A stretch of 64,000 nucleotides of DNA from Prochlorococcus marinus CUG1415 (lineage in GTDB: Bacteria > Cyanobacteriota > Cyanobacteriia > PCC-6307 > Cyanobiaceae). Numbering within the stretch: position 1 is the first letter of the stretch; every line of letters starts with the position of its first letter. The notes beneath the pieces were generated by a model, which was not told where the DNA came from, did no database searches, and saw only the letters and a list, made by a program, of their open reading frames with translations. The stretch lies in assembly GCF_017696015.1 (NCBI RefSeq), contig NZ_JAAORL010000002.1:124001-188000 (forward strand). Reading direction: 5' to 3'. Positions 1-64,000 of this stretch are shown piece by piece. A program made the position numbers and the translations under genes.

Positions 1-2
1 AA

Positions 3-527
3 CTCGATAGAAGTTCTAATATTTCAAAAAAATATACTGAATTAATTGAAAAAAAAATACTTAATGATGTTTTAATAAAGAGTTTTACCGTACCTAAAAG
101 AATTCACGGAACAATGTTCACTAAATCATTACAAGGAATGAAATATGGCAGACATATAGATAATGCTTTTATGTCTACTGGCAGGGCTGATTTATCATTC
201 ACTATATTTCTCAATGAGAAAGATAAATATGCAGGTGGTGAATTATTAATTGAAGGCCTTAATTCAGAAAATAAATTCAAACTTGATTCAGGAGGTATCG
301 TTATATATCCCAGTACTTATTTACACTCAGTACAAGAAGTAATTAGTGGTGAAAGAATAGTTGTTATTGGATGGATAGAAAGTTATGTAAAAAGTATCGA
401 GGAAAGAGAATATTTATTTGACCTAGATGCTGGAGCAAGAACTTTACTTGCTAGGCATGGCAGATCTGATGAACTAGACCTTATCTTTAAATCCTATTCA
501 AACTTGCTTCGTACATTAGGAGATTGA
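3..527 (+). CDS. PKHD/PiuC-type Fe(II)/2-oxoglutarate-dependent hydroxylase, 5' end cut by window
   Basis: The frame is open from base 3, so the gene starts upstream of the window; the first ATG inside it (114) is internal. The metal-binding HxD pair lies in YGRHIDNA (bases 153-161), and the distal His is in TYLHSV (324-326), followed by an Arg expected to bind 2-oxoglutarate (SGERIV). This spacing and the C-terminal helical tail match the PKHD-type hydroxylase family (PiuC/YbiX), which in other bacteria is linked to iron and siderophore-porin loci. The porin gene nearby on the opposite strand is compatible with that, but the substrate is unknown. The family assignment is firm. Confidence 0.85.
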   Translation, partial: LDRSSNISKKYTELIEKKILNDVLIKSFTVPKRIHGTMFTKSLQGMKYGRHIDNAFMSTGRADLSFTIFLNEKDKYAGGELLIEGLNSENKFKLDSGGIVIYPSTYLHSVQEVISGERIVVIGWIESYVKSIEEREYLFDLDAGARTLLARHGRSDELDLIFKSYSNLLRTLGD

Positions 528-597
528 TAAGAAACATTTTATACATTAAATAGAAAATAAAAATTAAATTGATTAAGATTAAAAAAAAAGTTATCTA

Positions 598-837
598 ATG
601 CCTAAAAAAAGTTCTATATCAATTTTCTTAGCTGCAACAAGTGCACTAACTATTGCAACAACTGAAACAAATACTATAAATGCAGGGGAAAATGATCTAG
701 GAGGCTTAAAGGAATGGAATACTGATATGCATGTAGATGCTGATTTTGTACTAGATGCAGAAGCTCAAAGAATTGCTGATGAAGCAGCAAAATCTAGTAT
801 GTGTATTCCTATTGGGGAAGGAGAGAATTGTTGGTAA
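598..837 (+). CDS. Small secreted protein of unknown function (79 aa)
   Basis: The N-terminus has Lys residues (MPKK) followed by a hydrophobic Ala/Ser/Leu stretch to about residue 21, resembling a Sec signal peptide with possible cleavage near NAG (28-30). The mature part is acidic and ends with two cysteines in MCIPIGEGENCW, which could form a disulfide outside the cytoplasm. A Rho-independent terminator follows within 25 nt, supporting real expression. I recognise no family; it looks like one of the short exported proteins common in Prochlorococcus. The start fits because no other ATG precedes the signal sequence. Confidence 0.6.
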   Translation: MPKKSSISIFLAATSALTIATTETNTINAGENDLGGLKEWNTDMHVDADFVLDAEAQRIADEAAKSSMCIPIGEGENCW

Positions 838-855
838 ACAAAAAATTTAATAAAA

Positions 856-883
856 AAAAAACCGCTAAATAAGCGGTTTTTTT
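856..883. terminator. Bidirectional Rho-independent terminator
   Basis: A perfect stem of ACCGCT (861-866) and AGCGGT (872-877) with a 5-nt loop is flanked by an A-run on the left and a T-run on the right. It can therefore end both the small secreted-protein gene (plus strand) and the porin gene (minus strand), which converge here. Confidence 0.85.
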
Positions 884-907
884 AGTAAAACATCTGAAAG
901 ATATTTT

Positions 908-2209
908 TTAGAACTTAAAGGTTGTTTCAAGAACAGCACCACTTATATCACGGCCAGCTGTTCCGTTTCTATCTGTACCACCAAATATTGCTGGTGTAAC
1001 AGAAACAGAATCGTTAACCTTGTATGAATAATAAGCTTCCCAAGCAAATGGCTCTACATTTTCATTTTCAACAGTTTGAGGTTGACCAAAAGCAACACCA
1101 ATTCTATCGTCAGCATTAATCATATCTTTCCAGGTAAGACCTGCAAACCATGCATCTGTAGAGTCTGCTCCTGCTGGAGCATTATCAATCTTAGAAGTGT
1201 CATAACCCAATGTAATTTCAGGTGTAGCTGTACCACTTTCCTCAGGTCTCCACCAAGCCCTTAGACCAACGTTTGTACTGTTTAGGTTAGTACCGTTGCC
1301 AGCAGGTGTAGATCCAGCATGTCCTCTAGATGTAATACCATTAGCTGTTGAGAAATAATCATCATACCAACCATTGTATTTCATGTTAACGATTGCTGAA
1401 ACAGCATATTGAGGTTGTGTAAAACCAACTTGAGTTGCCCAGCTAGTTCTTGATTCATTAGTTAATAAACCCCTAGTACTTTCGTTTTGCTTGGAAACAA
1501 TGTTTGAGCTAACTGCAAATCCATTATCTGCGTTATATGCCCAACCTGCACCACTATCAGTACTAGCTCCATATGCAGCAGCGTTACCACCAAGGGTAAA
1601 TTGCTTTGTTACGGGCTTATAAATTGATGGAGTTGTTCCATGCATGTAGTAGTTTTCAATTTTTGGACCTACCCAAACAGTATTATTATCTCCAACGGGG
1701 AATGAGTACCAAATCTTGTCAACTTCTAAGGCGTCGTTGTTGCCATTAGCTGATGAAAGGTAAGTACCATAAGTCTTACTATCCATGAATTGAGAAGCAT
1801 TACCTGTCTTAAGACGGACGTATAAGTTATCGTCACCAGTAAAACTTGTATTTAAGTTAACTTGATAAGTGTAAGCAGCTTGTAAACTTTCAGATAATCC
1901 ACCTTCAGCTTGCTCAACTGCACCTATTTGGAAAACAGCCTTACCATCCATTGTGGTTGTATCGGAGAAGCCACCTGCTTCATATTCATTTTGTCTAACC
2001 TCAAGGCCATCAACACGACCTTTAAGCTTTGCTATATCTTCACTAACTTCGTTAATGAATGTTTTGCTGTCAATTCTTGAAGATTTTGTTCCTCTACGGG
2101 CGTAGCTGTTAATTTCATCTAAATTGACAACATTGGAAGCTTGAGCAGCCATTGGAGCTATAAAGCTCAAAGATGCTCCTGCTACCAACATTTGTTGGAA
2201 GAGTTTCAT
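908..2209 (-). CDS. Outer-membrane porin, cyanobacterial Som/OprB type
   Basis: This 433-residue protein has a Sec signal peptide with likely cleavage after AQA (residue 24). A short charged coiled-coil-like segment follows (about residues 50-75, IAKLKGRVDGLE). The rest is a long Gly/Asn/Thr-rich part with alternating hydrophobic residues typical of a beta-barrel, ending in the Phe expected of outer-membrane proteins (TTFKF). It matches the major porins of marine picocyanobacteria, although the N-terminal SLH domain seen in many cyanobacterial porins is strongly shortened or absent. It probably allows nutrient diffusion. The 5' leader contains a match to the Yfr1 sRNA target motif, which suggests post-transcriptional control. 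Confidence 0.88.
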   Translation of the reverse strand: MKLFQQMLVAGASLSFIAPMAAQASNVVNLDEINSYARRGTKSSRIDSKTFINEVSEDIAKLKGRVDGLEVRQNEYEAGGFSDTTTMDGKAVFQIGAVEQAEGGLSESLQAAYTYQVNLNTSFTGDDNLYVRLKTGNASQFMDSKTYGTYLSSANGNNDALEVDKIWYSFPVGDNNTVWVGPKIENYYMHGTTPSIYKPVTKQFTLGGNAAAYGASTDSGAGWAYNADNGFAVSSNIVSKQNESTRGLLTNESRTSWATQVGFTQPQYAVSAIVNMKYNGWYDDYFSTANGITSRGHAGSTPAGNGTNLNSTNVGLRAWWRPEESGTATPEITLGYDTSKIDNAPAGADSTDAWFAGLTWKDMINADDRIGVAFGQPQTVENENVEPFAWEAYYSYKVNDSVSVTPAIFGGTDRNGTAGRDISGAVLETTFKF

Positions 2210-2221
2210 TTTACCTCACAC
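2210..2221 (-). promoter_or_regulatory. Predicted Yfr1 sRNA target site over the porin ribosome-binding site
   Basis: Read on the minus strand, the leader ends in GTGTGAGGTAAA directly before the porin ATG. GTGTGAGG (2221 to 2214) is the exact complement of CCUCACAC, part of the ultraconserved single-stranded motif ACUCCUCACAC of the cyanobacterial sRNA Yfr1. Yfr1 is known to regulate porin (som) mRNAs in Prochlorococcus MED4. The GAGG inside the match is also the Shine-Dalgarno sequence, so pairing would block ribosomes. The sRNA gene itself is not in this window. Confidence 0.75.
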
Positions 2222-2228
2222 TAAAGTA

Positions 2229-2244
2229 ACCTAAAAAATTAGGT
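2229..2244 (-). promoter_or_regulatory. Small hairpin in the porin leader
   Basis: ACCTAA and TTAGGT are perfect inverted arms (2229-2234 and 2239-2244) around a 4-nt loop, just upstream of the Yfr1-complementary site. If transcribed it would form a hairpin 5' of the ribosome-binding site. A plausible -10 box (TATAGA, minus strand) overlaps its upstream arm, so it could lie at the very start of the mRNA or act as an operator. This is weak evidence without a mapped transcription start. Confidence 0.35.
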
Positions 2245-2342
2245 ATCTATACTGTATCGTTAGCGACATAAAAGAAAAGGAATATAAGTTTCATCTCAAT
2301 GTATCTTTTGATACTTTTCATTACATATAGATATTTTGATTA

Positions 2343-3212
2343 TTAGTTATTTTGTAATGGGAATTCCAAAAACTCTCTTTCCTCTAACCAAGAGGATGCG
2401 ACTTCTCGTGCTAATTTGCGAATTTTTTCAATATATTGAGCTCGATCTGTAACTGAAATCACGCCTCTTGCATCAAGTAAATTAAAAGTATGACTACATT
2501 TAAGAACAAAATCAAGAGCTGGGTAAGTTAATTTCTTTTCGATCAAATTATTTGCTTCGGCTTGGTAAATTTCAAATAATTTCCTGAGATTCTTAGGACT
2601 AGATTCAGTAAAATTATATGAGCACTGACTTTTTTCAAATTGAAGCCAAATATCACTATATTTAAGATTTTTGTTCCAATTTAGATCCCAAATACTATCC
2701 TTATCCTGCAAGAACATTGCTATCCTCTCTAATCCATAGGTGATTTCAATTGGAATTGGATTACAATCTATTCCTCCGCATTGTTGAAAATAAGTAAATT
2801 GAGTTACTTCCATACCATCCAACCAAACTTCCCAACCTACACCCCAAGCGCCAAGTGTTGGCGACTCCCAATTATCTTCTACAAATCTTATGTCATGATT
2901 CTTAGGATTAATTCCTAAAGACTCCAAAGATAATAAATATTTTTCCTGTATTTCATCTGGTGACGGTTTAATTATTACTTGATATTGAAAGTAATGTTGA
3001 GCCCTATTTGGATTATCGCCAAAACGTCCATCTGTAGGTCTTCTGCATGGCTCTGAATATGCAACACTCCAAGGTTCAGGTCCTATAACCCTTAAAAAGG
3101 TATGTGGATTCATAGTTCCAGCACCTTTTTCAGTATCATATGGTTGCATTATTAAGCATCCTTCTTCAGACCAAAATTTATTTAAGTTTTGAATTATGTC
3201 CTGAAAAAACAT
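2343..3212 (-). CDS. glyQ: Glycyl-tRNA synthetase alpha subunit
   Basis: The 289-residue product has the full length of bacterial alpha subunits (about 290-300). Diagnostic blocks are [20 protein letters not shown] (residues 22-41), [17 protein letters not shown] (54-70) and the class II motif region around [18 protein letters not shown]. With the beta subunit GlyS, encoded elsewhere, it charges tRNA-Gly as an alpha2beta2 enzyme; the alpha subunit carries the adenylation site. It stands alone, with a 253-nt leader upstream and the porin promoter downstream. Confidence 0.97.
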
Positions 3213-3465
3213 CTATAATTAACAATTTTAGAAATTGGGAGTAATCCCATAAAATATAATAACAAAGCTTACTAGAAATATTAATAAAAATACTTTGATA
3301 ATTATAGTTTTACTAATAAAAACTTCTTAGAAAAGTTAGCAAAAAGTAATTCATATAATCGCATTTAGGCAAACAATAAGGAATAACCAAACTTATTTCT
3401 GAAATAGTTGTCAAACTATTAAATTCTTAGAATTAAATGTTATTGATCAAAACATAAATCAAAGT

Positions 3466-3855
3466 TTAATTAATAAAAAAATCTAGTGGCAATGGCCCAA
3501 AAGTACTAGATTCTATTGATTCATGGTCATACTGACAAGTTAATAAAATACCTTCTCCAAGTCCACTTTCAGGCCTAATAAAAACATTACCAGTTTTTTG
3601 ATTACCTTTTAGGAAAACACCTCCAACAGCATGAAGAGATTCTAAATCCATGAATTTAACCGAGGAATATTTTTTAGAAATTGATTTTAATGCCGCAATA
3701 GCATCAAGATCAGAAGGTGCCATTATTCCTATTGTTATCCAATCGGCATTTAGAATATTTAATTCAAGCTCTTCTAGAAGTTTATTTTTTTGTCTTTTAC
3801 TTAAATTAGGAGCTGATCTAAGACTGTTTAAATCAAATAAATTATTTATTTCCAT
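3466..3855 (-). CDS. DUF1824 family protein
   Basis: This 129-residue protein starts with a helical N-terminus (LRSAPNLSKRQKNKLLEEL), followed by the block DWITIGIMAPSDLDAIAALKS, which I recognise from the cyanobacteria-restricted DUF1824 family. A later Gly-rich segment (LHAVGGVFLKGNQKTGNVFIRPESGLGEG) follows. The function is unknown. It is downstream of the tautomerase gene on the same strand with a 27-nt gap, so the two may be co-transcribed together with the 56-codon ORF above them. Confidence 0.75.
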   Translation of the reverse strand: MEINNLFDLNSLRSAPNLSKRQKNKLLEELELNILNADWITIGIMAPSDLDAIAALKSISKKYSSVKFMDLESLHAVGGVFLKGNQKTGNVFIRPESGLGEGILLTCQYDHESIESSTFGPLPLDFFIN

Positions 3856-3882
3856 TTAAGTAATTAAAATGAGAATTAATTT

Positions 3883-4215
3883 TTATCCAAATGTTCTACC
3901 ATTCCATGACCACATTGAGGAAGGTACATCCTCGAAAGAAATATAAATCTTATCTATTGGGATTCCCATTTTCTCATGCAAAAAATTAGATATTGGCTTT
4001 GCCATTTCTGAAGGATTTAAAGAGCCTATTGACCTAATTTCTAAAAAGCAACTAGGGCTTTGGTCGTTAAAATACATTACGGAATTATCATCTAATTTAG
4101 CCATAACAAATCTTTTTGATTTATTTGTTAAAGATGAAACTAATATTGAAATGTCTTCAAGTATTTTTTCTTTGTCCTCAACGTTTACTGAAGTAGAAAT
4201 ATTAATATAAGGCAT
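3883..4215 (-). CDS. MIF/phenylpyruvate tautomerase-family protein
   Basis: The 110-residue product begins M-P-Y-I-N, leaving Pro2, the catalytic base of the tautomerase/MIF superfamily, at the N-terminus after Met removal. The beta-alpha-beta pattern, the FLEIRSIGSLNP strand-turn and the C-terminal IYISFEDVPSSMWSWNGRTFG match MIF homologues of marine cyanobacteria. The family forms trimers that can interconvert keto and enol forms of phenylpyruvate, but the natural substrate in cyanobacteria is not known. A 56-codon ORF ends 2 nt before this start codon, consistent with translational coupling. Confidence 0.9.
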   Translation of the reverse strand: MPYINISTSVNVEDKEKILEDISILVSSLTNKSKRFVMAKLDDNSVMYFNDQSPSCFLEIRSIGSLNPSEMAKPISNFLHEKMGIPIDKIYISFEDVPSSMWSWNGRTFG

Positions 4216-4217
4216 AT

Positions 4218-4388
4218 TTATACAGCTAAATAATCTTTTTGAGAGTCAGTCAGGAGATAAACAGTTTTATTTTTAGAAACTCTTTTTGATGATAGATATG
4301 CCATATCGTATGAACTTATTCCATTTTTGTAGGGATTGAAAAGAGCTTTTTTAGACCTACTTTTTTTGCTCCTTTTAAATTCAATCAT
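4218..4388 (-). CDS. Small basic protein, 56 aa, unknown function
   Basis: A clean 57-codon frame on the minus strand runs from ATG (4388) to TAA (4218). The product is Lys/Arg/Ser-rich at its start (MIEFKRSKKSRSKKALFNPY) and then reads KNGISSYDMAYLSSKRVSKN with a C-terminus QKDYLAV. It ends 2 nt before the tautomerase start, an operon-like spacing, and fills an otherwise unexplained gap. I recognise no family; the basic N-terminus could bind nucleic acid or membrane phosphates, but that is speculation. Codon use looks like its neighbours. Confidence 0.5.
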   Translation of the reverse strand: MIEFKRSKKSRSKKALFNPYKNGISSYDMAYLSSKRVSKNKTVYLLTDSQKDYLAV

Positions 4389-4550
4389 TATTAATTAAAT
4401 TATTAATTAATAATTTAACTTTTTTTGAATAGATGTCTAGTTTTTATCAAAAATTTTAATTATTTAAATAGAAAGTACATTTCTAAAACACAATTTGAAT
4501 TTTTATTTACTAAATTAATTACTAAATTATAAATAACTTTAACTCTTGTT

Positions 4551-5189
4551 TTGGAAGTTTTAAATAATTATCAGAGAAAAAAACTTGATGAGAGTAATGA
4601 TGAAGAGTTTTATTCTGAACCAAAATTTGTTTATCATCTAGATGCAAACTTCAGGCAATATTTGTCAAGTGTTTACAATAATGAAATTTCAGATAGTTCA
4701 ACTATTCTCGATTTAATGTCCAGTTGGGATAGTTATTTGCCTAAAGATAAAAAATTTAAAAAAGTTATTGGGCATGGATTAAACAAGAAAGAACTTGAAA
4801 AAAATAAAATTTTTGATTCTTATTGGATACAAAATTTCAATTTAAATCAAGAAATTCCACTAGATAATGAAAGTGTTGATTATTGTTTAATGGTGGCTGC
4901 CTGGCAATATCTACAATATCCAGAAAATTTAACCAAAGAAATTTTAAGAATTTTAAGTAGTCAGGGAAAGTTTATAATTTCTTTTTCAAATAGGGCATTT
5001 TGGCATAAGGCTCCTAAAATATGGACTGCATCTACTGAAGAAGAGAGAGTCAAATATGTAAGAAAAGTATTAATCTCAAACGGATTTAATGAGCCAAAAA
5101 TTATTCAAAGGTTTAATGAACCTGTACCTAACATCTTTAATTTTTTAAATAAAGACCCATTTTATTGTTTAATTGCGACTAAAGAGTAA
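4551..5189 (+). CDS. Class I SAM-dependent methyltransferase (type 11-like)
   Basis: This 212-residue protein has a Rossmann-type methyltransferase layout. Motif I is the degenerate STILDLMSSWDSYLP (about residues 51-65), the acidic strand is KKVIGHGLNKKEL, the motif IV region is SVDYCLMVAAWQYLQYP and the post-motif is ILRILSSQGKFIISFSNRAFW. The missing GxGxG is typical of a small cyanobacterial subgroup and does not by itself exclude SAM binding. The substrate is unknown. The chosen start is TTG, since no ATG or GTG lies before the conserved core. It is divergent from the tautomerase gene group. Confidence 0.7.
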   Translation: MEVLNNYQRKKLDESNDEEFYSEPKFVYHLDANFRQYLSSVYNNEISDSSTILDLMSSWDSYLPKDKKFKKVIGHGLNKKELEKNKIFDSYWIQNFNLNQEIPLDNESVDYCLMVAAWQYLQYPENLTKEILRILSSQGKFIISFSNRAFWHKAPKIWTASTEEERVKYVRKVLISNGFNEPKIIQRFNEPVPNIFNFLNKDPFYCLIATKE

Positions 5190-5285
5190 ATAATAACTTT
5201 GATTCATTGGCGAAAAAATCTAAAATAATAATACATAGCCATACCTTTAAATTTCTACTACTATTGGATAGTTGAAATCAAACAT

Positions 5286-5531
5286 ATGGGCTCTAAAAGA
5301 GAAAAATATCCTGAAAAATGTCCCTGGGATCTTGGACCAAATCAACATTTAGCCAAAAAAGAGAACTGGACTTTAAGATTAGGAGAAGCGAATGTATGCT
5401 TTAGCAAAAATAAACTAGATAATAATTATTTTCATGTAATCAGTAATGAAAATGAAGAACAAATTTTAGCTTTCAGAGCAAGGCTCTTATATCAAAAACT
5501 ATTGGATAAAGGATTTAGATTGGTTGAATAA
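5286..5531 (+). CDS. Hypothetical protein, 81 aa
   Basis: A short soluble, charged protein (MGSKREKYPEKCPWDLGPNQ at its start) with a C-terminal helical segment (EEQILAFRARLLYQKLLDKG). It has no signal peptide, membrane segment or motif I can assign. It follows the methyltransferase on the same strand with a 96-nt gap and converges on the DUF3386 gene with only 5 nt between stop codons. Codon use fits the surroundings, and the ATG follows an upstream stop closely. It is probably a picocyanobacterial conserved hypothetical. Confidence 0.6.
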   Translation: MGSKREKYPEKCPWDLGPNQHLAKKENWTLRLGEANVCFSKNKLDNNYFHVISNENEEQILAFRARLLYQKLLDKGFRLVE

Positions 5532-5536
5532 AAATA

Positions 5537-6190
5537 TTAGTTTAATAAAGATATCTCTTCGAAAACAAATTTCTGTATTTCTTCTTCTTGATTTTTGTTG
5601 AAATTTTTTATTGTTCTTGAATTTAAAATCCAATAATCCTCTTTACCTATATTTATAAATTGATCCTCATATTCCAATTTTTGTGAATTTGCCTTGAGTG
5701 TATCTGAATCAATTTGTTGACTAGTATATTTTTTACTGAGGCAACCTATTCCTGTATCTAAGAATTCTTCTACAAAAATTTCAATTATAGTTCCATGAAT
5801 TTTTCTATAGACCATATTAATACGGTCATTTTTAACTCTATATCTATCACCTTCATTTTTACCAGATACACTCATTTCAATACCACTTTCAGAACTTTTA
5901 AGTAAATTAAAATTATTTTCTGAATGAACAGATTGGAATTCTCTCTTTACCCTATGTATACATACTTCAAATAACTGAGAGGCAATACTTTTAACAATTT
6001 TGACATTATCTATTTTTTGAATATCTGGTTTAAAGTCTTTGCCTAATAAAAAGTTACCTTTATAAATATTATTATTAATCAAAAGAATACATTTACCTTG
6101 GTAACCATTAAAGTCATTCTTCCAAGTGTACCTATTTTCATAAGCCTTTCGAAAAATCTCCTTACAATTAATTTCTTTTAGATTCTCCAC
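5537..6190 (-). CDS. DUF3386 family protein
   Basis: The opening block EIFRKAYENRYTWKNDFNGY followed by GKCILLINNNIYKGNF resembles the cyanobacterial DUF3386 family (about 215 residues); this protein has 217. The fold is probably mostly beta (NMVYRKIHGTIIEIFVEEFLDTG), ending in an acidic helix. No catalytic motif is evident and the function is unknown. It lies downstream of the Pcb gene, but a strong terminator separates the two, so it is likely transcribed independently or by read-through. Confidence 0.7.
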   Translation of the reverse strand: MENLKEINCKEIFRKAYENRYTWKNDFNGYQGKCILLINNNIYKGNFLLGKDFKPDIQKIDNVKIVKSIASQLFEVCIHRVKREFQSVHSENNFNLLKSSESGIEMSVSGKNEGDRYRVKNDRINMVYRKIHGTIIEIFVEEFLDTGIGCLSKKYTSQQIDSDTLKANSQKLEYEDQFINIGKEDYWILNSRTIKNFNKNQEEEIQKFVFEEISLLN

Positions 6191-6222
6191 TAATTTTTTT
6201 TAAACTCTTGAAAATAATTCTA

Positions 6223-6252
6223 CAAAAAAAAACCTCTCTAGCTAAAGAGAGG
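6223..6252 (-). terminator. Rho-independent terminator of the Pcb gene
   Basis: On the minus strand, CCTCTCT and AGAGAGG form a 7-bp GC-containing stem with a 6-nt loop, followed by ten U residues. It sits 21 nt past the Pcb stop codon and is one of the strongest terminators in the window, as expected for a highly transcribed antenna gene. Confidence 0.9.
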
Positions 6253-6272
6253 ATATTTATTTTCAAATTTAA

Positions 6273-7331
6273 CTATTGTTGTGTAATTTTTGCGTTTTCC
6301 ATATTGTCAAAAGCTTGACCAATTTTCTTAAAGTCAAATCCCATTGCTCTTAGAGCATGCCATAAATGACCTTGTAAGAAAAAGAATCCCAAATAGAAAT
6401 GAGCATTTGCAAGCCAAGCTCTTGCACTATATGTTCCAGAACCTAAATCAACTGTATCAGTAAAATAAGGAGCGAACTCAAATTGAAGCTTTAGAGGCTC
6501 TCCATATAAATCAACTGGGTATATTGTTGTGTTTGAAGCGCACCAGAATGCAGCCACAAAAGCCATATAGGAAACACCTACTACTGAGTAAGACAAAATA
6601 GCCTCTGCACCTAGTAAACCTCTACCTTTGAATTCTGTATATTCACCAAATTGCTTAGTGAAAATGTGGAAGATTCCGCCAATTATTTCTAAAAAGGCTA
6701 GAAATGCATGACCTCCCAAAACATCTTCTAGACTATCTATTTTTAAAAAGTCAAATTGATGATTCCAGATAGCAGCAATATCCAAATTGTAAATTACTTG
6801 TCTTGTTGAACCAATCGCAGGGTCATAGATCCCATGCCATTTAGCCCATTCTACAAACCAAATAGCTCCTATCCCTAGGAAGATTAGATGATGGCCAAGA
6901 ATAAAAGTTAATTTATCTGGATCATCCCATTCAAAATCGAATTTTCTTGGCTTACTGGTTTCAGGATAATCTGCAAGATCCCCAGCAAATTTAGTGGAAT
7001 GTAATAATCCCCCAGCACCCAATACAGCAGAGAAAATTAGATGCAATGTGCAAATTACAACGATTCCATATGTTTCAGTAATAACTCCATTTTCAATACC
7101 ACCGATCCCAAGACCTGCGAGGTGAGGTAAACAAATTAATTTTTGTGCACCCATTGGAATACTGGCGTCGTAACGAGCTAACTCAAATAATCCAAAAGCA
7201 CCTGCCCAAAACATCATAAGTCCTGCATGAGCAGCGTGAGAAGCTATGAATTTACCTGAACGGCCAACAACACCAGAATTTCCTGCGTACCAGTCATAGG
7301 TGACATCAGATTTTCCGTAAGTTTGTAACAC
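6273..7331 (-). CDS. pcb: Divinyl chlorophyll a/b light-harvesting protein, Pcb (stress-type candidate)
   Basis: This 352-residue, six-helix membrane protein belongs to the Pcb/IsiA/CP43 family and lacks the large lumenal loop of CP43. Recognisable blocks are RSGKFIASHAAHAGLMMF, GAGGLLHSTKFAGDL, HGIYDPAIG, WNHQFDFLKIDSLEDVLGGHAF and FFLQGHLWHALRAMGFDFKK, several carrying chlorophyll-ligating His. It differs in many places from my memory of the constitutive PcbA of high-light strains. It follows flavodoxin on the same strand (144-nt gap), as isiA pairs with isiB in other cyanobacteria. I therefore infer a second, iron-stress-type Pcb, perhaps associated with photosystem I, but that assignment needs a phylogeny. 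A strong terminator follows. Confidence 0.92.
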   Translation of the reverse strand: MLQTYGKSDVTYDWYAGNSGVVGRSGKFIASHAAHAGLMMFWAGAFGLFELARYDASIPMGAQKLICLPHLAGLGIGGIENGVITETYGIVVICTLHLIFSAVLGAGGLLHSTKFAGDLADYPETSKPRKFDFEWDDPDKLTFILGHHLIFLGIGAIWFVEWAKWHGIYDPAIGSTRQVIYNLDIAAIWNHQFDFLKIDSLEDVLGGHAFLAFLEIIGGIFHIFTKQFGEYTEFKGRGLLGAEAILSYSVVGVSYMAFVAAFWCASNTTIYPVDLYGEPLKLQFEFAPYFTDTVDLGSGTYSARAWLANAHFYLGFFFLQGHLWHALRAMGFDFKKIGQAFDNMENAKITQQ

Positions 7332-7386
7332 TTGATTTAAATAAACAGCAAATTGAGCATATTGCTAATCAGTGTATTTTTTTACA

Positions 7387-7439
7387 TGTTCTTTACAGAT
7401 TTAATTACTTATGTAAAAAAAACATATTGTGAAAGAACA
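7387..7439 (-). repeat. Inverted repeat between flavodoxin and pcb
   Basis: TGTTCTTT (7387-7394) and AAAGAACA (7432-7439) are perfect 8-bp inverted arms 37 nt apart, in the 144-nt gap between the flavodoxin stop and the Pcb start. They could be part of the pcb promoter or of a processing or attenuation hairpin; there is no U-run after either arm. This could be chance in AT-rich DNA. Confidence 0.3.
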
Positions 7440-7475
7440 AATGTTACAAATAGGAAAAGTAATATCATTGAAAGC

Positions 7476-8000
7476 TTAAGCCAATGAAGGAATTTCTCCC
7501 TTAAGCTGAGAAGCCCATGTTTCAAGTCGTGAATCAGTTAAATCAGATTCACTATCCTCATCAAGAGGTAATCCACAAAAGCTCTCTCCAATAACACTTT
7601 TAGACTCATCGAATGTATATGAAGCTTTATCTACGTAACCGACCATTTCGGCGCCTGCTTTAGTGAAGTAGCTATGAAGTTCTTCCATTGCATCACAATA
7701 ATTTTCTGTATAGGTAGAAGAATCTCCTAATCCAAAAATTGCAACCTTTTTACCTGATAAACTTAGTTCACCAATATCCTCTAAGATGGAATCCCATGCA
7801 GTTCCTGATCTTTCTTCATCTGCTCCTGTATTCCAAGTAGGAATCCCACAGATAATCCCATCAAGAGCTTCTAATTCTGAAAGATCATCAACGTCAGATA
7901 CATCTTTAGGTGCCTCTGCTGAAGAGATAAAGTTGTGAAGACGATCAGCTACGTCTTCAGTTTTTCCAGTTGTAGTTGCGTAATAAATTCCTACAGTCAT
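7476..8000 (-). CDS. isiB: Flavodoxin (long-chain)
   Basis: This 174-residue long-chain flavodoxin has the FMN phosphate loop TTTGKT (residues 9-14). Trp57 in PTWNTG and the loop GLGDSSTYTENYC (90-102, with the stacking Tyr97) form the isoalloxazine pocket. It replaces ferredoxin as electron carrier after photosystem I when iron is scarce. It lies upstream of the Pcb gene on the same strand. I saw no convincing Fur box in the 142-nt divergent gap at 8001-8142, but iron control is expected from the family. Confidence 0.95.
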   Translation of the reverse strand: MTVGIYYATTTGKTEDVADRLHNFISSAEAPKDVSDVDDLSELEALDGIICGIPTWNTGADEERSGTAWDSILEDIGELSLSGKKVAIFGLGDSSTYTENYCDAMEELHSYFTKAGAEMVGYVDKASYTFDESKSVIGESFCGLPLDEDSESDLTDSRLETWASQLKGEIPSLA

Positions 8001-8142
8001 AACTTCAAAATGTTTACCTTAAAATAATAAAATCAAAAAACATTAAATTAATTTCTTTAAAAACTTTTTCATGTAAAATTTTATACTAATCAAGGTAAGA
8101 AAAATTTTTTAAGAATAATGCATATAAAACATTTAAAACATC

Positions 8143-8877
8143 GTGACTGAAAAATTCCAAAATGATATCAATAATCTCGTTGAAGAATTTAACTTTAGAG
8201 GGGTGAAAAATTTTAAATTAATTGTTTTATTTGGATTATTAGGAGACTTTGATAGTTTTGAATATGCAATAAATTTGAAAAATTTTATCGTTAATCATCC
8301 CGATAAAAATTTAGATATTTTTGCCATTGCTATTGGCAACCAAAAGGGGAAAGAAAAATTCTGTAAATTTACTGGCTTTCGTGAAGAAAATTTAATAGTT
8401 GTTTCTGACAACCAAATCCATAAGAATCTAAAAGTCTCAAGTGGATTAGATATAGGTTTAGGAGGTTGGATCAATATGCTTTTGATGCTATCTGGAATAA
8501 ATTCTTTTAAAACAATCAAAGAAGTTGTTAGAGGTTACACAGGAGACCGCAAAGCAAAGCAAATCTATTCGGAAGTTGACAAAATTGACGTTTTAAAATT
8601 TCTAAAATTTTCAGGTAATTCTTTTAGACAGGTTTTTGGGGATGGTTATTTGAGACCATTTGAATTGGCAACATTTAGATTAAATAATATGAATGAAATA
8701 ATACAAAATTGGGGCGATTATATTCTTAAGGAAGAATATCTTCCTCAAAGAGGTGCTTCTTTTATATTGAATGATAAAAATCAAGTTATTTATAAATTTT
8801 TTTCAAGTGATGTGCTTGGATATTCATCAAACATGAGGGATCCTTTACGATTTTTATCTGATTTAATTAAAGAATAA
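8143..8877 (+). CDS. Peroxiredoxin-like (AhpC/TSA_2-type) protein, tentative
   Basis: The 244-residue protein has an N-terminal LIVLFGLLGDFDSFEYA block, then LDIFAIAIGNQKGKEKFCKFTGFREENL and GDGYLRPFELATFRLNNMNEIIQNWGDY. This layout resembles the cyanobacterial peroxiredoxin-like group annotated as AhpC/TSA family. No CxxC is visible; the only plausible active Cys is the one in EKFCKFTGF, so peroxidase activity is uncertain. The start is GTG (VTEKFQ). It is divergent from flavodoxin, and the SemiSWEET gene follows 16 nt downstream. Confidence 0.55.
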   Translation: MTEKFQNDINNLVEEFNFRGVKNFKLIVLFGLLGDFDSFEYAINLKNFIVNHPDKNLDIFAIAIGNQKGKEKFCKFTGFREENLIVVSDNQIHKNLKVSSGLDIGLGGWINMLLMLSGINSFKTIKEVVRGYTGDRKAKQIYSEVDKIDVLKFLKFSGNSFRQVFGDGYLRPFELATFRLNNMNEIIQNWGDYILKEEYLPQRGASFILNDKNQVIYKFFSSDVLGYSSNMRDPLRFLSDLIKE

Positions 8878-8893
8878 TTTTTAAAATCTTTTA

Positions 8894-9169
8894 ATGAATA
8901 TAGACATAGATATTTTCGGATATTTTGCAGCGCTTTTAACAACAGCTGCATTTCTACCTCAATTGATAAAAACTTTAAAAACAAAAAAGGCAGATGATGT
9001 TTCTTTGACGACTTTAATAATGTTTATTTTCGGAGTTTTGTCTTGGATTATTTACGGTTATGAAATTTCGTCTACACCAATATTAATAGCTAATTTAATT
9101 ACCTTAATCTTAAATCTATTGATATTAATCTCAAAAATATATTTTTCAAAAACCTTGAGTAACGAATAA
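8894..9169 (+). CDS. SemiSWEET-type PQ-loop sugar transporter
   Basis: This 91-residue protein has three membrane segments, and the PQ-loop motif AAFLPQLIKTLKTKKADDVS lies at the end of the first. The size and motif match bacterial SemiSWEETs, which dimerise and let sugars move down their gradient. It follows the peroxiredoxin-like gene closely. The substrate is unknown. Confidence 0.85.
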   Translation: MNIDIDIFGYFAALLTTAAFLPQLIKTLKTKKADDVSLTTLIMFIFGVLSWIIYGYEISSTPILIANLITLILNLLILISKIYFSKTLSNE

Positions 9170-9232
9170 TTATTCTAATGGTATTAAATTTTTTAAATAT
9201 TACTCAAATTTAAATTATCATATAAATAAATT

Positions 9233-9466
9233 TTGCTGATCTTGAAAACTACAAAATGCTGGGTTTGGTTTAAAGGTAGCCTCAACAATGGTGGTTTTTG
9301 GAAAGAAGGGTTTACTTGTACCTTTGATGAGAAGCCTGGGGTTTTAATAGAAAGTCCTTCTTATGTAACTTGTAGAGTGCCAAATTGGAGAGTTTTAACA
9401 AAAGAACCAGAAGATTTATACAAATCTCCTTTAATACCTGATAAAGCAATATGGAAAATAATTTAA
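9233..9466 (+). CDS. Hypothetical protein, 77 aa
   Basis: A compact Trp-rich soluble protein (TKCWVWFKGSLNNGGFWKEG, then SYVTCRVPNWRVLTKEPEDLY) without a signal peptide or membrane segment. The first possible start is TTG at 9233; a second in-frame TTG at 9242 is equally plausible because the recognisable part begins at KTTKCW. I do not recognise the family. The regular composition suggests a real gene conserved in marine picocyanobacteria. It lies between the SemiSWEET and AEC genes on the same strand. Confidence 0.55.
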   Translation: MLILKTTKCWVWFKGSLNNGGFWKEGFTCTFDEKPGVLIESPSYVTCRVPNWRVLTKEPEDLYKSPLIPDKAIWKII

Positions 9467-9577
9467 ATTATCCATCTATGATAAAAAAAATTTTACTGTG
9501 CTCTGGCAAGTTAATATTGCTTTATAAAATATTAAATTAATACCATCTTCTCTCTTTTCATAAATATTATCCCTTTC

Positions 9578-10459
9578 TTGATTTTTGGTTTTTTTCTTGG
9601 AAAAAAAAACCCAAAGATTTCTGAATATATTGCAAGACCTCTAATAAGATTTGGGATTCCATTAAGTGTAATGGGACTTTTATTAAAAGAAGGTATAGAT
9701 ATAAACTTAATTAAAAGTGCAATCTTAGCTTTTTCTCTAATTGGATTTCTAATAGTTCTGATAAATTTATTACCAATATTTAAAAGCAGGCTTCCAAATT
9801 ACACCTTGCAGCTAGCAGGGCTAATAGGTAATACATCATTTCTTGGAATACCAATTGCAAAAGCTCTTTTCCCAGATACAGAAACTATAAACTTTACTAT
9901 CGGATTTGATTTAGGAACAACACTATTCGCTTGGATATTTGGACCTTTTTTTCTTAAAGAAAACTCCCAAAATAAGAGCATCCCAAATATCAAAGGATTA
10001 TTAAATGCATTAATAAATAGCCCAGCATCAAGAGGTATTATTGGTGTACTTTTGGCATACCTTTTTCAAATAGATAAGATATTAGGTAAATATCTTTTGA
10101 TACCTACAAATATAGTTATTGCTTTAGCAATAATTATTGTGGGGACAAGACTTGGATTAATAACAAATAAAAAGGGTAAATTTTTTGATCTTAATGAAGA
10201 AATTAAGTTCTCAATTATATTAAAGTTATTTATTCTACCTTTTATTATTTTTTTAATAAGCAAATTTTTAAAATTTGACTTCTATCAATCATCAGCAGTA
10301 ATTCTTCAGGCAGGAACACCAACGGCAATATCCACAATTTTAATGGCAGAAGCTTATGGAGTAAAACAAAAGATTGCTTCAAAAATTCTTTTTACTACAA
10401 CTTTAATTTCAATAGTTACAATTCCACTCTTAGCAATTTTCATAAAGTCATTTAATTAA
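9578..10459 (+). CDS. AEC-family (auxin efflux carrier) permease
   Basis: The protein has about 293 residues and roughly 8-10 membrane helices. Family marks are PLIRFGIPLSVMGLLL, LAGLIGNTSFLGIPIAKALF and a C-terminal repeat ILQAGTPTAISTILMAEAYG, as in bacterial AEC/malate-type permeases. The start is uncertain. TTG at 9578 cuts into the first helix, while codons upstream to 9536 (reading IFSLFINIIPF) would complete it but offer only ATT or ATA starts. The protein may therefore be about 14 residues longer. The substrate, perhaps an organic anion, is unknown. Confidence 0.8.
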   Translation: MIFGFFLGKKNPKISEYIARPLIRFGIPLSVMGLLLKEGIDINLIKSAILAFSLIGFLIVLINLLPIFKSRLPNYTLQLAGLIGNTSFLGIPIAKALFPDTETINFTIGFDLGTTLFAWIFGPFFLKENSQNKSIPNIKGLLNALINSPASRGIIGVLLAYLFQIDKILGKYLLIPTNIVIALAIIIVGTRLGLITNKKGKFFDLNEEIKFSIILKLFILPFIIFLISKFLKFDFYQSSAVILQAGTPTAISTILMAEAYGVKQKIASKILFTTTLISIVTIPLLAIFIKSFN

Positions 10460-10514
10460 ACTACTTTAAAAAAATCAAAAAGGTGTTAAAAAGCATAATT
10501 ACTGAATATTGTAA

Positions 10515-10543
10515 ACATAATGTCCTCATAATTACATAATGTC
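10515..10543. promoter_or_regulatory. Candidate operator: two palindromic ACATAATGTC copies
   Basis: The 10-mer ACATAATGTC occurs at 10515-10524 and again at 10534-10543, 19 bp apart start to start (about two helical turns). Each contains the near-perfect palindrome ACAT-N-ATGT. The second copy ends 14 nt before the ATG of a ribbon-helix-helix-like gene, the typical place for autoregulatory sites of such proteins. Confidence 0.45.
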
Positions 10544-10557
10544 TTAAGATTTAGGTT

Positions 10558-10809
10558 ATGAAGTCAACAAACTCTGAAAATGAATACATCCCCTTAGATC
10601 TAAGGATTTCTTTGAGGAGAGATACTTTAAGGCTCATCTCAGAAATGGCTCAGGATATGGGAATAAGCATTAATGAAGTTTTTAGTTTTTTAGCGGAAGA
10701 TTCTGTTATTGATCTAGAATTACTAGAAGATTTAAATGAAATTGAAATTCCCAATAAGTGCAGCCCTGATGATCTAAAAAAAGCTATTCTTAAAAAAAAG
10801 CTTTGTTAA
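10558..10809 (+). CDS. Ribbon-helix-helix-like small protein, 83 aa
   Basis: Residues 14-50 (LDLRISLRRDTLRLISEMAQ, then DMGISINEVFSFLAEDSVI) read as a strand with alternating residues followed by two helices, the pattern of MetJ/Arc/CopG ribbon-helix-helix DNA-binding proteins. The acidic C-terminal half (IDLELLEDLNEIEIP) could be a partner-binding or dimerisation tail. No toxin-like partner gene is adjacent: the next gene is convergent, overlaps its stop by 4 nt and encodes a glycosyltransferase. Paired palindromes lie just upstream, suggesting self-regulation. The fold call is mine, from pattern only. Confidence 0.55.
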   Translation: MKSTNSENEYIPLDLRISLRRDTLRLISEMAQDMGISINEVFSFLAEDSVIDLELLEDLNEIEIPNKCSPDDLKKAILKKKLC

Positions 10810-12611
10810 AATTTCTCAACTTTTCTATCTTTCCAGTCAGATTTATAACCGTTCTTAACTAAATAATTCGAATACTTATTTAAATCATTTTTCTTAACGC
10901 GCCATAAATTATAAATTCCATATTCACCTAATTTTTGATGATTAATATTTGACCAATGAAATTGTCTAGAAGAGTAATCATCAATAACTACCAATAAGGA
11001 TTTATTTTCGTAATTTGGTTGATCCTCATAATTCTTTCTCCTATCATTATTTAGTCTCTCTGACAGATTAATTAATCCTTCTTTAGTATTTGGTTCATAA
11101 AAAACTATTTGTCTCGAATAATAATGTAAGGACGGTTTTCTTATCCCAATCATTGCTAAAGTTTCCCTCCCCTCACGAACACCTAAAATTAATTTTGAGA
11201 TATTCCTCAAAGGTAATTGCCTTGAAGTATCTGCTAATTTTCTAATTGGGGACATCAAAAAAGATTGTCCAATTAAAAATAAAATTTGAAGATAAAGAAT
11301 GATATTTTTGTATTTTAAAGTAAATAAAATTATTGCAAGAAAAATAAATAAAGAGAAAAGCAATTTGGCTTTGAAAATTATCCCAGTGCTTATTAAATCT
11401 GATGCAAGATTAGGCATTTCAGGATCATTTATTGAACTTAACCAAATATTTGAGAAAAAGAATGCGATTGAGAATCCAAAGAAAATTAAAATATTAAAAA
11501 TCCACAAATATACGTAAGTTTTATTTGGCTTTTTTAAGTTTATAAAGCTGTTACTAATTAAAATTGCAGCTGCTGGAATTGCTGGCAACCAATAGCTTGG
11601 TAGTTTCGTAGCAGAAATACTAAAAAAGATCAAAACTGATGATAACCAGCATAGAGAATATGTATAAAGGGTTTCAGAAGCCCTGCAATTATCTTTTAAA
11701 TTTTTCAAAAAATCCTCAATAGCTTTAAATATGCCATGATACAAAAAAGGCGTGAATGGTAATGAAGCCAATATCATTATGAAGAGAAAAAACCATATCG
11801 GTTCAGCATGATTATTTACAACTGATGTATATCTTTGAAAATTATGATAACCAAAAAAATTGTCCCAAAAAGGCTTCCCTTCTTTTATAAGCTCTAAGAC
11901 ATACCATGGAACACTTATTAGGATTGTTATAAAAAAACCTTTCTTAGGGTATATCTTGCAAAGCAAACTTTTCCAATCCTTCTGACTAAATAAAAAAGAT
12001 GTAATAGTTAATGTTGCTAAAACAAATGCAACAGGTCCTTTAGTTAAAATTGCAAAACCCAAAAATACCCATGCTGCTATACATTGATCATTATTATCAC
12101 TTGCCATTCTTCTCCAAAACAAAAGTAGACTAATCCCTAAAGTGCCAGTTAAAAGAGCATCACTCACAGCTGTTCTACTCCAAATAATTATTAATGGAGA
12201 CAGAGCAAAACCTAACGATGCAACTATTGGAGTTAGGAATTGCTTATCACCTTGCTGTGGCCAACAAAACAAAGTATCTCCGATCATCAACATTAAAAAT
12301 AATGATCCCAAAGCTGAAGGAAGTCTGGCTGAGAGTGTCCCGAAACTATCCCAAATTTCATTTTTCGGTAAAGAATAAAAAAAACCCATTAGCCAATATA
12401 TGAGTGGAGGCTTGTCAAAACGAAACATGCCATTAACTTTTGGAGTTAACCAATCACCCGATTCACTCATTGCCCGTGAAGCAGCGGCAAATAAAGGAGG
12501 GGTTTCATCCACAAGTCCTGTTTTGCCTAAATCGAAAATAAATATAATAATCCCAGAAACTAACAATATTAATAACGTTATAAACCTTTTTTTTGAGTTG
12601 AGAATAATCAT
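10806..12611 (-). CDS. GT39-family (ArnT/PMT-like) lipid-linked-sugar glycosyltransferase
   Basis: This 601-residue protein has about 11-13 membrane helices. The first periplasmic loop carries the acidic motif DETPPLFAAASRAM (about residues 36-49), and FRFDKPPLIYWLMGFF follows, both hallmarks of the GT-C ArnT/PMT-2 family that moves sugars from polyprenyl phosphate to lipid A or protein. A soluble C-terminal part follows (from about residue 470). It is last in a minus-strand block with a GT4 enzyme and a DMT exporter, so surface glycolipid modification is likely. The acceptor is unknown. Confidence 0.85.
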   Translation of the reverse strand: MIILNSKKRFITLLILLVSGIIIFIFDLGKTGLVDETPPLFAAASRAMSESGDWLTPKVNGMFRFDKPPLIYWLMGFFYSLPKNEIWDSFGTLSARLPSALGSLFLMLMIGDTLFCWPQQGDKQFLTPIVASLGFALSPLIIIWSRTAVSDALLTGTLGISLLLFWRRMASDNNDQCIAAWVFLGFAILTKGPVAFVLATLTITSFLFSQKDWKSLLCKIYPKKGFFITILISVPWYVLELIKEGKPFWDNFFGYHNFQRYTSVVNNHAEPIWFFLFIMILASLPFTPFLYHGIFKAIEDFLKNLKDNCRASETLYTYSLCWLSSVLIFFSISATKLPSYWLPAIPAAAILISNSFINLKKPNKTYVYLWIFNILIFFGFSIAFFFSNIWLSSINDPEMPNLASDLISTGIIFKAKLLFSLFIFLAIILFTLKYKNIILYLQILFLIGQSFLMSPIRKLADTSRQLPLRNISKLILGVREGRETLAMIGIRKPSLHYYSRQIVFYEPNTKEGLINLSERLNNDRRKNYEDQPNYENKSLLVVIDDYSSRQFHWSNINHQKLGEYGIYNLWRVKKNDLNKYSNYLVKNGYKSDWKDRKVEKF

Positions 12612-12625
12612 CTACTATATTAATT

Positions 12626-13702
12626 TTACTTATATTCGTTGATTACCTTATTAAGCCAGTTCAAAACCTTGTTGGCAAATATATCTGCCGAAGCATTTTT
12701 TTCTACCCATTCTCTACAATTTTTACGCTTTATTTTTTCAATAATCTCTACATATGAAAGCAGAATTTCTTTATTATCAGGTTCAGCAAGATACCCTGTT
12801 TGCCCATGCTGAATAATTTCACTAGGTCCGCCCCTTTTATAAGCTATAACTGGCACCCCACAAGCTAGAGCTTCAACAACTACATTCCCATATGCCTCAT
12901 TCCATTTCGGAGTATTGAGCATCACCCTACATTTACCAAGTTCTTTTTGTAATGCATCGGTTGCTACAAAACCCATCCAATTTATAGTTCCTTGAGGGAA
13001 TGATTGTTCTATCTTTGAGGCATAGGTCTCATCTTCTATCACCCCCCAAACATTTAGTTTTTCTCCAAGTTCATTGGCTACAAAAACAGCATCCTCTAGA
13101 CCTTTTTCAGGTGCCACTCTTCCTACCCAGGCCAAGGGTCCCTTTACTGAATCTTGAAAAATATAATTATTTAATTTAAAACCATTACCAATAATTGTTG
13201 GTTTTTTTATGAATGGATAATCATTAGCTTGTATTTTTGAATGAAAAGCAAAATTATATGGATGTTTAAAATATACCTTCGAGATTAAATTACTAATTAC
13301 TGAACTTTCAGAACCCATACTAATAATATGTGCAATTGGTATCTCTACATTTAGAGTCATCCAAATAGGCAACCAATCATAAGACATGTTCAAAAGTACA
13401 TCTGCTTGTTTCGCGATTTCTAATCCCTTTTCAAGCATTCCTGCTAGAAGTGAATTATCTGGAATACTAGCGGGAGAATTGTAATTTTGATGCTGCCAAC
13501 TAATTTGATCTTCACCCTCTACAAAATGTAATTTTGCTTTTTCATTACTTTCATATAATTTAGAATTTTTAGGAGCAATCACATCTACAGAATGGCCTAA
13601 AGAAAGCAAGCCTGAGACTAAGGAATTCAAAGTCAATTCAACTCCTCCACCTTTACCGCTTCCCAGAAAACCTATTGGAGTGCTTATCAAAACTATTCGC
13701 AT
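12626..13702 (-). CDS. GT4-family glycosyltransferase
   Basis: The 358-residue GT-B protein starts with a Rossmann N-domain and a Gly-rich acceptor loop (STPIGFLGSGKGGGVELTLN). Its C-domain contains LAWVGRVAPEKGLEDAVFVA and the nucleotide-sugar signature EAYGNVVVEALACGVPVIAY with GGPSEI. Glycosyl transfer from a nucleotide sugar is firm, but the donor and acceptor are not known. It precedes the GT39 gene by 14 nt on the same strand, so the two probably act on the same glycan or glycolipid. Confidence 0.88.
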   Translation of the reverse strand: MRIVLISTPIGFLGSGKGGGVELTLNSLVSGLLSLGHSVDVIAPKNSKLYESNEKAKLHFVEGEDQISWQHQNYNSPASIPDNSLLAGMLEKGLEIAKQADVLLNMSYDWLPIWMTLNVEIPIAHIISMGSESSVISNLISKVYFKHPYNFAFHSKIQANDYPFIKKPTIIGNGFKLNNYIFQDSVKGPLAWVGRVAPEKGLEDAVFVANELGEKLNVWGVIEDETYASKIEQSFPQGTINWMGFVATDALQKELGKCRVMLNTPKWNEAYGNVVVEALACGVPVIAYKRGGPSEIIQHGQTGYLAEPDNKEILLSYVEIIEKIKRKNCREWVEKNASADIFANKVLNWLNKVINEYK

Positions 13703-13731
13703 TATTTAGACTTTTTACAACAAGAAAATAA

Positions 13732-14673
13732 TTAACTAGTAGTGTCAGTAAATTTATTTTCCCATAAAGACCTTCTTTGGCTAACAAAAAATACCGAGAT
13801 AAGAACAAAAACTACTCCTATCCATTGAAGAATAGTAAGCCTTTCATCTAACCAAACACCTCCACTAAGAAGTGCAAATACAGGAGTTAAAAATGCAAGA
13901 GTACTAAATCCAGTTATTTCTTTATTATTAGCAAAGTAGAAAAACAATCCATAAGCTATGGCTCCTCCAAAGATACTTGCAAATGACATGAGGGTCCAAT
14001 CAAATATTGACCAATCGGGGATTATTTGAAAATTTGATTGTAAGCAATGCTTAATAATTAAGGGGAAACTCCCTAAAACCATATGCCATCCAGTAACAGC
14101 AACTGGATCACTTTTGGTACAGGTGAATCTAATTAAAATAGTTCCTATTGCCATAGCAAGCGATGCTGCAAGCATCCAAAGTTCTCCAACGTTAAAAGCC
14201 ACATCACTTGTAGCCGTATCAGACATTAACCACCAATTTTCTAAAAACTCTTGAGGAACACCTAAGAATACTATTCCTCCTAATCCAAAAAGTAAGCCTA
14301 ACCATCCTATTGGATTAATTAAATTACCAAAAATTGCCCTTGCTAAAATTGCCACCAATAGGGGCTGAGAATCAATCAATACAGAGCCAAGCCCTGCCCC
14401 AGTTTTTTCAATGCCATAAGTAAGAAAAAACTGAAAAAAAGTAGCGTCGACGATTGTAAAAATAAAAAACCACTTCAAATCGCACTTGTAAATTTTTAAA
14501 TCTCTTTTAAGTAAATATGTTGTTATAAGAACAAGAATTCCTGCAGGAAGTAATCTCAAAGAAGCCACAAACTCCGGTCCTGCACTAGCAACTAAGGGGG
14601 TCATTGCCGCCATTGAAGTGCCCCATAATGCAAAAGGGAGTATCATTAAAAACCAATTTAGGATTGAATTCAT
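13732..14673 (-). CDS. EamA/DMT-superfamily transporter
   Basis: The 313-residue protein has ten predicted membrane helices in two repeats of the EamA type. Repeat one includes PFALWGTSMAAMTPLVASAG and the second GWHMVLGSFPLI and ITGFSTLAFLTPVFALLSGG. DMT proteins export amino acids, nucleotides or other metabolites; the substrate cannot be read from sequence. The gene leads the minus-strand block with the GT4 and GT39 genes (29-nt gap) and diverges from sppA. Confidence 0.88.
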   Translation of the reverse strand: MNSILNWFLMILPFALWGTSMAAMTPLVASAGPEFVASLRLLPAGILVLITTYLLKRDLKIYKCDLKWFFIFTIVDATFFQFFLTYGIEKTGAGLGSVLIDSQPLLVAILARAIFGNLINPIGWLGLLFGLGGIVFLGVPQEFLENWWLMSDTATSDVAFNVGELWMLAASLAMAIGTILIRFTCTKSDPVAVTGWHMVLGSFPLIIKHCLQSNFQIIPDWSIFDWTLMSFASIFGGAIAYGLFFYFANNKEITGFSTLAFLTPVFALLSGGVWLDERLTILQWIGVVFVLISVFFVSQRRSLWENKFTDTTS

Positions 14674-14726
14674 TAGGTCTGCTGATAATCTTTTTAAAGT
14701 AGTTTTAATGTATTTACCTTAAAAGA

Positions 14727-15536
14727 ATGATTTGGCCTTTTAGACGAAAGTCAAAAAAACGACTGGCTCGTATAGTAATTGATGAGCCTATTACAAGTTC
14801 AACAAGAGTTTCTGTCCTTAAAGCTCTTAAACAAATTGAGGATAGAGAATTTCCTGCTTTAATCGTGAGAATTGATTCACCGGGAGGTACTGTTGGCGAT
14901 AGCCAAGAAATATACTCTGCTATTAAAAGACTAAAAGATAAAGGATGTAAAGTCATTGCTAGTTTTGGGAACATATCAGCATCTGGAGGTGTTTACATTA
15001 GTGTTGCATCTGACAAAATAGTTGCAAATCCAGGCACAATTACAGGATCTATTGGAGTGATTATAAGGGGAAATAATTTATCTGAATTATTAGATAAAAT
15101 TGGCATAAAATTCGAGACTGTTAAAAGCGGTGTATTTAAAGATATACTTTCTCCAGACAAACCTTTAAGCGAGGAAGGTAGATCACTTCTTCAAGGCCTC
15201 ATAGATGAAAGCTACAAACAATTTACTGAAGCTGTTGCTGAGGGCAGAAATATACCCGTAGAAGAAGTAAGGAAATTTGCGGATGGAAGAATTTTCACTG
15301 GGACACAAGCAAAAGAATTAGGTCTTGTTGATGAAGTTGGAGATGAATTTGTTGCGAGGGAACTTGCTGCAAAAATGGTTAATATTGATCCTAAAATTGA
15401 GCCCTTAACATTAGGGAAGAAAAAAAAGAAAATACTTGGACTAATACCTGGAAGTAAAATTATTGAAAAAGTTTTAAATAATATATTTTTTGAGATTGAT
15501 TCATCTAATAAAATACTTTGGTTATATAAGCCTTAA
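14727..15536 (+). CDS. sppA: Signal peptide peptidase SppA, short type
   Basis: This 269-residue SppA has the catalytic Ser86 in NISASGG and the general-base Lys138 in KSGVFKDILSP; the 52-residue spacing equals that of the short Gram-positive enzyme. IVRIDSPGGTVGDSQE and the late block GRIFTGTQAKELGLVDEVG confirm the clan. It degrades leftover signal peptides, and in cyanobacteria SppA homologues have been tied to light acclimation and phycobilisome or thylakoid turnover. There is no clear N-terminal membrane helix, unlike longer SppA; a basic MIWPFRRKSKKR start could contact the membrane. aroH follows by 6 nt. Confidence 0.93.
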   Translation: MIWPFRRKSKKRLARIVIDEPITSSTRVSVLKALKQIEDREFPALIVRIDSPGGTVGDSQEIYSAIKRLKDKGCKVIASFGNISASGGVYISVASDKIVANPGTITGSIGVIIRGNNLSELLDKIGIKFETVKSGVFKDILSPDKPLSEEGRSLLQGLIDESYKQFTEAVAEGRNIPVEEVRKFADGRIFTGTQAKELGLVDEVGDEFVARELAAKMVNIDPKIEPLTLGKKKKKILGLIPGSKIIEKVLNNIFFEIDSSNKILWLYKP

Positions 15537-15542
15537 ATCAAT

Positions 15543-15926
15543 ATGTATGAAAAAATGAAAGATGACTATAAAATTACATTTATTCGAGGAGCTACAACAG
15601 CATCAGGTAACTCTGTTAGGGAAATAGAAGATGCCGTAGTTGAATTAATAGATGAATTAATTTCTCGAAATAATCTTATTAAGAAGAACTTATTATCCAT
15701 TACATTTACTTCAACAAAAGATTTGGATGCATGTTTCCCTGCTTCAATTGCAAGGAAATTTAATGAACTTGATTCAGTTGCATTTTTAGACTGTCAACAA
15801 ATGTATGTCTCTAATGATATCGATTTTTGTATAAGAATAATGGCACAAGTTTTATTACCGCCAAATTTTCCTATACAACATCCTTATTTAAGAGGCGCTT
15901 CAAAATTAAGGCCAGATAGATGTTAA
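15543..15926 (+). CDS. aroH: Chorismate mutase, AroH type
   Basis: This 127-residue monofunctional AroH-type enzyme converts chorismate to prephenate for Phe/Tyr synthesis. Conserved residues are Arg15 in FIRGATTA (the Bacillus Arg7), Arg98 in FCIRIM (Arg90) and the block HPYLRGASKLRPD. The position of the Bacillus active-site Glu78 is Gln86 (DCQQMYV) by my alignment; I think Gln may be common in cyanobacterial AroH but could not check. It is 6 nt after sppA and likely co-transcribed. Confidence 0.93.
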   Translation: MYEKMKDDYKITFIRGATTASGNSVREIEDAVVELIDELISRNNLIKKNLLSITFTSTKDLDACFPASIARKFNELDSVAFLDCQQMYVSNDIDFCIRIMAQVLLPPNFPIQHPYLRGASKLRPDRC

Positions 15927-15995
15927 TCTTAGTACAATAATTTTCCACTTTAATCTGGATAGACTTAATTAATCCTTATAAAATTTATTAAATCA

Positions 15996-16571
15996 ATGGT
16001 AAAAACAAAGAAGCTTGCTTTAAATTTGAAAATTTTAAGATTTTTTCTAATTCCAACAATTTTATTTTCAACTCCATTTTTTAATAATATTCAAGATGCT
16101 AAAGCAGGCATGGAATTTCAATGGGACCAAGACTCTGGATACAGAAGATTAAAGTGGTTTCAAAAAGAAAATAAAAGAAGGTTTAGAAATACAATATATT
16201 TTTTCTTTAGACCATCTGATAGAAAAACTGATCTTTTAAAAATAAATCTTGCCATTCCAAAACACTTTAAATCCACACTTAATAACGAAAAAATTAGTCT
16301 TTGCAAGGTAAAGATAGGTGGTTTTGAAGATCGAACTAAATGTCTTCAAGATATTCCAGCTGATATTGAAATTAATACGGATGAATCATCCTTCCGCTCC
16401 TTAAACATATATCCCTATAGCCCAATCCCCTCTAATAAAGACAGTTATGCGGTTGTTTTAAAAATTATTAATCCAAAGAAATCAGGGCTATATCAATTCC
16501 ACTCTTATGGGCAGCCTAAAGGAAAATCAGTTTCAAGTTATTTAGGAAGCTGGACTATAGTGATCGATTAA
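15996..16571 (+). CDS. DUF2808 family exported protein
   Basis: The 191-residue protein starts with an uncleaved or Sec signal segment (hydrophobic about residues 10-27, possible cleavage after DAKA). A beta-rich domain follows: NTIYFFFRPSDRKTDLLKIN, then LAIPKHFKSTL and a late KSGLYQFHSYGQPKGKS with YLGSWTIVID. This resembles the cyanobacterial DUF2808 family, found near rpmH/rnpA in several genomes. The function is unknown; a cell-envelope role is suggested by export. It is separated from aroH by 69 nt and from rpmH by 30 nt. Confidence 0.75.
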   Translation: MVKTKKLALNLKILRFFLIPTILFSTPFFNNIQDAKAGMEFQWDQDSGYRRLKWFQKENKRRFRNTIYFFFRPSDRKTDLLKINLAIPKHFKSTLNNEKISLCKVKIGGFEDRTKCLQDIPADIEINTDESSFRSLNIYPYSPIPSNKDSYAVVLKIINPKKSGLYQFHSYGQPKGKSVSSYLGSWTIVID

Positions 16572-16601
16572 ATGATAAATTAATTATGGATTAACAAAAC
16601 A

Positions 16602-16739
16602 ATGACTAAAAGAACTTTTGGCGGAACTTCAAGAAAAAGAAAACGTGTATCAGGTTTTAGAGTAAGAATGCGTTCTCATACTGGTAGAAGAGTTATTAAA
16701 AGCAGGAGACAAAAAGGTAGGGAAAGAATAGCTGTATAA
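16602..16739 (+). CDS. rpmH: 50S ribosomal protein L34
   Basis: A 45-residue highly basic protein, [20 protein letters not shown] with [15 protein letters not shown] and GRERIAV, matches cyanobacterial L34 end to end. It is the classical first gene of the rpmH-rnpA-yidC cluster near the bacterial replication origin; here rnpA follows by 12 nt. It is a short but certain gene. Confidence 0.97.
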
Positions 16740-16751
16740 CTTTAAATAAAA

Positions 16752-17138
16752 ATGGCCTTACCTAAAGATATGCGTTTAAAAGGTTATAGGACTTTTAATT
16801 ATATTCATAAAAATTCCATAAAATATCATGGAAAACTAATGACTTTCAAAGTAGCAGAATCAAATCCTGAGATTCTCTTATCCCATAAACTAAGAAATAA
16901 TTCAAATAATTTGAGGGTAGCTATTGCAATTAGTAGAAAAGTTTCAAAAAAAGCTGTAGATAGAAACAAAATAAGAAGAATTATTCAAGAGTGGCTATTA
17001 ACTAACATTCAAAAAATTAATAACCACAAACCTTATTGGTTACTTGTTAACCTTAAATTTGGAGATTTCTGCAATGATAGAAATAAACTTTTGGAGGAAT
17101 TTCAAAACTTAATGTTAAAATCTCGTCTAATCAAATGA
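16752..17138 (+). CDS. rnpA: Ribonuclease P protein component
   Basis: This 128-residue protein has the RNase P protein signature AISRKVSKKAVDRNKIRRII, the RNR-type helix that contacts the pre-tRNA leader and the RNA subunit. The N-terminal LPKDMRLKGYRTFNYIHKN corresponds to the central-cleft entry of the family. It forms RNase P with the rnpB RNA and matures tRNA 5' ends. Its stop overlaps the next gene's start (ATGA), indicating translational coupling. Confidence 0.95.
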   Translation: MALPKDMRLKGYRTFNYIHKNSIKYHGKLMTFKVAESNPEILLSHKLRNNSNNLRVAIAISRKVSKKAVDRNKIRRIIQEWLLTNIQKINNHKPYWLLVNLKFGDFCNDRNKLLEEFQNLMLKSRLIK

Positions 17139-17548
17139 TTAATATGAATGAAGAAACCTTTTACGAAGGTGGTCCTGCAAAAAGTGATTTAATAATAAAT
17201 CTACTAGCAGGAATTACTATTCTTGGTTTGCCATTTACCTTTGCTGCAATAGTTAGAGCCTTTTGGTTGAGATATAAAATCACAAACAAAAGAATTACAA
17301 TTGTTGGGGGGTGGTTTGGTAAAAACAAAACACAAGTTTCAATAAGTAACATTGAAGAAATTAGATCTATCCCAAGAGGGTTTGGTTCATATGGTGATAT
17401 GGTTCTTATTCTTAATGACGGATCTAAGGTAGAGATAAAATCATTACCCTTATTCAGAGAAAAACAAAAATTTATTGAAGACAATATAATTAAAAGATCA
17501 CAAACAATAAATCTCAAAGAGGTAGAAGGATTTGCTACTAAATCCTAA
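17135..17548 (+). CDS. Bacterial PH-domain (DUF304/YdbS-like) membrane protein
   Basis: The 137-residue protein has one or two N-terminal membrane segments (LIINLLAGITILGLPFTFAA) and then a bacterial PH domain: YKITNKRITIVGGWFGKNKT, ISNIEEIRSIPRGFGSYGDM and a Lys-rich strand. In cyanobacteria a PH-domain gene of this type often sits between rnpA and yidC. Its role is unknown and may concern membrane-protein assembly, inferred from context. The ATG at 17135 overlaps the rnpA stop; a second ATG lies at 17144. Confidence 0.85.
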   Translation: MINMNEETFYEGGPAKSDLIINLLAGITILGLPFTFAAIVRAFWLRYKITNKRITIVGGWFGKNKTQVSISNIEEIRSIPRGFGSYGDMVLILNDGSKVEIKSLPLFREKQKFIEDNIIKRSQTINLKEVEGFATKS

Positions 17549-17619
17549 ATTAATTAATTACAAAAACCTTTTTTTCCTGTAAAATAAATGTCTAATAAAA
17601 TTTCACTCTTTTTAATATC

Positions 17620-18762
17620 GTGATAGGGTTCATATCTGAAAAACTACTTATACCGATCTTAGATTTTTTCTACGGTTTATTTCCTAGTTATGGTCTTGCA
17701 ATTGTTGCATTAACGGTAGTAATTAGAATTGCACTTTTCCCTTTGAGCGCAGGGTCCATAAGAAGTGCAAGAAGGATGAAGATTGCACAACCAGTCATGC
17801 AAAAAAGACAGGCAGAAATAAAATCTAAGTTTTCAGGTGATCCAAAGAAACAACAAGAAGAATTAGGGAAACTAATGAATGAGTTTGGAAGTCCTCTGGC
17901 AGGTTGCCTTCCATTGATTGTACAAATGCCTGTTCTATTTGCCTTGTTTGCAACTTTGAGAGGATCACCATTTGCTGATGTTCCATATAATATAAATCTT
18001 AAGGTTGTGCCCCAAGATCAAATAGCAGCTATTGATCCAAAACCCTATAAGTCCCCAAGACACTCTATATTTATTAATGAAAAATCTCATTTCCCTGTAA
18101 TAGCTACAATTCCAAATGGAACAAAATTAGGAACAGAAGAATCAATAAAAATAAATCTGCAAACAACAAATGGCAACAGCTATGCTGATGTTTTGTCTAA
18201 ATACGATAATGGTTCAAATTTTCTCCCTACTTGGAAAGTTTCTAAAGGATCCGAAAATCTAAAAGTTTCCCAAGACGGAACAGTAACTCCGATTCAACCA
18301 GGAGATGCAATAATTGAAGCTAAAATTCCTGGTCTAGCTGCGAAAAGTGGATTCCTATTTATTAAAGCTCTTGGTCAAGTTGGTTTTTATGTAGATGGAG
18401 CTATTAATTGGGATATTGCTGCTCTTGTTGGTGCCTTTGGATTAACCTTACTTCTCTCTCAAGTTCTTTCCAGTCAGGGAATGCCTGCAAATCCACAGCA
18501 ATCAACAGCTAACAAAATCACTCCAGTCTTGATAACTGGTATGTTTCTGTTTTTCCCTCTTCCAGCAGGAGTATTACTTTATATGGTTGTGGCTAACATA
18601 TTTCAAGCATTCCAGACCTTTCTTCTCAATAAGGAGGCTCTTCCTGAGAATCTACAGAAAATTCTCGATCAACAATTACTAAGCAAAAATGAAGCAATAG
18701 CAATTGATGCTACAACCATCTCAGAGAAAAGATTACCTTTTGAACCTAATAGTAAAAAATAG
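17620..18762 (+). CDS. yidC: Membrane protein insertase YidC/Alb3/Oxa1
   Basis: The 380-residue protein is of the short cyanobacterial/plastid type. The core is [60 protein letters not shown] and the C-terminal helices [20 protein letters not shown]. Between the second helix and the later ones (about residues 125-250) lies a lumenal/periplasmic insert whose segment [20 protein letters not shown] resembles a bacterial Ig-like (Big_2) fold. It inserts thylakoid and plasma-membrane proteins. The start is GTG. It ends 15 nt before ycf46. Confidence 0.95.
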
Positions 18763-18777
18763 ACTTAATCCTAACTA

Positions 18778-20244
18778 ATGAATTCTTGGTGTAAAAATTT
18801 AGAATTACTAATAAAAGCAAGAACTTCATTAATTTGGATAAGGACTAAAGAAGAGGAAAGATTAGAAAAAATAATCAATTACTCATGTGAGAGATTAAAT
18901 ATTACAAGATACGTTTGCTGGGATTGTGTTAACGGAATTAAAGGATTACTAAATGATGAAGGTAAATTTTCTAACAATCCATTAGGAGTGCTTAATTGGC
19001 TTAAAGAACAAAATGCAGAAGTATCAACAATATTATTAGTTAAAGATTTTCATAAATTTTATGATGATCCATCTATAAATAGAACTATTAAAGAACTATC
19101 TTCTTCGCTTAAGGAAACAAATCATAATTTAGTTATCAGTTCCCATATATTTCCATCATCAGAAGATCTTGATGAATTAATGACAATTGTTAATTTACCC
19201 TTACCTGATCAAAAAGATTTAAAAAATCTAATAAAAAAAATTGCTATAAATACTAGTTCAAATCTTGAGGAACAAGACCTAAACGAACTTTCTTTAGCTT
19301 CAAGCGGATTAACCGAAATAAAAGTGAAACAAGTTACAGCAAAAGCACTTGCTCAAAGAGGGAAAATAAGTAAAGAAGATATTAAAGATATTCTTGAAGA
19401 GAAAAAACAAGTGATCGCTCGAAGTGAAATATTAGAATTTTTTGAAGCCAAATCAAGTCAAAACGATATTGGTGGTTTAAATGTTTTAAAAGTTTGGCTA
19501 AATCAAAGATATAGGGCCTTTTCTAAAGAAGCCAGAGACTATGGGCTACCTATTCCAAAAGGAGTCTTACTTGTTGGAGCACAAGGCACTGGGAAATCCC
19601 TTACGGCAAAATCAATCTCCAAGAGTTGGTCAATGCCGCTTCTTAGGTTAGACGTGGGGAGACTATTTTCTAGCCTTGTAGGTTCAAGCGAGGCAAGAAC
19701 AAGAGAAACCATATCAAGAGCCGAAGCCATGTCACCTTGTATCCTTTGGATCGATGAAATTGACAAGGCCTTTGGTGGGGATGCCAGGAGTGATGGAGGG
19801 ACCAGTCAAAGGGTTTTGGCGAGTTTACTAACTTGGATGGCTGAAAAAGAATCCGCCGTATTTGTAATTGCCACGGCTAACGCTATAGATAAGCTTCCTG
19901 CTGAATTATTAAGGAAAGGGAGGTTCGATGAGATATTCTTTCTTGACTTACCAAATTCAGAAGAAAGATTAAGTATTCTTAATTTGCACTTAAAAAAAAG
20001 AAGACCAAGTTACAGTTTTCCTCTCACTACTATTATTGACAGAACAGATGGATTTTCTGGGGCAGAACTTGAACAAGCCGTAATAGAAGGAATGCACATT
20101 TCATTTTCTGAAAATAGAGAACTAATGGAGAAGGATTTGATAAAGGCAGTTTCTGAACTAGTTCCCTTATCTAGAACAGCTAAAGAGCAAATTGATTTAC
20201 TAAAAGAATGGTCATCTACAGGGAGAGCTCGTTCTGCATCGTAA
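18778..20244 (+). CDS. Ycf46-type AAA+ ATPase
   Basis: This 488-residue protein is the cyanobacterial counterpart of plastid Ycf46. The N-terminal half (LLIKARTSLIWIRTKEEERL) is family-specific. The AAA core has Walker A GAQGTGKS (residues 267-274), Walker B ILWIDEIDKAF, sensor I VIATANAIDKLP and arginine-finger region LLRKGRFDEIFFLDLP. The family has been linked to regulation of photosynthesis and carbon uptake in cyanobacteria, but the mechanism is unknown. It follows yidC by 15 nt and is probably in the same transcript. Confidence 0.9.
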   Translation: MNSWCKNLELLIKARTSLIWIRTKEEERLEKIINYSCERLNITRYVCWDCVNGIKGLLNDEGKFSNNPLGVLNWLKEQNAEVSTILLVKDFHKFYDDPSINRTIKELSSSLKETNHNLVISSHIFPSSEDLDELMTIVNLPLPDQKDLKNLIKKIAINTSSNLEEQDLNELSLASSGLTEIKVKQVTAKALAQRGKISKEDIKDILEEKKQVIARSEILEFFEAKSSQNDIGGLNVLKVWLNQRYRAFSKEARDYGLPIPKGVLLVGAQGTGKSLTAKSISKSWSMPLLRLDVGRLFSSLVGSSEARTRETISRAEAMSPCILWIDEIDKAFGGDARSDGGTSQRVLASLLTWMAEKESAVFVIATANAIDKLPAELLRKGRFDEIFFLDLPNSEERLSILNLHLKKRRPSYSFPLTTIIDRTDGFSGAELEQAVIEGMHISFSENRELMEKDLIKAVSELVPLSRTAKEQIDLLKEWSSTGRARSAS

Positions 20245-20368
20245 CTAAAATAAAATGCATTTAAAGATATAAAATAAGTTAGGAATCAATAATTTAGTTA
20301 ATTTTTCATCAAAAATCTCTAATAATTAAATTATATTAACTATCTTATTAAGGTATAAACGAAAAAGA

Positions 20369-21646
20369 GTGTTAGATCAAAAATTAATAAGAGAAAATCC
20401 AACATCTGTTGAAGCAAATTTATCCCTACGAGGAAAAGTTTTTAATATTTCCCGTATACACAAATTAACCGTTGAGAAAAAAGAAATAGACATAGAAATA
20501 TCAAATCTACAATCTGAAAGTAAAAAATTAAGCAAACTAATTGGTCTAGAAATAAGCAAATCTCAAAACAGCAATTCTGAAGAACTTAATGAATTAAAAA
20601 ACAAAGGCAACAAATATAGAACCGAAATTTCTGAATTTGAAGAAAAAAAAAGAATCTTAGAAAACGCAATTCAAAAAGAAATTTTAAGTTTACCTAATTT
20701 CCCCAGTAAAGATGCACCGATTGGAAAAGATGAAAATAATAATATCCAAATAAAAACTTGGGGAGATCCTTTGAAAAGAGAAAATCTAAAATCTCATTTG
20801 GAAATAGGTGAAAGTCTTAATCTGTTTGACTCTATAAAAACAACAAAAATATCCAAAAGTCGTTTTATTACCCTTATTGGAAATGGAGCCAGATTAGAGA
20901 GGGCATTGATTAATTTCATGCTAGATATACATTCTGAAAATGGTTACTTAGAGTTAATGCCTCCAGCATTAATTAACTCAGAAAGTCTTCAAGGTTCTGG
21001 GCAATTACCTAAATTTTCAAATGAAAGTTTTAATTGCTCCAAAGATGATTTATGGCTTTCTCCAACAGCAGAAGTGCCACTAACTGCTTTCCATCGAAAT
21101 GAGATACTTGATTTCAAACTTTTACCCATTAAGTATGTTGCTTTCAGCCCATGTTTCAGGAGAGAAGCAGGAAGTTATGGAAGAGATACTAAAGGGTTGA
21201 TAAGACTTCATCAATTTAATAAGGTCGAATTATATTGGTTTTGTGATCCAAGTAAATCCCTAGAAGCTCATAAAAGTATTACTGCTGATGCGGAAAGCAT
21301 TTTAAAAAAGCTTAACCTTCCTTACAGATTGATAGATATTTGTACTGGAGACTTAGGCTTTTCTTCCAGTAGAACTTTTGATCTTGAAGTCTGGTTACCA
21401 AGTAGTAAATCTTATAGAGAAATTTCAAGTTGCAGCAATTGCTTGGACTTTCAAGCACGCAGATCTTCAATACGAACAAAAATTGATAAAAAAAATCAAT
21501 ATATACATACTTTAAATGGCAGTGGCTTAGCAATCGGAAGAACGATGGCTGCAATTCTTGAAAATGGCCAACAACTAGATGGAAGCGTTAAGATTCCAGA
21601 GGCTCTAGTTCCATATTTTGGGTCAGATTTTATAAAACCTGATTAG
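20369..21646 (+). CDS. serS: Seryl-tRNA synthetase
   Basis: This 425-residue class II synthetase has an N-terminal helical arm (about residues 30-105) that grips the tRNA-Ser variable arm. Motif 2 is [20 protein letters not shown], the serine pocket is [14 protein letters not shown], and motif 3 is [15 protein letters not shown]. It charges tRNA-Ser and is needed for selenium-independent Ser coding. The start is GTG ([11 protein letters not shown]), the conserved family N-terminus. rseP follows after 9 nt. Confidence 0.97.
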
Positions 21647-21655
21647 TATAAAACA

Positions 21656-22735
21656 ATGAATGTTCTAACCTCAATTACAGTTCTAGGATTTCTCATTTTT
21701 TTTCATGAAATGGGACATTTTCTTGCAGCAATTTTACAAGGTATTTACGTAGATGGATTTTCTATTGGATTTGGACCTTCAATAATTCAAAAAAAATATA
21801 AAGACATAACTTATTCATTTAGAGCCTTTCCTTTAGGAGGATTTGTTTCCTTCCCTGATGAAGAACTTAATAATATTGACCCTAAAGATCCAAACCTTTT
21901 AAAAAATAGGCCAATTTTTCAAAGAGTTATTGTTATCTCTGCTGGAGTATTCGCTAATTTAATACTTGCGTATACAATCTTAATTTTAAATGTAGCTACT
22001 TTAGGAATTCCTTTTGAACCTGAACCAGGTATTTTAGTTTTAGCAACACAGCCCGAAAAGGCTGCTGATCTAGCTGGCTTAGAATCAGGAGATAAAATCA
22101 TAAAAATTGAATCCAGAACTTTAGGGGTTGGAGATCTAGCTGTCTCCAATTTGGTAAAAGAGATTCAAAGCTCATCGGAAAAGCCAATATCAATAGAAAT
22201 CGAAAGGGATGGAATTTTTAAAGAAATAACTTTGATACCTAAAAAAATTGATGGTAAAGGTACCATAGGTGCTCAATTACAACCTAACATAAGGAAAGAA
22301 ACAAAAAAAACAAAAAATATTTACGAACTTTTCAAATACTCTAACAAACAGTTCTTATCGCTTTTAGTAAAAACAATTCAAGGTTATAAAGGACTAATAA
22401 CAAATTTCTCCGCAACAGCACAACAATTAAGTGGGCCAGTCAAAATTGTTGAGATTGGAGCTCAACTTTCAGAACAAGGAGGGAACGGGATTTTATTATT
22501 TGCTGCTTTAATTTCTATTAATTTAGCAGTTCTCAATTCTTTACCTTTACCCCTCTTAGATGGAGGGCAACTGGTATTTACTATTATTGAAGGATTAAGG
22601 GGTAAACCTGTCCCAGTTAAAGTACAAATAGCCGTTACTCAATCCAGTTTTTTTCTTTTAGTCGGATTAAGTGTTCTGCTAATTATTAGAGACACTAGTC
22701 AACTTTTAATCGTACAAAGATTATTAAACCAATAA
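21656..22735 (+). CDS. rseP: RseP-type site-2 metalloprotease (M50)
   Basis: The 359-residue membrane protease has the zinc motif HEMGH (residues 17-21) in the first helix. A PDZ domain (about 120-210, LAGLESGDKIIKIESRTLGV) and the third zinc ligand region SLPLPLLDGGQLVF near the C-terminus complete the family pattern. It cleaves transmembrane segments, for example of anti-sigma factors; the plastid/cyanobacterial branch is EGY-like or RseP-like. The target here is unknown. It follows serS by 9 nt. Confidence 0.93.
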   Translation: MNVLTSITVLGFLIFFHEMGHFLAAILQGIYVDGFSIGFGPSIIQKKYKDITYSFRAFPLGGFVSFPDEELNNIDPKDPNLLKNRPIFQRVIVISAGVFANLILAYTILILNVATLGIPFEPEPGILVLATQPEKAADLAGLESGDKIIKIESRTLGVGDLAVSNLVKEIQSSSEKPISIEIERDGIFKEITLIPKKIDGKGTIGAQLQPNIRKETKKTKNIYELFKYSNKQFLSLLVKTIQGYKGLITNFSATAQQLSGPVKIVEIGAQLSEQGGNGILLFAALISINLAVLNSLPLPLLDGGQLVFTIIEGLRGKPVPVKVQIAVTQSSFFLLVGLSVLLIIRDTSQLLIVQRLLNQ

Positions 22736-22797
22736 TATAGATTTCTAATAATGTTTACCAAGATGCTAATATATAAACAATATTTTAAATTTTTTAA

Positions 22798-23100
22798 ATG
22801 GCTAAAAAGTCCATGATTGCGAGAGAAGTTAAACGAAAAAAGCTCGTAAATAAATATGCTGCAAAAAGAAAATTATTATTAGATGAATTCAATGCCGCAA
22901 AAGGTCCAATGGAAAGGTTAGAAATACATAGAAAGATTCAAGGCCTTCCAAGAAATTCAGCACCAAATCGAGTTAGGAATAGATGTTGGGCGACTGGGAA
23001 ACCAAGAGGAGTTTATAGAGATTTTGGTTTATGCCGTAATCAATTGAGACAAAGAGCTCATAACGGTGAACTTCCTGGGGTAGTTAAATCCAGTTGGTAG
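22798..23100 (+). CDS. rpsN: 30S ribosomal protein S14
   Basis: The 100-residue S14 lacks the CxxC zinc ribbon (C-minus type), with the usual [17 protein letters not shown] start and the C-terminal block [20 protein letters not shown], then PGVVKSSW. It sits between rseP and pnp, not in the main S10/spc operon, as is usual in cyanobacteria. The 175-nt AT-rich gap that follows holds the pnp leader. Confidence 0.97.
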
Positions 23101-23275
23101 TAAATTTCTTTATTTTAAATATTTTATTTTTTTAACAAAAAATTGATAATCATATAGATATTAAAATTTATTTTCGGACATTTTTTAAAAGTTTTTATAG
23201 CTTATCTAAATAATTTACTCAATATGTCCCTATAAAATGTAAGAATAAATCATGTATAGATTTATAATTTAAAAA

Positions 23276-25441
23276 GTGGAAGGACAAAATAAGTCGATCA
23301 CGTTTGACGGACGAGAGATACGACTAACTACAGGACTATATGCTCCTCAAGCGAGCGGATCAGTAATGATCGAATGTGGAGACACCTCTTTACTAGTAAC
23401 AGCAACAAAAACTATAAAAAAAGAAGTTGCTGACTTTCTACCTCTAATATGTGATTACGAGGAGAAGCTATATGCAGCAGGAAGAATCCCAGGCGGGTTC
23501 TTGAGAAGAGAAGGTCGACCTCCAGAAAGAGCAACTTTAATCTCAAGATTGATTGATCGACCAATGAGGCCTCTTTTCCCCTCTTGGATGAGAGATGAAA
23601 TTCAGATAGTTGCTTCCTGTCTTTCTCTTGATGAAAGGGTCCCAGCTGACGTCCTTGCTGTTACTGGTGCATCAATAGCAACTTTGGTTGGTGAAATACC
23701 ATTTTATGGCCCTATGGCTGCAGTAAGAGTTGGACTTATAGGAGATGATTTCATTCTTAATCCGAGTTATAGAGAAATAGAAAAAGGTGATCTAGACATT
23801 GTTGTAGCCGGTTCTCCTGAAGGTATTGTGATGATCGAAGCAGGCGCTAATCAATTATCTGAGCAAGATACTATTGAAGCGATAGATTTTGGTTATGAAG
23901 CAGTTACTGAACTTATTAAATCCCAAGAAGATTTACTTAAAGATTTAGGATTAAAACAGATTAAGCCAGCCGAACCTAAAGAGGATAAAACATTACCTTC
24001 CTATTTGGAAAAAAATTGTACAAAAGCTATTGAACTGGTCTTAAAAAAATTTGATCAGTCAAAAGAGGCTAGAGATATTGAACTCGAAAAAATTAAGCTT
24101 GAAACTCAGGAGCAAATTAAATCTTTAAAAGACGATAACCAATTAAAAACTTTACTATCTGAGGATGATAAATTAATTAACTCTGACTTTAAAAAATTAA
24201 CAAAAAAATTAATGAGGTCACAAATCATCAATGATGGTAAAAGAGTTGATGGGAGAGACCTTGATGAAGTCAGAAAGATATCTGCTTCTGCGGGAATACT
24301 TCCAAAAAGAGTTCATGGTTCTGCATTATTTCAAAGAGGTCTTACACAAGTCTTGTCGACAACAACACTAGGGACACCTAGCGATGCTCAAGAGATGGAT
24401 GACCTTAATCCAAATACTGAGAAAACATACTTACATCACTATAATTTTCCACCATACTCAGTTGGGGAGACTAGGCCTATGAGAACTCCAGGAAGAAGAG
24501 AAATTGGTCATGGAGCATTAGCAGAAAGAGCAATAATACCTGTGCTTCCTGGCAAAGAGACATTTCCATACGTTCTTCGAGTAGTAAGCGAAGTCTTAAG
24601 CTCTAATGGATCAACCTCTATGGGTTCAGTATGTGGAAGTACACTATCATTATTAGATGCTGGTGTACCCCTTAAAGCTCCTGTTGGTGGAACAGCTATG
24701 GGTCTAATCAAAGAGGGTAAAGAAGTCAGAATTCTTACAGATATTCAAGGGATTGAGGATTTTCTTGGTGATATGGACTTCAAAGTTGCTGGTACAGAGA
24801 AAGGAATAACAGCACTACAAATGGATATGAAAATCACAGGTTTACCAGTATCTATAATTTCAGATGCAATAAAAAAAGCTCGCCCAGCAAGATTGCACAT
24901 TTTAGAAAAAATGCAGGAAGCGATAGATAAGCCCCAAGAGGCATTATCACCACATGCGCCAAGGCTATTAAGCTTTAGGATCGATCCCGAATTAATTGGA
25001 ACTGTTATTGGACCTGGAGGAAGAACTATAAAAGGAATTACAGAAAGAACAAATACAAAAATTGATATAGAAGATGGAGGGATTGTAACAATCGCTTCTC
25101 ATGATGGAGCTGCTGCCGAAGAAGCACAAAAAATCATAGAAGGTCTAACTAGAAAAGTTCATGAAGGTGAAATTTTTTCAGGTGTTGTAACTAGAATTAT
25201 CCCAATAGGTGCCTTTGTAGAAATATTACCCGGGAAAGAGGGCATGGTGCATATTTCTCAATTATCGGAAGCAAGAGTTGAGAGAGTTGAAGATGTTGTT
25301 AGACAGGGTGATGAAGTAACAGTAAGAGTTAGAGAAATTGACAGTAGAGGTAGGATAAATCTTACTTTGAGAGGAGTATCTCAAAATGGGGGCATGCCAT
25401 ATCCTGAACCGACTCCAACACCTGTAGCACCTCTTAACTGA
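23276..25441 (+). CDS. pnp: Polyribonucleotide nucleotidyltransferase (PNPase)
   Basis: The 721-residue PNPase has two RNase PH domains (first from about residue 10, second from about 320 with GRRDLDE-type [15 protein letters not shown]), a KH domain ([16 protein letters not shown]) and an S1 domain ([20 protein letters not shown]). It degrades RNA 3' to 5' phosphorolytically and can add tails, which is its main role in cyanobacteria lacking poly(A) polymerase. The start is GTG. Its stop is 2 nt from the convergent cysQ stop, so no room remains for a classical terminator. Confidence 0.97.
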
Positions 25442-25443
25442 AA

Positions 25444-26355
25444 TCAAATGGGATAAATATCATATTTTAAAATTATTTGCTCTATTTCAGCACAAATATA
25501 TTTATGATAATTTCTATTATTTGATGCAATAATGATTCCATCTTGATTGTAATTTCCCCTTTCAATTGAATCAAAGGAAAGTCCCTCATAATTTAATTTT
25601 GTGATGTCCCCACCGGCAGCTTTTAAAATAGCTTGAGGAGCTGCAAAATCCCAGTCCTTAGGTGAGCTTTGACCAGGTAAGCTGAGGCATATATAAATAT
25701 CACTTTCTCCTCTAACTATAGAGGCGATTTTACAGCCTATACTCCCCATGATTAAAACCTTGTTGAACTTTATCCTTTTTATTAAATTTTTCAAGGTTTC
25801 ATTTCTGTGATTTTTACTTGTTACTAAAACCATTTTTGGAAGACTCTTTTTTTTTGATAGGTTTGGTAAAATTTTTAATCCATTTCTTCTTTCACACCAA
25901 ACTTTTTCTTCGTAAGCTATCCACAATTCATCCTTTTCTGGTATTAAAACGATTCCAATATATGGTTTCTGTTTATAATTCAAGGCTAAATGCATAGCAT
26001 AGTTTTCTGTGCCTTGCATGAAATCCTTTGTCCCATCAAGAGGATCAAGAACCCACATCCAATCCTTATCATTATCCTCACAACGATTTCCAGACTTTAC
26101 ATTTTCTTCGCTTAAAATACCCCAATTAATATTTTTATAATTTTCATTAATTCTTTGAATTATTATTTCATTAACTTTTAGATCAGCTAGTGTTACAGGG
26201 TCATCAATATTATCATTCTTTAGAATATTGCTTTTATTATTTGAATCTTTTAGTATTTGAGCATAATAAATCAAGATATCAGAAGCCTCCCAACTAAAGG
26301 CCCTTAAATCATTTATGAGCTTTTTTATATCTACACCGGAAGGTAAATTAACCAC
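25444..26355 (-). CDS. cysQ: 3'(2'),5'-bisphosphate nucleotidase, CysQ-like
   Basis: This 303-residue protein is of the inositol-monophosphatase superfamily. Metal-site motifs are LSEEN (residues 82-86) and DPLDGTKDF (104-112), with a later WDFAAPQAILKAAGGDI block. CysQ removes the 3' phosphate of PAP, a by-product of sulfate assimilation. The start codon is 3 nt from the divergent rsmI start, so the two leaders and promoters must lie inside each other's coding sequence or the mRNAs must be leaderless. Confidence 0.88.
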   Translation of the reverse strand: MVNLPSGVDIKKLINDLRAFSWEASDILIYYAQILKDSNNKSNILKNDNIDDPVTLADLKVNEIIIQRINENYKNINWGILSEENVKSGNRCEDNDKDWMWVLDPLDGTKDFMQGTENYAMHLALNYKQKPYIGIVLIPEKDELWIAYEEKVWCERRNGLKILPNLSKKKSLPKMVLVTSKNHRNETLKNLIKRIKFNKVLIMGSIGCKIASIVRGESDIYICLSLPGQSSPKDWDFAAPQAILKAAGGDITKLNYEGLSFDSIERGNYNQDGIIIASNNRNYHKYICAEIEQIILKYDIYPI

Positions 26356-26358
26356 TAA

Positions 26359-27231
26359 ATGAATATTAAAACTACATCATCTCACAAAAGGCAAGAACCT
26401 GAAATAGGTGTTTTATATATTGTGGGTACACCTATTGGAAATTTAAGTGATATCTCCTTGAGAGCATTAAATATTCTAAGAGATGTATCTTTGATTGCGT
26501 GCGAGGATACTCGACAAACAAAAAAATTAATGAGCAAATATAATTTCACTAATAATTTCATAAGCTTCAATGAGCATAATTCTAGGAATAAAATACCAAG
26601 AATAATTAATGATCTTCATTCAGGGAATTCAGTTGCATTAGTAAGTGATGCTGGCATGCCAAGTATTTGTGATCCTGGAGAAGAACTTATTAACCATGTC
26701 AAAACAAATGGTATAAATATTATTTGCATCCCTGGTCCATGCGCAGCAATAACGGCGATTGCATCAAGTGGGTTTCCATCCTCAAAATTTACTTTTGAAG
26801 GTTTTCTCCCTAAAAAAAAGTCTGAGAGGGAAAAAATCCTAAGAGAAATCAGTCAAAATGATAAGACTACAATTCTATTTGAATCTCCTCATCGCCTTAA
26901 AAAATTATTAAAAGAATTGAAAGATTTTTGCGGTGGTGGTAGAGAAATACAAATATCTCGAGAATTAACAAAAATGTATGAGGAAAATATTAGAAACAAT
27001 ATCAACGAAATAATAGATCATTTTGAAGGGGAAGAAGTACTTGGAGAGATTACTATTGTTATAAGAGGAATAACCAAATTGAAGAAAAATTCTGAATTTG
27101 ATAATTTTAAATTAAAAAAAGAGCTTCACGATTTAATTGCCGCAGGGGTGAGCTTAACGGCAGCTTCAAAATACCTCGCAAAGAAAAACAACCTAACGAA
27201 AAATCTCATCTATAATATGTATCAAAGTTAA
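26359..27231 (+). CDS. rsmI: 16S rRNA (cytidine(1402)-2'-O)-methyltransferase
   Basis: The 290-residue RsmI of the tetrapyrrole-methylase fold has the marks GTPIGNLSDISLRALNIL (residues 23-40), CEDTRQTKKLM, SDAGMPSICDPGEELI and PGPCAAITAIASSGFPS. It methylates the ribose of C1402 in 16S rRNA, stabilising the decoding centre. The N-terminal 16 residues before the core are variable. It is divergent from cysQ by 3 nt, and a small membrane-protein gene follows by 17 nt. Confidence 0.95.
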   Translation: MNIKTTSSHKRQEPEIGVLYIVGTPIGNLSDISLRALNILRDVSLIACEDTRQTKKLMSKYNFTNNFISFNEHNSRNKIPRIINDLHSGNSVALVSDAGMPSICDPGEELINHVKTNGINIICIPGPCAAITAIASSGFPSSKFTFEGFLPKKKSEREKILREISQNDKTTILFESPHRLKKLLKELKDFCGGGREIQISRELTKMYEENIRNNINEIIDHFEGEEVLGEITIVIRGITKLKKNSEFDNFKLKKELHDLIAAGVSLTAASKYLAKKNNLTKNLIYNMYQS

Positions 27232-27248
27232 GAATTTTCTAATAAGAA

Positions 27249-27473
27249 ATGTTATTTATTTTGAAAAAATTTTTATTTATTTTTACATTTAATTTATCTT
27301 TATTTTTAATTCTTTTTCTAGGCATACAAAACAGTAAAACCAAAAAAAAAGTTAATCTAATAATAGGTGAAACAGTTTATTTGCCAATTAGTTTTATAGT
27401 TGGTGGAAGTTTTATAAGTGGTTCTATTACTGGAGGCCTTTTAAATATAAATATGAAAGGCAAAAAAGAATAA
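27249..27473 (+). CDS. LapA/DUF1049-like small membrane protein
   Basis: A 74-residue protein with two membrane segments, about residues 6-26 and 45-66, joined by a Lys-rich loop and ending GGLLNINMKGKKE. The layout FLGIQNSKTKKKVNLIIGE then YLPISFIVGGSFISGSITGG resembles LapA-type proteins, where an FxxQN segment is followed by a conserved second helix. In E. coli LapA partners LapB in lipopolysaccharide assembly; that role is not shown here. It converges on the HTH-protein gene with a 3-nt gap. Confidence 0.6.
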   Translation: MLFILKKFLFIFTFNLSLFLILFLGIQNSKTKKKVNLIIGETVYLPISFIVGGSFISGSITGGLLNINMKGKKE

Positions 27474-27476
27474 AAA

Positions 27477-28139
27477 TTATAATGCTATTAAATTTTCAGC
27501 ACTCACAATTCTTGAAATACCTTTATTAAGAAGGATTGGGGCAACAATCTTGAATACATTAGTGTTAGGCACTTTTATAACTTTCTGGTCTTTATTGCAA
27601 TATCTTTTTGCAATCTTTAAATCTACAAAAACTTCAATCGTTTTTCTTTGCAATTCATCTTGCGAAAGAAATTGCCATTCTGAAAATTCCTTTAATAACT
27701 TTGTTTCCAATTCAATTTTTTTATCTACAACCATATAAACAATTTTTGGGAAATCGAATTCTGAGATGGGAATAGATGACAAATCTTTTTGAGGAACATT
27801 TTCAATTTCAAAGTTTAAAGGGGCAATTTCAATGAATGAATCAATTGGGTTTAATTCTGTTTCTAAAGAGTATTCTTTAACAGAATCTGTTATCGAAAGA
27901 TTTTCCTTTAATGTTTTTTCTTTAGAATCTTTGATAGATAAAAGTTTATGATTTAATTGTTTTTTTGAATATTTATTCAAAAAACTATTATATTTTTCTT
28001 CACCAAGATTTTTCTTTAAATTCCTTGAAATTGTTAATTTAGTAAATTTAAATTTATCTGATAACTCCTCTAAGGTTTTACCGTTAATAAAATCTAGTTT
28101 TATCTCTTCTTTTTGTTTTTCTGAGATTTTTTTAGGCAA
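27477..28139 (-). CDS. Cyanobacterial HTH protein of unknown function
   Basis: The 220-residue protein has an N-terminal helix-turn-helix (about residues 6-45, KEEIKLDFINGKTLEELSDK followed by FKFTKLTISRNLKK) resembling a Trp-repressor or transposase-type homeodomain. The middle is low-complexity and acidic. The C-terminal part (ELETKLLKEFSEWQFLSQDE then KTIEVFVDLKIAKRYCNKDQ) is conserved-looking and ends in a hydrophobic segment. It is probably a cyanobacterial DNA-binding conserved hypothetical. It is the last gene before the sugar genes, from which it diverges. Confidence 0.6.
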   Translation of the reverse strand: MPKKISEKQKEEIKLDFINGKTLEELSDKFKFTKLTISRNLKKNLGEEKYNSFLNKYSKKQLNHKLLSIKDSKEKTLKENLSITDSVKEYSLETELNPIDSFIEIAPLNFEIENVPQKDLSSIPISEFDFPKIVYMVVDKKIELETKLLKEFSEWQFLSQDELQRKTIEVFVDLKIAKRYCNKDQKVIKVPNTNVFKIVAPILLNKGISRIVSAENLIAL

Positions 28140-28236
28140 AATAAAAATTTGTATTTTAAAATTTTACAATACAAGTTAAATATAATATAAATTAAGTATC
28201 TAAAAATTTTTAGATATTAAATTTATTTAAAAGATA

Positions 28237-29700
28237 TTGTCAGATTTGAAAGAAAAAGAAATTAAAGATATTAATGTCACTCCCATAATTCTATCTGGAG
28301 GTAATGGAACTAGGTTGTGGCCAGTCTCAAGAACTGCGTTCCCAAAACAATATCTAAAAATGAATCCAAAAAGTAAATATTCTCTTTTGCAAAATACATA
28401 TCTGAGGCTCAAGGATATCAAAAACTTAGAATCTCCGATAATAGTTTGTAATGAAGAACAAAGATTTATTGTTGCAGAACAAATGAGAGTTCTTAATATA
28501 GATCCTCAGTCAATCATATTAGAACCTTTTGGAAAGAATACAGCTCCCGCCATAGCCATAGCAGCATTGAAAATTTTAAAAGAAAAAAAAGATCGAATTT
28601 TGTTAATATTGCCTGCAGATCACGAGATTAAAAATCCTATTCAATTTAACAAAACTATTAATGATGGGTTAAATTTTGCAATTAAAGGAAGATTGGTAAC
28701 TTTTGGAATTTTGCCAACATATCCTGCTACTGGATATGGATATATAAGGGCATCAGAAGAGATGTCTGAAGATTTAAATTGGAGTTATATAAAAGGTTTT
28801 ATTGAAAAGCCAAGTCAAGATTTAGCAAAAGAGCTGTTAAAAAATAGTCATTACACATGGAATAGTGGCATTTTTTTATTCAAAGCCTCTACTATTGTTG
28901 ATGAATTGAAAAAATATCATCCTAAATTAATTAATATTTGCAAGGAATCTCTTAACGAAAGCGAAAAAGATTTTAATTTTCAAAGATTAAATAGTAAGGT
29001 TTTCAAGAGATGTCCAAATATTTCAATAGACCATGCCGTAATGGAAAAAACTAATCTTGGAACTGTATTGAGATTAGATGTAGGTTGGAATGATTTAGGG
29101 AGTTGGAAATCAATATGGGAAGATACAAGTTTTGATAAGAAAAGAAATAGTATTAAAGGGAAAGTTTTTTTAAAGGATGTAAAAAATACATATATAAGAA
29201 GTGAGAGCAGGTTAGTTGCAGGTTTAGGTCTAGAAAACTTATTTATTATTGAGACTAAAGATGCGATTTTAGTAGCCAATAAAAACTCTATTAATTCAGT
29301 AAAAGAATTAGTAGAAGAATTAAGACGGAATAATATGAATGAGACGAAAATTAATCAAAAAACATATCGACCTTGGGGAAACTTTGAGAACTTGATTAAT
29401 GAAACAAATTGGCAAGTTAAAAAGCTAGAAATAAAACCTAAGGAAAGTATTTCTCTACAAAAGCATAATTTTAGATCTGAAAATTGGGTTGTTGTAGAAG
29501 GTCAAGCAAAAGTTGAAATAAATGGAGTAATATCTTTTTTAAAAAAGAACGAAGGTATTTTTATTCCACTTGGTTCAAAACACAGATTATCTAATCCTGG
29601 AGAAAATATCTTGAAAATAATAGAGGTTCAGACTGGAAGTTATCTAGGGGAAGATGATATTATTAGATTTGAAGATAAATACAAAAGAGGTAATAATTAA
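28237..29700 (+). CDS. manC: Mannose-1-phosphate guanylyltransferase / mannose-6-phosphate isomerase
   Basis: The 487-residue bifunctional type II protein has the nucleotidyltransferase signature GGNGTRLWPVSR at residues 21-32 and Lys37 in FPKQYL. FIEKPSQDLAKELL lies further on, and a C-terminal cupin isomerase domain (about 365-485) carries RPWGNFENL and SLQKHNFRSENWVVVEG. It makes mannose-6-P from fructose-6-P and GDP-mannose from mannose-1-P, feeding gmd and fcl directly downstream (53-nt gap). The start is TTG; no better codon precedes the motif in frame. Confidence 0.95.
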   Translation: MSDLKEKEIKDINVTPIILSGGNGTRLWPVSRTAFPKQYLKMNPKSKYSLLQNTYLRLKDIKNLESPIIVCNEEQRFIVAEQMRVLNIDPQSIILEPFGKNTAPAIAIAALKILKEKKDRILLILPADHEIKNPIQFNKTINDGLNFAIKGRLVTFGILPTYPATGYGYIRASEEMSEDLNWSYIKGFIEKPSQDLAKELLKNSHYTWNSGIFLFKASTIVDELKKYHPKLINICKESLNESEKDFNFQRLNSKVFKRCPNISIDHAVMEKTNLGTVLRLDVGWNDLGSWKSIWEDTSFDKKRNSIKGKVFLKDVKNTYIRSESRLVAGLGLENLFIIETKDAILVANKNSINSVKELVEELRRNNMNETKINQKTYRPWGNFENLINETNWQVKKLEIKPKESISLQKHNFRSENWVVVEGQAKVEINGVISFLKKNEGIFIPLGSKHRLSNPGENILKIIEVQTGSYLGEDDIIRFEDKYKRGNN

Positions 29701-29753
29701 ATATTTCTATAAATTAATTACCTTTAAAAGGTTGTCAAATTAACTCCAAAATA

Positions 29754-30893
29754 ATGGGCACAAGAAAAAAAGCTTTAATTACTGGTATTACGGGCCAAGA
29801 TGGGAGTTACTTAACAGAATTCTTACTTGAAAAAGGTTACGAGGTCCATGGGATTAAAAGAAGATCAAGTAATTTTAATACGCAAAGAATTGATCACCTT
29901 TATGAAGATCCCCACAAAAAAGATCTAAGTTTAATTCTTCATTATGGAGATCTGACTGATAGTTCTAATATTATAAGAACTATAGAGAAAATAAAACCTC
30001 ACGAAATTTATAATTTGGGAGCACAAAGTCACGTTGCAGTAAGCTTTGAATCTCCTGAATATACTGCCAACTGTGATGCACTAGGTGCTCTTAGAATACT
30101 TGATGCTATAAGACTTTTAAATTTGCACAATAAAACAAAAGTTTACCAGGCAAGTACTAGTGAACTTTATGGTAATTCAACAGATGTTCCTCAAAATGAA
30201 CTAACTTCTTTTAAGCCAAGAAGTCCATATGCAATAGCGAAATTATATGCTTACTGGATAACAATAAACTATAGAGAAGCTTATGGAATTTACGCTTGTA
30301 ATGGAATTCTATTTAACCATGAATCTAAAAGAAGGGGAGAAACATTTGTCACCAGGAAAATTACAAGAGGATTGACAAGAATTAATCTAGATCTAGATAA
30401 TTGTCTTTATTTAGGAAATCTTGATGCAGAAAGGGATTGGGGCCATGCAAAAGATTATGTTGAGATGCAGTGGATGATGTTACAGCAAAAGGAGCCAAAA
30501 GATTATGTAATTTCTACAGGAAGAACAGTATCAGTAAGAAAGTTTATAGAAATAAGTGCATTAAAATTAGGGTGGAATCTTACAAAAGATGGTCCTGGAA
30601 TTATATGGGAGGGGAAAGGTATTGATGAAGTTGGTAAAAGAGCCGATAATAAAAAAATAGTTATTAGAGTTGACCCCAAATATTTCAGGCCAGCTGAAGT
30701 AAATAAACTTTTAGGAGATTCATCAAAAGCACGAAGAGACCTTGGTTGGGAACCTAAAATTAAACTTGAAAATATTATTACTGAAATGATTGAGAATGAT
30801 CATACTGAAGCAAGAAAAGAACTTTACCTTAAACAAAAAGGGTTTTCTTTCTCAAATTCAATAGAAACAGTTCCCAGAATTATGAATGAATAA
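29754..30893 (+). CDS. gmd: GDP-mannose 4,6-dehydratase
   Basis: This 379-residue short-chain dehydrogenase/reductase has the NADP site [15 protein letters not shown] from residue 11. The Tyr159-x3-Lys163 pair is in [12 protein letters not shown], and [19 protein letters not shown] is diagnostic for Gmd. It turns GDP-mannose into GDP-4-keto-6-deoxymannose, the branch point to fucose, perosamine and related sugars. It is part of the manC-gmd-fcl unit. Confidence 0.97.
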
Positions 30894-30907
30894 TAAATAT
30901 TTATTTA

Positions 30908-31936
30908 ATGTTCGTACTTAATGAAAATTCTAAAATTTATGTGGCAGGTTCAACTGGAATGGTTGGCAGTGCAATTTGCCGTCTTTTGAATAGATATGGA
31001 ATTAATTCAAAAAATAAAAATCTTTTAGTAACTTCAAGAAAAGAACTTGATTTAACAAATACTTTTAAAGTTAATGAATGGTTCTCTCAATATAAACCTG
31101 ACATCGTAATCATAGCTGCTGCAAAAGTTGGTGGAATTTTAGTAAATAATAATCAACCTGTTCAATTCTTATTAGAAAATTTAAGAATTCAGAATAACTT
31201 AATAGAAGCATCATATAAATTTGGGGTAAAAAGATTGTTATTTCTTGGGAGCAGTTGTATATATCCAAAGTTTGCTAAACAACCTATTAAAGAAGAATAT
31301 TTATTAAGTGATTCCTTAGAAGAAACTAATCAGTGGTATGCAATTGCAAAAATTGCAGGAATAAAACTTTGCGATGCATATAGGCAGCAATATAATTTTG
31401 ATGCGATTTCTTTAATGCCCACAAATTTATATGGACCAAAAGATAATTTCGATATAGATAGTAGTCATGTTATGGCTTCTCTAATTAGAAAATTTTTCGA
31501 AGCAAAATTTCATAAACATGAAAAAGTTTTATGTTGGGGCACGGGAGAGCCTTTAAGAGAATTCTTGTACGTTGAAGATTTTGCAGAGGCCTGTATTTTT
31601 ACTTTAAAGAACTGGTTCCCTAGACAAAAAAACTCTCCTAAAGAAATGAATGGAAAATCACTTACAAGATTAAATATTGGAAGTAATTTTGAAATCACAA
31701 TTAAAGAACTTGCAGAAAAGATATCTAACATTATTGGATATGAAGGTCAAATTATCTGGGATGAGACAAAACCTAATGGAACCCCTAGAAAAAAACTTGA
31801 TATTTCACATATTGAGAGTCTTGGTTGGAGTCCAAAAACAGACTTAGACTCTGGCATAAAAAAAAGTTTAGATTATTATCAAAAAATATTTTTTGATAAT
31901 AATCAATTTGAAAATCCCAAAAAACACTTTCAATAA
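30908..31936 (+). CDS. fcl: GDP-L-fucose synthase
   Basis: The 342-residue epimerase/reductase has the cofactor motif AGSTGMVGSAI (residues 13-23), the catalytic Tyr144-x3-Lys148 in NQWYAIAKIAG and LGSSCIYPKFAKQPI, typical of Fcl/WcaG. It finishes GDP-L-fucose from the Gmd product. It is 14 nt after gmd and clearly in the same transcript. About 120 nt without a recognised gene separate it from the tRNA. Confidence 0.96.
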   Translation: MFVLNENSKIYVAGSTGMVGSAICRLLNRYGINSKNKNLLVTSRKELDLTNTFKVNEWFSQYKPDIVIIAAAKVGGILVNNNQPVQFLLENLRIQNNLIEASYKFGVKRLLFLGSSCIYPKFAKQPIKEEYLLSDSLEETNQWYAIAKIAGIKLCDAYRQQYNFDAISLMPTNLYGPKDNFDIDSSHVMASLIRKFFEAKFHKHEKVLCWGTGEPLREFLYVEDFAEACIFTLKNWFPRQKNSPKEMNGKSLTRLNIGSNFEITIKELAEKISNIIGYEGQIIWDETKPNGTPRKKLDISHIESLGWSPKTDLDSGIKKSLDYYQKIFFDNNQFENPKKHFQ

Positions 31937-32056
31937 TGTTAAATTTTTTATAACCAAATATTTCTTTAAATAACAGCCATCCTCTCAGAATATATAATTG
32001 AAGTAAGGATTGGAATTTGTAATTCCATGATCAAATTAAAAAGCATTTAATACTTT

Positions 32057-32130
<74 letters not shown>

Positions 32131-32161
32131 TTTCAATTAAAATAAAAACAAAAAATTCTTA

Positions 32162-33214
32162 CTAGTATCCATTAGGATTTTTACTCTGCCAATTCCATCC
32201 ATCTTTGCATATATCAATAATTGTTTTTTTTGGTTCCCATTTAAGAATATCTTTAGCTAACTCAATATCAGCGGACAAAACTGCAACATCTCCTTTCCTT
32301 CTATCACAATATTTAATCGGAATTTGACATTTATTAACTTTTTCAAAAGTTCTTATAAGATTTAAAATACTAGTTCTTTGACCTGAGCCAATATTGATAG
32401 AAATGAATAATTTTTTTTTATTTTTCAAATACTCCATGGCCAATAAATGAGCCTCTGCCAAATCTGTTACGTGTACAAAATCTCTTTCAGCAGTTCCATC
32501 TTTAGTTCCCCAATCTCTGCCAAAAATTTTTATAAAGTCTAATTTACCAACTGCAACCTTTGTAATCAAAGGGAAAAGATTAGAGGATTTATCTAGTGGA
32601 CTTTCTCCAAAATTTCCAGAATAATGTGCTCCCGCTGGGTTGAAATACCTTAAGTTAATAATATTCCATGGATATGAAGATCCTTCATATAAATTATGTA
32701 ATATTTTTTCTATAGTAAATTTAGTTAATCCATAAGGGTTTAAAGGATACTTTTTAGAATCTTCATTAAATTTTTGAGTATTTCTTGCATCATATATTGC
32801 GGCACTACTACTAAAAACAATATTTCTACAGTTAAACTTTTCCATAACTTTAAACAAATTTATTGATCCAAGTACATTGTTATCCCAATATTCAATTGAT
32901 CTTAAAATAGACTTATTCATATCCTTAAGACCTGCCAAATGTATAACAAAATCTATACGAATATTTTTTCTTTCCAGAGTTTCAAAAATTTCTATTAATT
33001 CATAAAAATTCCTTAAATCAGAATTTATAAAAATTAGTTTTTTTTCGATTTGACTTATCTTATCTTCAAAAAAATTTTTTATCCTGAGTAAACATTTAGA
33101 TGTACTATTTGCTTCGTTATCTATTACAACTAACTTATAATTATTCTCCAATAAAGTAATACATATGTGAGAGCCAACAAAGCCTGATCCGCCGGTAATT
33201 AAAATATGAGACAT
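32162..33214 (-). CDS. galE: UDP-glucose 4-epimerase
   Basis: The 350-residue SDR enzyme has GGSGFVG (residues 8-14), the Ser in SSSAAIYD (135-142) and Tyr161-x3-Lys165 in NPYGLTKF. The FVHVTDLAEAHLLAMEYL block and C-terminal WQSKNPNGY end match GalE. It interconverts UDP-glucose and UDP-galactose (or the GlcNAc forms) for the island's glycan. It points toward the tRNA, opposite to most island genes on its right. Confidence 0.93.
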   Translation of the reverse strand: MSHILITGGSGFVGSHICITLLENNYKLVVIDNEANSTSKCLLRIKNFFEDKISQIEKKLIFINSDLRNFYELIEIFETLERKNIRIDFVIHLAGLKDMNKSILRSIEYWDNNVLGSINLFKVMEKFNCRNIVFSSSAAIYDARNTQKFNEDSKKYPLNPYGLTKFTIEKILHNLYEGSSYPWNIINLRYFNPAGAHYSGNFGESPLDKSSNLFPLITKVAVGKLDFIKIFGRDWGTKDGTAERDFVHVTDLAEAHLLAMEYLKNKKKLFISINIGSGQRTSILNLIRTFEKVNKCQIPIKYCDRRKGDVAVLSADIELAKDILKWEPKKTIIDICKDGWNWQSKNPNGY

Positions 33215-33473
33215 GTGATCTTTGGATAGTACTATTTTATTCTAAAAATGTTTAAGATTTCAATTTTAACGATTTAAGTGGGAACTATTCTATATGAATA
33301 CAAAAGATTTTAGTTATTCGACTCAAAAAGTTTATATCCTAAAATTATATCTATTTTAAAAACATAATTTTTTTACATAAACTATTTTTTCCTCCTATAT
33401 TTTCTTAAAGTATTATAATTGGCGCAATAAAAATATAATGATAAGATAGATCAAAAATAATTCAGCTTATATA

Positions 33474-34772
33474 TTGAACAAAATATCTCCAAGAATTAGC
33501 ATTTTTTTATCAAGACATAAATTCATCAATAAAGGACATTATCTATTTTTAATCGGATTAATTTTTTTACCTTCAGCACTCCCTATCAGCGCAATCTTTC
33601 TATTTACAGCTTTAATAATTTCTTTAAGATCTAGCTTCAGAGAATTTAATTTAAATAAAATAAATTTTCTTTTAATTATAGTTATTATATTAATGTTAAT
33701 TAGTAATTTTCGTTATCTATTTTCTAGTCCAGCAGTTTTCGTTCAAGAAGATAATAGTTCGATATGGATAGACCTATTCAATTGGATTCCATTATTTTTT
33801 TGTTATTGGGGTTTTCAATCATATTTAAAAACCGAAAAAAATAGAGAATTAGTTGCCAAAGCATTGATAATAAGTTCTTTGCCCGTCATAGCTAGTTGCA
33901 TTGGACAAGTATGGTTTGATTGGTACGGACCTTTTACCACTCTAAATGGACTTATTGTTTGGTTCAATAAATCTGCAATAGCAAACGGTATTACAGGTCT
34001 TTTTAGTAACCCCAATTATGCTGGATTCTGGTTGGCGAGTATATGGCCTTTTGCTGTATTTAGTTTATCTGAAAGAAAAAAAAATATATTTTTAATATTA
34101 AATTTGTCCTTAATAACATATTTTTTAATTTTAACTAATTCCAGAAATGCAATTTTAGGAATTTTGTTTTCAACAATTTTATTAGTTGGAATAAAAGTTT
34201 TTTTAATAATCGCGTTATTTCTAATAATATTTTTAATTTCATTATTAAGTTTAAATAATTTTGTCGGATTAGAAGAAGAAATATTAAATAATTTCATTCC
34301 TTATAGACATATCAAAAGATTTACAAATTTTGCTTTTCTCAGCAATCGTATTCCAGTAAGACTTGATGTATTTTATAGAGCTATAAATTTTATAAAGTTA
34401 CGTCCGATTTGGGGTTGGGGGGCATCTATATTTCCAATAATTTACTTATCATCTGGTGGTGACATTGATATTCAACATACACATAATATAAACCTTGAAC
34501 TAGCCTTTAATTACGGCATACCAGTTTCTTTATTATTGACATATTTTATATCCAATATATTAGTAAGATCTTTTAAATTAATTTTCTTCGACAAAAAATA
34601 TAATTCAATAATAAACAAATCATGGTACTCTTCAACTCTAATAGTTATTCTTTATAACTTGACTGATGTAACTTATTATGATGGCAAATTTAGTTTATTA
34701 AGTTGGATATTACTAGCTGGTCTGCAATCTATAATAAAGTCTTGTGAAAATAATTTAATTTGCGAAATATGA
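33474..34772 (+). CDS. O-antigen ligase/polymerase-family membrane protein (Wzy_C)
   Basis: This 432-residue protein has about 11 hydrophobic helices. The large periplasmic loop region carries IWGWGASIFPIIYLSSGGDI and then the HTHNINLELAFNYGIP motif of the Wzy_C family, shared by WaaL ligases and some Wzy polymerases. Sequence alone cannot separate ligase from polymerase. The start is TTG in a 259-nt AT-rich divergent gap with galE. A second such protein lies at 51480. Confidence 0.85.
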   Translation: MNKISPRISIFLSRHKFINKGHYLFLIGLIFLPSALPISAIFLFTALIISLRSSFREFNLNKINFLLIIVIILMLISNFRYLFSSPAVFVQEDNSSIWIDLFNWIPLFFCYWGFQSYLKTEKNRELVAKALIISSLPVIASCIGQVWFDWYGPFTTLNGLIVWFNKSAIANGITGLFSNPNYAGFWLASIWPFAVFSLSERKKNIFLILNLSLITYFLILTNSRNAILGILFSTILLVGIKVFLIIALFLIIFLISLLSLNNFVGLEEEILNNFIPYRHIKRFTNFAFLSNRIPVRLDVFYRAINFIKLRPIWGWGASIFPIIYLSSGGDIDIQHTHNINLELAFNYGIPVSLLLTYFISNILVRSFKLIFFDKKYNSIINKSWYSSTLIVILYNLTDVTYYDGKFSLLSWILLAGLQSIIKSCENNLICEI

Positions 34773-34843
34773 TTTTAATAAATAAATAATTTTTAAAAAA
34801 TAAGATATATTTAAACTAATACTATGAAATTAGTTTATAGATT

Positions 34844-35773
34844 TTGAAAAACTTAGTTACTGGAGGTGCAGGTTTCTTAGGTATTAACCTAATAAAAAAA
34901 TTAATCGAAAAAGGAGAAGAAGTAATCTGTTTAGATAATTTATCAACAAGTACAGAACAAAATATCTCTGGTTTTATTTATAATCGCAATTTTAAATTTA
35001 TCAAACAAAATGTCATAACTCCTTTGGATATAAAAATTGATAGGATTTGGCATTTAGCTTGTCCTGCTTCTCCCCTTCATTACTTAAAGGATCCTATAGA
35101 GACATCAAAAATAATTTTTCATGGGACTTATAATTTACTCAATTTAGCCCAAAAACAAAATGCTAAGTTCCTATTTGCAAGTAGTAGTGAAATTTATGGA
35201 GAATCAACTAAACTTCCACAATTAGAATCAGATATTGGGAAAGTTAATCCCACAGGTAAAAGAAGTTGTTATAGAGAAGGTAAACGTTTAGCTGAATCTC
35301 TTTGTTGTGACTTTTATAGAACTTTTCAAACAGACATTAGAATAGCTAGGATATTCAATACTTATGGGCCTTATATGCTTAAAAATGATGGCAGGGTGAT
35401 AAGTAATTTTATAGATCAAGCGATAAATAATGAACCAATCACTATAAATGGTAATGGATTACAGACACGTTCATTTTGTTTCGTTGACGATCTAATAAAA
35501 GGCTTAATTAAACTAATGGATTCAACTTACAAAAAACCAATAAACCTAGGAAACAATGAAGAAATTACAATTTTTAGTTTAGCTGATAAAATTAAGAATA
35601 AAATAAATTCAAATTCTGTTTTAATTAATAATCCAATATCAGAAGATGATCTTATGAAACGAAATCCAAATATTCAACTTGCAAAGAATTTACTCGCATG
35701 GGAACCTAAAGTTAGTCTAGAGGAAGGTTTAGATATTACAATTGAGTATTTTAAGAGAATAAAGGAAAACTAA
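34844..35773 (+). CDS. NAD-dependent epimerase/dehydratase, UDP-xylose-synthase-like
   Basis: This 309-residue SDR has GGAGFLG (7-13), SSSEIYGE and Tyr143-x3-Lys147 in SCYREGKRLAE. ARIFNTYGPYMLKNDGRVIS and GNGLQTRSFCFVDDLIKG match UDP-glucuronate decarboxylase (UXS) best. UXS makes UDP-xylose from UDP-glucuronate, and ugd, which supplies that substrate, follows 5 nt downstream, strengthening the call. The start is TTG. Confidence 0.85.
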   Translation: MKNLVTGGAGFLGINLIKKLIEKGEEVICLDNLSTSTEQNISGFIYNRNFKFIKQNVITPLDIKIDRIWHLACPASPLHYLKDPIETSKIIFHGTYNLLNLAQKQNAKFLFASSSEIYGESTKLPQLESDIGKVNPTGKRSCYREGKRLAESLCCDFYRTFQTDIRIARIFNTYGPYMLKNDGRVISNFIDQAINNEPITINGNGLQTRSFCFVDDLIKGLIKLMDSTYKKPINLGNNEEITIFSLADKIKNKINSNSVLINNPISEDDLMKRNPNIQLAKNLLAWEPKVSLEEGLDITIEYFKRIKEN

Positions 35774-35778
35774 AATCA

Positions 35779-37185
35779 ATGGGAAATATTATCAAAAAAA
35801 TATGTTGTATTGGAGCTGGCTATGTAGGTGGACCGACTATGGCAGTAATCGCAGAAAAATGCCCAGAAATTGAAGTTTATGTTGTTGATATGAATGCTGA
35901 AAGAATAAAAAAATGGAATGATGATGATTTGTCAAAGCTACCAGTTTTTGAACCAGGACTTTCTGAAGTTATTTCAAAATGTAGAAACAAAAATCTATTC
36001 TTTACTACTGAATTAAAGAAAAATTTAGCATCCTCGGATATGGTTTTTATTTCTGTTAATACACCAACAAAAACTAGAGGTGTAGGCGCTGGTCAAGCAA
36101 GTGATCTAAAATGGATTGAAGCATCAGCTAGGCAAATAGCCGAATATGCACAAGGACACACAATAGTTATAGAAAAGAGTACTTTACCGGTTAAAACAGC
36201 ACAAACAATAAAAAAAATTCTTATGGAAGCTAACCAAGATAATTCTCCTTTAAAAAATAATTTAAAGAGTTTCTCAATACTATCCAATCCAGAATTTCTA
36301 GCTGAAGGAACCGCTATTTCGGATTTAAAAAATCCAGATAGAGTTTTAATTGGAGGAGAGGATGATAAAGCCATCAATGCATTAATAAGCATTTATAAAA
36401 AATGGGTGAATAAAGAGAAAATTATCACTACTGACTTGTGGAGCTCTGAACTATCCAAACTAGTAGCAAATGCATTTTTAGCTCAAAGAATAAGCTCTAT
36501 TAATTCAATATCAGCTTTATGTGAGAAAACAGGCGCAGATATAAAAGATGTTTCTATAGCTACAGGTACAGATAAAAGAATTGGGAAATACTTTCTAAAT
36601 GCTGGGCCTGGCTTTGGTGGGAGTTGTTTTAAAAAAGACATATCAAATCTAGTTTATATCTGCAATTATTATGGTTTAGCTGAAGTATCATCCTATTGGC
36701 AAAAAGTAATTGATATTAATTCATGGCAAAAAAGACGTATTTCAAAAATAATAATCGAAAAATTATTTAATACACTATCTGGGAAGAAAATTTCAGTATT
36801 AGGTTTTTCTTTTAAAGCTAATACAAACGACACCAGAGAATCGCCATCGATAGATATATGTAGAGACTTAATGGAAGAAGGTGCAAATATTTCCATTTAC
36901 GATCCAAAAGTAAAAGAGTCTCAAGTATCTGCCGCTTTAAATATTGACACGTTTAATAATTCTTTAGGATATAAAAATTTTAAATTTGCTTCATCTTTAA
37001 ATGATTGTATGAAGGATTCATATGCGGTAATAGTACTTACTGAATGGGAAGAATTTGCTCATTTAGACTGGGATCAAATATATTCAATGATGATCAAACC
37101 AGCGTGGATATTTGATACAAGATCCATAGTTGACAAAGCAAAAGTAGATAAGGCTGGATTTAATTTTTGGAGAATTGGTTCTTGA
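35779..37185 (+). CDS. ugd: UDP-glucose 6-dehydrogenase
   Basis: The 468-residue protein has the longer, eukaryote-like length of UGDH. It carries GAGYVGGPTMAVIAEKCP (12-29), SVNTPTKTRGVGAGQASDL, EKSTLPVKTAQTI and the catalytic Cys283 in GPGFGGSCFKKD. It oxidises UDP-glucose to UDP-glucuronate with two NAD+. With the neighbouring UXS-like and epimerase genes it forms a UDP-uronate/pentose branch. Confidence 0.96.
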   Translation: MGNIIKKICCIGAGYVGGPTMAVIAEKCPEIEVYVVDMNAERIKKWNDDDLSKLPVFEPGLSEVISKCRNKNLFFTTELKKNLASSDMVFISVNTPTKTRGVGAGQASDLKWIEASARQIAEYAQGHTIVIEKSTLPVKTAQTIKKILMEANQDNSPLKNNLKSFSILSNPEFLAEGTAISDLKNPDRVLIGGEDDKAINALISIYKKWVNKEKIITTDLWSSELSKLVANAFLAQRISSINSISALCEKTGADIKDVSIATGTDKRIGKYFLNAGPGFGGSCFKKDISNLVYICNYYGLAEVSSYWQKVIDINSWQKRRISKIIIEKLFNTLSGKKISVLGFSFKANTNDTRESPSIDICRDLMEEGANISIYDPKVKESQVSAALNIDTFNNSLGYKNFKFASSLNDCMKDSYAVIVLTEWEEFAHLDWDQIYSMMIKPAWIFDTRSIVDKAKVDKAGFNFWRIGS

Positions 37186-37239
37186 TAAAGTATTCATAAA
37201 AATAGTTCTAATTGAAAATTCACTCAATCAGTAGCATAT

Positions 37240-38172
37240 TCATATTTGAAATTTAGCTGCTACCTTTTTATCCAGATAAATTCCAAATAATATAACTATT
37301 AAGGCAGAGAAAAAAGCATATAAAGAATTCAAAAGAATTAGAGTTATTGATATAAATAAAGTACTAGAAATATAGATAAGAGATACTTTTGAATGAGATA
37401 AACCTGATAGATTTAATCTTTGATACAAATGTAATTTATGAGGTACGAAGATATTTTGTTTGTTCATTAATCTCCTTAGGATACAACAAAATGCATCGGC
37501 CCATATAGGCGTAACAACCAATATTAATCCACAAAACTCTCCAAATGTATAAGCATTTAATGCATAAGCGATGTAAGTAGCCCCCAAGAAAGTACTCCCT
37601 GAATCTCCCATAAATAATTTAGCAGGGCTCCAATTCCATGGAAGAAAAGCAATCAAAGAACCTATTAACGATAATAGTGATGATGAAATCATATATGACT
37701 CAACAGAAAAAGCAATTATCATGCATCCACAAATTAATCCATCTAGCCCATCAATAAAATTTGTAAAATTAATAAATGAAATTATTCCAAGAATTGTTAA
37801 AAAGAACAGTAGAACAATTAAAATATAGTTTCCTTGAAAATAATTAAACACCATAAGGAATAAACTACTTTCATTTAAAATTAATAATGAGATAATTAAT
37901 TGTATTAAAAATCTTAATCTCCTTTTCAAGTTATATCTATCGTCAATAAATCCAACTATTGCTAGTGGCAAACAAATTAGTATTAATTTACTTTTAAAAA
38001 TTATGGATCCAATTAACCCAATCAATGCAAATATAATTCCAGCGCCCTTTGGAGTTGGAAAGGTATGAGAGCTTCTTGAGACTGGATAATCTAAAAATGT
38101 TTTTTTAAGAGTCGGATAAATAAGGTAGAAACAAAAAGAACCCAATATAGTACTAATAAATAGTAACAACAT
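37240..38172 (-). CDS. WecA/MraY-family polyprenyl-phosphate sugar-1-phosphate transferase
   Basis: This 310-residue protein has about ten helices. Cytoplasmic motifs are NFTNFIDGLDGLICGC, SPAKLFMGDSGSTFLG, VTPIWADAFCCILRRL and the His-rich PHKLHLYQRL, all diagnostic for the WecA/WbpL/MraY group. The N-terminal RSSHTFPTPKGAGIIFAL is the GT4-type PTPRGGG loop. It starts the glycan repeat unit on undecaprenyl phosphate. It diverges from the CmoA-like gene across a 472-nt non-coding stretch. Confidence 0.93.
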   Translation of the reverse strand: MLLLFISTILGSFCFYLIYPTLKKTFLDYPVSRSSHTFPTPKGAGIIFALIGLIGSIIFKSKLILICLPLAIVGFIDDRYNLKRRLRFLIQLIISLLILNESSLFLMVFNYFQGNYILIVLLFFLTILGIISFINFTNFIDGLDGLICGCMIIAFSVESYMISSSLLSLIGSLIAFLPWNWSPAKLFMGDSGSTFLGATYIAYALNAYTFGEFCGLILVVTPIWADAFCCILRRLMNKQNIFVPHKLHLYQRLNLSGLSHSKVSLIYISSTLFISITLILLNSLYAFFSALIVILFGIYLDKKVAAKFQI

Positions 38173-38644
38173 AAATTTAATTCAAATTACTTAATATGCT
38201 ATTTATAATTAATAATCTTATCCCATTTTTCTAAAATAACTTATCCTCACAATAAATTCTTATGATTTTTTTTCAGTAGCTGGTAATCTTTTTTTAATTA
38301 ACTTAGGCTAAAATTTATGAAACCGTCTCTTGATTAATTTGATAAGGAAGATTATTTAAATCTGATTTTAATATTCTTTATTTGAGTATAAATTATACTA
38401 TTTATAGTTGATGTTTTTTTGTAGTATTAAATTTATACCAGATAAGTTTTTTTAATAAACTAAGACTATTAATTAATAGTTTATTATACACTTTTAGAGA
38501 TAATAAAGTTTTAAAAAGAAAAGATAAAAAATCTAATATCTATTGAATAATAGATTTATCAATTTAGAAAAATAAAATAATTATTTTTAAGGTTTCTATA
38601 ATAATGATTTATAATATTTATAAAATAAAAATAAGCTAGCATAA
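38173..38644. other. 472-nt AT-rich divergent intergenic region with hairpins
   Basis: No gene or RNA is recognisable here. It holds two clear inverted repeats: 10-bp arms TAATAAACTA (38453-38462) and TAGTTTATTA (38477-38486) around 14 nt, and 7-bp arms ATCTATT (38538-38544) and AATAGAT (38549-38555) around 4 nt. Neither has a following U-run. The region must hold both divergent promoters, and may be scar DNA from gene turnover. Confidence 0.5.
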
Positions 38645-39373
38645 ATGTCTTATCAACAAAATCAAGCTGGTGATAATATAAAAACAGATGTAAGTTCATG
38701 GTCTTTCGAGGGAGATACAGCAAAATCTTTTGAAGCACATATTTCTAAATCAGTACCAGGATATCAAGAAGGTCAATCATTAATCGCATCTTACAGTGAT
38801 TTTTTTATTAATTTAACTCCTCAAAAAATATATGATTTAGGTTGTTCAACAGGAAGTTTATTAGAAAAAATTGAAGCAAGGCATCCTAAAAAGCCAATAA
38901 ATTATGTTGGATTCGATATTGTCCCAAAAATGATAGAAATAGCAAAAAAAAAGAAATTTATTAATCCTGAAAGATTCAAATTTGAATGCAAAGATATCTT
39001 AAGTTTAGAATTAAGCGAGGCATCTATAATTACTTCTTACTACACTTTACAATTTATTTTACCAAGCGTACGCCAAGATCTAGTGAATAAAATTTATGAT
39101 TCATTAGCATGGGGAGGAGCCTTTTTTATTTTTGAAAAAACGAGAGGACCTGATGGAAGATTTCAAGATATGAATAGTCATGTTTATAACGAGTATAAAC
39201 TGAGGCAAGGATATAAACCTGAAGAAATTTTCTCAAAAAGCCGATCCCTCGCTGGAGTATTAGAACCTTTCTCAGATAAAGGGAATTATGATATGTTTCA
39301 AAGAGCTGGCTTTAAGGATATTGAATATATATATACAAATATAAGTTTTAAAGGTTGGATGTGTATAAAATAA
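38645..39373 (+). CDS. CmoA-like SAM-dependent methyltransferase
   Basis: This 242-residue protein aligns by eye along most of its length with E. coli CmoA (carboxy-SAM synthase). Matching blocks are SWSFEGDTAKSFEAHISKSV with PGY (37-40 region), YDLGCSTGSLLEKIE (63-77), YTLQFILPSVRQDLVNKIYD and RQGYKPEEIFSKSRSLAGVL (187-206). In E. coli CmoA Arg199 binds the carboxy-sulfonium group; here the local register reads KSRS, so the Arg (200) is shifted by one in an ungapped alignment. No CmoB is present in this window. The role could be tRNA-related or sugar-related. Confidence 0.8.
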   Translation: MSYQQNQAGDNIKTDVSSWSFEGDTAKSFEAHISKSVPGYQEGQSLIASYSDFFINLTPQKIYDLGCSTGSLLEKIEARHPKKPINYVGFDIVPKMIEIAKKKKFINPERFKFECKDILSLELSEASIITSYYTLQFILPSVRQDLVNKIYDSLAWGGAFFIFEKTRGPDGRFQDMNSHVYNEYKLRQGYKPEEIFSKSRSLAGVLEPFSDKGNYDMFQRAGFKDIEYIYTNISFKGWMCIK

Positions 39374-39692
39374 GCTAGAAATTTCTATACTTTAATATAA
39401 AAAAAATAACTAGTTAAATATTGATTAATTATCTTAAAACTGGAAAGATTATGATCTTATTTATCGGAAATAATGCCAAAAAACATTTTTGTTCTATTGT
39501 TGCGATTAATTTTAATAGGACATTAATAATAACGAAATTATAAAAATTTAAATAGTCTTAATAATTTAATTATAAAAACTTTTAAATAAATTATCTGAAT
39601 AAAAATAATTAGGCTTTTGTTTAATTAATATAGAAATTTTATAAATATCATTAATGATTCGTTAAAATAGAGAATTAAGTCCTAGCTTCTTT
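39374..39692. other. 319-nt AT-rich intergenic region
   Basis: I see no supported gene, RNA or strong terminator here. It separates the CmoA-like gene from the nucleotide-sugar operon that starts at 39693, so it probably contains that operon's promoter and leader. Confidence 0.5.
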
Positions 39693-40718
39693 ATGAGAAT
39701 ATTAATTACAGGAATAGCTGGTTTTATTGGTTTTCATGTAGGCAAAAAACTAATAGAAAATGGATATTTTGTAATTGGTATAGATAATCTTAATCCTTAC
39801 TATGACATAACTTTAAAAGAATCTAGACTTGAGAAATTGAAACAAATATCACAGTCAGAAAATAAGGGCTCATTATTTTTTAAAAAAGTTGATCTTGAGA
39901 ATCAAGATGAATTAAAGAAAATATTTGTTGAACTAAAACCTGAAAAAGTAATACATTTAGCGGCTCAAGCCGGCGTTAGGTATTCCATAGAAAACCCTTC
40001 AAGTTATATCCAATCAAATATTGTAGGTTTTGGTAATATTCTAGAAGCCTGCAAAGAATTTTCAATCAAGCATCTAGTATATGCAAGTAGTAGCTCAGTT
40101 TATGGAGGTAATAAATCTTTTCCTTTTTCAGAGAAAGATAGTGTAGATCATCCAGTAAGTCTTTATGCAGCCACTAAAAAATCAAATGAATTAATGGCGC
40201 ACACTTATAGTCATTTATTTGGTATTTCAACCACTGGGCTTAGATTTTTTACTGTTTATGGACCATGGGGTAGACCTGATATGGCATTGTTTAAATTTAC
40301 AAATGCAATAATAAATGAAATACCAATAGAGATTTTCAATAGAGGGGATATGATAAGAGATTTTACATATATTGATGATATTGTTGAAAGTATTATTCTG
40401 GTAATGAATAAAGAAGCCGAACCGAATCTTTCTTTCAGGAAGGAAAAACCAAACCCAGCAACAAGTTGGGCTCCATATAGAGTTTTTAACATTGGAAATT
40501 CTACACCCATCAACTTGATGGATTATATTACTTGTATAGAAACTTTATTAGGCAAAAAGGCAATTAAAAAATTTATGCCTATGCAACCTGGTGATGTAAA
40601 AAAAACAATCTCTGACTGCACTTTGCTTGAAGAGTGGATAAATTTCAAACCCACAACATCTCTTGAAAAAGGGGTTTCCAATTTTATAAATTGGTATCGC
40701 GAATTTTATAAATCTTAA
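39693..40718 (+). CDS. UDP-glucuronate 4-epimerase
   Basis: This 341-residue SDR has GIAGFIGFHVGKKL at the start, the diagnostic DNLNPYYDITLKESRLEKL, SSSSVYGGNKSFPFSE, a Tyr-x3-Lys pair in SLYAATKKSNELMAHTYSHL and FTVYGPWGRPDMALFKFT. These define the UDP-glucuronate 4-epimerase (LpsL/Cap1J-like) family, which makes UDP-galacturonate. The WbpA-like dehydrogenase follows after 24 nt. It fits an acidic polysaccharide. Confidence 0.93.
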   Translation: MRILITGIAGFIGFHVGKKLIENGYFVIGIDNLNPYYDITLKESRLEKLKQISQSENKGSLFFKKVDLENQDELKKIFVELKPEKVIHLAAQAGVRYSIENPSSYIQSNIVGFGNILEACKEFSIKHLVYASSSSVYGGNKSFPFSEKDSVDHPVSLYAATKKSNELMAHTYSHLFGISTTGLRFFTVYGPWGRPDMALFKFTNAIINEIPIEIFNRGDMIRDFTYIDDIVESIILVMNKEAEPNLSFRKEKPNPATSWAPYRVFNIGNSTPINLMDYITCIETLLGKKAIKKFMPMQPGDVKKTISDCTLLEEWINFKPTTSLEKGVSNFINWYREFYKS

Positions 40719-40742
40719 CTATTAGCTCTATATTAAAAAATC

Positions 40743-42086
40743 ATGGAATATTTTGATTTACCTCAACAATCAAATTGCACTATTGTAATTATAGGTCTTG
40801 GTTATGTAGGCTTACCATTGGCTATTGAATTCGCAAAAAATATAGATTGCAATTCAAAAAAAATCTTAAAAAGAAAAATTATTGGATTTGATATTAATTT
40901 AGAAAGAGTAAATGCACTCAAAAACGGAATAGATATCACTAAAGAAATCAACTTTGAAAACTTAAAGTATTTAAATGAAATAAATCTAACTAATGATATG
41001 AAGATTCTAAATAAAGCAGATATTTTCATAGTTACAGTCCCTACACCAATTGATAAAAAAAATGCTCCAGATTTAAATCCAATTAAGAAGGCAAGTGAAA
41101 TGATAGGTAAGGTATTAAAACTTAAGGGAAAAGAAAAAATTAAACCAATTATTATTTATGAAAGTACTGTCTTCCCAGGAGCTACTGAAGAAATATGTGT
41201 ACCAATAATTGAAAAGGAATCAAAATCAAAATTAAATAAAGATTTTTTTTGCGGTTATAGTCCTGAAAGAATAAACCCTGGTGATAATAAAAACAAATTA
41301 AATTCAATAATAAAAGTAACTAGTGGAAGTAACGAGCAATCTGCCTTATGGATTAACGAACTTTATAAGTCAATTATAAAAGCAGGAACTCATATGACAT
41401 CAAGTATTAAAATAGCTGAGACTGCAAAAGTCATAGAAAATACTCAAAGAGATTTAAATATTGCGTTAATGAATGAATTAGCAAAAATTTGTGACCTAGT
41501 GAAAATTGATACTTTAGAAGTAATAAAAGCTGCATCTACAAAATGGAATTTTTTAGATTTCAGGCCTGGGCTTGTTGGAGGCCATTGCATTGGGGTTGAT
41601 CCATATTACCTAACTTATAAATCCGAAACTTTAGGTTACAAACCAGAAGTTGTTTTAGCAGGAAGAAAAATCAATAACTCAATGCCAAGATGGATTTTAA
41701 AGAAAATTATATCTGAATTAGAAAATAATAATCTCGATATTCAAGGAGCAAATATTCTATTAATGGGTATTACTTTTAAGGAAAATTGCCCAGATATTAG
41801 AAATTCAAAAATTTTCGAACTAATACATTTACTTAATGAATATAATGTATCATTAACAATTTGGGATAGTTGGGCCAATGTTGAAGATTGCAAAAATTTT
41901 TTTAATCTAGAAATCACTAATAATTTCCCTAAAAACAAAAAATATACCTCCGTTATTTGTCTCGTTAAGCATAATGAATTTGCCGAACTTAGACCAATTG
42001 AATGGGAATCTTTAATAATTAAAAATGGAATATTTTTTGATTTAAAAGGAATTATTCCTCGGCAATTAAAACCAATAAGACCCTAA
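40743..42086 (+). CDS. Nucleotide-sugar 6-dehydrogenase, WbpA/TviB/WecC-like
   Basis: The 447-residue protein has GLGYVGLPLAIEFA near residue 19, VTVPTPIDKKNAPDLNPIKK, ESTVFPGATEEICVPIIE, CGYSPERINPGDNKNKL and the catalytic Cys in GLVGGHCIGVDPYYLTYK. Together these place it with the UDP-N-acetylhexosamine dehydrogenases (TviB/WbpA/WbpO), not with Ugd; the product would be an N-acetylhexosaminuronate. It lies in a 39.7-44.1 kb plus-strand sugar operon. Confidence 0.93.
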   Translation: MEYFDLPQQSNCTIVIIGLGYVGLPLAIEFAKNIDCNSKKILKRKIIGFDINLERVNALKNGIDITKEINFENLKYLNEINLTNDMKILNKADIFIVTVPTPIDKKNAPDLNPIKKASEMIGKVLKLKGKEKIKPIIIYESTVFPGATEEICVPIIEKESKSKLNKDFFCGYSPERINPGDNKNKLNSIIKVTSGSNEQSALWINELYKSIIKAGTHMTSSIKIAETAKVIENTQRDLNIALMNELAKICDLVKIDTLEVIKAASTKWNFLDFRPGLVGGHCIGVDPYYLTYKSETLGYKPEVVLAGRKINNSMPRWILKKIISELENNNLDIQGANILLMGITFKENCPDIRNSKIFELIHLLNEYNVSLTIWDSWANVEDCKNFFNLEITNNFPKNKKYTSVICLVKHNEFAELRPIEWESLIIKNGIFFDLKGIIPRQLKPIRP

Positions 42087-42181
42087 AGGTTTTAATCATG
42101 AAACAAAAAAACATTGTTTTAATAAACAAGGCCAATTAAGATTATAATTTTTATGTTTCTACTAAAAATAAAAACTATTTA

Positions 42182-44125
42182 ATGATTAGAAAAAATTTTA
42201 TTTTCAGAGTAAATCAGTTATTTATAAAAAACATATTTAGGATAAGTCCAAATAAAAGAAAATTTATTATTTTTAATCTAGATATTTTAATTATATGCTT
42301 TTCCTTATTGTTAACAAAATATTTCTTTCAGACTATATCTAAAGATTTACAAATTTTAAACTTAACAATTTATATTTTATTAACAATAATAATATCGAGT
42401 TTTGTATACATAATAGGAGGCCAATACAACAGCATAACAAGATATATTGGAGCCAAGTCAGCTTTTAAAATAATATTAAGAAACCTTATAATTACATTAT
42501 CTATTTACATTTTAAATTTATACCTAAAGTTCATAAATAATTCTCCATCTGTACTACTAATCTCATTTGGTTTTACAACTTTCTTTTTATCTAGTTATAG
42601 ATTTCTACTTAGAGATTTACTATTTAAGTTAAACAAGATAATAAATAAAAAGATAAAGAATGTTGTTATTTATGGGGCAGGTTCCGCGGGTATTCAACTT
42701 GCTGCATCTTTAAAAGTATCCAATAACTATTCAATAATATCCTTTATAGATGATAATACATCTCTTCAGTATAGAAAAATAAATGATATTCCTATATTAT
42801 CTCCTAATGTTTTAGAACAAATAAGCCAAAAGAAAAAAGTTGATCTTATTTTATTAGCCATACCTAATCTTTCACCATTTAATAGAAAAAGAATTCTGAA
42901 TAATTTAAATAAATTAAATTTAAAAGTTTTACAAATCCCAAGCCTCAAAGATTTATCTGAAGGTAATGCTAAGATCGATTCTCTAAGATCAATTGGAATT
43001 GAAGACTTACTTGGCAGAAAAGTAGTATTACCCAAAAAAGAATTATTAGAAAAAACATCTAAAAATAAGACTATTTTTATTACTGGTGGCGCAGGATCAA
43101 TCGGGAGTGAATTATGCATTCAATTATTTAAGTATCTTCCAAAAGAAATAATAATACTTGATTCAAGTGAGTTAAATATTTATAACATCACAGAAAAAAT
43201 AAATGCTATTTATAAAGATAAAAAGATTTGTTTCCAAATCATCTTAGGTGACTGCAAAGATGAAAAATTAATTAATAAAATTTTTGAAAATAACAATATT
43301 GATATAGTTTTCCACGCTGCTGCTTACAAGCATGTACCTCTAATAGAAAAAAATCCTTTAATTGGATTAAGAAACAATATAATTTCAACTTATATTATTT
43401 GCAAAGCTGCTCAAAAATATAACCTATCAAATATGACCTTAATTTCCTCAGATAAAGCTGTTAGGCCTTCCAATGTTATGGGGGCATCAAAAAGAGTTTC
43501 TGAATTAATAGTTCAAAGTTTTGCAGCTTTATCAAATGAAAACAATGAGCCAATTCAAAAAAGAAAAGGAAATACTTCTTTTTCTATTGTTAGATTTGGG
43601 AATGTATTAAACTCCTCAGGATCTGTTGTTCCTCTCTTTAAAAAGCAAATAGAAGATAGAAAAGATATAACAATTACTGATCCAAGAATTATAAGATATT
43701 TCATGACTATTCCTGAAGCAGTGGAATTAATTATTCAGTCAGTTTCTTTACATCAAAATGGAGATGTCTTACTTTTGGATATGGGTGAACCGGTCAAGAT
43801 TATGGACGTAGCAAAACAAATGATTAGTTTAAGTGGTCTCAAAATTAAGGATGAGAAAAATCCTTATGGGGATATAAGAATTAAGATTACTGGATTAAGA
43901 CCTGGAGAGAAACTTTACGAAGAACTGCTTATTAATAATACTTCCTTGAAAACTGAACATCCACTTATATATAGATCAAGAGAAAGTCACATGGAACCAG
44001 ATGAGCTTATCCCCCTCATCGATGAACTAATTGAATACCTAAAGGAATTAGAAAAAGAAAAATCCTTAAATTTATTGAAGAGAATTGTTCCTGAATGGGA
44101 AAATCACCAAAATTTAAAAACTTAA
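42182..44125 (+). CDS. CapD/WbpM-type UDP-GlcNAc 4,6-dehydratase
   Basis: The 647-residue protein has four N-terminal membrane helices (about residues 25-140) and a CoA-binding-like Rossmann domain (VIYGAGSAGIQLAASL). The catalytic SDR domain follows: ITGGAGSIGSELCIQLF, HAAAYKHVPLIEKNPL, SSDKAVRPSNVMGASKR (about 423-440), RFGNVLNSSGSVVPLF and GLRPGEKLYEELL. WbpM/PglF enzymes make UDP-4-keto-6-deoxy-GlcNAc, the entry to bacillosamine, QuiNAc or FucNAc. The Met in the NVMGASK position is typical of the large membrane form. Confidence 0.94.
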   Translation: MIRKNFIFRVNQLFIKNIFRISPNKRKFIIFNLDILIICFSLLLTKYFFQTISKDLQILNLTIYILLTIIISSFVYIIGGQYNSITRYIGAKSAFKIILRNLIITLSIYILNLYLKFINNSPSVLLISFGFTTFFLSSYRFLLRDLLFKLNKIINKKIKNVVIYGAGSAGIQLAASLKVSNNYSIISFIDDNTSLQYRKINDIPILSPNVLEQISQKKKVDLILLAIPNLSPFNRKRILNNLNKLNLKVLQIPSLKDLSEGNAKIDSLRSIGIEDLLGRKVVLPKKELLEKTSKNKTIFITGGAGSIGSELCIQLFKYLPKEIIILDSSELNIYNITEKINAIYKDKKICFQIILGDCKDEKLINKIFENNNIDIVFHAAAYKHVPLIEKNPLIGLRNNIISTYIICKAAQKYNLSNMTLISSDKAVRPSNVMGASKRVSELIVQSFAALSNENNEPIQKRKGNTSFSIVRFGNVLNSSGSVVPLFKKQIEDRKDITITDPRIIRYFMTIPEAVELIIQSVSLHQNGDVLLLDMGEPVKIMDVAKQMISLSGLKIKDEKNPYGDIRIKITGLRPGEKLYEELLINNTSLKTEHPLIYRSRESHMEPDELIPLIDELIEYLKELEKEKSLNLLKRIVPEWENHQNLKT

Positions 44126-44143
44126 AAATTAAAAATTAAAAAT
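44123..44143. repeat. Tandem 7-bp repeat between convergent genes
   Basis: Three perfect copies of TAAAAAT run from the stop codon of the CapD-like gene to the stop of the CapK-like gene, followed by a partial fourth copy. It is a simple AT-rich microsatellite that could change length by slippage without changing the first gene. Confidence 0.7.
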
Positions 44144-45384
44144 TAAAACTTTAACCCCTTTACATAAAGATACTTACCATTTTTTGTTTTTTTTATAAAT
44201 TTCGCTCTATTCCAGTTAAATAGAATTTCAACTTTTGCTAATTTCTGCAAATCTTTTTCAAACGCCTCTTTGAATTCATCAGTTAGATCATTAAAGGGGT
44301 CAACATAATTAATTAAAATTGAATTTATTTTAGTCTGTTCAATTTGAAATTGATTAATGGAAGTCTTAAAAAATTTTTGAATAAAATATTGAGCATGAAT
44401 TTTTAAACCATTTTCAAATTTAATATAATCAAAAATCCTTCCTTTAATAGGACCTAAAATTTGCAAATCTTCTTTTTTAGAAACGAGTTTAGATTGATCT
44501 CCAATATTAAACCTAATAATAGGCATAGAGTAATTATGAAAGTTTGTAATTAATAATTCATTATTTTCATTTACCTCTACATAACAATTTTTATTAAAGA
44601 CATAATATTCATTTAATTTTCCAAAAGATCTTTCAGCTGCAATTGCTGCTACTTCTCTTGATCCATAAAGATCAAAAACTCTGCCTTTAAATACCTTTTG
44701 TAAGAAATCACGAGTTTCATTATTTAATACACAAGTTCTTGTTAAGATATACGGAATTTCCTCAACATATATATTTTTTTTATCTATATATTGAGCTAAT
44801 TCTAATAAGGAATTTGTATAACCCTTTAAAAAAAAAGGTTTTTTTCTATTAATTAAATTTATACATCTTTTATAATCAACCTCTGTAAATACGAAGCAAT
44901 TATAGCAATAGGAAGAGTAGATGATATTTTTGAATTTCTTATAAAAATTTGTTCCTTCTTTATTTTCTATATCATTTAAAGATCCCCAAATCTCTAGGGT
45001 AGTTGCCTCTTGCCAACTTTTCTCAAAATTATTTTTAAAGTAACTAAATAAAATAGCGTTTGTCCAATCAGCATATTCTTCACATTGTAAAATCGGAACA
45101 GGTTCGCCAGTAGAGCCTCCAGAATAAGTTATGCTTGATTTTCCCTTATAGTTTTTAGATAATAATTCTTTAAAATTTGACCTAATAATATTTTTGGTTA
45201 ATATTGGAAAGTTTTTTATATCACTAGAGTTAAATTTTGCATAATAAGGTACATTCTTTTGCGCATATTTAAGTATTTTACTAATTGACTCTTCAACACT
45301 ATAAATTTGTTTTTTATTAAAACTTTTAACGATAAGGTATGCTTTTCTATTTTTTATTGCCCATAAATTTTCTCTATAATTCAT
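44143..45384 (-). CDS. CapK / phenylacetate-CoA-ligase-like adenylate-forming protein
   Basis: The 413-residue protein belongs to the CapK/PaaK branch of adenylate-forming enzymes. It has VPYYAKFNSSDIKNFPILTK, the nucleotide loop YSGGSTGEP (residues 87-95), VFDLYGSREVAAIAAE and NYSMPIIRFNIGDQSKL. CapK proteins occur in many capsule clusters; their substrate is mostly unknown, perhaps an acid activated for attachment to a sugar. It points against the main operon direction, with the GT4 gene at 45397 just upstream. Confidence 0.83.
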   Translation of the reverse strand: MNYRENLWAIKNRKAYLIVKSFNKKQIYSVEESISKILKYAQKNVPYYAKFNSSDIKNFPILTKNIIRSNFKELLSKNYKGKSSITYSGGSTGEPVPILQCEEYADWTNAILFSYFKNNFEKSWQEATTLEIWGSLNDIENKEGTNFYKKFKNIIYSSYCYNCFVFTEVDYKRCINLINRKKPFFLKGYTNSLLELAQYIDKKNIYVEEIPYILTRTCVLNNETRDFLQKVFKGRVFDLYGSREVAAIAAERSFGKLNEYYVFNKNCYVEVNENNELLITNFHNYSMPIIRFNIGDQSKLVSKKEDLQILGPIKGRIFDYIKFENGLKIHAQYFIQKFFKTSINQFQIEQTKINSILINYVDPFNDLTDEFKEAFEKDLQKLAKVEILFNWNRAKFIKKTKNGKYLYVKGLKF

Positions 45385-45396
45385 ATTGAGTAATTT

Positions 45397-46527
45397 TTAA
45401 TTAGTAAGTTCTAATATATTTTGAATAGTTCTTTTCCAGTCAAATTTCATTTGACACTTTCTTGAAATTTCTACAGAATCAAATTTGCCATCCTTTATAA
45501 ACTTTATAAATTCACAAATAGATTCAGCTTTCTCATTTATATTTAAATTTTTATTTACAATAAACCCATTTACTCTATTCTCAATTATCAGATCAATCCC
45601 TCCAACATTTGGTGCCCAAACAGGAAGGCCAAGAGCATTAGCCTCAACAAGAACATTAGGAAAATTATCATATTTAGAGTTCATCAATAAACAATCTAAA
45701 TTTTCTAAGGATTCGTATAGCTTTTCTTTTTCCAAGAATCCATGCATAATAACATTATTATTTAATTTTAGTTTAAATGATTGACTAACTAATTTATTCT
45801 TCAAAACTCCATCTCCAAAAATATGGATCTTAAGAGGATATATTGAATTTACTATTTTTAAGATTTTTAATAATTGACCAATACCCTTGATAGGGATAAG
45901 GCGACCAACAATTGCAATTTCAGTAAAATTATTATCATTTATTTTGTTAGTTTTTGGCAAAATAAACTTACCAACTCCAATTTCTACATAATTAACTTGA
46001 TTAGGATAATCTTTTACTAATTTTCTATAAGCATCTCCATTACACAAAACTTTTATAAATCGAAAAAATATTCTTTCATAAGGAGACAATAATGGCCCTG
46101 GAGATCTCATATATGCACTGATATTCAAAACATTAGATGCAAAAAAAGTGAGAAAAGGCAGGAAGGTTGTTAGAACCAATAAATTTTTATTTCTTTTCTG
46201 CCTAATAATAAAAAAGATAACAGATATTTCAAAAGAAAATTGTCCAAGAATTCTCATTGCATAACCCACACCAGAAAGTTTAGGATTAATAGACTTTAGA
46301 TATGATGAAAAATCATAAAACCAAAAAGCCCTGACATATTTTATTTTTATTCCATCAATAGTTGCAGGTTTATTTTTACAAAAAAATGGATCCACCGTAA
46401 CGATAGAAGAATTAATCCCACTCAAATTGAATTCTTTGCAAATATTTAAATCAAAGTTTTCACCTCCCCCTCTAAAAATACTAAATGCATAATTAACAAT
46501 TAAAACTTCTCTATTTTCTACATTCAT
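45397..46527 (-). CDS. GT4-family glycosyltransferase
   Basis: The 376-residue GT-B enzyme has an N-terminal YAFSIFRGGGENFDLNICKE acceptor loop. The C-domain has EIAIVGRLIPIKGIGQLLKI, IHIFGDGVLKNKLV and the E-x7-E-type signature VLVEANALGLPVWAPNVGGI. It shares the minus strand with the CapK-like gene, 12 nt apart, so the two may be one unit. The sugar is unknown. A perfect AT palindrome lies 13 nt before its start codon. Confidence 0.88.
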   Translation of the reverse strand: MNVENREVLIVNYAFSIFRGGGENFDLNICKEFNLSGINSSIVTVDPFFCKNKPATIDGIKIKYVRAFWFYDFSSYLKSINPKLSGVGYAMRILGQFSFEISVIFFIIRQKRNKNLLVLTTFLPFLTFFASNVLNISAYMRSPGPLLSPYERIFFRFIKVLCNGDAYRKLVKDYPNQVNYVEIGVGKFILPKTNKINDNNFTEIAIVGRLIPIKGIGQLLKILKIVNSIYPLKIHIFGDGVLKNKLVSQSFKLKLNNNVIMHGFLEKEKLYESLENLDCLLMNSKYDNFPNVLVEANALGLPVWAPNVGGIDLIIENRVNGFIVNKNLNINEKAESICEFIKFIKDGKFDSVEISRKCQMKFDWKRTIQNILELTN

Positions 46528-46540
46528 ATATATAAAACTA

Positions 46541-46562
46541 AATATATAATTAATTATATATT
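46541..46562. promoter_or_regulatory. Perfect 22-bp AT-only palindrome in a divergent promoter
   Basis: The 22 bases at 46541-46562 are identical to their reverse complement (half-site AATATATAATT), with centre between 46551 and 46552. They lie 13 nt before the GT4 start codon (minus strand) in the 178-nt gap shared with the ABC transporter gene (plus strand). It could be an operator or cruciform. Because the DNA is nearly all A/T here, chance is a real alternative. Confidence 0.35.
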
Positions 46563-46705
46563 AAATTATATATTTAAATTTGAAAATTTTTATATTTCTA
46601 TAATCTAAATAAATAAATAGTGTTAAATAAAACTATTTTTTTAGATACATTTTACTAGATATTTTAATATACTTATATTATTAATTATTATATTTTTGGG
46701 AAGGC

Positions 46706-48454
46706 ATGATTTCATCTTTTGAACCAATAATATTAATATATGGCATATTAAATAGACTTCCAAAAAAAAGAATAATACAGATATATTTCTCTCTTTTTCT
46801 TATGATTCTTAGTGCTTTATCTGAATCACTAACATTATCAATATCTCTTCCCTTTTTAGCTTCTTTATCTAATCCGAGAAAACTATATGAATTTAAATTA
46901 ATAAATTATTTTTTATCTTTTTTCAGTATTGATTCTTCTAATAACCTAATAATTCCAGTAGTAATTATTTTTTGCATAGCAATATGCATTTCTGCGGCCT
47001 TAAGACTTTTAAATATTTGGGTTAATTGCAAAGTTATTGCTTTAATAGGGAATGATCTTGGAAGATTAGGTTATTCCAATATATTGAAACAAAGCTATAG
47101 TTTCCACATTGATACTAAATCTAGTCAATTAATTACCGGTTTAACTTCAAAACTAGAATATTGTCTAGAATCTATTTACTCATCTTTTCAGTTTTTTCTA
47201 TCTATAGCTATTTCTTTTTCAATAATACTCACTTTATTATTTATAAATTGGCAATCAACAATATTAAGTACTTTTATTTTTCTTATAATTTATTTATTAA
47301 TATCGTCAAAGTCAAGAAAATACCTTACAGCAAATAGTAAACTAATTTCTCAGGTAACTGACCAGCAAGTAAGATTTATTCAAAATGGTTTAGGTAATAT
47401 AAGAGAAATTATTTTAGGACAATTACAAAATAAATATGTTTCCATCTATGGGGAAATAGATCGCGAAATGAGAACAAGATATGCAAACAATCGATTTATT
47501 GGATTATTTCCTAGATATATTTTAGAAGCGGCAGCTATCTGTATTGTAAGTATATTATCTATATTTTTATTTTCAGAAACTAGTAATAGTAAAATCCCTG
47601 TTGCGATTCTAGGTTCGTTAGCTTTAGGTGCTCAAAAACTTCTTCCAGCTCTACAAAATATTTATAATTCTTGGGCAAATATATCTTCCAGAAAATCCGA
47701 AATAGAGTCAGTTTTAAAAATATTAAATTTAAAGAGTAAATTAATTTTCACAAAAGAATTACAAAATTTTCCAGAGAAAAATAATTTAATTAATTTTAAA
47801 AATGTTACTTTCGTTTATAAAAAATTAAATAGTATAGTTTTTAAAAACATTAATTTAAGCATTCCATTAGAGAAAAAAATAGGCATCATAGGTACAACAG
47901 GAAGTGGGAAAAGTACTTTTATTGATTTATTGATGGGTTTTATTTTGCCTACAGAAGGTGAAATAATAATAAATAATAAGCCACTAAGAAATAAGAAAAA
48001 TCTTAGAGAGTGGCAAAATTGTATTTCTCATGTACCCCAAGATATATATATTTCTGACATCAGCATTGCTGAAAATATTGCTTTTGGTCTTAATAAAAAC
48101 GAAATAAATATTGCTAGATTAAAAGAAGCTGCAAAAATTGCCGAAATTGATGAATTTATAGAAAGTCTTCAAAGTAAATATAATACAAAATTAGGTGAAC
48201 GTGGTATGCAACTAAGCGGCGGGCAAAGACAAAGATTAGGAATAGCAAGAGCAATTTATAGAAAGACAAAAATAATAATTCTTGATGAGGCTACAAGTGC
48301 TTTAGATGTAAAAACTGAAAAAAGAATATTTGAAAATATTAATAAATTCCTCAAAAATAAAACTATATTAATGATTACGCATAGACCAAATACATTAGAA
48401 AAGTTTGATCATATTTACAAAGTTGAAAAACAAACAATTACCAAACTTAAATGA
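46706..48454 (+). CDS. ABC exporter, PglK/MsbA-like (half transporter)
   Basis: The 582-residue protein has six membrane helices followed by an ABC domain: Walker A GTTGSGKST (396-404), signature LSGGQ (503-507), and Walker B with D-loop IIILDEATSALDVKTEK. PglK and MsbA homologues flip lipid-linked glycans or lipids. No Wzx-type flippase is visible in this window, so this protein is the leading candidate for moving the undecaprenyl-linked unit. The downstream GT4 gene overlaps its stop by 4 nt. Confidence 0.92.
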   Translation: MISSFEPIILIYGILNRLPKKRIIQIYFSLFLMILSALSESLTLSISLPFLASLSNPRKLYEFKLINYFLSFFSIDSSNNLIIPVVIIFCIAICISAALRLLNIWVNCKVIALIGNDLGRLGYSNILKQSYSFHIDTKSSQLITGLTSKLEYCLESIYSSFQFFLSIAISFSIILTLLFINWQSTILSTFIFLIIYLLISSKSRKYLTANSKLISQVTDQQVRFIQNGLGNIREIILGQLQNKYVSIYGEIDREMRTRYANNRFIGLFPRYILEAAAICIVSILSIFLFSETSNSKIPVAILGSLALGAQKLLPALQNIYNSWANISSRKSEIESVLKILNLKSKLIFTKELQNFPEKNNLINFKNVTFVYKKLNSIVFKNINLSIPLEKKIGIIGTTGSGKSTFIDLLMGFILPTEGEIIINNKPLRNKKNLREWQNCISHVPQDIYISDISIAENIAFGLNKNEINIARLKEAAKIAEIDEFIESLQSKYNTKLGERGMQLSGGQRQRLGIARAIYRKTKIIILDEATSALDVKTEKRIFENINKFLKNKTILMITHRPNTLEKFDHIYKVEKQTITKLK

Positions 48455-49596
48455 TAAATATGATTTCTCCTAAAAACAAAGTTATTATTCATATAATCTC
48501 ATCAATCACTGACCATGGTGCACAAAAAAATCTTATTTTATTCATAAAGAAAATCAAAGAAAAAGGGTTTGAGAGCCATAAAATCATATCAATCAAAAAG
48601 CCAGAGGAATCAAGTAATATTTATATCCAATTAAAAAAAATGGGAATTCCAATATATAAATTCAATTTAAAAGCTTTATTTTTGAATAAAAGTCTTCAAC
48701 AAATCAATAAAAAAAAACAAGCTATTATATTTTTTGGCTGGATGTATCATGGAATGCTTATTGCTTTTTTAATGCATAAGATTTATTTTTCAAATAGTCA
48801 ATTGTTATGGACAATAAGGCATGGAGAACCTTTTCATAAAGGAATTAATAAACTTACAAAGCTAATTATTCTGACACTTTCGTTAATAAATAAATATCAA
48901 AAAATACCAATTCTTGTAAATAGTTTCTGTGGAATTAAAAATCATATAAAGATTGGATTTAGATCAAAACAAATTAATTATTGGCCAAATTTTTTGCAAA
49001 GCAATAATTCATATCAACTAAAATTACCAACAAAAAATAAAAAAGAATACATAGTTTTATATCCTGCTAGATATCATCCACAAAAAAATCATGATATGAG
49101 CCTTAAAGTATTAAAAATACTTAAAAATAAATATAAATTGCCAATTAAATTAATCTTAGTTGGAGAAAATATAGAATCATATAAGACAAAATTAGTAAAA
49201 GATTATGATTATAATAATCTTTTTTTAAATTCAATAAAATTCATTGAGCAAAGAAAAAATATAAAAGAATATTATAAGAAATCGGATATCGTAATTTCAA
49301 CTTCTTCCTTTGGGGAAGGTCTTCAAAATATTATTTTAGAGGGATTATACTTTGGAAGATTAGTTTTTTCTACTAGAGCTGGGGATGCCTCAAGGATTCT
49401 AACTAAAGAATACTTATGCAATACAAATGATCATAAAATAATGGCAAAAAAAATAGCTTATACAATTAATAAGATAAATAATGATTCAAAATTTCAAGAA
49501 TCTTTAATATGTAATCATGCTAAACAAATAAAAAAAATCAACAAGCTTTGTGATACAAATTTAATTTTAGAAACATTTATAAAAAATATAAAATGA
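48451..49596 (+). CDS. GT4-like glycosyltransferase
   Basis: This 381-residue GT-B protein has a HIISSITDHGAQKNLILFIK start, an IVLYPARYHPQKNHDMSLKV central strand and a C-domain SSFGEGLQNIILEGLYFGRL with STRAGD, a variant of the E-x7-E signature. Its overlap (ATGA) with the ABC gene before and the methyltransferase gene after shows one operon. The sugar is unknown. Confidence 0.83.
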   Translation: MINMISPKNKVIIHIISSITDHGAQKNLILFIKKIKEKGFESHKIISIKKPEESSNIYIQLKKMGIPIYKFNLKALFLNKSLQQINKKKQAIIFFGWMYHGMLIAFLMHKIYFSNSQLLWTIRHGEPFHKGINKLTKLIILTLSLINKYQKIPILVNSFCGIKNHIKIGFRSKQINYWPNFLQSNNSYQLKLPTKNKKEYIVLYPARYHPQKNHDMSLKVLKILKNKYKLPIKLILVGENIESYKTKLVKDYDYNNLFLNSIKFIEQRKNIKEYYKKSDIVISTSSFGEGLQNIILEGLYFGRLVFSTRAGDASRILTKEYLCNTNDHKIMAKKIAYTINKINNDSKFQESLICNHAKQIKKINKLCDTNLILETFIKNIK

Positions 49597-50483
49597 AAAG
49601 GATTATAAAATTCCAAATAAAATTATTAGTTTTTCTAGTAAAGCTTTTAACTAAAATCTTTATTGGACATAATCCATTTATATATAAGTTATTAAATAAA
49701 TTGCAGATATCTAGTCATGGAAACATGAAAGATACAAAAAAAATTTATGAATTGTTTAATTACTATAATAAAAATTTAATATCATACAATATTGATTTAA
49801 ACGAACTTAACTATAAAGGGGATTTTCTAGAAGTCGGTCCAGGAGATAGTTTAGGTCTAAGTTATGTTTTTTTGAAAACCGGCTTTAAAAATGCTTATGC
49901 AATTGACAAAGATAATTACATAACTAAATTTGGTGAGAAGTCTTTGAATAAATTAGATAAAAGAATTTTTGCAGAATTTTCTTTAGCCACATCAATTAAC
50001 AAAAATATTAAAAATAAATTTCTTTATGATTCAATAAATTATTTAACTAATGGTATTAATTCCTTAAAAGAAATTAAAAATAAAAGTATTTCATTAATAA
50101 TAAGCAATGCGGCTTTTGAACATATAGATAAAAATGAAGTTAACAATTATTTTAAATTATTCAGCAAAAAACTTTGTAAGGATGGTATATTTATTCTAAG
50201 AATTGATTTAAAAGATCATTTAGTGGGTGATTTTTTTAATCATTTAATTTCAGAAAGATACTGGGAGTCAAATTTATTTAAAAGAGGATCACACTATACT
50301 AATAGGATTAAAACTGAGGAATTTAAAAATATTATTTATAGAAATAAACTAAAAATAATAATAGTTAAAAATGAAAAGTACACAGTAAATTCTTTCTTCA
50401 ATACTGATTATTCTATAAATTTAAACTCAATATTAAATAGTCAAAAAGTACCAAGCTCTATAATGATAATTGGTAAAAAATAA
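49593..50483 (+). CDS. SAM-dependent methyltransferase of the glycan island
   Basis: The 296-residue class I methyltransferase has motif I FLEVGPGDSLGLSYVFLKTG (about residues 79-98), then NAYAIDKDNYI and a motif IV region ISLIISNAAFEHIDKNEVNN, with DGIFILRIDLKDHLVGDF. An N-terminal 50-residue hydrophobic/basic segment may tether it to the membrane. It probably methylates a sugar hydroxyl or the glycan end. It overlaps the glycosyltransferase stop (ATGA). Confidence 0.78.
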   Translation: MKRIIKFQIKLLVFLVKLLTKIFIGHNPFIYKLLNKLQISSHGNMKDTKKIYELFNYYNKNLISYNIDLNELNYKGDFLEVGPGDSLGLSYVFLKTGFKNAYAIDKDNYITKFGEKSLNKLDKRIFAEFSLATSINKNIKNKFLYDSINYLTNGINSLKEIKNKSISLIISNAAFEHIDKNEVNNYFKLFSKKLCKDGIFILRIDLKDHLVGDFFNHLISERYWESNLFKRGSHYTNRIKTEEFKNIIYRNKLKIIIVKNEKYTVNSFFNTDYSINLNSILNSQKVPSSIMIIGKK

Positions 50484-50495
50484 TAGATTTTTAAA

Positions 50496-51344
50496 TCAAT
50501 TCATTAAAATACCCTTAGGATTAAAATCTACTAGTTCATAATTTAATTCTAAGAACGAAATAGTATCTAATAATAAATCTGAATATGTTTTTTGACTATA
50601 TGGCTGAAAACAATTTAATTCCCATTGGTGTAATGATAAGATAAAAGGATAACCTTTAGTAGAACATTCATTAGCTATAGAATTTAATTTGTTCTGATTT
50701 AATATTGTTGTTAAAGGAACTGAATTAAAACATTTTGAATACTTTGTCTCATAATATGGTTTTTGTAAATCAATTTTTTTGAGCATTAAATTTAATATCC
50801 TCTGAATTAAAATCCTATAACCTTTTGATGATCTTCTAGAGTGCCTAAAGATTCCGGGATAGTTGAATAATGTGTAATCCCTTTTAAAAAGCAATTCTGC
50901 ACAATCAGAGGAGATTGTATTACTAGGTGGAATAAATATCTTAATAGGATTACTAAAAGTTTCTTTAAAAAATTTTTCAGCTTCATCTAAGTTCTTACTT
51001 AATTTGACTATTGCATTTCTTAGTCTTAACTCTGGTATTAAATTATTATTTTCAATAATAAAATTATGTTCATAGCCATGAACAGCTGGGAAAAAATTAT
51101 TCCTTTTATCTAATTCATGTAGCAGATCGCAAATTTCAAAATTATCTTTGATATTATAATTTAAACCTGTATACCAATATTGCAAAGGAATATTTAAACT
51201 TGGACAACCTTTTTGGTTTAGGATAATTCCAGATATCAATGTAAAATTTTTTACAAACTTTTCACAAAATAAATTATATTCATTTGCCTTAGTAAAATAA
51301 CTAACATCATCATCTCGTATAGCAAAAGATAATTTTTCTTTCAT
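50496..51344 (-). CDS. Polysaccharide-deacetylase-like protein
   Basis: This 282-residue protein has a carbohydrate-esterase-4-like layout: the Asp pair in AIRDDDVSYF (Asp11-Asp12), the H-x3-H zinc motif VHGYEHN (His89, His93), FIPPSN (137-142) and a late His in LSLHQWELN. This matches NodB/DUF2334-type metal sites, so removal of an acetyl group from a GlcNAc-type sugar is plausible. There is no signal peptide, suggesting cytoplasmic action on a precursor. It points opposite to its neighbours. Confidence 0.65.
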   Translation of the reverse strand: MKEKLSFAIRDDDVSYFTKANEYNLFCEKFVKNFTLISGIILNQKGCPSLNIPLQYWYTGLNYNIKDNFEICDLLHELDKRNNFFPAVHGYEHNFIIENNNLIPELRLRNAIVKLSKNLDEAEKFFKETFSNPIKIFIPPSNTISSDCAELLFKRDYTLFNYPGIFRHSRRSSKGYRILIQRILNLMLKKIDLQKPYYETKYSKCFNSVPLTTILNQNKLNSIANECSTKGYPFILSLHQWELNCFQPYSQKTYSDLLLDTISFLELNYELVDFNPKGILMN

Positions 51345-51479
51345 AAAGACTAAAATCTAAATATGTAAAATAAATTGAAATGGATACATTCATATATTAT
51401 CAAAACTTTTATATTTATAAATAATAAAAAATTATTAATACTATAATATTAATTAATTATTATTTTTAATTTAAAAGTA

Positions 51480-52670
51480 TTGATTAGAGTAATCATTATT
51501 ACTATATATTTATGTCTATTTGCTTTAAGCACAATTGGTGTATATGAAAGTAAAGGGATACTAGCGTTTGAAATATTCCGCGATAAAAGTTTTGTATTTT
51601 TATTAATAAGTTTTTTATTTTGCTTATTTATTTTTTTTAAATATAAACATTATAAGAATAAATTTTTGATATCTATTCTTGCTTTAGGATTTATTGGAGC
51701 ATTAATAAATTTTATAAATTCTTTGTTTTTAGAGAATACTCCTTTTTATTTTTCAATTGTTTCTATACTTAGTTTTTCTATAGGTTTAAAATATTCTACT
51801 AACGAAAAAGTAACTGATTCTATTCATAATTCCTTTCTTTTTTTTGGTTTAATAAATTTTCTAACAGCCATTTCTCAAATTTTAGTTGGACTATTTAAAT
51901 TTAATCCCGATTTATTGATATACGGGGTTGGGCTTGGCCCAGGAGATGCTCCATGGGCTTATTTAAGTAGACCAACAGGGCTATTTTCTAATCCTTTTTC
52001 ATTAGGAGTTTTAGGGGCTATTTTGATAGCGATACCCAAAAAAGAAAATTTTCTAATCTTTAGAATTGTGGGTTTTTCTTTGGTTTTATTGAGTTTATCA
52101 AGGGCTTATCTTGGATTAACTTTTTGCCATTTACTTTTCTGGGTACTTAAGAAAAGTTTTGATTCAGTAATGAAAAAAAGCTCGTCCCTTCTGATAGGAA
52201 TATCTATTTTGACTTTTCAAATTTTACTACTAAGAACATATTTAGAGAATTCACCATCAGATTCTTTCACTTATAAATATAAAGCTATTCCATCATTAAT
52301 TGGAGTATTTATTAATAACCCTCTATCAATATTATTTGGTTTTAGTAAATCAAATGAAAATGAATTTTTTTCTTATTTAGATACCAATACCTTATTCATT
52401 AGTGACTCATATGAAAGTTGGTTTCTAAGATTAATAATATTTGGTGGAATTTTTCTGGCTCTTATTTATATTTATCCTTTAATAAGAGTTTTTCTATTGT
52501 CTATTAAAAATACCGAACTTCTTTTCTCAACTTCATCGTTAATAATTACATCGCTAGCATCATTTGTAAGTAATGGAGGCTTTGGAGGACTTATATCTTG
52601 GATTTATTTCTATTTAATTGCAAATATTTATGTAATTGGCAATATTAAAAAAATTCGAGCATCTCGATAA
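51480..52670 (+). CDS. O-antigen polymerase/ligase-family membrane protein (second)
   Basis: The 396-residue protein has about ten hydrophobic helices. Family-like marks are WAYLSRPTGLFSNPFSLGVL, SLSRAYLGLTFCHLLFW and the periplasmic loop before WFLRLIIFGGIFLALIYIYP. Unlike the first such protein, no clear Wzy_C HxH motif is visible, so a polymerase (Wzy) role is the better guess. The start is TTG. The first asparagine-synthase-like gene follows by 58 nt. Confidence 0.72.
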   Translation: MIRVIIITIYLCLFALSTIGVYESKGILAFEIFRDKSFVFLLISFLFCLFIFFKYKHYKNKFLISILALGFIGALINFINSLFLENTPFYFSIVSILSFSIGLKYSTNEKVTDSIHNSFLFFGLINFLTAISQILVGLFKFNPDLLIYGVGLGPGDAPWAYLSRPTGLFSNPFSLGVLGAILIAIPKKENFLIFRIVGFSLVLLSLSRAYLGLTFCHLLFWVLKKSFDSVMKKSSSLLIGISILTFQILLLRTYLENSPSDSFTYKYKAIPSLIGVFINNPLSILFGFSKSNENEFFSYLDTNTLFISDSYESWFLRLIIFGGIFLALIYIYPLIRVFLLSIKNTELLFSTSSLIITSLASFVSNGGFGGLISWIYFYLIANIYVIGNIKKIRASR

Positions 52671-52728
52671 TATATTTACAAAATTATCTAATAAAGTAAA
52701 ATTAATTAAAAGCTGTAAGTGAAATAAT

Positions 52729-54555
52729 ATGTGTGGTATTGGACTAGTAAAATTTTATAAACAAAAACCATCAACTGAATTGCTAAGTGAATGCGAAAAT
52801 ATAATTTCTTCCGAGCAGTTTAATAGGGGTCCCAATAATAGTAGTTTCTGGATAAGTGAAGATAATATGACAATGATTTGTCACCAAAGATTATCAATTT
52901 TAGATATAAGTGAGAATTCAAATCAACCATTTGAGAATAAAGATTATATTGGAAGTTTTAATGGGGAAATTTATAATTATCCTGAACTATCTAAAAAAAA
53001 TAATTTAGAATTCAAATCCGACACACTTTATTTAAAACATAATATTAATAAAAAAAATATTAGCTATCTTTTTTCAAAATTTGATGGACCTTTTGCAATT
53101 ATTTTGTATGAAAAATCAACAAAAAAGATTACTATTGCAAGGGATCCTTTTGGTGAAAAACCTCTTTTTTATTTTAAAGATAAAGAATTTTTTATCGTTG
53201 CCAGTAAAGTAAGAACCATAGTAAAAATATTGTATAAACTAGAATGTAATTTTTCTTTAAATAAAAAAAATATAATAAATATCCTAAAATATGGATACGA
53301 TCAAAATAAAAATACACCTATAAAAAAAATATTATCTTTAGATAAAGGAGAATTAGCAGCTGATAATAATAGGAATGAAAATTTAATTAAAAAACATTTT
53401 AATAAAGCAAATAATAAGGCTTTAATAAAAGAAAATTCTGATCAAATTACATTATTATTCAGGAAATTTTTTGAATCATCAATAATAGAAAAACTTAGAT
53501 CTGACGTACCATTGGGTATATTTCTTTCAGGTGGACTAGACTCTTCATTAGTTGCTGCAGCAGCTAGAAAGTTTTATTCAAATAAAATTGAGAGTTACAC
53601 TATTGATTTTGAAAATAATAAAGAATCACATTTTAAAAGAGCACAAGTCATATCTGATAAACTTGGAATAAGTAGCCATAAAATAATTTTCACTCCAGAA
53701 AAAGCTTTAAATGCAATAAAATCATTACCTTATGCCTTAACTAGTCCAGCGATAGATCCTTCGGAAATACCATTATTAGTACTATCAGAATTTGCATCTA
53801 GTAAGACACCAGTTTGTTTGTCTGGAGATGGAGCTGATGAATTATTTAATGGTTACATAAGATATCAGAGATTTCAAATTATAGAATTTTTAAGAAACGC
53901 AAAATTTAAAAATTTTATTCCTATCTTTAAATTTTTTAAACCCAAAAGCAAATTATCAAGGTATTTTAATAGTATTAATTCTATGTCTGCAGGTCAAAGT
54001 TATCTAAATATGTTTTATCAATGGTACGATAAAAATCCTTTGATAGAAGATAAAGAACAAAAAACAAGCAAAAGTGATTTTTATAAAGATGATCCATGTT
54101 TAATGGATCAAGATCTATATTTACCAGAGATTATTTTAAGAAAATCCGATAGTTGCACTATGCAATATAGCGTAGAATCTAGACTACCATTTATATCAAA
54201 AAATTTAATTAATCTTTCATATACTATTAGAAAAAATTACCCAAAATTAAAAAAGAAGGATATTTTTCTTCCTTTAATAGAATATTATCTTGGCAAAGAT
54301 ATTTTTTATCAATACATGTCTTTGCCAAAGTATGGTTTAACGGTACCTTTAGAAATGATATTTAATGATCCTTCTATTCAAAATTATTTCAATAATTATT
54401 TTAACTACGATGTAATTTCAAAATTTAATTTCCTCAATCATAATTTGATACTTAAAATATGGCATGACATAAAAATAAAAAAAGATAATTCTAATCTTTA
54501 TGGAATGTGGGCATTATTTACATTCATTCAATGGCAAACAAACTTAGATAAATAA
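52729..54555 (+). CDS. Asparagine-synthase-like glutamine amidotransferase 1
   Basis: The 608-residue protein has the class II glutaminase Cys2 (MCGIGLV), the FNGEIYNYPEL loop and ARDPFGEKPLFYF, and a synthetase PP-loop LSGGLDSS (266-273) with LSGDGADELFNGYIRYQR. The usual HRGPD of the glutaminase domain reads NRGPN, so one conserved residue is changed. AsnB relatives in polysaccharide clusters make uronamides rather than asparagine. The second copy follows 1 nt after the stop. Confidence 0.87.
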   Translation: MCGIGLVKFYKQKPSTELLSECENIISSEQFNRGPNNSSFWISEDNMTMICHQRLSILDISENSNQPFENKDYIGSFNGEIYNYPELSKKNNLEFKSDTLYLKHNINKKNISYLFSKFDGPFAIILYEKSTKKITIARDPFGEKPLFYFKDKEFFIVASKVRTIVKILYKLECNFSLNKKNIINILKYGYDQNKNTPIKKILSLDKGELAADNNRNENLIKKHFNKANNKALIKENSDQITLLFRKFFESSIIEKLRSDVPLGIFLSGGLDSSLVAAAARKFYSNKIESYTIDFENNKESHFKRAQVISDKLGISSHKIIFTPEKALNAIKSLPYALTSPAIDPSEIPLLVLSEFASSKTPVCLSGDGADELFNGYIRYQRFQIIEFLRNAKFKNFIPIFKFFKPKSKLSRYFNSINSMSAGQSYLNMFYQWYDKNPLIEDKEQKTSKSDFYKDDPCLMDQDLYLPEIILRKSDSCTMQYSVESRLPFISKNLINLSYTIRKNYPKLKKKDIFLPLIEYYLGKDIFYQYMSLPKYGLTVPLEMIFNDPSIQNYFNNYFNYDVISKFNFLNHNLILKIWHDIKIKKDNSNLYGMWALFTFIQWQTNLDK

Positions 54556-54556
54556 A

Positions 54557-56275
54557 ATGTGTGGTTTTTTTTGTTCTAATAATTTTAATTTATCAAACAA
54601 GTTATTAGATAAAGGCTTAAATTCTCTTAGAGAAAGGGGTCCAAATGAAAAGAATATTATTATCCAGGATAATATTTATTTTGGGCATACTCGATTAAGT
54701 ATTAGAGATTTAAATAAAGTAAATGCTCAACAACCCTATAAAGAAAAAAATACAAACTTTGTGATCGTTTATAATGGAGAACTTTGGAATACAGAATATT
54801 TAACAAATTATCTTTCTTGCAAAAACAAAAACTTAACTGAGGTTGAGTTAATTATTAGACTATATAAGTTATTGGGCACGGACTCTTTTAAATTACTTGA
54901 AGGAATGTTTGCCTTTACTTTATATGATCCATATAAAAAATGTTTACATATTGTGAGAGACTTTTTTGGTAAAAAACCAATTTACTACTATACAAATAAT
55001 GAATATTTCTACACTGCCTCTCTTACATCAACTCTATTTTCACTTAATATCCCTAAAATAATTAAGGATAATTTATTGCAAGATATTGTAGTATCTAGGC
55101 ATATCTATGATGGAATATATAAAGATATTTTTGAATTAAGACCAGGAAGTTTTGGTACTTATTCATTAATTAACAGATCAATAAAAATTCAAAATTATTT
55201 CAAACAAACTGATCTAATTTCTTGCAAGGATTATGAAATGAGATCAAATTCTTCAAAAGAAGAAATAAAAGAAGAGTTATCAGAATTAATTAATAATGCT
55301 ATTCATAAAAGAAAATGTGAAGAAGTAAAAAGTGGAATAATTTTATCTGGAGGAATTGATTCTTCAATAATTTCATATTATGGAAAAAAAAATAACTTTA
55401 ATTCATTCCTTCATTTAGATAGCGTAGATAATTCTGAATTAAAAGATGCGCAAAATATCGCTAAAAAACTATCTGTAAAATTAAGTCATGATTATATTGA
55501 CAAAGATAAGTTTTTTAAATTTTTAAAAAAAACAATTCAATCATGGGAATACCCACTAGTTCATAGTAATGGAGTTGGTATCTATCTTCTTGCAAAAATG
55601 GCAAAGGAAAATGGTATCAAAGTATTAATTGGAGGAGAAGGAGCAGATGAATTATTTGGTGGTTATTATTTTTATAAATCAGCATATTTATTATCAAAGT
55701 TACCTTTATTTAATAACAAATTAAATAATAAAATTTCTAAATTTTTAGATTTTTCTAAATTCAATATTCCCTTTAATTCAAATTCAATATCAAATAATTT
55801 TTCAAAAAAGCTAAATAATTATATGAATTGCTTATCTATCTTTAATGAATTTTTACCTTTTAATGAAGCTAAAGTTCAATCATTAATGCTAAGTGACTTG
55901 AATGATTATTTACAGCCACTTTTATCAAGAGCAGATCGACTGATGATGGCAAATGGTGTAGAACTAAGAATGCCATATCTAGATTTAGATTTAGCATCAT
56001 TTGCTATAAATCTTCCTTTAAAGCATAAAATAAATTTAGTGAATAATAAAATAATACTTAAAGAAAAGTTCAAAAAAATATATCCAGATATAAAAATCAA
56101 AAAAAAGACTGGTTTTTCAATTGATTATTACAAAGAATGGTTTAGAGATTATTCAAATGAAGCATTTGAAATTGTTAATTCAAAATTCGATTGCAAATTT
56201 CTACTAGATTATTATAAGAACGAAGGAAGATATGACATTATTCTTAGAATCGCATCTTTAGCTTATTTAGTATGA
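54557..56275 (+). CDS. Asparagine-synthase-like glutamine amidotransferase 2
   Basis: The 572-residue protein starts with Cys2 (MCGFFC), has RERGPNEKNI, YNGELWNTEYL, RDFFGKKPIYYY, PP-loop LSGGIDSS (263-270) and IGGEGADELFGGYYFYK. The order of domains matches AsnB/AsnO. It differs from the first copy at many places and is not a recent duplicate. It begins 1 nt after the first copy stops, and its own stop overlaps the next gene (ATGA). It probably amidates a second position or sugar. Confidence 0.88.
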   Translation: MCGFFCSNNFNLSNKLLDKGLNSLRERGPNEKNIIIQDNIYFGHTRLSIRDLNKVNAQQPYKEKNTNFVIVYNGELWNTEYLTNYLSCKNKNLTEVELIIRLYKLLGTDSFKLLEGMFAFTLYDPYKKCLHIVRDFFGKKPIYYYTNNEYFYTASLTSTLFSLNIPKIIKDNLLQDIVVSRHIYDGIYKDIFELRPGSFGTYSLINRSIKIQNYFKQTDLISCKDYEMRSNSSKEEIKEELSELINNAIHKRKCEEVKSGIILSGGIDSSIISYYGKKNNFNSFLHLDSVDNSELKDAQNIAKKLSVKLSHDYIDKDKFFKFLKKTIQSWEYPLVHSNGVGIYLLAKMAKENGIKVLIGGEGADELFGGYYFYKSAYLLSKLPLFNNKLNNKISKFLDFSKFNIPFNSNSISNNFSKKLNNYMNCLSIFNEFLPFNEAKVQSLMLSDLNDYLQPLLSRADRLMMANGVELRMPYLDLDLASFAINLPLKHKINLVNNKIILKEKFKKIYPDIKIKKKTGFSIDYYKEWFRDYSNEAFEIVNSKFDCKFLLDYYKNEGRYDIILRIASLAYLV

Positions 56276-57378
56276 AAAAAATAGTTTTTTTAATTACTAG
56301 GTCAGATACGATTGGAGGGGCACAAATTCATATTAAAGATATTTGTATTTCTTTAAAAAAAGACAAGCATATTCCTTATGTAATTATTGGAGATTCAAAT
56401 GGGTGTTATCTTGAACAATTAAAAAACTCGGGTATAAATGTGATTATTTGCAAAAATATTAAGAGAAACTTTAATATCTTAAATGATTTGAAAGCAATAA
56501 TATTTTTTATACAAACAGTCAAAAGATTAAGACCAAATATAATATCCTCTCATTCCTTTAAAGCAGGCTTAATATTAAAAGTCTCCACTTTTTTCATAAG
56601 AAAAGTTCCCACAATATTTACAGCACATGGATGGTCTTTTAATGATGGAATACCATTCTATAAAAGATTTATATCCCTTCAAATAGAAAAGATTCTTTGC
56701 AACAGAGTTTCGAAAGTGATCACAGTTTGTAATTCAGATTATAAATTGGCTTTAGAAAAAAAAGTTGTTAAGGAAAAAAAATTAGTAAATATATATAACG
56801 GGATGCCTCTTGGGAAATATAAAGTAAAAAATTTTAAACCTCATAAAACGATTAGATTCATATCTGTAGCGAGATTTGAATATCAAAAAGACCATAAAAC
56901 ACTTATAGAGAGTTTTAGCCTAACCGATAAAAAAAATTGGGAACTCTTTTTAATTGGTGACGGTCCAAATCGTAAATTCATTGAACAATTAGTAGTCAAA
57001 AAAGGTTTAAAAAATAAAGTTAAATTTCTAGGTTCAAAAAATAATGTAGAAAAATATTTAAACAAATGTGATGTATTTATACTCTGTTCATTATGGGAAG
57101 GTTTTCCAAGGAGTATTCTTGAAGCAATGAGATCATCAATGCCTATTATTGCTACTGATGTAGGAGGATGTTCAGAGAGTGTAATTAACTCTTATAACGG
57201 ATTTTTAATTAATCCAAAAGAAGTTTATATATTAAAAAATTATATTGATAAATTTATGGATGAATTCTCTTTAATAAAAAAGTTTGGTACAAGAAGTTTC
57301 AAGATTTTCGAATCAAAATTTACATTTCAGAAAATGTACAATAAAACTTTAAAAATTTATAAAAAAATAGAAAGTTAA
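56272..57378 (+). CDS. GT4-family glycosyltransferase
   Basis: The 368-residue GT-B enzyme has LITRSDTIGGAQIHIKDI, IFTAHGWSFNDGIPFYKRF and ISVARFEYQKDHKTLIESF, and the C-domain signature EGFPRSILEAMRSSMPIIAT with DVGG. That set is typical of capsule GT4 enzymes. It overlaps the amidotransferase by 4 nt and is 10 nt before the epimerase gene. The sugar is unknown. Confidence 0.92.
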   Translation: MKKIVFLITRSDTIGGAQIHIKDICISLKKDKHIPYVIIGDSNGCYLEQLKNSGINVIICKNIKRNFNILNDLKAIIFFIQTVKRLRPNIISSHSFKAGLILKVSTFFIRKVPTIFTAHGWSFNDGIPFYKRFISLQIEKILCNRVSKVITVCNSDYKLALEKKVVKEKKLVNIYNGMPLGKYKVKNFKPHKTIRFISVARFEYQKDHKTLIESFSLTDKKNWELFLIGDGPNRKFIEQLVVKKGLKNKVKFLGSKNNVEKYLNKCDVFILCSLWEGFPRSILEAMRSSMPIIATDVGGCSESVINSYNGFLINPKEVYILKNYIDKFMDEFSLIKKFGTRSFKIFESKFTFQKMYNKTLKIYKKIES

Positions 57379-57388
57379 AAATCATAAT

Positions 57389-58255
57389 ATGAAAATTATT
57401 ATTACTGGTGGGAATGGTTTTATTGGGAAAAATCTCATTAAATATTTAAAATTTTATAAATATGAAATTTATAGTCTTTCAATTGACTTTAATAAAGAAA
57501 ATTCCAAAAAAGCAATTGAGAAAATATTTAAAGAATTCAATCCAAATTATGTTATTCATTTAGCAGGATTAGCCCATAATAAAGATCGTGATTTATTAAA
57601 AACACCAAATAAAATCAAAAATATCAATACGAAATATCCAGTTTTTTTAGCTAATATTTGTAAATATAGTAATGTTAAAAAATTTGTATATATCAGTACT
57701 ATAGGAGTTCATGGAGAAGGATCAAAAAATAAATTAGTTAATGAGAATACAGAATACCAACCTTATAACTTATATACAATTTCAAAGATGAATGCAGAAA
57801 AAAATATAATTAAAAATTTAGAAAATAGTAAAACCAAATATACTGTTTTGAGACCTTCTTTAGTCATAGGTAAAAATGCGCCTGGGAATATAGCATCTAT
57901 AAAAAAATTAATTAAATTTAGAATACCTTTACCAATTAATGGATTTAATAATAAAAGAAATATTATTTACGTTAATGACTTATGCAATTTAATCCATAGA
58001 TGTTTAATTAATAAAAAAGCTAATAATCAAATTTTTGTTGCTTCAGGATCAAAACCCTTGACAATATTAGAGACTTTCCAAGAGGTTGCAAAAATTGAGA
58101 ATCTTAAACTAAAAAGTTTTTTAATACCAAAAGAATTAATTTTCATTTTTTTTTATTTAATTGGTAAAAAAAATATTATCAATAAATTTTCATTAAATTT
58201 ATTGATAGATTCATCAAAAGCAAAAGACCTTTTAGATTGGAATTCTCAAATATAG
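57389..58255 (+). CDS. NAD-dependent epimerase/dehydratase
   Basis: This 288-residue SDR has ITGGNGFIGKNLI, HLAGLAHNKDRDL, VYISTIGVHGEGSKNK and the Tyr-x3-Lys pair in YNLYTISKMNAEK. It then reads VLRPSLVIGKNAPGNIASIK and FNNKRNIIYVNDLCNLI. The pattern resembles the WbpV/FnlA-like UDP-hexose reductase/epimerases that act on 4-keto sugars after a CapD/WbpM step; this is an inference. It converges on the wzz gene with an 11-nt gap. Confidence 0.8.
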   Translation: MKIIITGGNGFIGKNLIKYLKFYKYEIYSLSIDFNKENSKKAIEKIFKEFNPNYVIHLAGLAHNKDRDLLKTPNKIKNINTKYPVFLANICKYSNVKKFVYISTIGVHGEGSKNKLVNENTEYQPYNLYTISKMNAEKNIIKNLENSKTKYTVLRPSLVIGKNAPGNIASIKKLIKFRIPLPINGFNNKRNIIYVNDLCNLIHRCLINKKANNQIFVASGSKPLTILETFQEVAKIENLKLKSFLIPKELIFIFFYLIGKKNIINKFSLNLLIDSSKAKDLLDWNSQI

Positions 58256-58266
58256 AATTTGATAGT

Positions 58267-59967
58267 TTAAATTAAAATACAGGAGTTAATATTAATACCT
58301 TGTAGATTTATTTTCAATAGCAATAATTCGATATCATTTTTTTTAATTAATCCCAAACTAGTTATTATGATTAAATCATTTAATTGTTTTTTAGAATCTA
58401 ATATATTAGGACTGGAAATAATGTCTTTATTTATTTTATTATTTAACCTTTCTGAAAAACTACTCAATTTTTGATTATCCAAATCGCCCAAAAATAAAAA
58501 AGAAATTTTTTCATTTTCATGTTTTTCATATAAATTATTTACTAAAAATTGAATACTTGTCTCTTCATTGTTTTTTATTAGATCGGATAAATTTATTATA
58601 TTAGATATTGGTAAAAGTTCATTTAATTCACTTTGATCGAAAATTATACTTCCTTTCTTTTCCTTTAAATAAGAAATTAATAATCCAATTAATAAACCTA
58701 AAAAACTACCTAAAAAAACAATTCTTTTTTTAATTGGTTCTACAGGATTAGGAAATAAAGTAGGTTCTGTAATTAAATTCCATGGCTCCTTTATTTTCTG
58801 CTTCTCTAACTCTAAAACTCTTAACTGACTTTGTAAGGTTTCATAAACCTTAACATCTCTATTAGCATTTCTGATCAGACTTTGATATTTAACAAGGATT
58901 TCTTGGGGTCTTTTTGCAGCTGCAACGATTGTTTGATTTTTAATTTTGAGAGCTCCAAAATAGCGTGGAACTTCTATTCTTAGATTTTTAATCAAATTAG
59001 ACTTTATTTTTTTCAATCTAGTAATTTGAAAATCATTTTCTTTATAAACGTTTCTCAAACTTTCTAACTCTGAATCAATATAATTAAAATCATTTTTTTT
59101 AAGGGGATATACTATTTTGACAAACGCATAGAAATCATTATCATTTTCTAATAATTGAAGTTTTTCTATAATTTCATCATATCTTCTAATAGATGATGCA
59201 GCACTTACACGAGAGGCTCCAAATTCAGTTGGTTTAAAAGGAGAATCAAGATTCTCTTCCCCTAGGTTCAAACTATTTTGACCAGCAAAATCTATGTTTT
59301 TGCCAATACTCGATGGACTTAAAAGATCATTATTAATAGCAAAATTTTCAGCTTTACTTAGAGAATCCTCGCTAATAAATTTATACTTTTTAATTTGATC
59401 TTTTAGATATATAACTCCATTATTTAAATCATTAATTCTATCTTTACCTGAATATTTTTGATAAGAATTGCTAATCTTTTGCAAAACTGGTAAGATTAAA
59501 TCTTTGTCTGAATCTCGATAAACTAAATTCAAAACACTAGTTCCTTTAATTAATTCCACTTTCACACTACTTTTAAGCCAATCAGCATATCTCCATCTTT
59601 CTAATTGTTGCCCCTTTGAAATCTTGCTTTCTTTTACAAAATTAAAATTTTCAAATAAAACAGATGGACTTTTAAGTATTTGAACTTCAGTATTAAGTTT
59701 CTTATCTTCATTCGCTCCTAAAAGATTCAATATTGTGGGATCTACTTCTAAAAGTTTCGAGACAGTCGATGAACTAGTATCTCTCAATAAGATCTGAAAT
59801 TCACCTTGCCATATCTTTTGAGCTAAAAAAGAATAAATCGTGCTTAAAAAAGCAGAAAATGCTAATATTTTTAATAATAAGTATCTATTCCTTGATAAAA
59901 ACTTGAAATAGCTTTGCAGTACATCTAGCTCATTATCATTATCACTAGGAAGAGATTGTTTAAGCAT
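58267..59967 (-). CDS. Wzz/GumC-type polysaccharide chain-length/co-polymerase protein
   Basis: The 566-residue inner-membrane protein has helix 1 at about residues 33-55 (LLLKILAFSAFLSTIYSFLA) and a long coiled periplasmic part. Helix 2 is at about 414-433 (RIVFLGSFLGLLIGLLISYL), preceded by the Pro-rich TLFPNPVEPIKK typical of Wzz. The C-terminal cytoplasmic part (about 435-566) resembles a tyrosine-kinase-type fold but has no Walker A, so it is probably inactive. Residues 325-368 have a near-identical extra copy in the opposite direction at 60126-60255. wza is divergent. Confidence 0.88.
   Translation of the reverse strand: MLKQSLPSDNDNELDVLQSYFKFLSRNRYLLLKILAFSAFLSTIYSFLAQKIWQGEFQILLRDTSSSTVSKLLEVDPTILNLLGANEDKKLNTEVQILKSPSVLFENFNFVKESKISKGQQLERWRYADWLKSSVKVELIKGTSVLNLVYRDSDKDLILPVLQKISNSYQKYSGKDRINDLNNGVIYLKDQIKKYKFISEDSLSKAENFAINNDLLSPSSIGKNIDFAGQNSLNLGEENLDSPFKPTEFGASRVSAASSIRRYDEIIEKLQLLENDNDFYAFVKIVYPLKKNDFNYIDSELESLRNVYKENDFQITRLKKIKSNLIKNLRIEVPRYFGALKIKNQTIVAAAKRPQEILVKYQSLIRNANRDVKVYETLQSQLRVLELEKQKIKEPWNLITEPTLFPNPVEPIKKRIVFLGSFLGLLIGLLISYLKEKKGSIIFDQSELNELLPISNIINLSDLIKNNEETSIQFLVNNLYEKHENEKISFLFLGDLDNQKLSSFSERLNNKINKDIISSPNILDSKKQLNDLIIITSLGLIKKNDIELLLLKINLQGININSCILI
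58865..58994 (-). repeat. Long inverted repeat, arm 1 (inside wzz)
   Basis: The segment pairs base for base with 60126-60255 in reverse complement (58865 matches 60255). I count 6 mismatches in 130 bases: plus-copy positions 60127, 60133, 60143, 60194, 60242 and 60247. It covers codons 325-368 of the wzz gene. Confidence 0.93.
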
Positions 59968-60109
59968 AAATGATTTATATTTTAATCTTCAAATTAACAT
60001 ATTTATAGTTCAATAAAAGTCAATATTTTAATAAGTAAATTAATTTATACTTTAAGTTTATTACTATAAATTGCTGATAAATTGGCCTTAATTTAATATT
60101 AGTCTTTAG

Positions 60110-60289
60110 ATTACAATCCAAAGAGTAATTAATAATCTAAGATTAGAAGTTCCACGCTATTTTGGAGCTCTCAAAATTAAAAATCAAACAATCTTTGCAG
60201 CTGCAAAAAGACCCCAAGAAATCCTTGTTAAATATCAAAGTTTGATTAGAAATGCCTCGAGTTTACTAAAGATAAAAGATAAATTTTAA
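60110..60289 (+). pseudogene. Second, truncated wzz fragment in opposite orientation
   Basis: Reading plus strand from just after a TAG (60107) to TAA (60287), the frame gives ITIQRVINN, then NLRLEVPRYFGALKIKNQTI, then FAAAKRPQEILVKYQ and SLIRNA. That is the Wzz middle segment with only two substitutions (Leu for Ile, Phe for Val) over 41 residues. It then ends with SSLLKIKDKF, which is unlike Wzz. There is no start codon, no membrane helices and no rest of the gene. It is a remnant of an allelic wzz or of a partial inverted duplication, lying in the divergent promoter region of wzz and wza. Confidence 0.9.
60126..60255 (+). repeat. Long inverted repeat, arm 2 (upstream of wza)
   Basis: It is about 95 percent identical (124 of 130 by hand count) to the reverse complement of 58865-58994. 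The 1,131 bases between the arms hold the first 324 codons of wzz and its promoter region, so recombination between arms would flip that segment. Confidence 0.93.
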
Positions 60290-60352
60290 TCCTTAAAATA
60301 TAATTTTTAAAGTAAATTATTATGTATAATTATTTATAAGAGTTTTTGTAAT

Positions 60353-61504
60353 ATGAAATTTATACAATTTTTAATAACTTTAGTACCTACATATATTTTT
60401 TTTGTAGGAAACTTATCTTTAAATGCTTATGCTTCTCAAGAAGAATTTTCAGAAAATTTTCCTACAATAGAATATCTCAAAACAAAATCAAATGAAGACT
60501 ACATTTTAGGAACTGGAGATGTCATTGAGATTAAGTTCTCCAAAGAAGCTCCTGAATTAAATAAATTAGTTTCGATAGATATAAATGGCACGATTTTTTT
60601 AGAGAGAATTAATAGAATTTATATTTCCGGATTATCTATCTCAGAACTTACAAGCCTATTAAACAAAAAATATGCAGACTTTCTTATTGATCCAAATGTA
60701 GAAATATTAGTAAAAAAATATAGACCAATTAAGGTATTTGTTAATGGAGAGGTAGAGAGTCCTGGAATTTATATGTTAAGTGGTTTTAATGGATTAGTTA
60801 AACCAACTATTAACGAGTTTGGGAATATAAATAATGATCCAAATTTTAAAAATCCTTATAAAATTAATTCAAGTTTATCAGAAACATCAACTTACTTATC
60901 ACCCACATTATTTGATGCTATTCAACAAGCTGGGGGGATAAGTCTTTACTCTGACATAACAAAAATTCAAATCACTAGGATCGACACCATAAGTAATGGA
61001 AAAGGTAAAAAAATAGCTATTATTAATTTTCTTGAGATGCTTAGAGATGGAAACCAAGCAGTAAATATTCCTCTTTACGATGGAGATACGATTTATATAC
61101 CTAAATCTAAAAATAAGGCCTCAATTGAATTAATGAAGGCTATCAATACTAATATAAATCCAAAATATATTAGAGTTTTTGTAAGTGGCAGAGTAAAAAA
61201 TTCTGGTTTAATAGCTGCCCCAAATAATTCCACATTAAATGATGCATTAAAATTAGCTGGAGGTTCATTTTTGAAGGGGAAAATTCAATTCTCTAGATTA
61301 ATGCAAGGCGGCGGAATTGATCAAAGAAAATTTAATGCTAGGAATGGAAGCATTCCAGGTTCTTATAAAAATCCTTATTTAAAAAATGGAGATATAATTT
61401 ATGTTGGCAAAGGTGGATTTAATATTGCTTCTGAAATTATCAAGGAAATAACTGAACCATTTATAGGGATAAATGCAACTAAAAATGTTTTAGATAGTTG
61501 GTAA
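60353..61504 (+). CDS. Wza-like polysaccharide export protein (SLBB)
   Basis: The 383-residue exported protein has a Sec signal (about residues 1-27, ending NAYAS) without a lipobox Cys. It has an export domain YILGTGDVIEIKFSKEAPEL (about 50-69), then IKVFVNGEVESPGIYMLSGF and two SLBB-type repeats (TLFDAIQQAGGISLYSDITK and IRVFVSGRVKNSGLIAAPNN). Wza/GfcE proteins form the outer-membrane exit channel and work with Wzz-type partners, here the divergent gene. The start fits the signal peptide. Confidence 0.92.
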   Translation: MKFIQFLITLVPTYIFFVGNLSLNAYASQEEFSENFPTIEYLKTKSNEDYILGTGDVIEIKFSKEAPELNKLVSIDINGTIFLERINRIYISGLSISELTSLLNKKYADFLIDPNVEILVKKYRPIKVFVNGEVESPGIYMLSGFNGLVKPTINEFGNINNDPNFKNPYKINSSLSETSTYLSPTLFDAIQQAGGISLYSDITKIQITRIDTISNGKGKKIAIINFLEMLRDGNQAVNIPLYDGDTIYIPKSKNKASIELMKAINTNINPKYIRVFVSGRVKNSGLIAAPNNSTLNDALKLAGGSFLKGKIQFSRLMQGGGIDQRKFNARNGSIPGSYKNPYLKNGDIIYVGKGGFNIASEIIKEITEPFIGINATKNVLDSW

Positions 61505-61517
61505 ACCCAAAATTACA

Positions 61518-62231
61518 ATGATCAAAGAAAAAAGTTTAAAGCATCTAGCATTTATTCCAGCTAGGGGAGGTTCAAAGGGGGTACCAGGTAAGAATATGAG
61601 GCTTATTGATGGCAAGCCATTACTTTACTTAAGTTTAGAATGGGCAGTTTCAACAAATGGATTTTCTAATATATTTGTATCAACAGATTGTCCAATCACT
61701 TTGGAATATGCTCTAAAACGTGGAGCACTTAATAGCAGAATAAGACCAGCTACAAAAAATTTTGATTTACAAACTGCTGATGAATTATTAAAACAATGCC
61801 AACTTAGTGGCGATTTAAAACTAGAAAACTATGATTATCTTTGGTACCTACAGCCAACTTCACCTCTTAGAAAAAAAATAATGTATAAAAAGATTTTATC
61901 ATTAATAAAAAAATTTAAACAACCTAATTCGCTTATTAGTGTTACTTCTGTACCAAAAGAGTATAATTCAGAATGGCAATTTTCATTGGATAATAAGGGT
62001 CTCTTAACTTTAGAAAATTCCTCTATAATTACAAGAAGACAAGATTTACCTAAAAGATGCATAAGAGATGGACGTTTTTATATAGTCAAAACAGATCACG
62101 TTTTGCAAGGAGGAAAATTAGTTAGTGATAAATCAATCCCTATTTTTCTGGATGAGTTTAAACATGTTAATGTTGACTCAATAGAAGATTGGATTGAAGC
62201 TAAAGAATTATGTGCGGAATATTATTTTTAA
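61518..62231 (+). CDS. CMP-ulosonate (NeuA/sialate-type) cytidylyltransferase
   Basis: The 237-residue protein starts with the NeuA signature AFIPARGGSKGVPGKNMRLI (11-30) and continues with FVSTDCPITLEYALKRGA, LWYLQPTSPLRKK and IRDGRFYIVKTDHVL. It activates a nonulosonic acid (sialic, legionaminic or pseudaminic type) or a similar keto-acid with CTP. No NeuB or other ulosonate synthase lies in the window, so partners are probably beyond 64000. The next gene starts 22 nt before this stop codon. Confidence 0.88.
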   Translation: MIKEKSLKHLAFIPARGGSKGVPGKNMRLIDGKPLLYLSLEWAVSTNGFSNIFVSTDCPITLEYALKRGALNSRIRPATKNFDLQTADELLKQCQLSGDLKLENYDYLWYLQPTSPLRKKIMYKKILSLIKKFKQPNSLISVTSVPKEYNSEWQFSLDNKGLLTLENSSIITRRQDLPKRCIRDGRFYIVKTDHVLQGGKLVSDKSIPIFLDEFKHVNVDSIEDWIEAKELCAEYYF

Positions 62232-63943
62232 ACTCAAGTCAAAACCTTAATTCTCCTGAAAAAAGTAAATTCAAAAGATCCATTAAGCTTTTAGATCATA
62301 GGGGACCAGATAATAATGATATTTTTTTTACAGAAAAATTTGCTTTAGGTCATACTAGATTAAGTATTATTGATTTATCAAATAAATCAAATCAACCATT
62401 TTTCAGTAAAAATGATAAAAAATATTTTGCAATAAATGGAGAGATTATTAATTATAAAATTCTAGCGAATAAATATAATTATAACGATGAAGATTATGGT
62501 TCTGACTCTGATTTAGTTTTCAAACTATTCACAAAGTATGGATTTAAAAATATAATTAATGAATTAGAAGGAATGTTTGCAGGAATTTTTATTGATTGTA
62601 ATAAAAATGAAAGTTATATTTTTAGAGATAGATTTGGGATAAAACCTCTTTACTATATTAATTCAAAAAATAGGTTTTTAGCATCTAGTGAAATAAATTC
62701 ACTTTTACCTTTTTTAGATAAGGTCGAAATTTTTAAACCAGTTGTAAAAGATTTCATATTAGATGGAAATATAGATCATTCTTCAAATACATTCTTTAAT
62801 AACATACACCAATTAAGAAGTGGATCATATATTAAATTAGAACTAAATAGCCAAAAAATAAATATAAATAAATGGTATGAGCCAGGATTTTCTTGCCCAG
62901 CTTCCAAATTAAGTTTTGATGATGCAACTGAAAATTTAGAAATTATTCTTAAAGAAATACTGGAGCAAAATTATATTTCTGATGTACCTTTAGCTATTAA
63001 TTTATCTGAAGGAATAGATTCTACCTTATTGTCATTTTTATCAGAATTAACAAATCAAAATCCATATGCATATTCTATGAAATATGGATTAGAAGAATTA
63101 GACGAATACTATAAATTACAGTCAATAAATTTTAATAGAGAATTTATAGAATATGATTATTTATCATTTTTAGAACATGCTAAAGATGTAATAAGACATC
63201 AAGGACAACCTTTCACAGGAATGTTTACAGTTGCATATTCAATTTTATATCAAACGTCTAAAGCTGCTGGATATAAAGTCCATCTAGATGGGAACGGGAT
63301 AGATGAAATATTCCTAGGATATGATAAATATCTAAGAAAAAATTCGAAAACTTTTAACAAATCTTTGTCCGGAGAAATATATCAAAATTACGATTTCTAT
63401 AATAAAGATCTTATTAACTCGCCTAATTCACTGACCATTAAAAACATAATATCAAATTTGCCTTCGGGAATTAGTGAAAAGAGGAAGGCAGCTTTTATTG
63501 ATTTGTTTTATTTAAAAATTCCCCGAGTACTTAGATTTAATGATTGTGTATCTATGCAGCATTCTTGTGAATTAAGGGTCCCTTTTTTAGATCATAGATT
63601 ACTTGATTTTTCAAATACTTTACCAACTGATTATTTAATAAGTGATACTAAAGGTATGGGTAAATTAATAATAAGAAATATCCTTAAAAAACATTTTGGG
63701 GAAAAGTTTTCTTTTTCTAAAAAAAGATACATCCAAACTAATCAAACGAATTTATTATTAAAAGAAATGAATAATTTATTAAGGAATACACTTTTAAGTG
63801 ATAGATTCTTTTCAAGAAATATTGTGGATCCCTATAAATTTAAAACCCATATAAATAGGCTTAATGAAAAAAATTTAAAAAATTCATATTATTTATGGAG
63901 ATTACTTTCATACGAATGGTGGTGTCAGCAATTCATCGATTAA
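62210..63943 (+). CDS. Asparagine-synthase-like glutamine amidotransferase 3
   Basis: The 577-residue protein has Cys2 (MCGILFL), LLDHRGPDNNDIFF, INGEIINYKIL and RDRFGIKPLYYINSK in the glutaminase part, so this domain looks intact. The PP-loop reads LSEGIDST (265-272), with Glu for the first Gly, and HLDGNGIDEIFLGYDKYL replaces the usual GDGADE, so the synthetase site is altered. It may use a different acceptor or have weak activity. It overlaps the cytidylyltransferase by 22 nt, indicating coupled translation. The window ends 57 nt later. Confidence 0.86.
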   Translation: MCGILFLNSSQNLNSPEKSKFKRSIKLLDHRGPDNNDIFFTEKFALGHTRLSIIDLSNKSNQPFFSKNDKKYFAINGEIINYKILANKYNYNDEDYGSDSDLVFKLFTKYGFKNIINELEGMFAGIFIDCNKNESYIFRDRFGIKPLYYINSKNRFLASSEINSLLPFLDKVEIFKPVVKDFILDGNIDHSSNTFFNNIHQLRSGSYIKLELNSQKININKWYEPGFSCPASKLSFDDATENLEIILKEILEQNYISDVPLAINLSEGIDSTLLSFLSELTNQNPYAYSMKYGLEELDEYYKLQSINFNREFIEYDYLSFLEHAKDVIRHQGQPFTGMFTVAYSILYQTSKAAGYKVHLDGNGIDEIFLGYDKYLRKNSKTFNKSLSGEIYQNYDFYNKDLINSPNSLTIKNIISNLPSGISEKRKAAFIDLFYLKIPRVLRFNDCVSMQHSCELRVPFLDHRLLDFSNTLPTDYLISDTKGMGKLIIRNILKKHFGEKFSFSKKRYIQTNQTNLLLKEMNNLLRNTLLSDRFFSRNIVDPYKFKTHINRLNEKNLKNSYYLWRLLSYEWWCQQFID

Positions 63944-64000
63944 TATTAATCTTTAAAAAAGAGTTATAATAAACCTTAAGTAACTTATAAAGTTTAAATT

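Follow-up and report, generated by a model that had tools for sequence, protein, structure and literature searches.

A short piece of the chain-length determinant gene wzz stands, in inverted orientation, between the intact gene and the export gene wza in the surface-polysaccharide island of Prochlorococcus marinus CUG1415. We describe this arrangement within a window of 64,000 nucleotides (C2:124001-188000), drawn from a genome of two contigs and 1,734,399 bases that is 100% complete, and conclude that, most likely, it is a scar left when wzz flipped long ago, and not a functioning on/off switch. More specifically, we consider it moderately probable that an in-place inversion of wzz duplicated part of the gene, and that the old copy was then mostly deleted. 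The observations that bear on this reading are the repeat itself, the lack of further copies in the genome, the orientation rule followed by the genus, the placement of both proteins in trees, and a short epimerase gene at the far junction; we infer that all of them belong to one event.

Layout of the locus

The genes at the site are ordered as an epimerase gene (+), wzz (-), the wzz fragment (+) and wza (+). The first (57389-58255) encodes an NAD-dependent sugar epimerase/dehydratase of 288 amino acids (PF01370, E 3.9e-29) whose C-terminus is, by comparison with homologs, probably truncated after LDWN. Its stop codon lies 11 bp from that of wzz, and the interval 58244-58266, in which the end of the epimerase core abuts the 3' end of the minus-strand wzz, is from the alignment of homologs a probable inversion junction. 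The gene wzz (58267-59967), recognized as an open reading frame with a Pfam match, encodes a polysaccharide co-polymerase or chain-length determinant of 566 amino acids; its match to Wzz (PF02706, E 2.4e-8) scores 34.6 bits, above the cut-off of 25.5, while that to GNVR (PF13807) scores 19.7 bits, under its cut-off of 27.7. Hydrophobic stretches at about residues 30-49 and 412-435 (peaks from about 30 and 412-417) form two predicted membrane helices. Between the wzz start and the fragment lies the stretch 59968-60127, whose right end is a second probable inversion junction. Beyond the fragment, a spacer (60256-60352) without significant DNA similarity to wzz carries codons for SSLLKIKDKF and a stop, and is followed by wza (60353-61504, +), which encodes a polysaccharide export protein of 383 amino acids with PF02563 (E 2.4e-15) and SLBB domains.

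Judged from this layout, the wzz promoter should be in 59968-60127, unless it lies beyond the fragment. A scan of 59900-60400 returned four promoter-like sites, each of them on the minus strand, which is the chance level (4.4 expected in shuffles); no terminator was found in the same interval, and with a folding z of 0.12 for 60256-60360 we claim no RNA element. The same polysaccharide island also holds four putative genes, at 52729-54555, 54557-56275 and 62210-63943 of the window and at 15-1865 of stretch L063, which we take to be asparagine-synthase-like from their MCG starts; between two of these genes, a stretch of 94 bases is 73% identical at the DNA level.

The inverted repeat

A repeat search delimited two arms of 128 nt, 58865-58992 and 60128-60255, that are 96% complementary and 1135 nt apart, in agreement with the spacing of 1.13 kb given in a preliminary description of this DNA. 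That description had also read 60126-60255 as wzz codons 325-368 repeated in the opposite direction, with six mismatches in 130 bases, which proved exact to the base. When extended to 130 bases (58865-58994, within wzz on the minus strand, and 60126-60255, in the direction of wza), the aligned arms differ in codons 365, 364, 348, 331, 327 and 325, with five of the six mismatches falling inside the 128-nt arm. Unbroken identity extends over 47 and 50 bases in the two longest runs, and arm divergence is 3-5%. Once the mismatch at the edge (codon 327) is set aside, two of the four in the 128-base arm are synonymous, as could be expected for functionless DNA, though four changes prove little. The fragment is now probably without function, and occasional recombination between the arms could still take place.

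An in-silico flip of 58865-60255 bore out the earlier claim that inversion would fuse wzz in frame to the fragment: it yields a Wzz of 378 amino acids ending in SSLLKIKDKF (C-terminal sequence ...RNASSLLKIKDKF), with its stop codon at 60287-60289, 63 bp ahead of the wza start. As had likewise been anticipated, the flipped protein is without the second predicted membrane helix, the stretch at about 412-435 being gone and that at about 30-49 kept.

Within the window the repeat has a BLAST E of 6e-54, against 1e-5 for the next self-match, and in the whole 1.73-Mb genome the fragment matches just these two places at E <= 0.001. A query of 2,086 bases comprising wzz and the spacer adds three genome matches of 29-56 bases (E 0.003-0.006), which we take as chance. 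Other repeats were sampled in 400 kb of the genome (20 stretches of 20 kb). One of these, C2:4001-24000, holds a 146-bp inverted pair, 95.9% identical, which is one of a group of scattered copies that overlap a tRNA-Pro gene; beyond this stretch, the sole other inverted pair at E <= 1e-8 is 64% identical over about 1.1 kb (stretch L104). In C2:4001-24000, a tRNA-Pro(TGG) lies at 591-665 and another tRNA-Pro is called at 8194-8265; the dispersed copies, of about 40-330 bp and in both orientations, overlap the 3' part of the tRNA, with one piece of 50 bases 100% identical; they look like repeated integration scars. A large block of direct repeats at about 8230-16300 of C2:64001-84000, spaced by about 153 bases or by multiples of this distance, is perhaps a long gene for a repetitive protein.

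The comparison with related genomes that the preliminary description had proposed gave no counterpart: at E <= 1e-6, nothing in 148 other genomes, which are distant relatives, matches the fragment DNA, none of 82 fetched and partly overlapping wzz or wza loci holds an internal repeat at E <= 1e-8, and no intermediates of an inversion were seen in either set. When the fragment with both flanks (59968-60360) was searched against 266 genomes of the genus, its own included, with two candidates scored per genome, 220 genomes had matches at E <= 0.01; among the matches listed outside its own genome, all are AT-rich and 23-113 bp long, and are taken as chance. Neither phage records (blastn) nor viral contigs (exact 38-base pattern) gave a match. 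At the protein level, the best-scoring match to the window Wzz in 196 other genomes has 37% amino acid identity (partial matches reach 39%), and the fragment shares 96% identity with the wzz beside it; it therefore comes from this wzz or from a close allele. For Wza, the best-scoring match in 265 other genomes has 51% identity (genome G080) and is a member of a pair in which wzz precedes wza. One relative carries a decayed copy of wzz (G010:C8:23981-24583; 27% identity, nine internal stop codons), and from this copy it is clear that the genus does contain pseudogenes of wzz.

Orientation of wzz and wza across the genus

The orientation of the two genes was surveyed across the genus in 265 further genomes, the window being excluded, with a Pfam search for Wzz and matches to Wza down to E 1e-20. 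The 114 Wzz places found comprise 80 mid-length (480-660 amino acids), 22 long (690 amino acids or more) and 12 short or partial. We counted a listed wza as near if no more than 2.6 kb separated it from the Wzz domain. A mid-length Wzz with a near wza is on the same strand as wza at 51 of 51 loci in 50 genomes (38 with wza before wzz, 13 with wzz before wza, and none opposite); the remaining 29 of the 80 places have no near wza. A smaller, earlier count of 45 places gave 20 with wza first, 4 with wzz first and none opposite, the other 21 having no wza nearby. The window pair, by contrast, is divergent, and is the sole divergent pair found with a mid-length Wzz.

A near wza accompanies 15 of the 22 long Wzz places, and all 15 pairs are divergent; by their length, these long Wzz-domain proteins are putative kinase-type Wzc. 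A divergent layout is thus normal for long Wzz in this genus, which counts against the inversion reading. Among the 12 short or partial places, 2 have wza before wzz, 1 is divergent and 9 have no near wza. Throughout the genus, the long (divergent) and mid-length (co-directional) layouts do not mix.

Phylogenetic placement of the pair

Trees of Wza and of Wzz were built separately from all 13 wzz-first loci, 20 of the 38 wza-first loci and the window. In the Wza tree, the smallest well-supported set that includes the window has 16 rows, made up of 13 wzz-first loci, 2 wza-first loci and the window itself (100/100), and a 16-row set of the same make-up surrounds the window in the Wzz tree (100/99), some parts of which join long branches. 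Support applies to the 16-row set as a whole rather than to the position of the window within it. Because both trees place the window in this set, its pair is, on sequence grounds, assigned to the wzz-first kind; since two wza-first rows share the same splits, the ancestral order is not certain. At wzz-first loci, a complete wzz stands directly before wza on the same strand, where the fragment stands in the window.

The epimerase end

The epimerase of the window ends in LDWNSQI, where homologs commonly read LDWxPP(Y/F)S..GL..T..WF. We compared it with 18 homologs (27-34% identical), 17 of which run 12-39 residues past its end; the PP of this motif is present in 15 of those 17, and the eighteenth, aligned to residue 265 only, ends early. 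It is probable, as the simplest reading of the alignment, that a breakpoint clipped the epimerase gene and brought the 3' end of wzz up to the cut, and the enzyme may be impaired by the loss of its tail.

If the inversion was a simple one, the lost tail is expected on the minus strand next to 60127. A search there with 16 tails found only four residues (YSLD) that fit, with P 0.012 by shuffles and 0.065 by pieces of the genome itself, or 0.0006 and 0.023, respectively, when an open frame of 35 codons is also required. Ungapped full-length scoring of the tails at 60127 is poor, the best ranking about 1,100th in the window. Several related candidates were tried and rejected. With seven tails, a match anywhere in the left flank has P 0.335 and one at the edge P 0.036 (shuffles) or 0.107 (window pieces); adding the open frame to the edge match gives P 0.0007 by shuffles, yet this is equalled by 17 of 678 overlapping windows from nine real intergenic stretches. 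As a divergent wzz remnant, SSLLKIKDKF offers three residues at best, in another frame (P 0.013 by shuffles, 0.035 by window pieces). The left flank of the fragment as a wzz remnant has P 0.75, and DNA alignments of both flanks to wzz, as further wzz DNA, have P 0.43-0.72. The left flank compared with its own reverse complement has P 0.047.

Probable inversion in place and alternative explanations

The reading that we favor would begin with a co-directional pair in which wzz preceded wza, both on the plus strand. A local inversion of about 2 kb would have reversed wzz, with one break close to where the upstream epimerase gene ends, costing that gene its conserved tail, and the other in the wzz/wza region, where staggered breaks or a switch of template during replication could have duplicated the 3' part of wzz in inverted form. 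The full gene would thereby end up on the minus strand, and a 5'-truncated copy would stay in its old place and direction before wza, from which a later deletion of codons 369-566 would leave codons 325-368. Three features expected of such a scar are seen at the locus: the orientation of wzz differs from that at all 51 comparable loci of relatives, a duplicate lies on the plus strand before wza, presumably in the old place of the gene, and the gene at the other breakpoint is without its tail, having probably been cut by the inversion.

The preliminary description had left the choice between a switch and a scar open, and had explained the scar by replacement of one wzz allele by another. The scar is supported by orientation, trees and the short epimerase, and beyond its geometry nothing else speaks for the switch; as to how the scar arose, inversion of wzz in place relative to wza fits better than allele replacement because of the uniform orientation at the 51 loci, the trees and the truncated epimerase at the far junction. 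Replacement would have brought in a block with wzz on the minus strand in exchange for a resident plus-strand wzz of nearly the same allele, of which the fragment would be the rest, and we hold it to be unlikely. It would suit the want of close relatives of wzz and wza in the genomes searched, as well as an arm divergence of 3-5%, the sort that separates two alleles in one population, and exchange of O-chain clusters through homologous recombination is described in aquatic bacteria (PMC4033161). Donor and resident, however, would have to share an allele whose best match in 196 other genomes is 37% identical, the window Wzz and Wza both group with wzz-first lineages, and replacement alone leaves the reversed orientation unexplained. 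Less probable again is a purely local copy, in which a template switch placed 128 bp of wzz, inverted, before wza, with no relation to the orientation of wzz or to the short epimerase. A single event would then be enough for the repeat, no further wzz DNA is found in the flanks, and template switching between inverted repeats is described in the yeast lineage (PMC8604942); the divergent layout and the truncated epimerase would nevertheless become coincidences.

An active invertible switch would also use the arms, with recombination of the RecA type between the 128-bp copies flipping a 1.39-kb segment that bears the wzz start and promoter, so that full Wzz alternates with the 378-residue form read together with wza. 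Geometry and frame would permit this, as would the long identical runs, and inversion between inverted repeats of gene remnants occurs in plate-grown meningococci (PMC5349592). Frequent flipping with conversion of the arms should nevertheless have erased their 3-5% difference, the fragment is unmatched in the 148 other genomes and the repeat absent from the 82 loci, and the flipped product is without the second membrane helix, which in Escherichia coli WzzB faces the chamber (PMC7809406). There is no match to serine or tyrosine recombinases within about 280 kb of the segment: PF00239 gave one match, about 283 kb distant on the same contig, and PF00589 gave two, both on the other contig. Even as a rare contingency switch it thus seems to us very improbable. 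Whole-genome amplification is known to create inverted chimeras as artefacts, and many records of the genus appear, from their isolate codes, to be single-cell genomes; a chimeric join introduced by amplification or assembly should nonetheless have left nearly identical arms rather than diverged ones, and a complete genome in two contigs is unlike those of amplified single cells, so that such an origin is scarcely credible.

Relation to known systems and implications

No comparable remnant of wzz was mentioned in the paper titles and opening lines of abstracts that were searched. In the cps island of Neisseria meningitidis, galE1 and a truncated galE2 remnant lie in the inverted repeats Regions D and D', where the remnant is interpreted as a recombination scar and inversion has been seen by PCR in culture (PMC5349592). 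The window shares with that system an intact polysaccharide-locus gene, an inverted and truncated remnant at the same locus, and a repeat that permits inversion (PMC5349592). The meningococcal repeat, found in encapsulated meningococci, is long (galE plus rfbBAC) and flanks the whole synthesis cassette, and its inversion was demonstrated by PCR (PMC5349592), whereas the wzz repeat is 128 bp long and known from the sequence of one genome. By analogy, the window locus is of the same kind as the galE2 remnant, at a smaller scale, and this is the nearest case found.

Promoter inversions in Bacteroides fragilis take place at short recombinase sites and are carried out by dedicated invertases. As in those capsular inversions, a promoter-bearing segment of a polysaccharide locus lies between inverted repeats in the window (PMC3090145, PMC10939037). 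Unlike them, its repeat is derived from a gene and lies inside coding DNA, with no nearby match to two recombinase families. Under the staggered-break model, inversions leave inverted duplications at their breakpoints. Drosophila inversions with such duplications have inverted breakpoint copies at both ends that later decay, a likeness to the present case (PMC7584159, PMC3355041). The fly inversions are of chromosome scale, whereas here a bacterium would have turned about 2 kb, with one duplicate nearly gone. Within the genus, the window proteins belong to the same families (Poly_export and Wzz) as other wza-wzz pairs and fall inside their trees, and it is in being divergent that the pair differs from its co-directional mid-length counterparts.

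Were the arms to serve as a switch after all, the wzz promoter would in the flipped state read into wza 63 bp downstream, and a gene-remnant repeat would act as a rare contingency switch for surface polysaccharide in a streamlined marine cyanobacterium. As a scar, the locus would instead document a surface-polysaccharide island rearranging from within, with a chain-length regulator turned and thereby separated from its partner, the export gene, and with the gene of a neighboring enzyme clipped. Small events of this kind, besides the exchange of islands, can alter the outer surface that phages see, and the leftover repeat bears on the question of whether a streamlined genome can flip segments by way of gene remnants.
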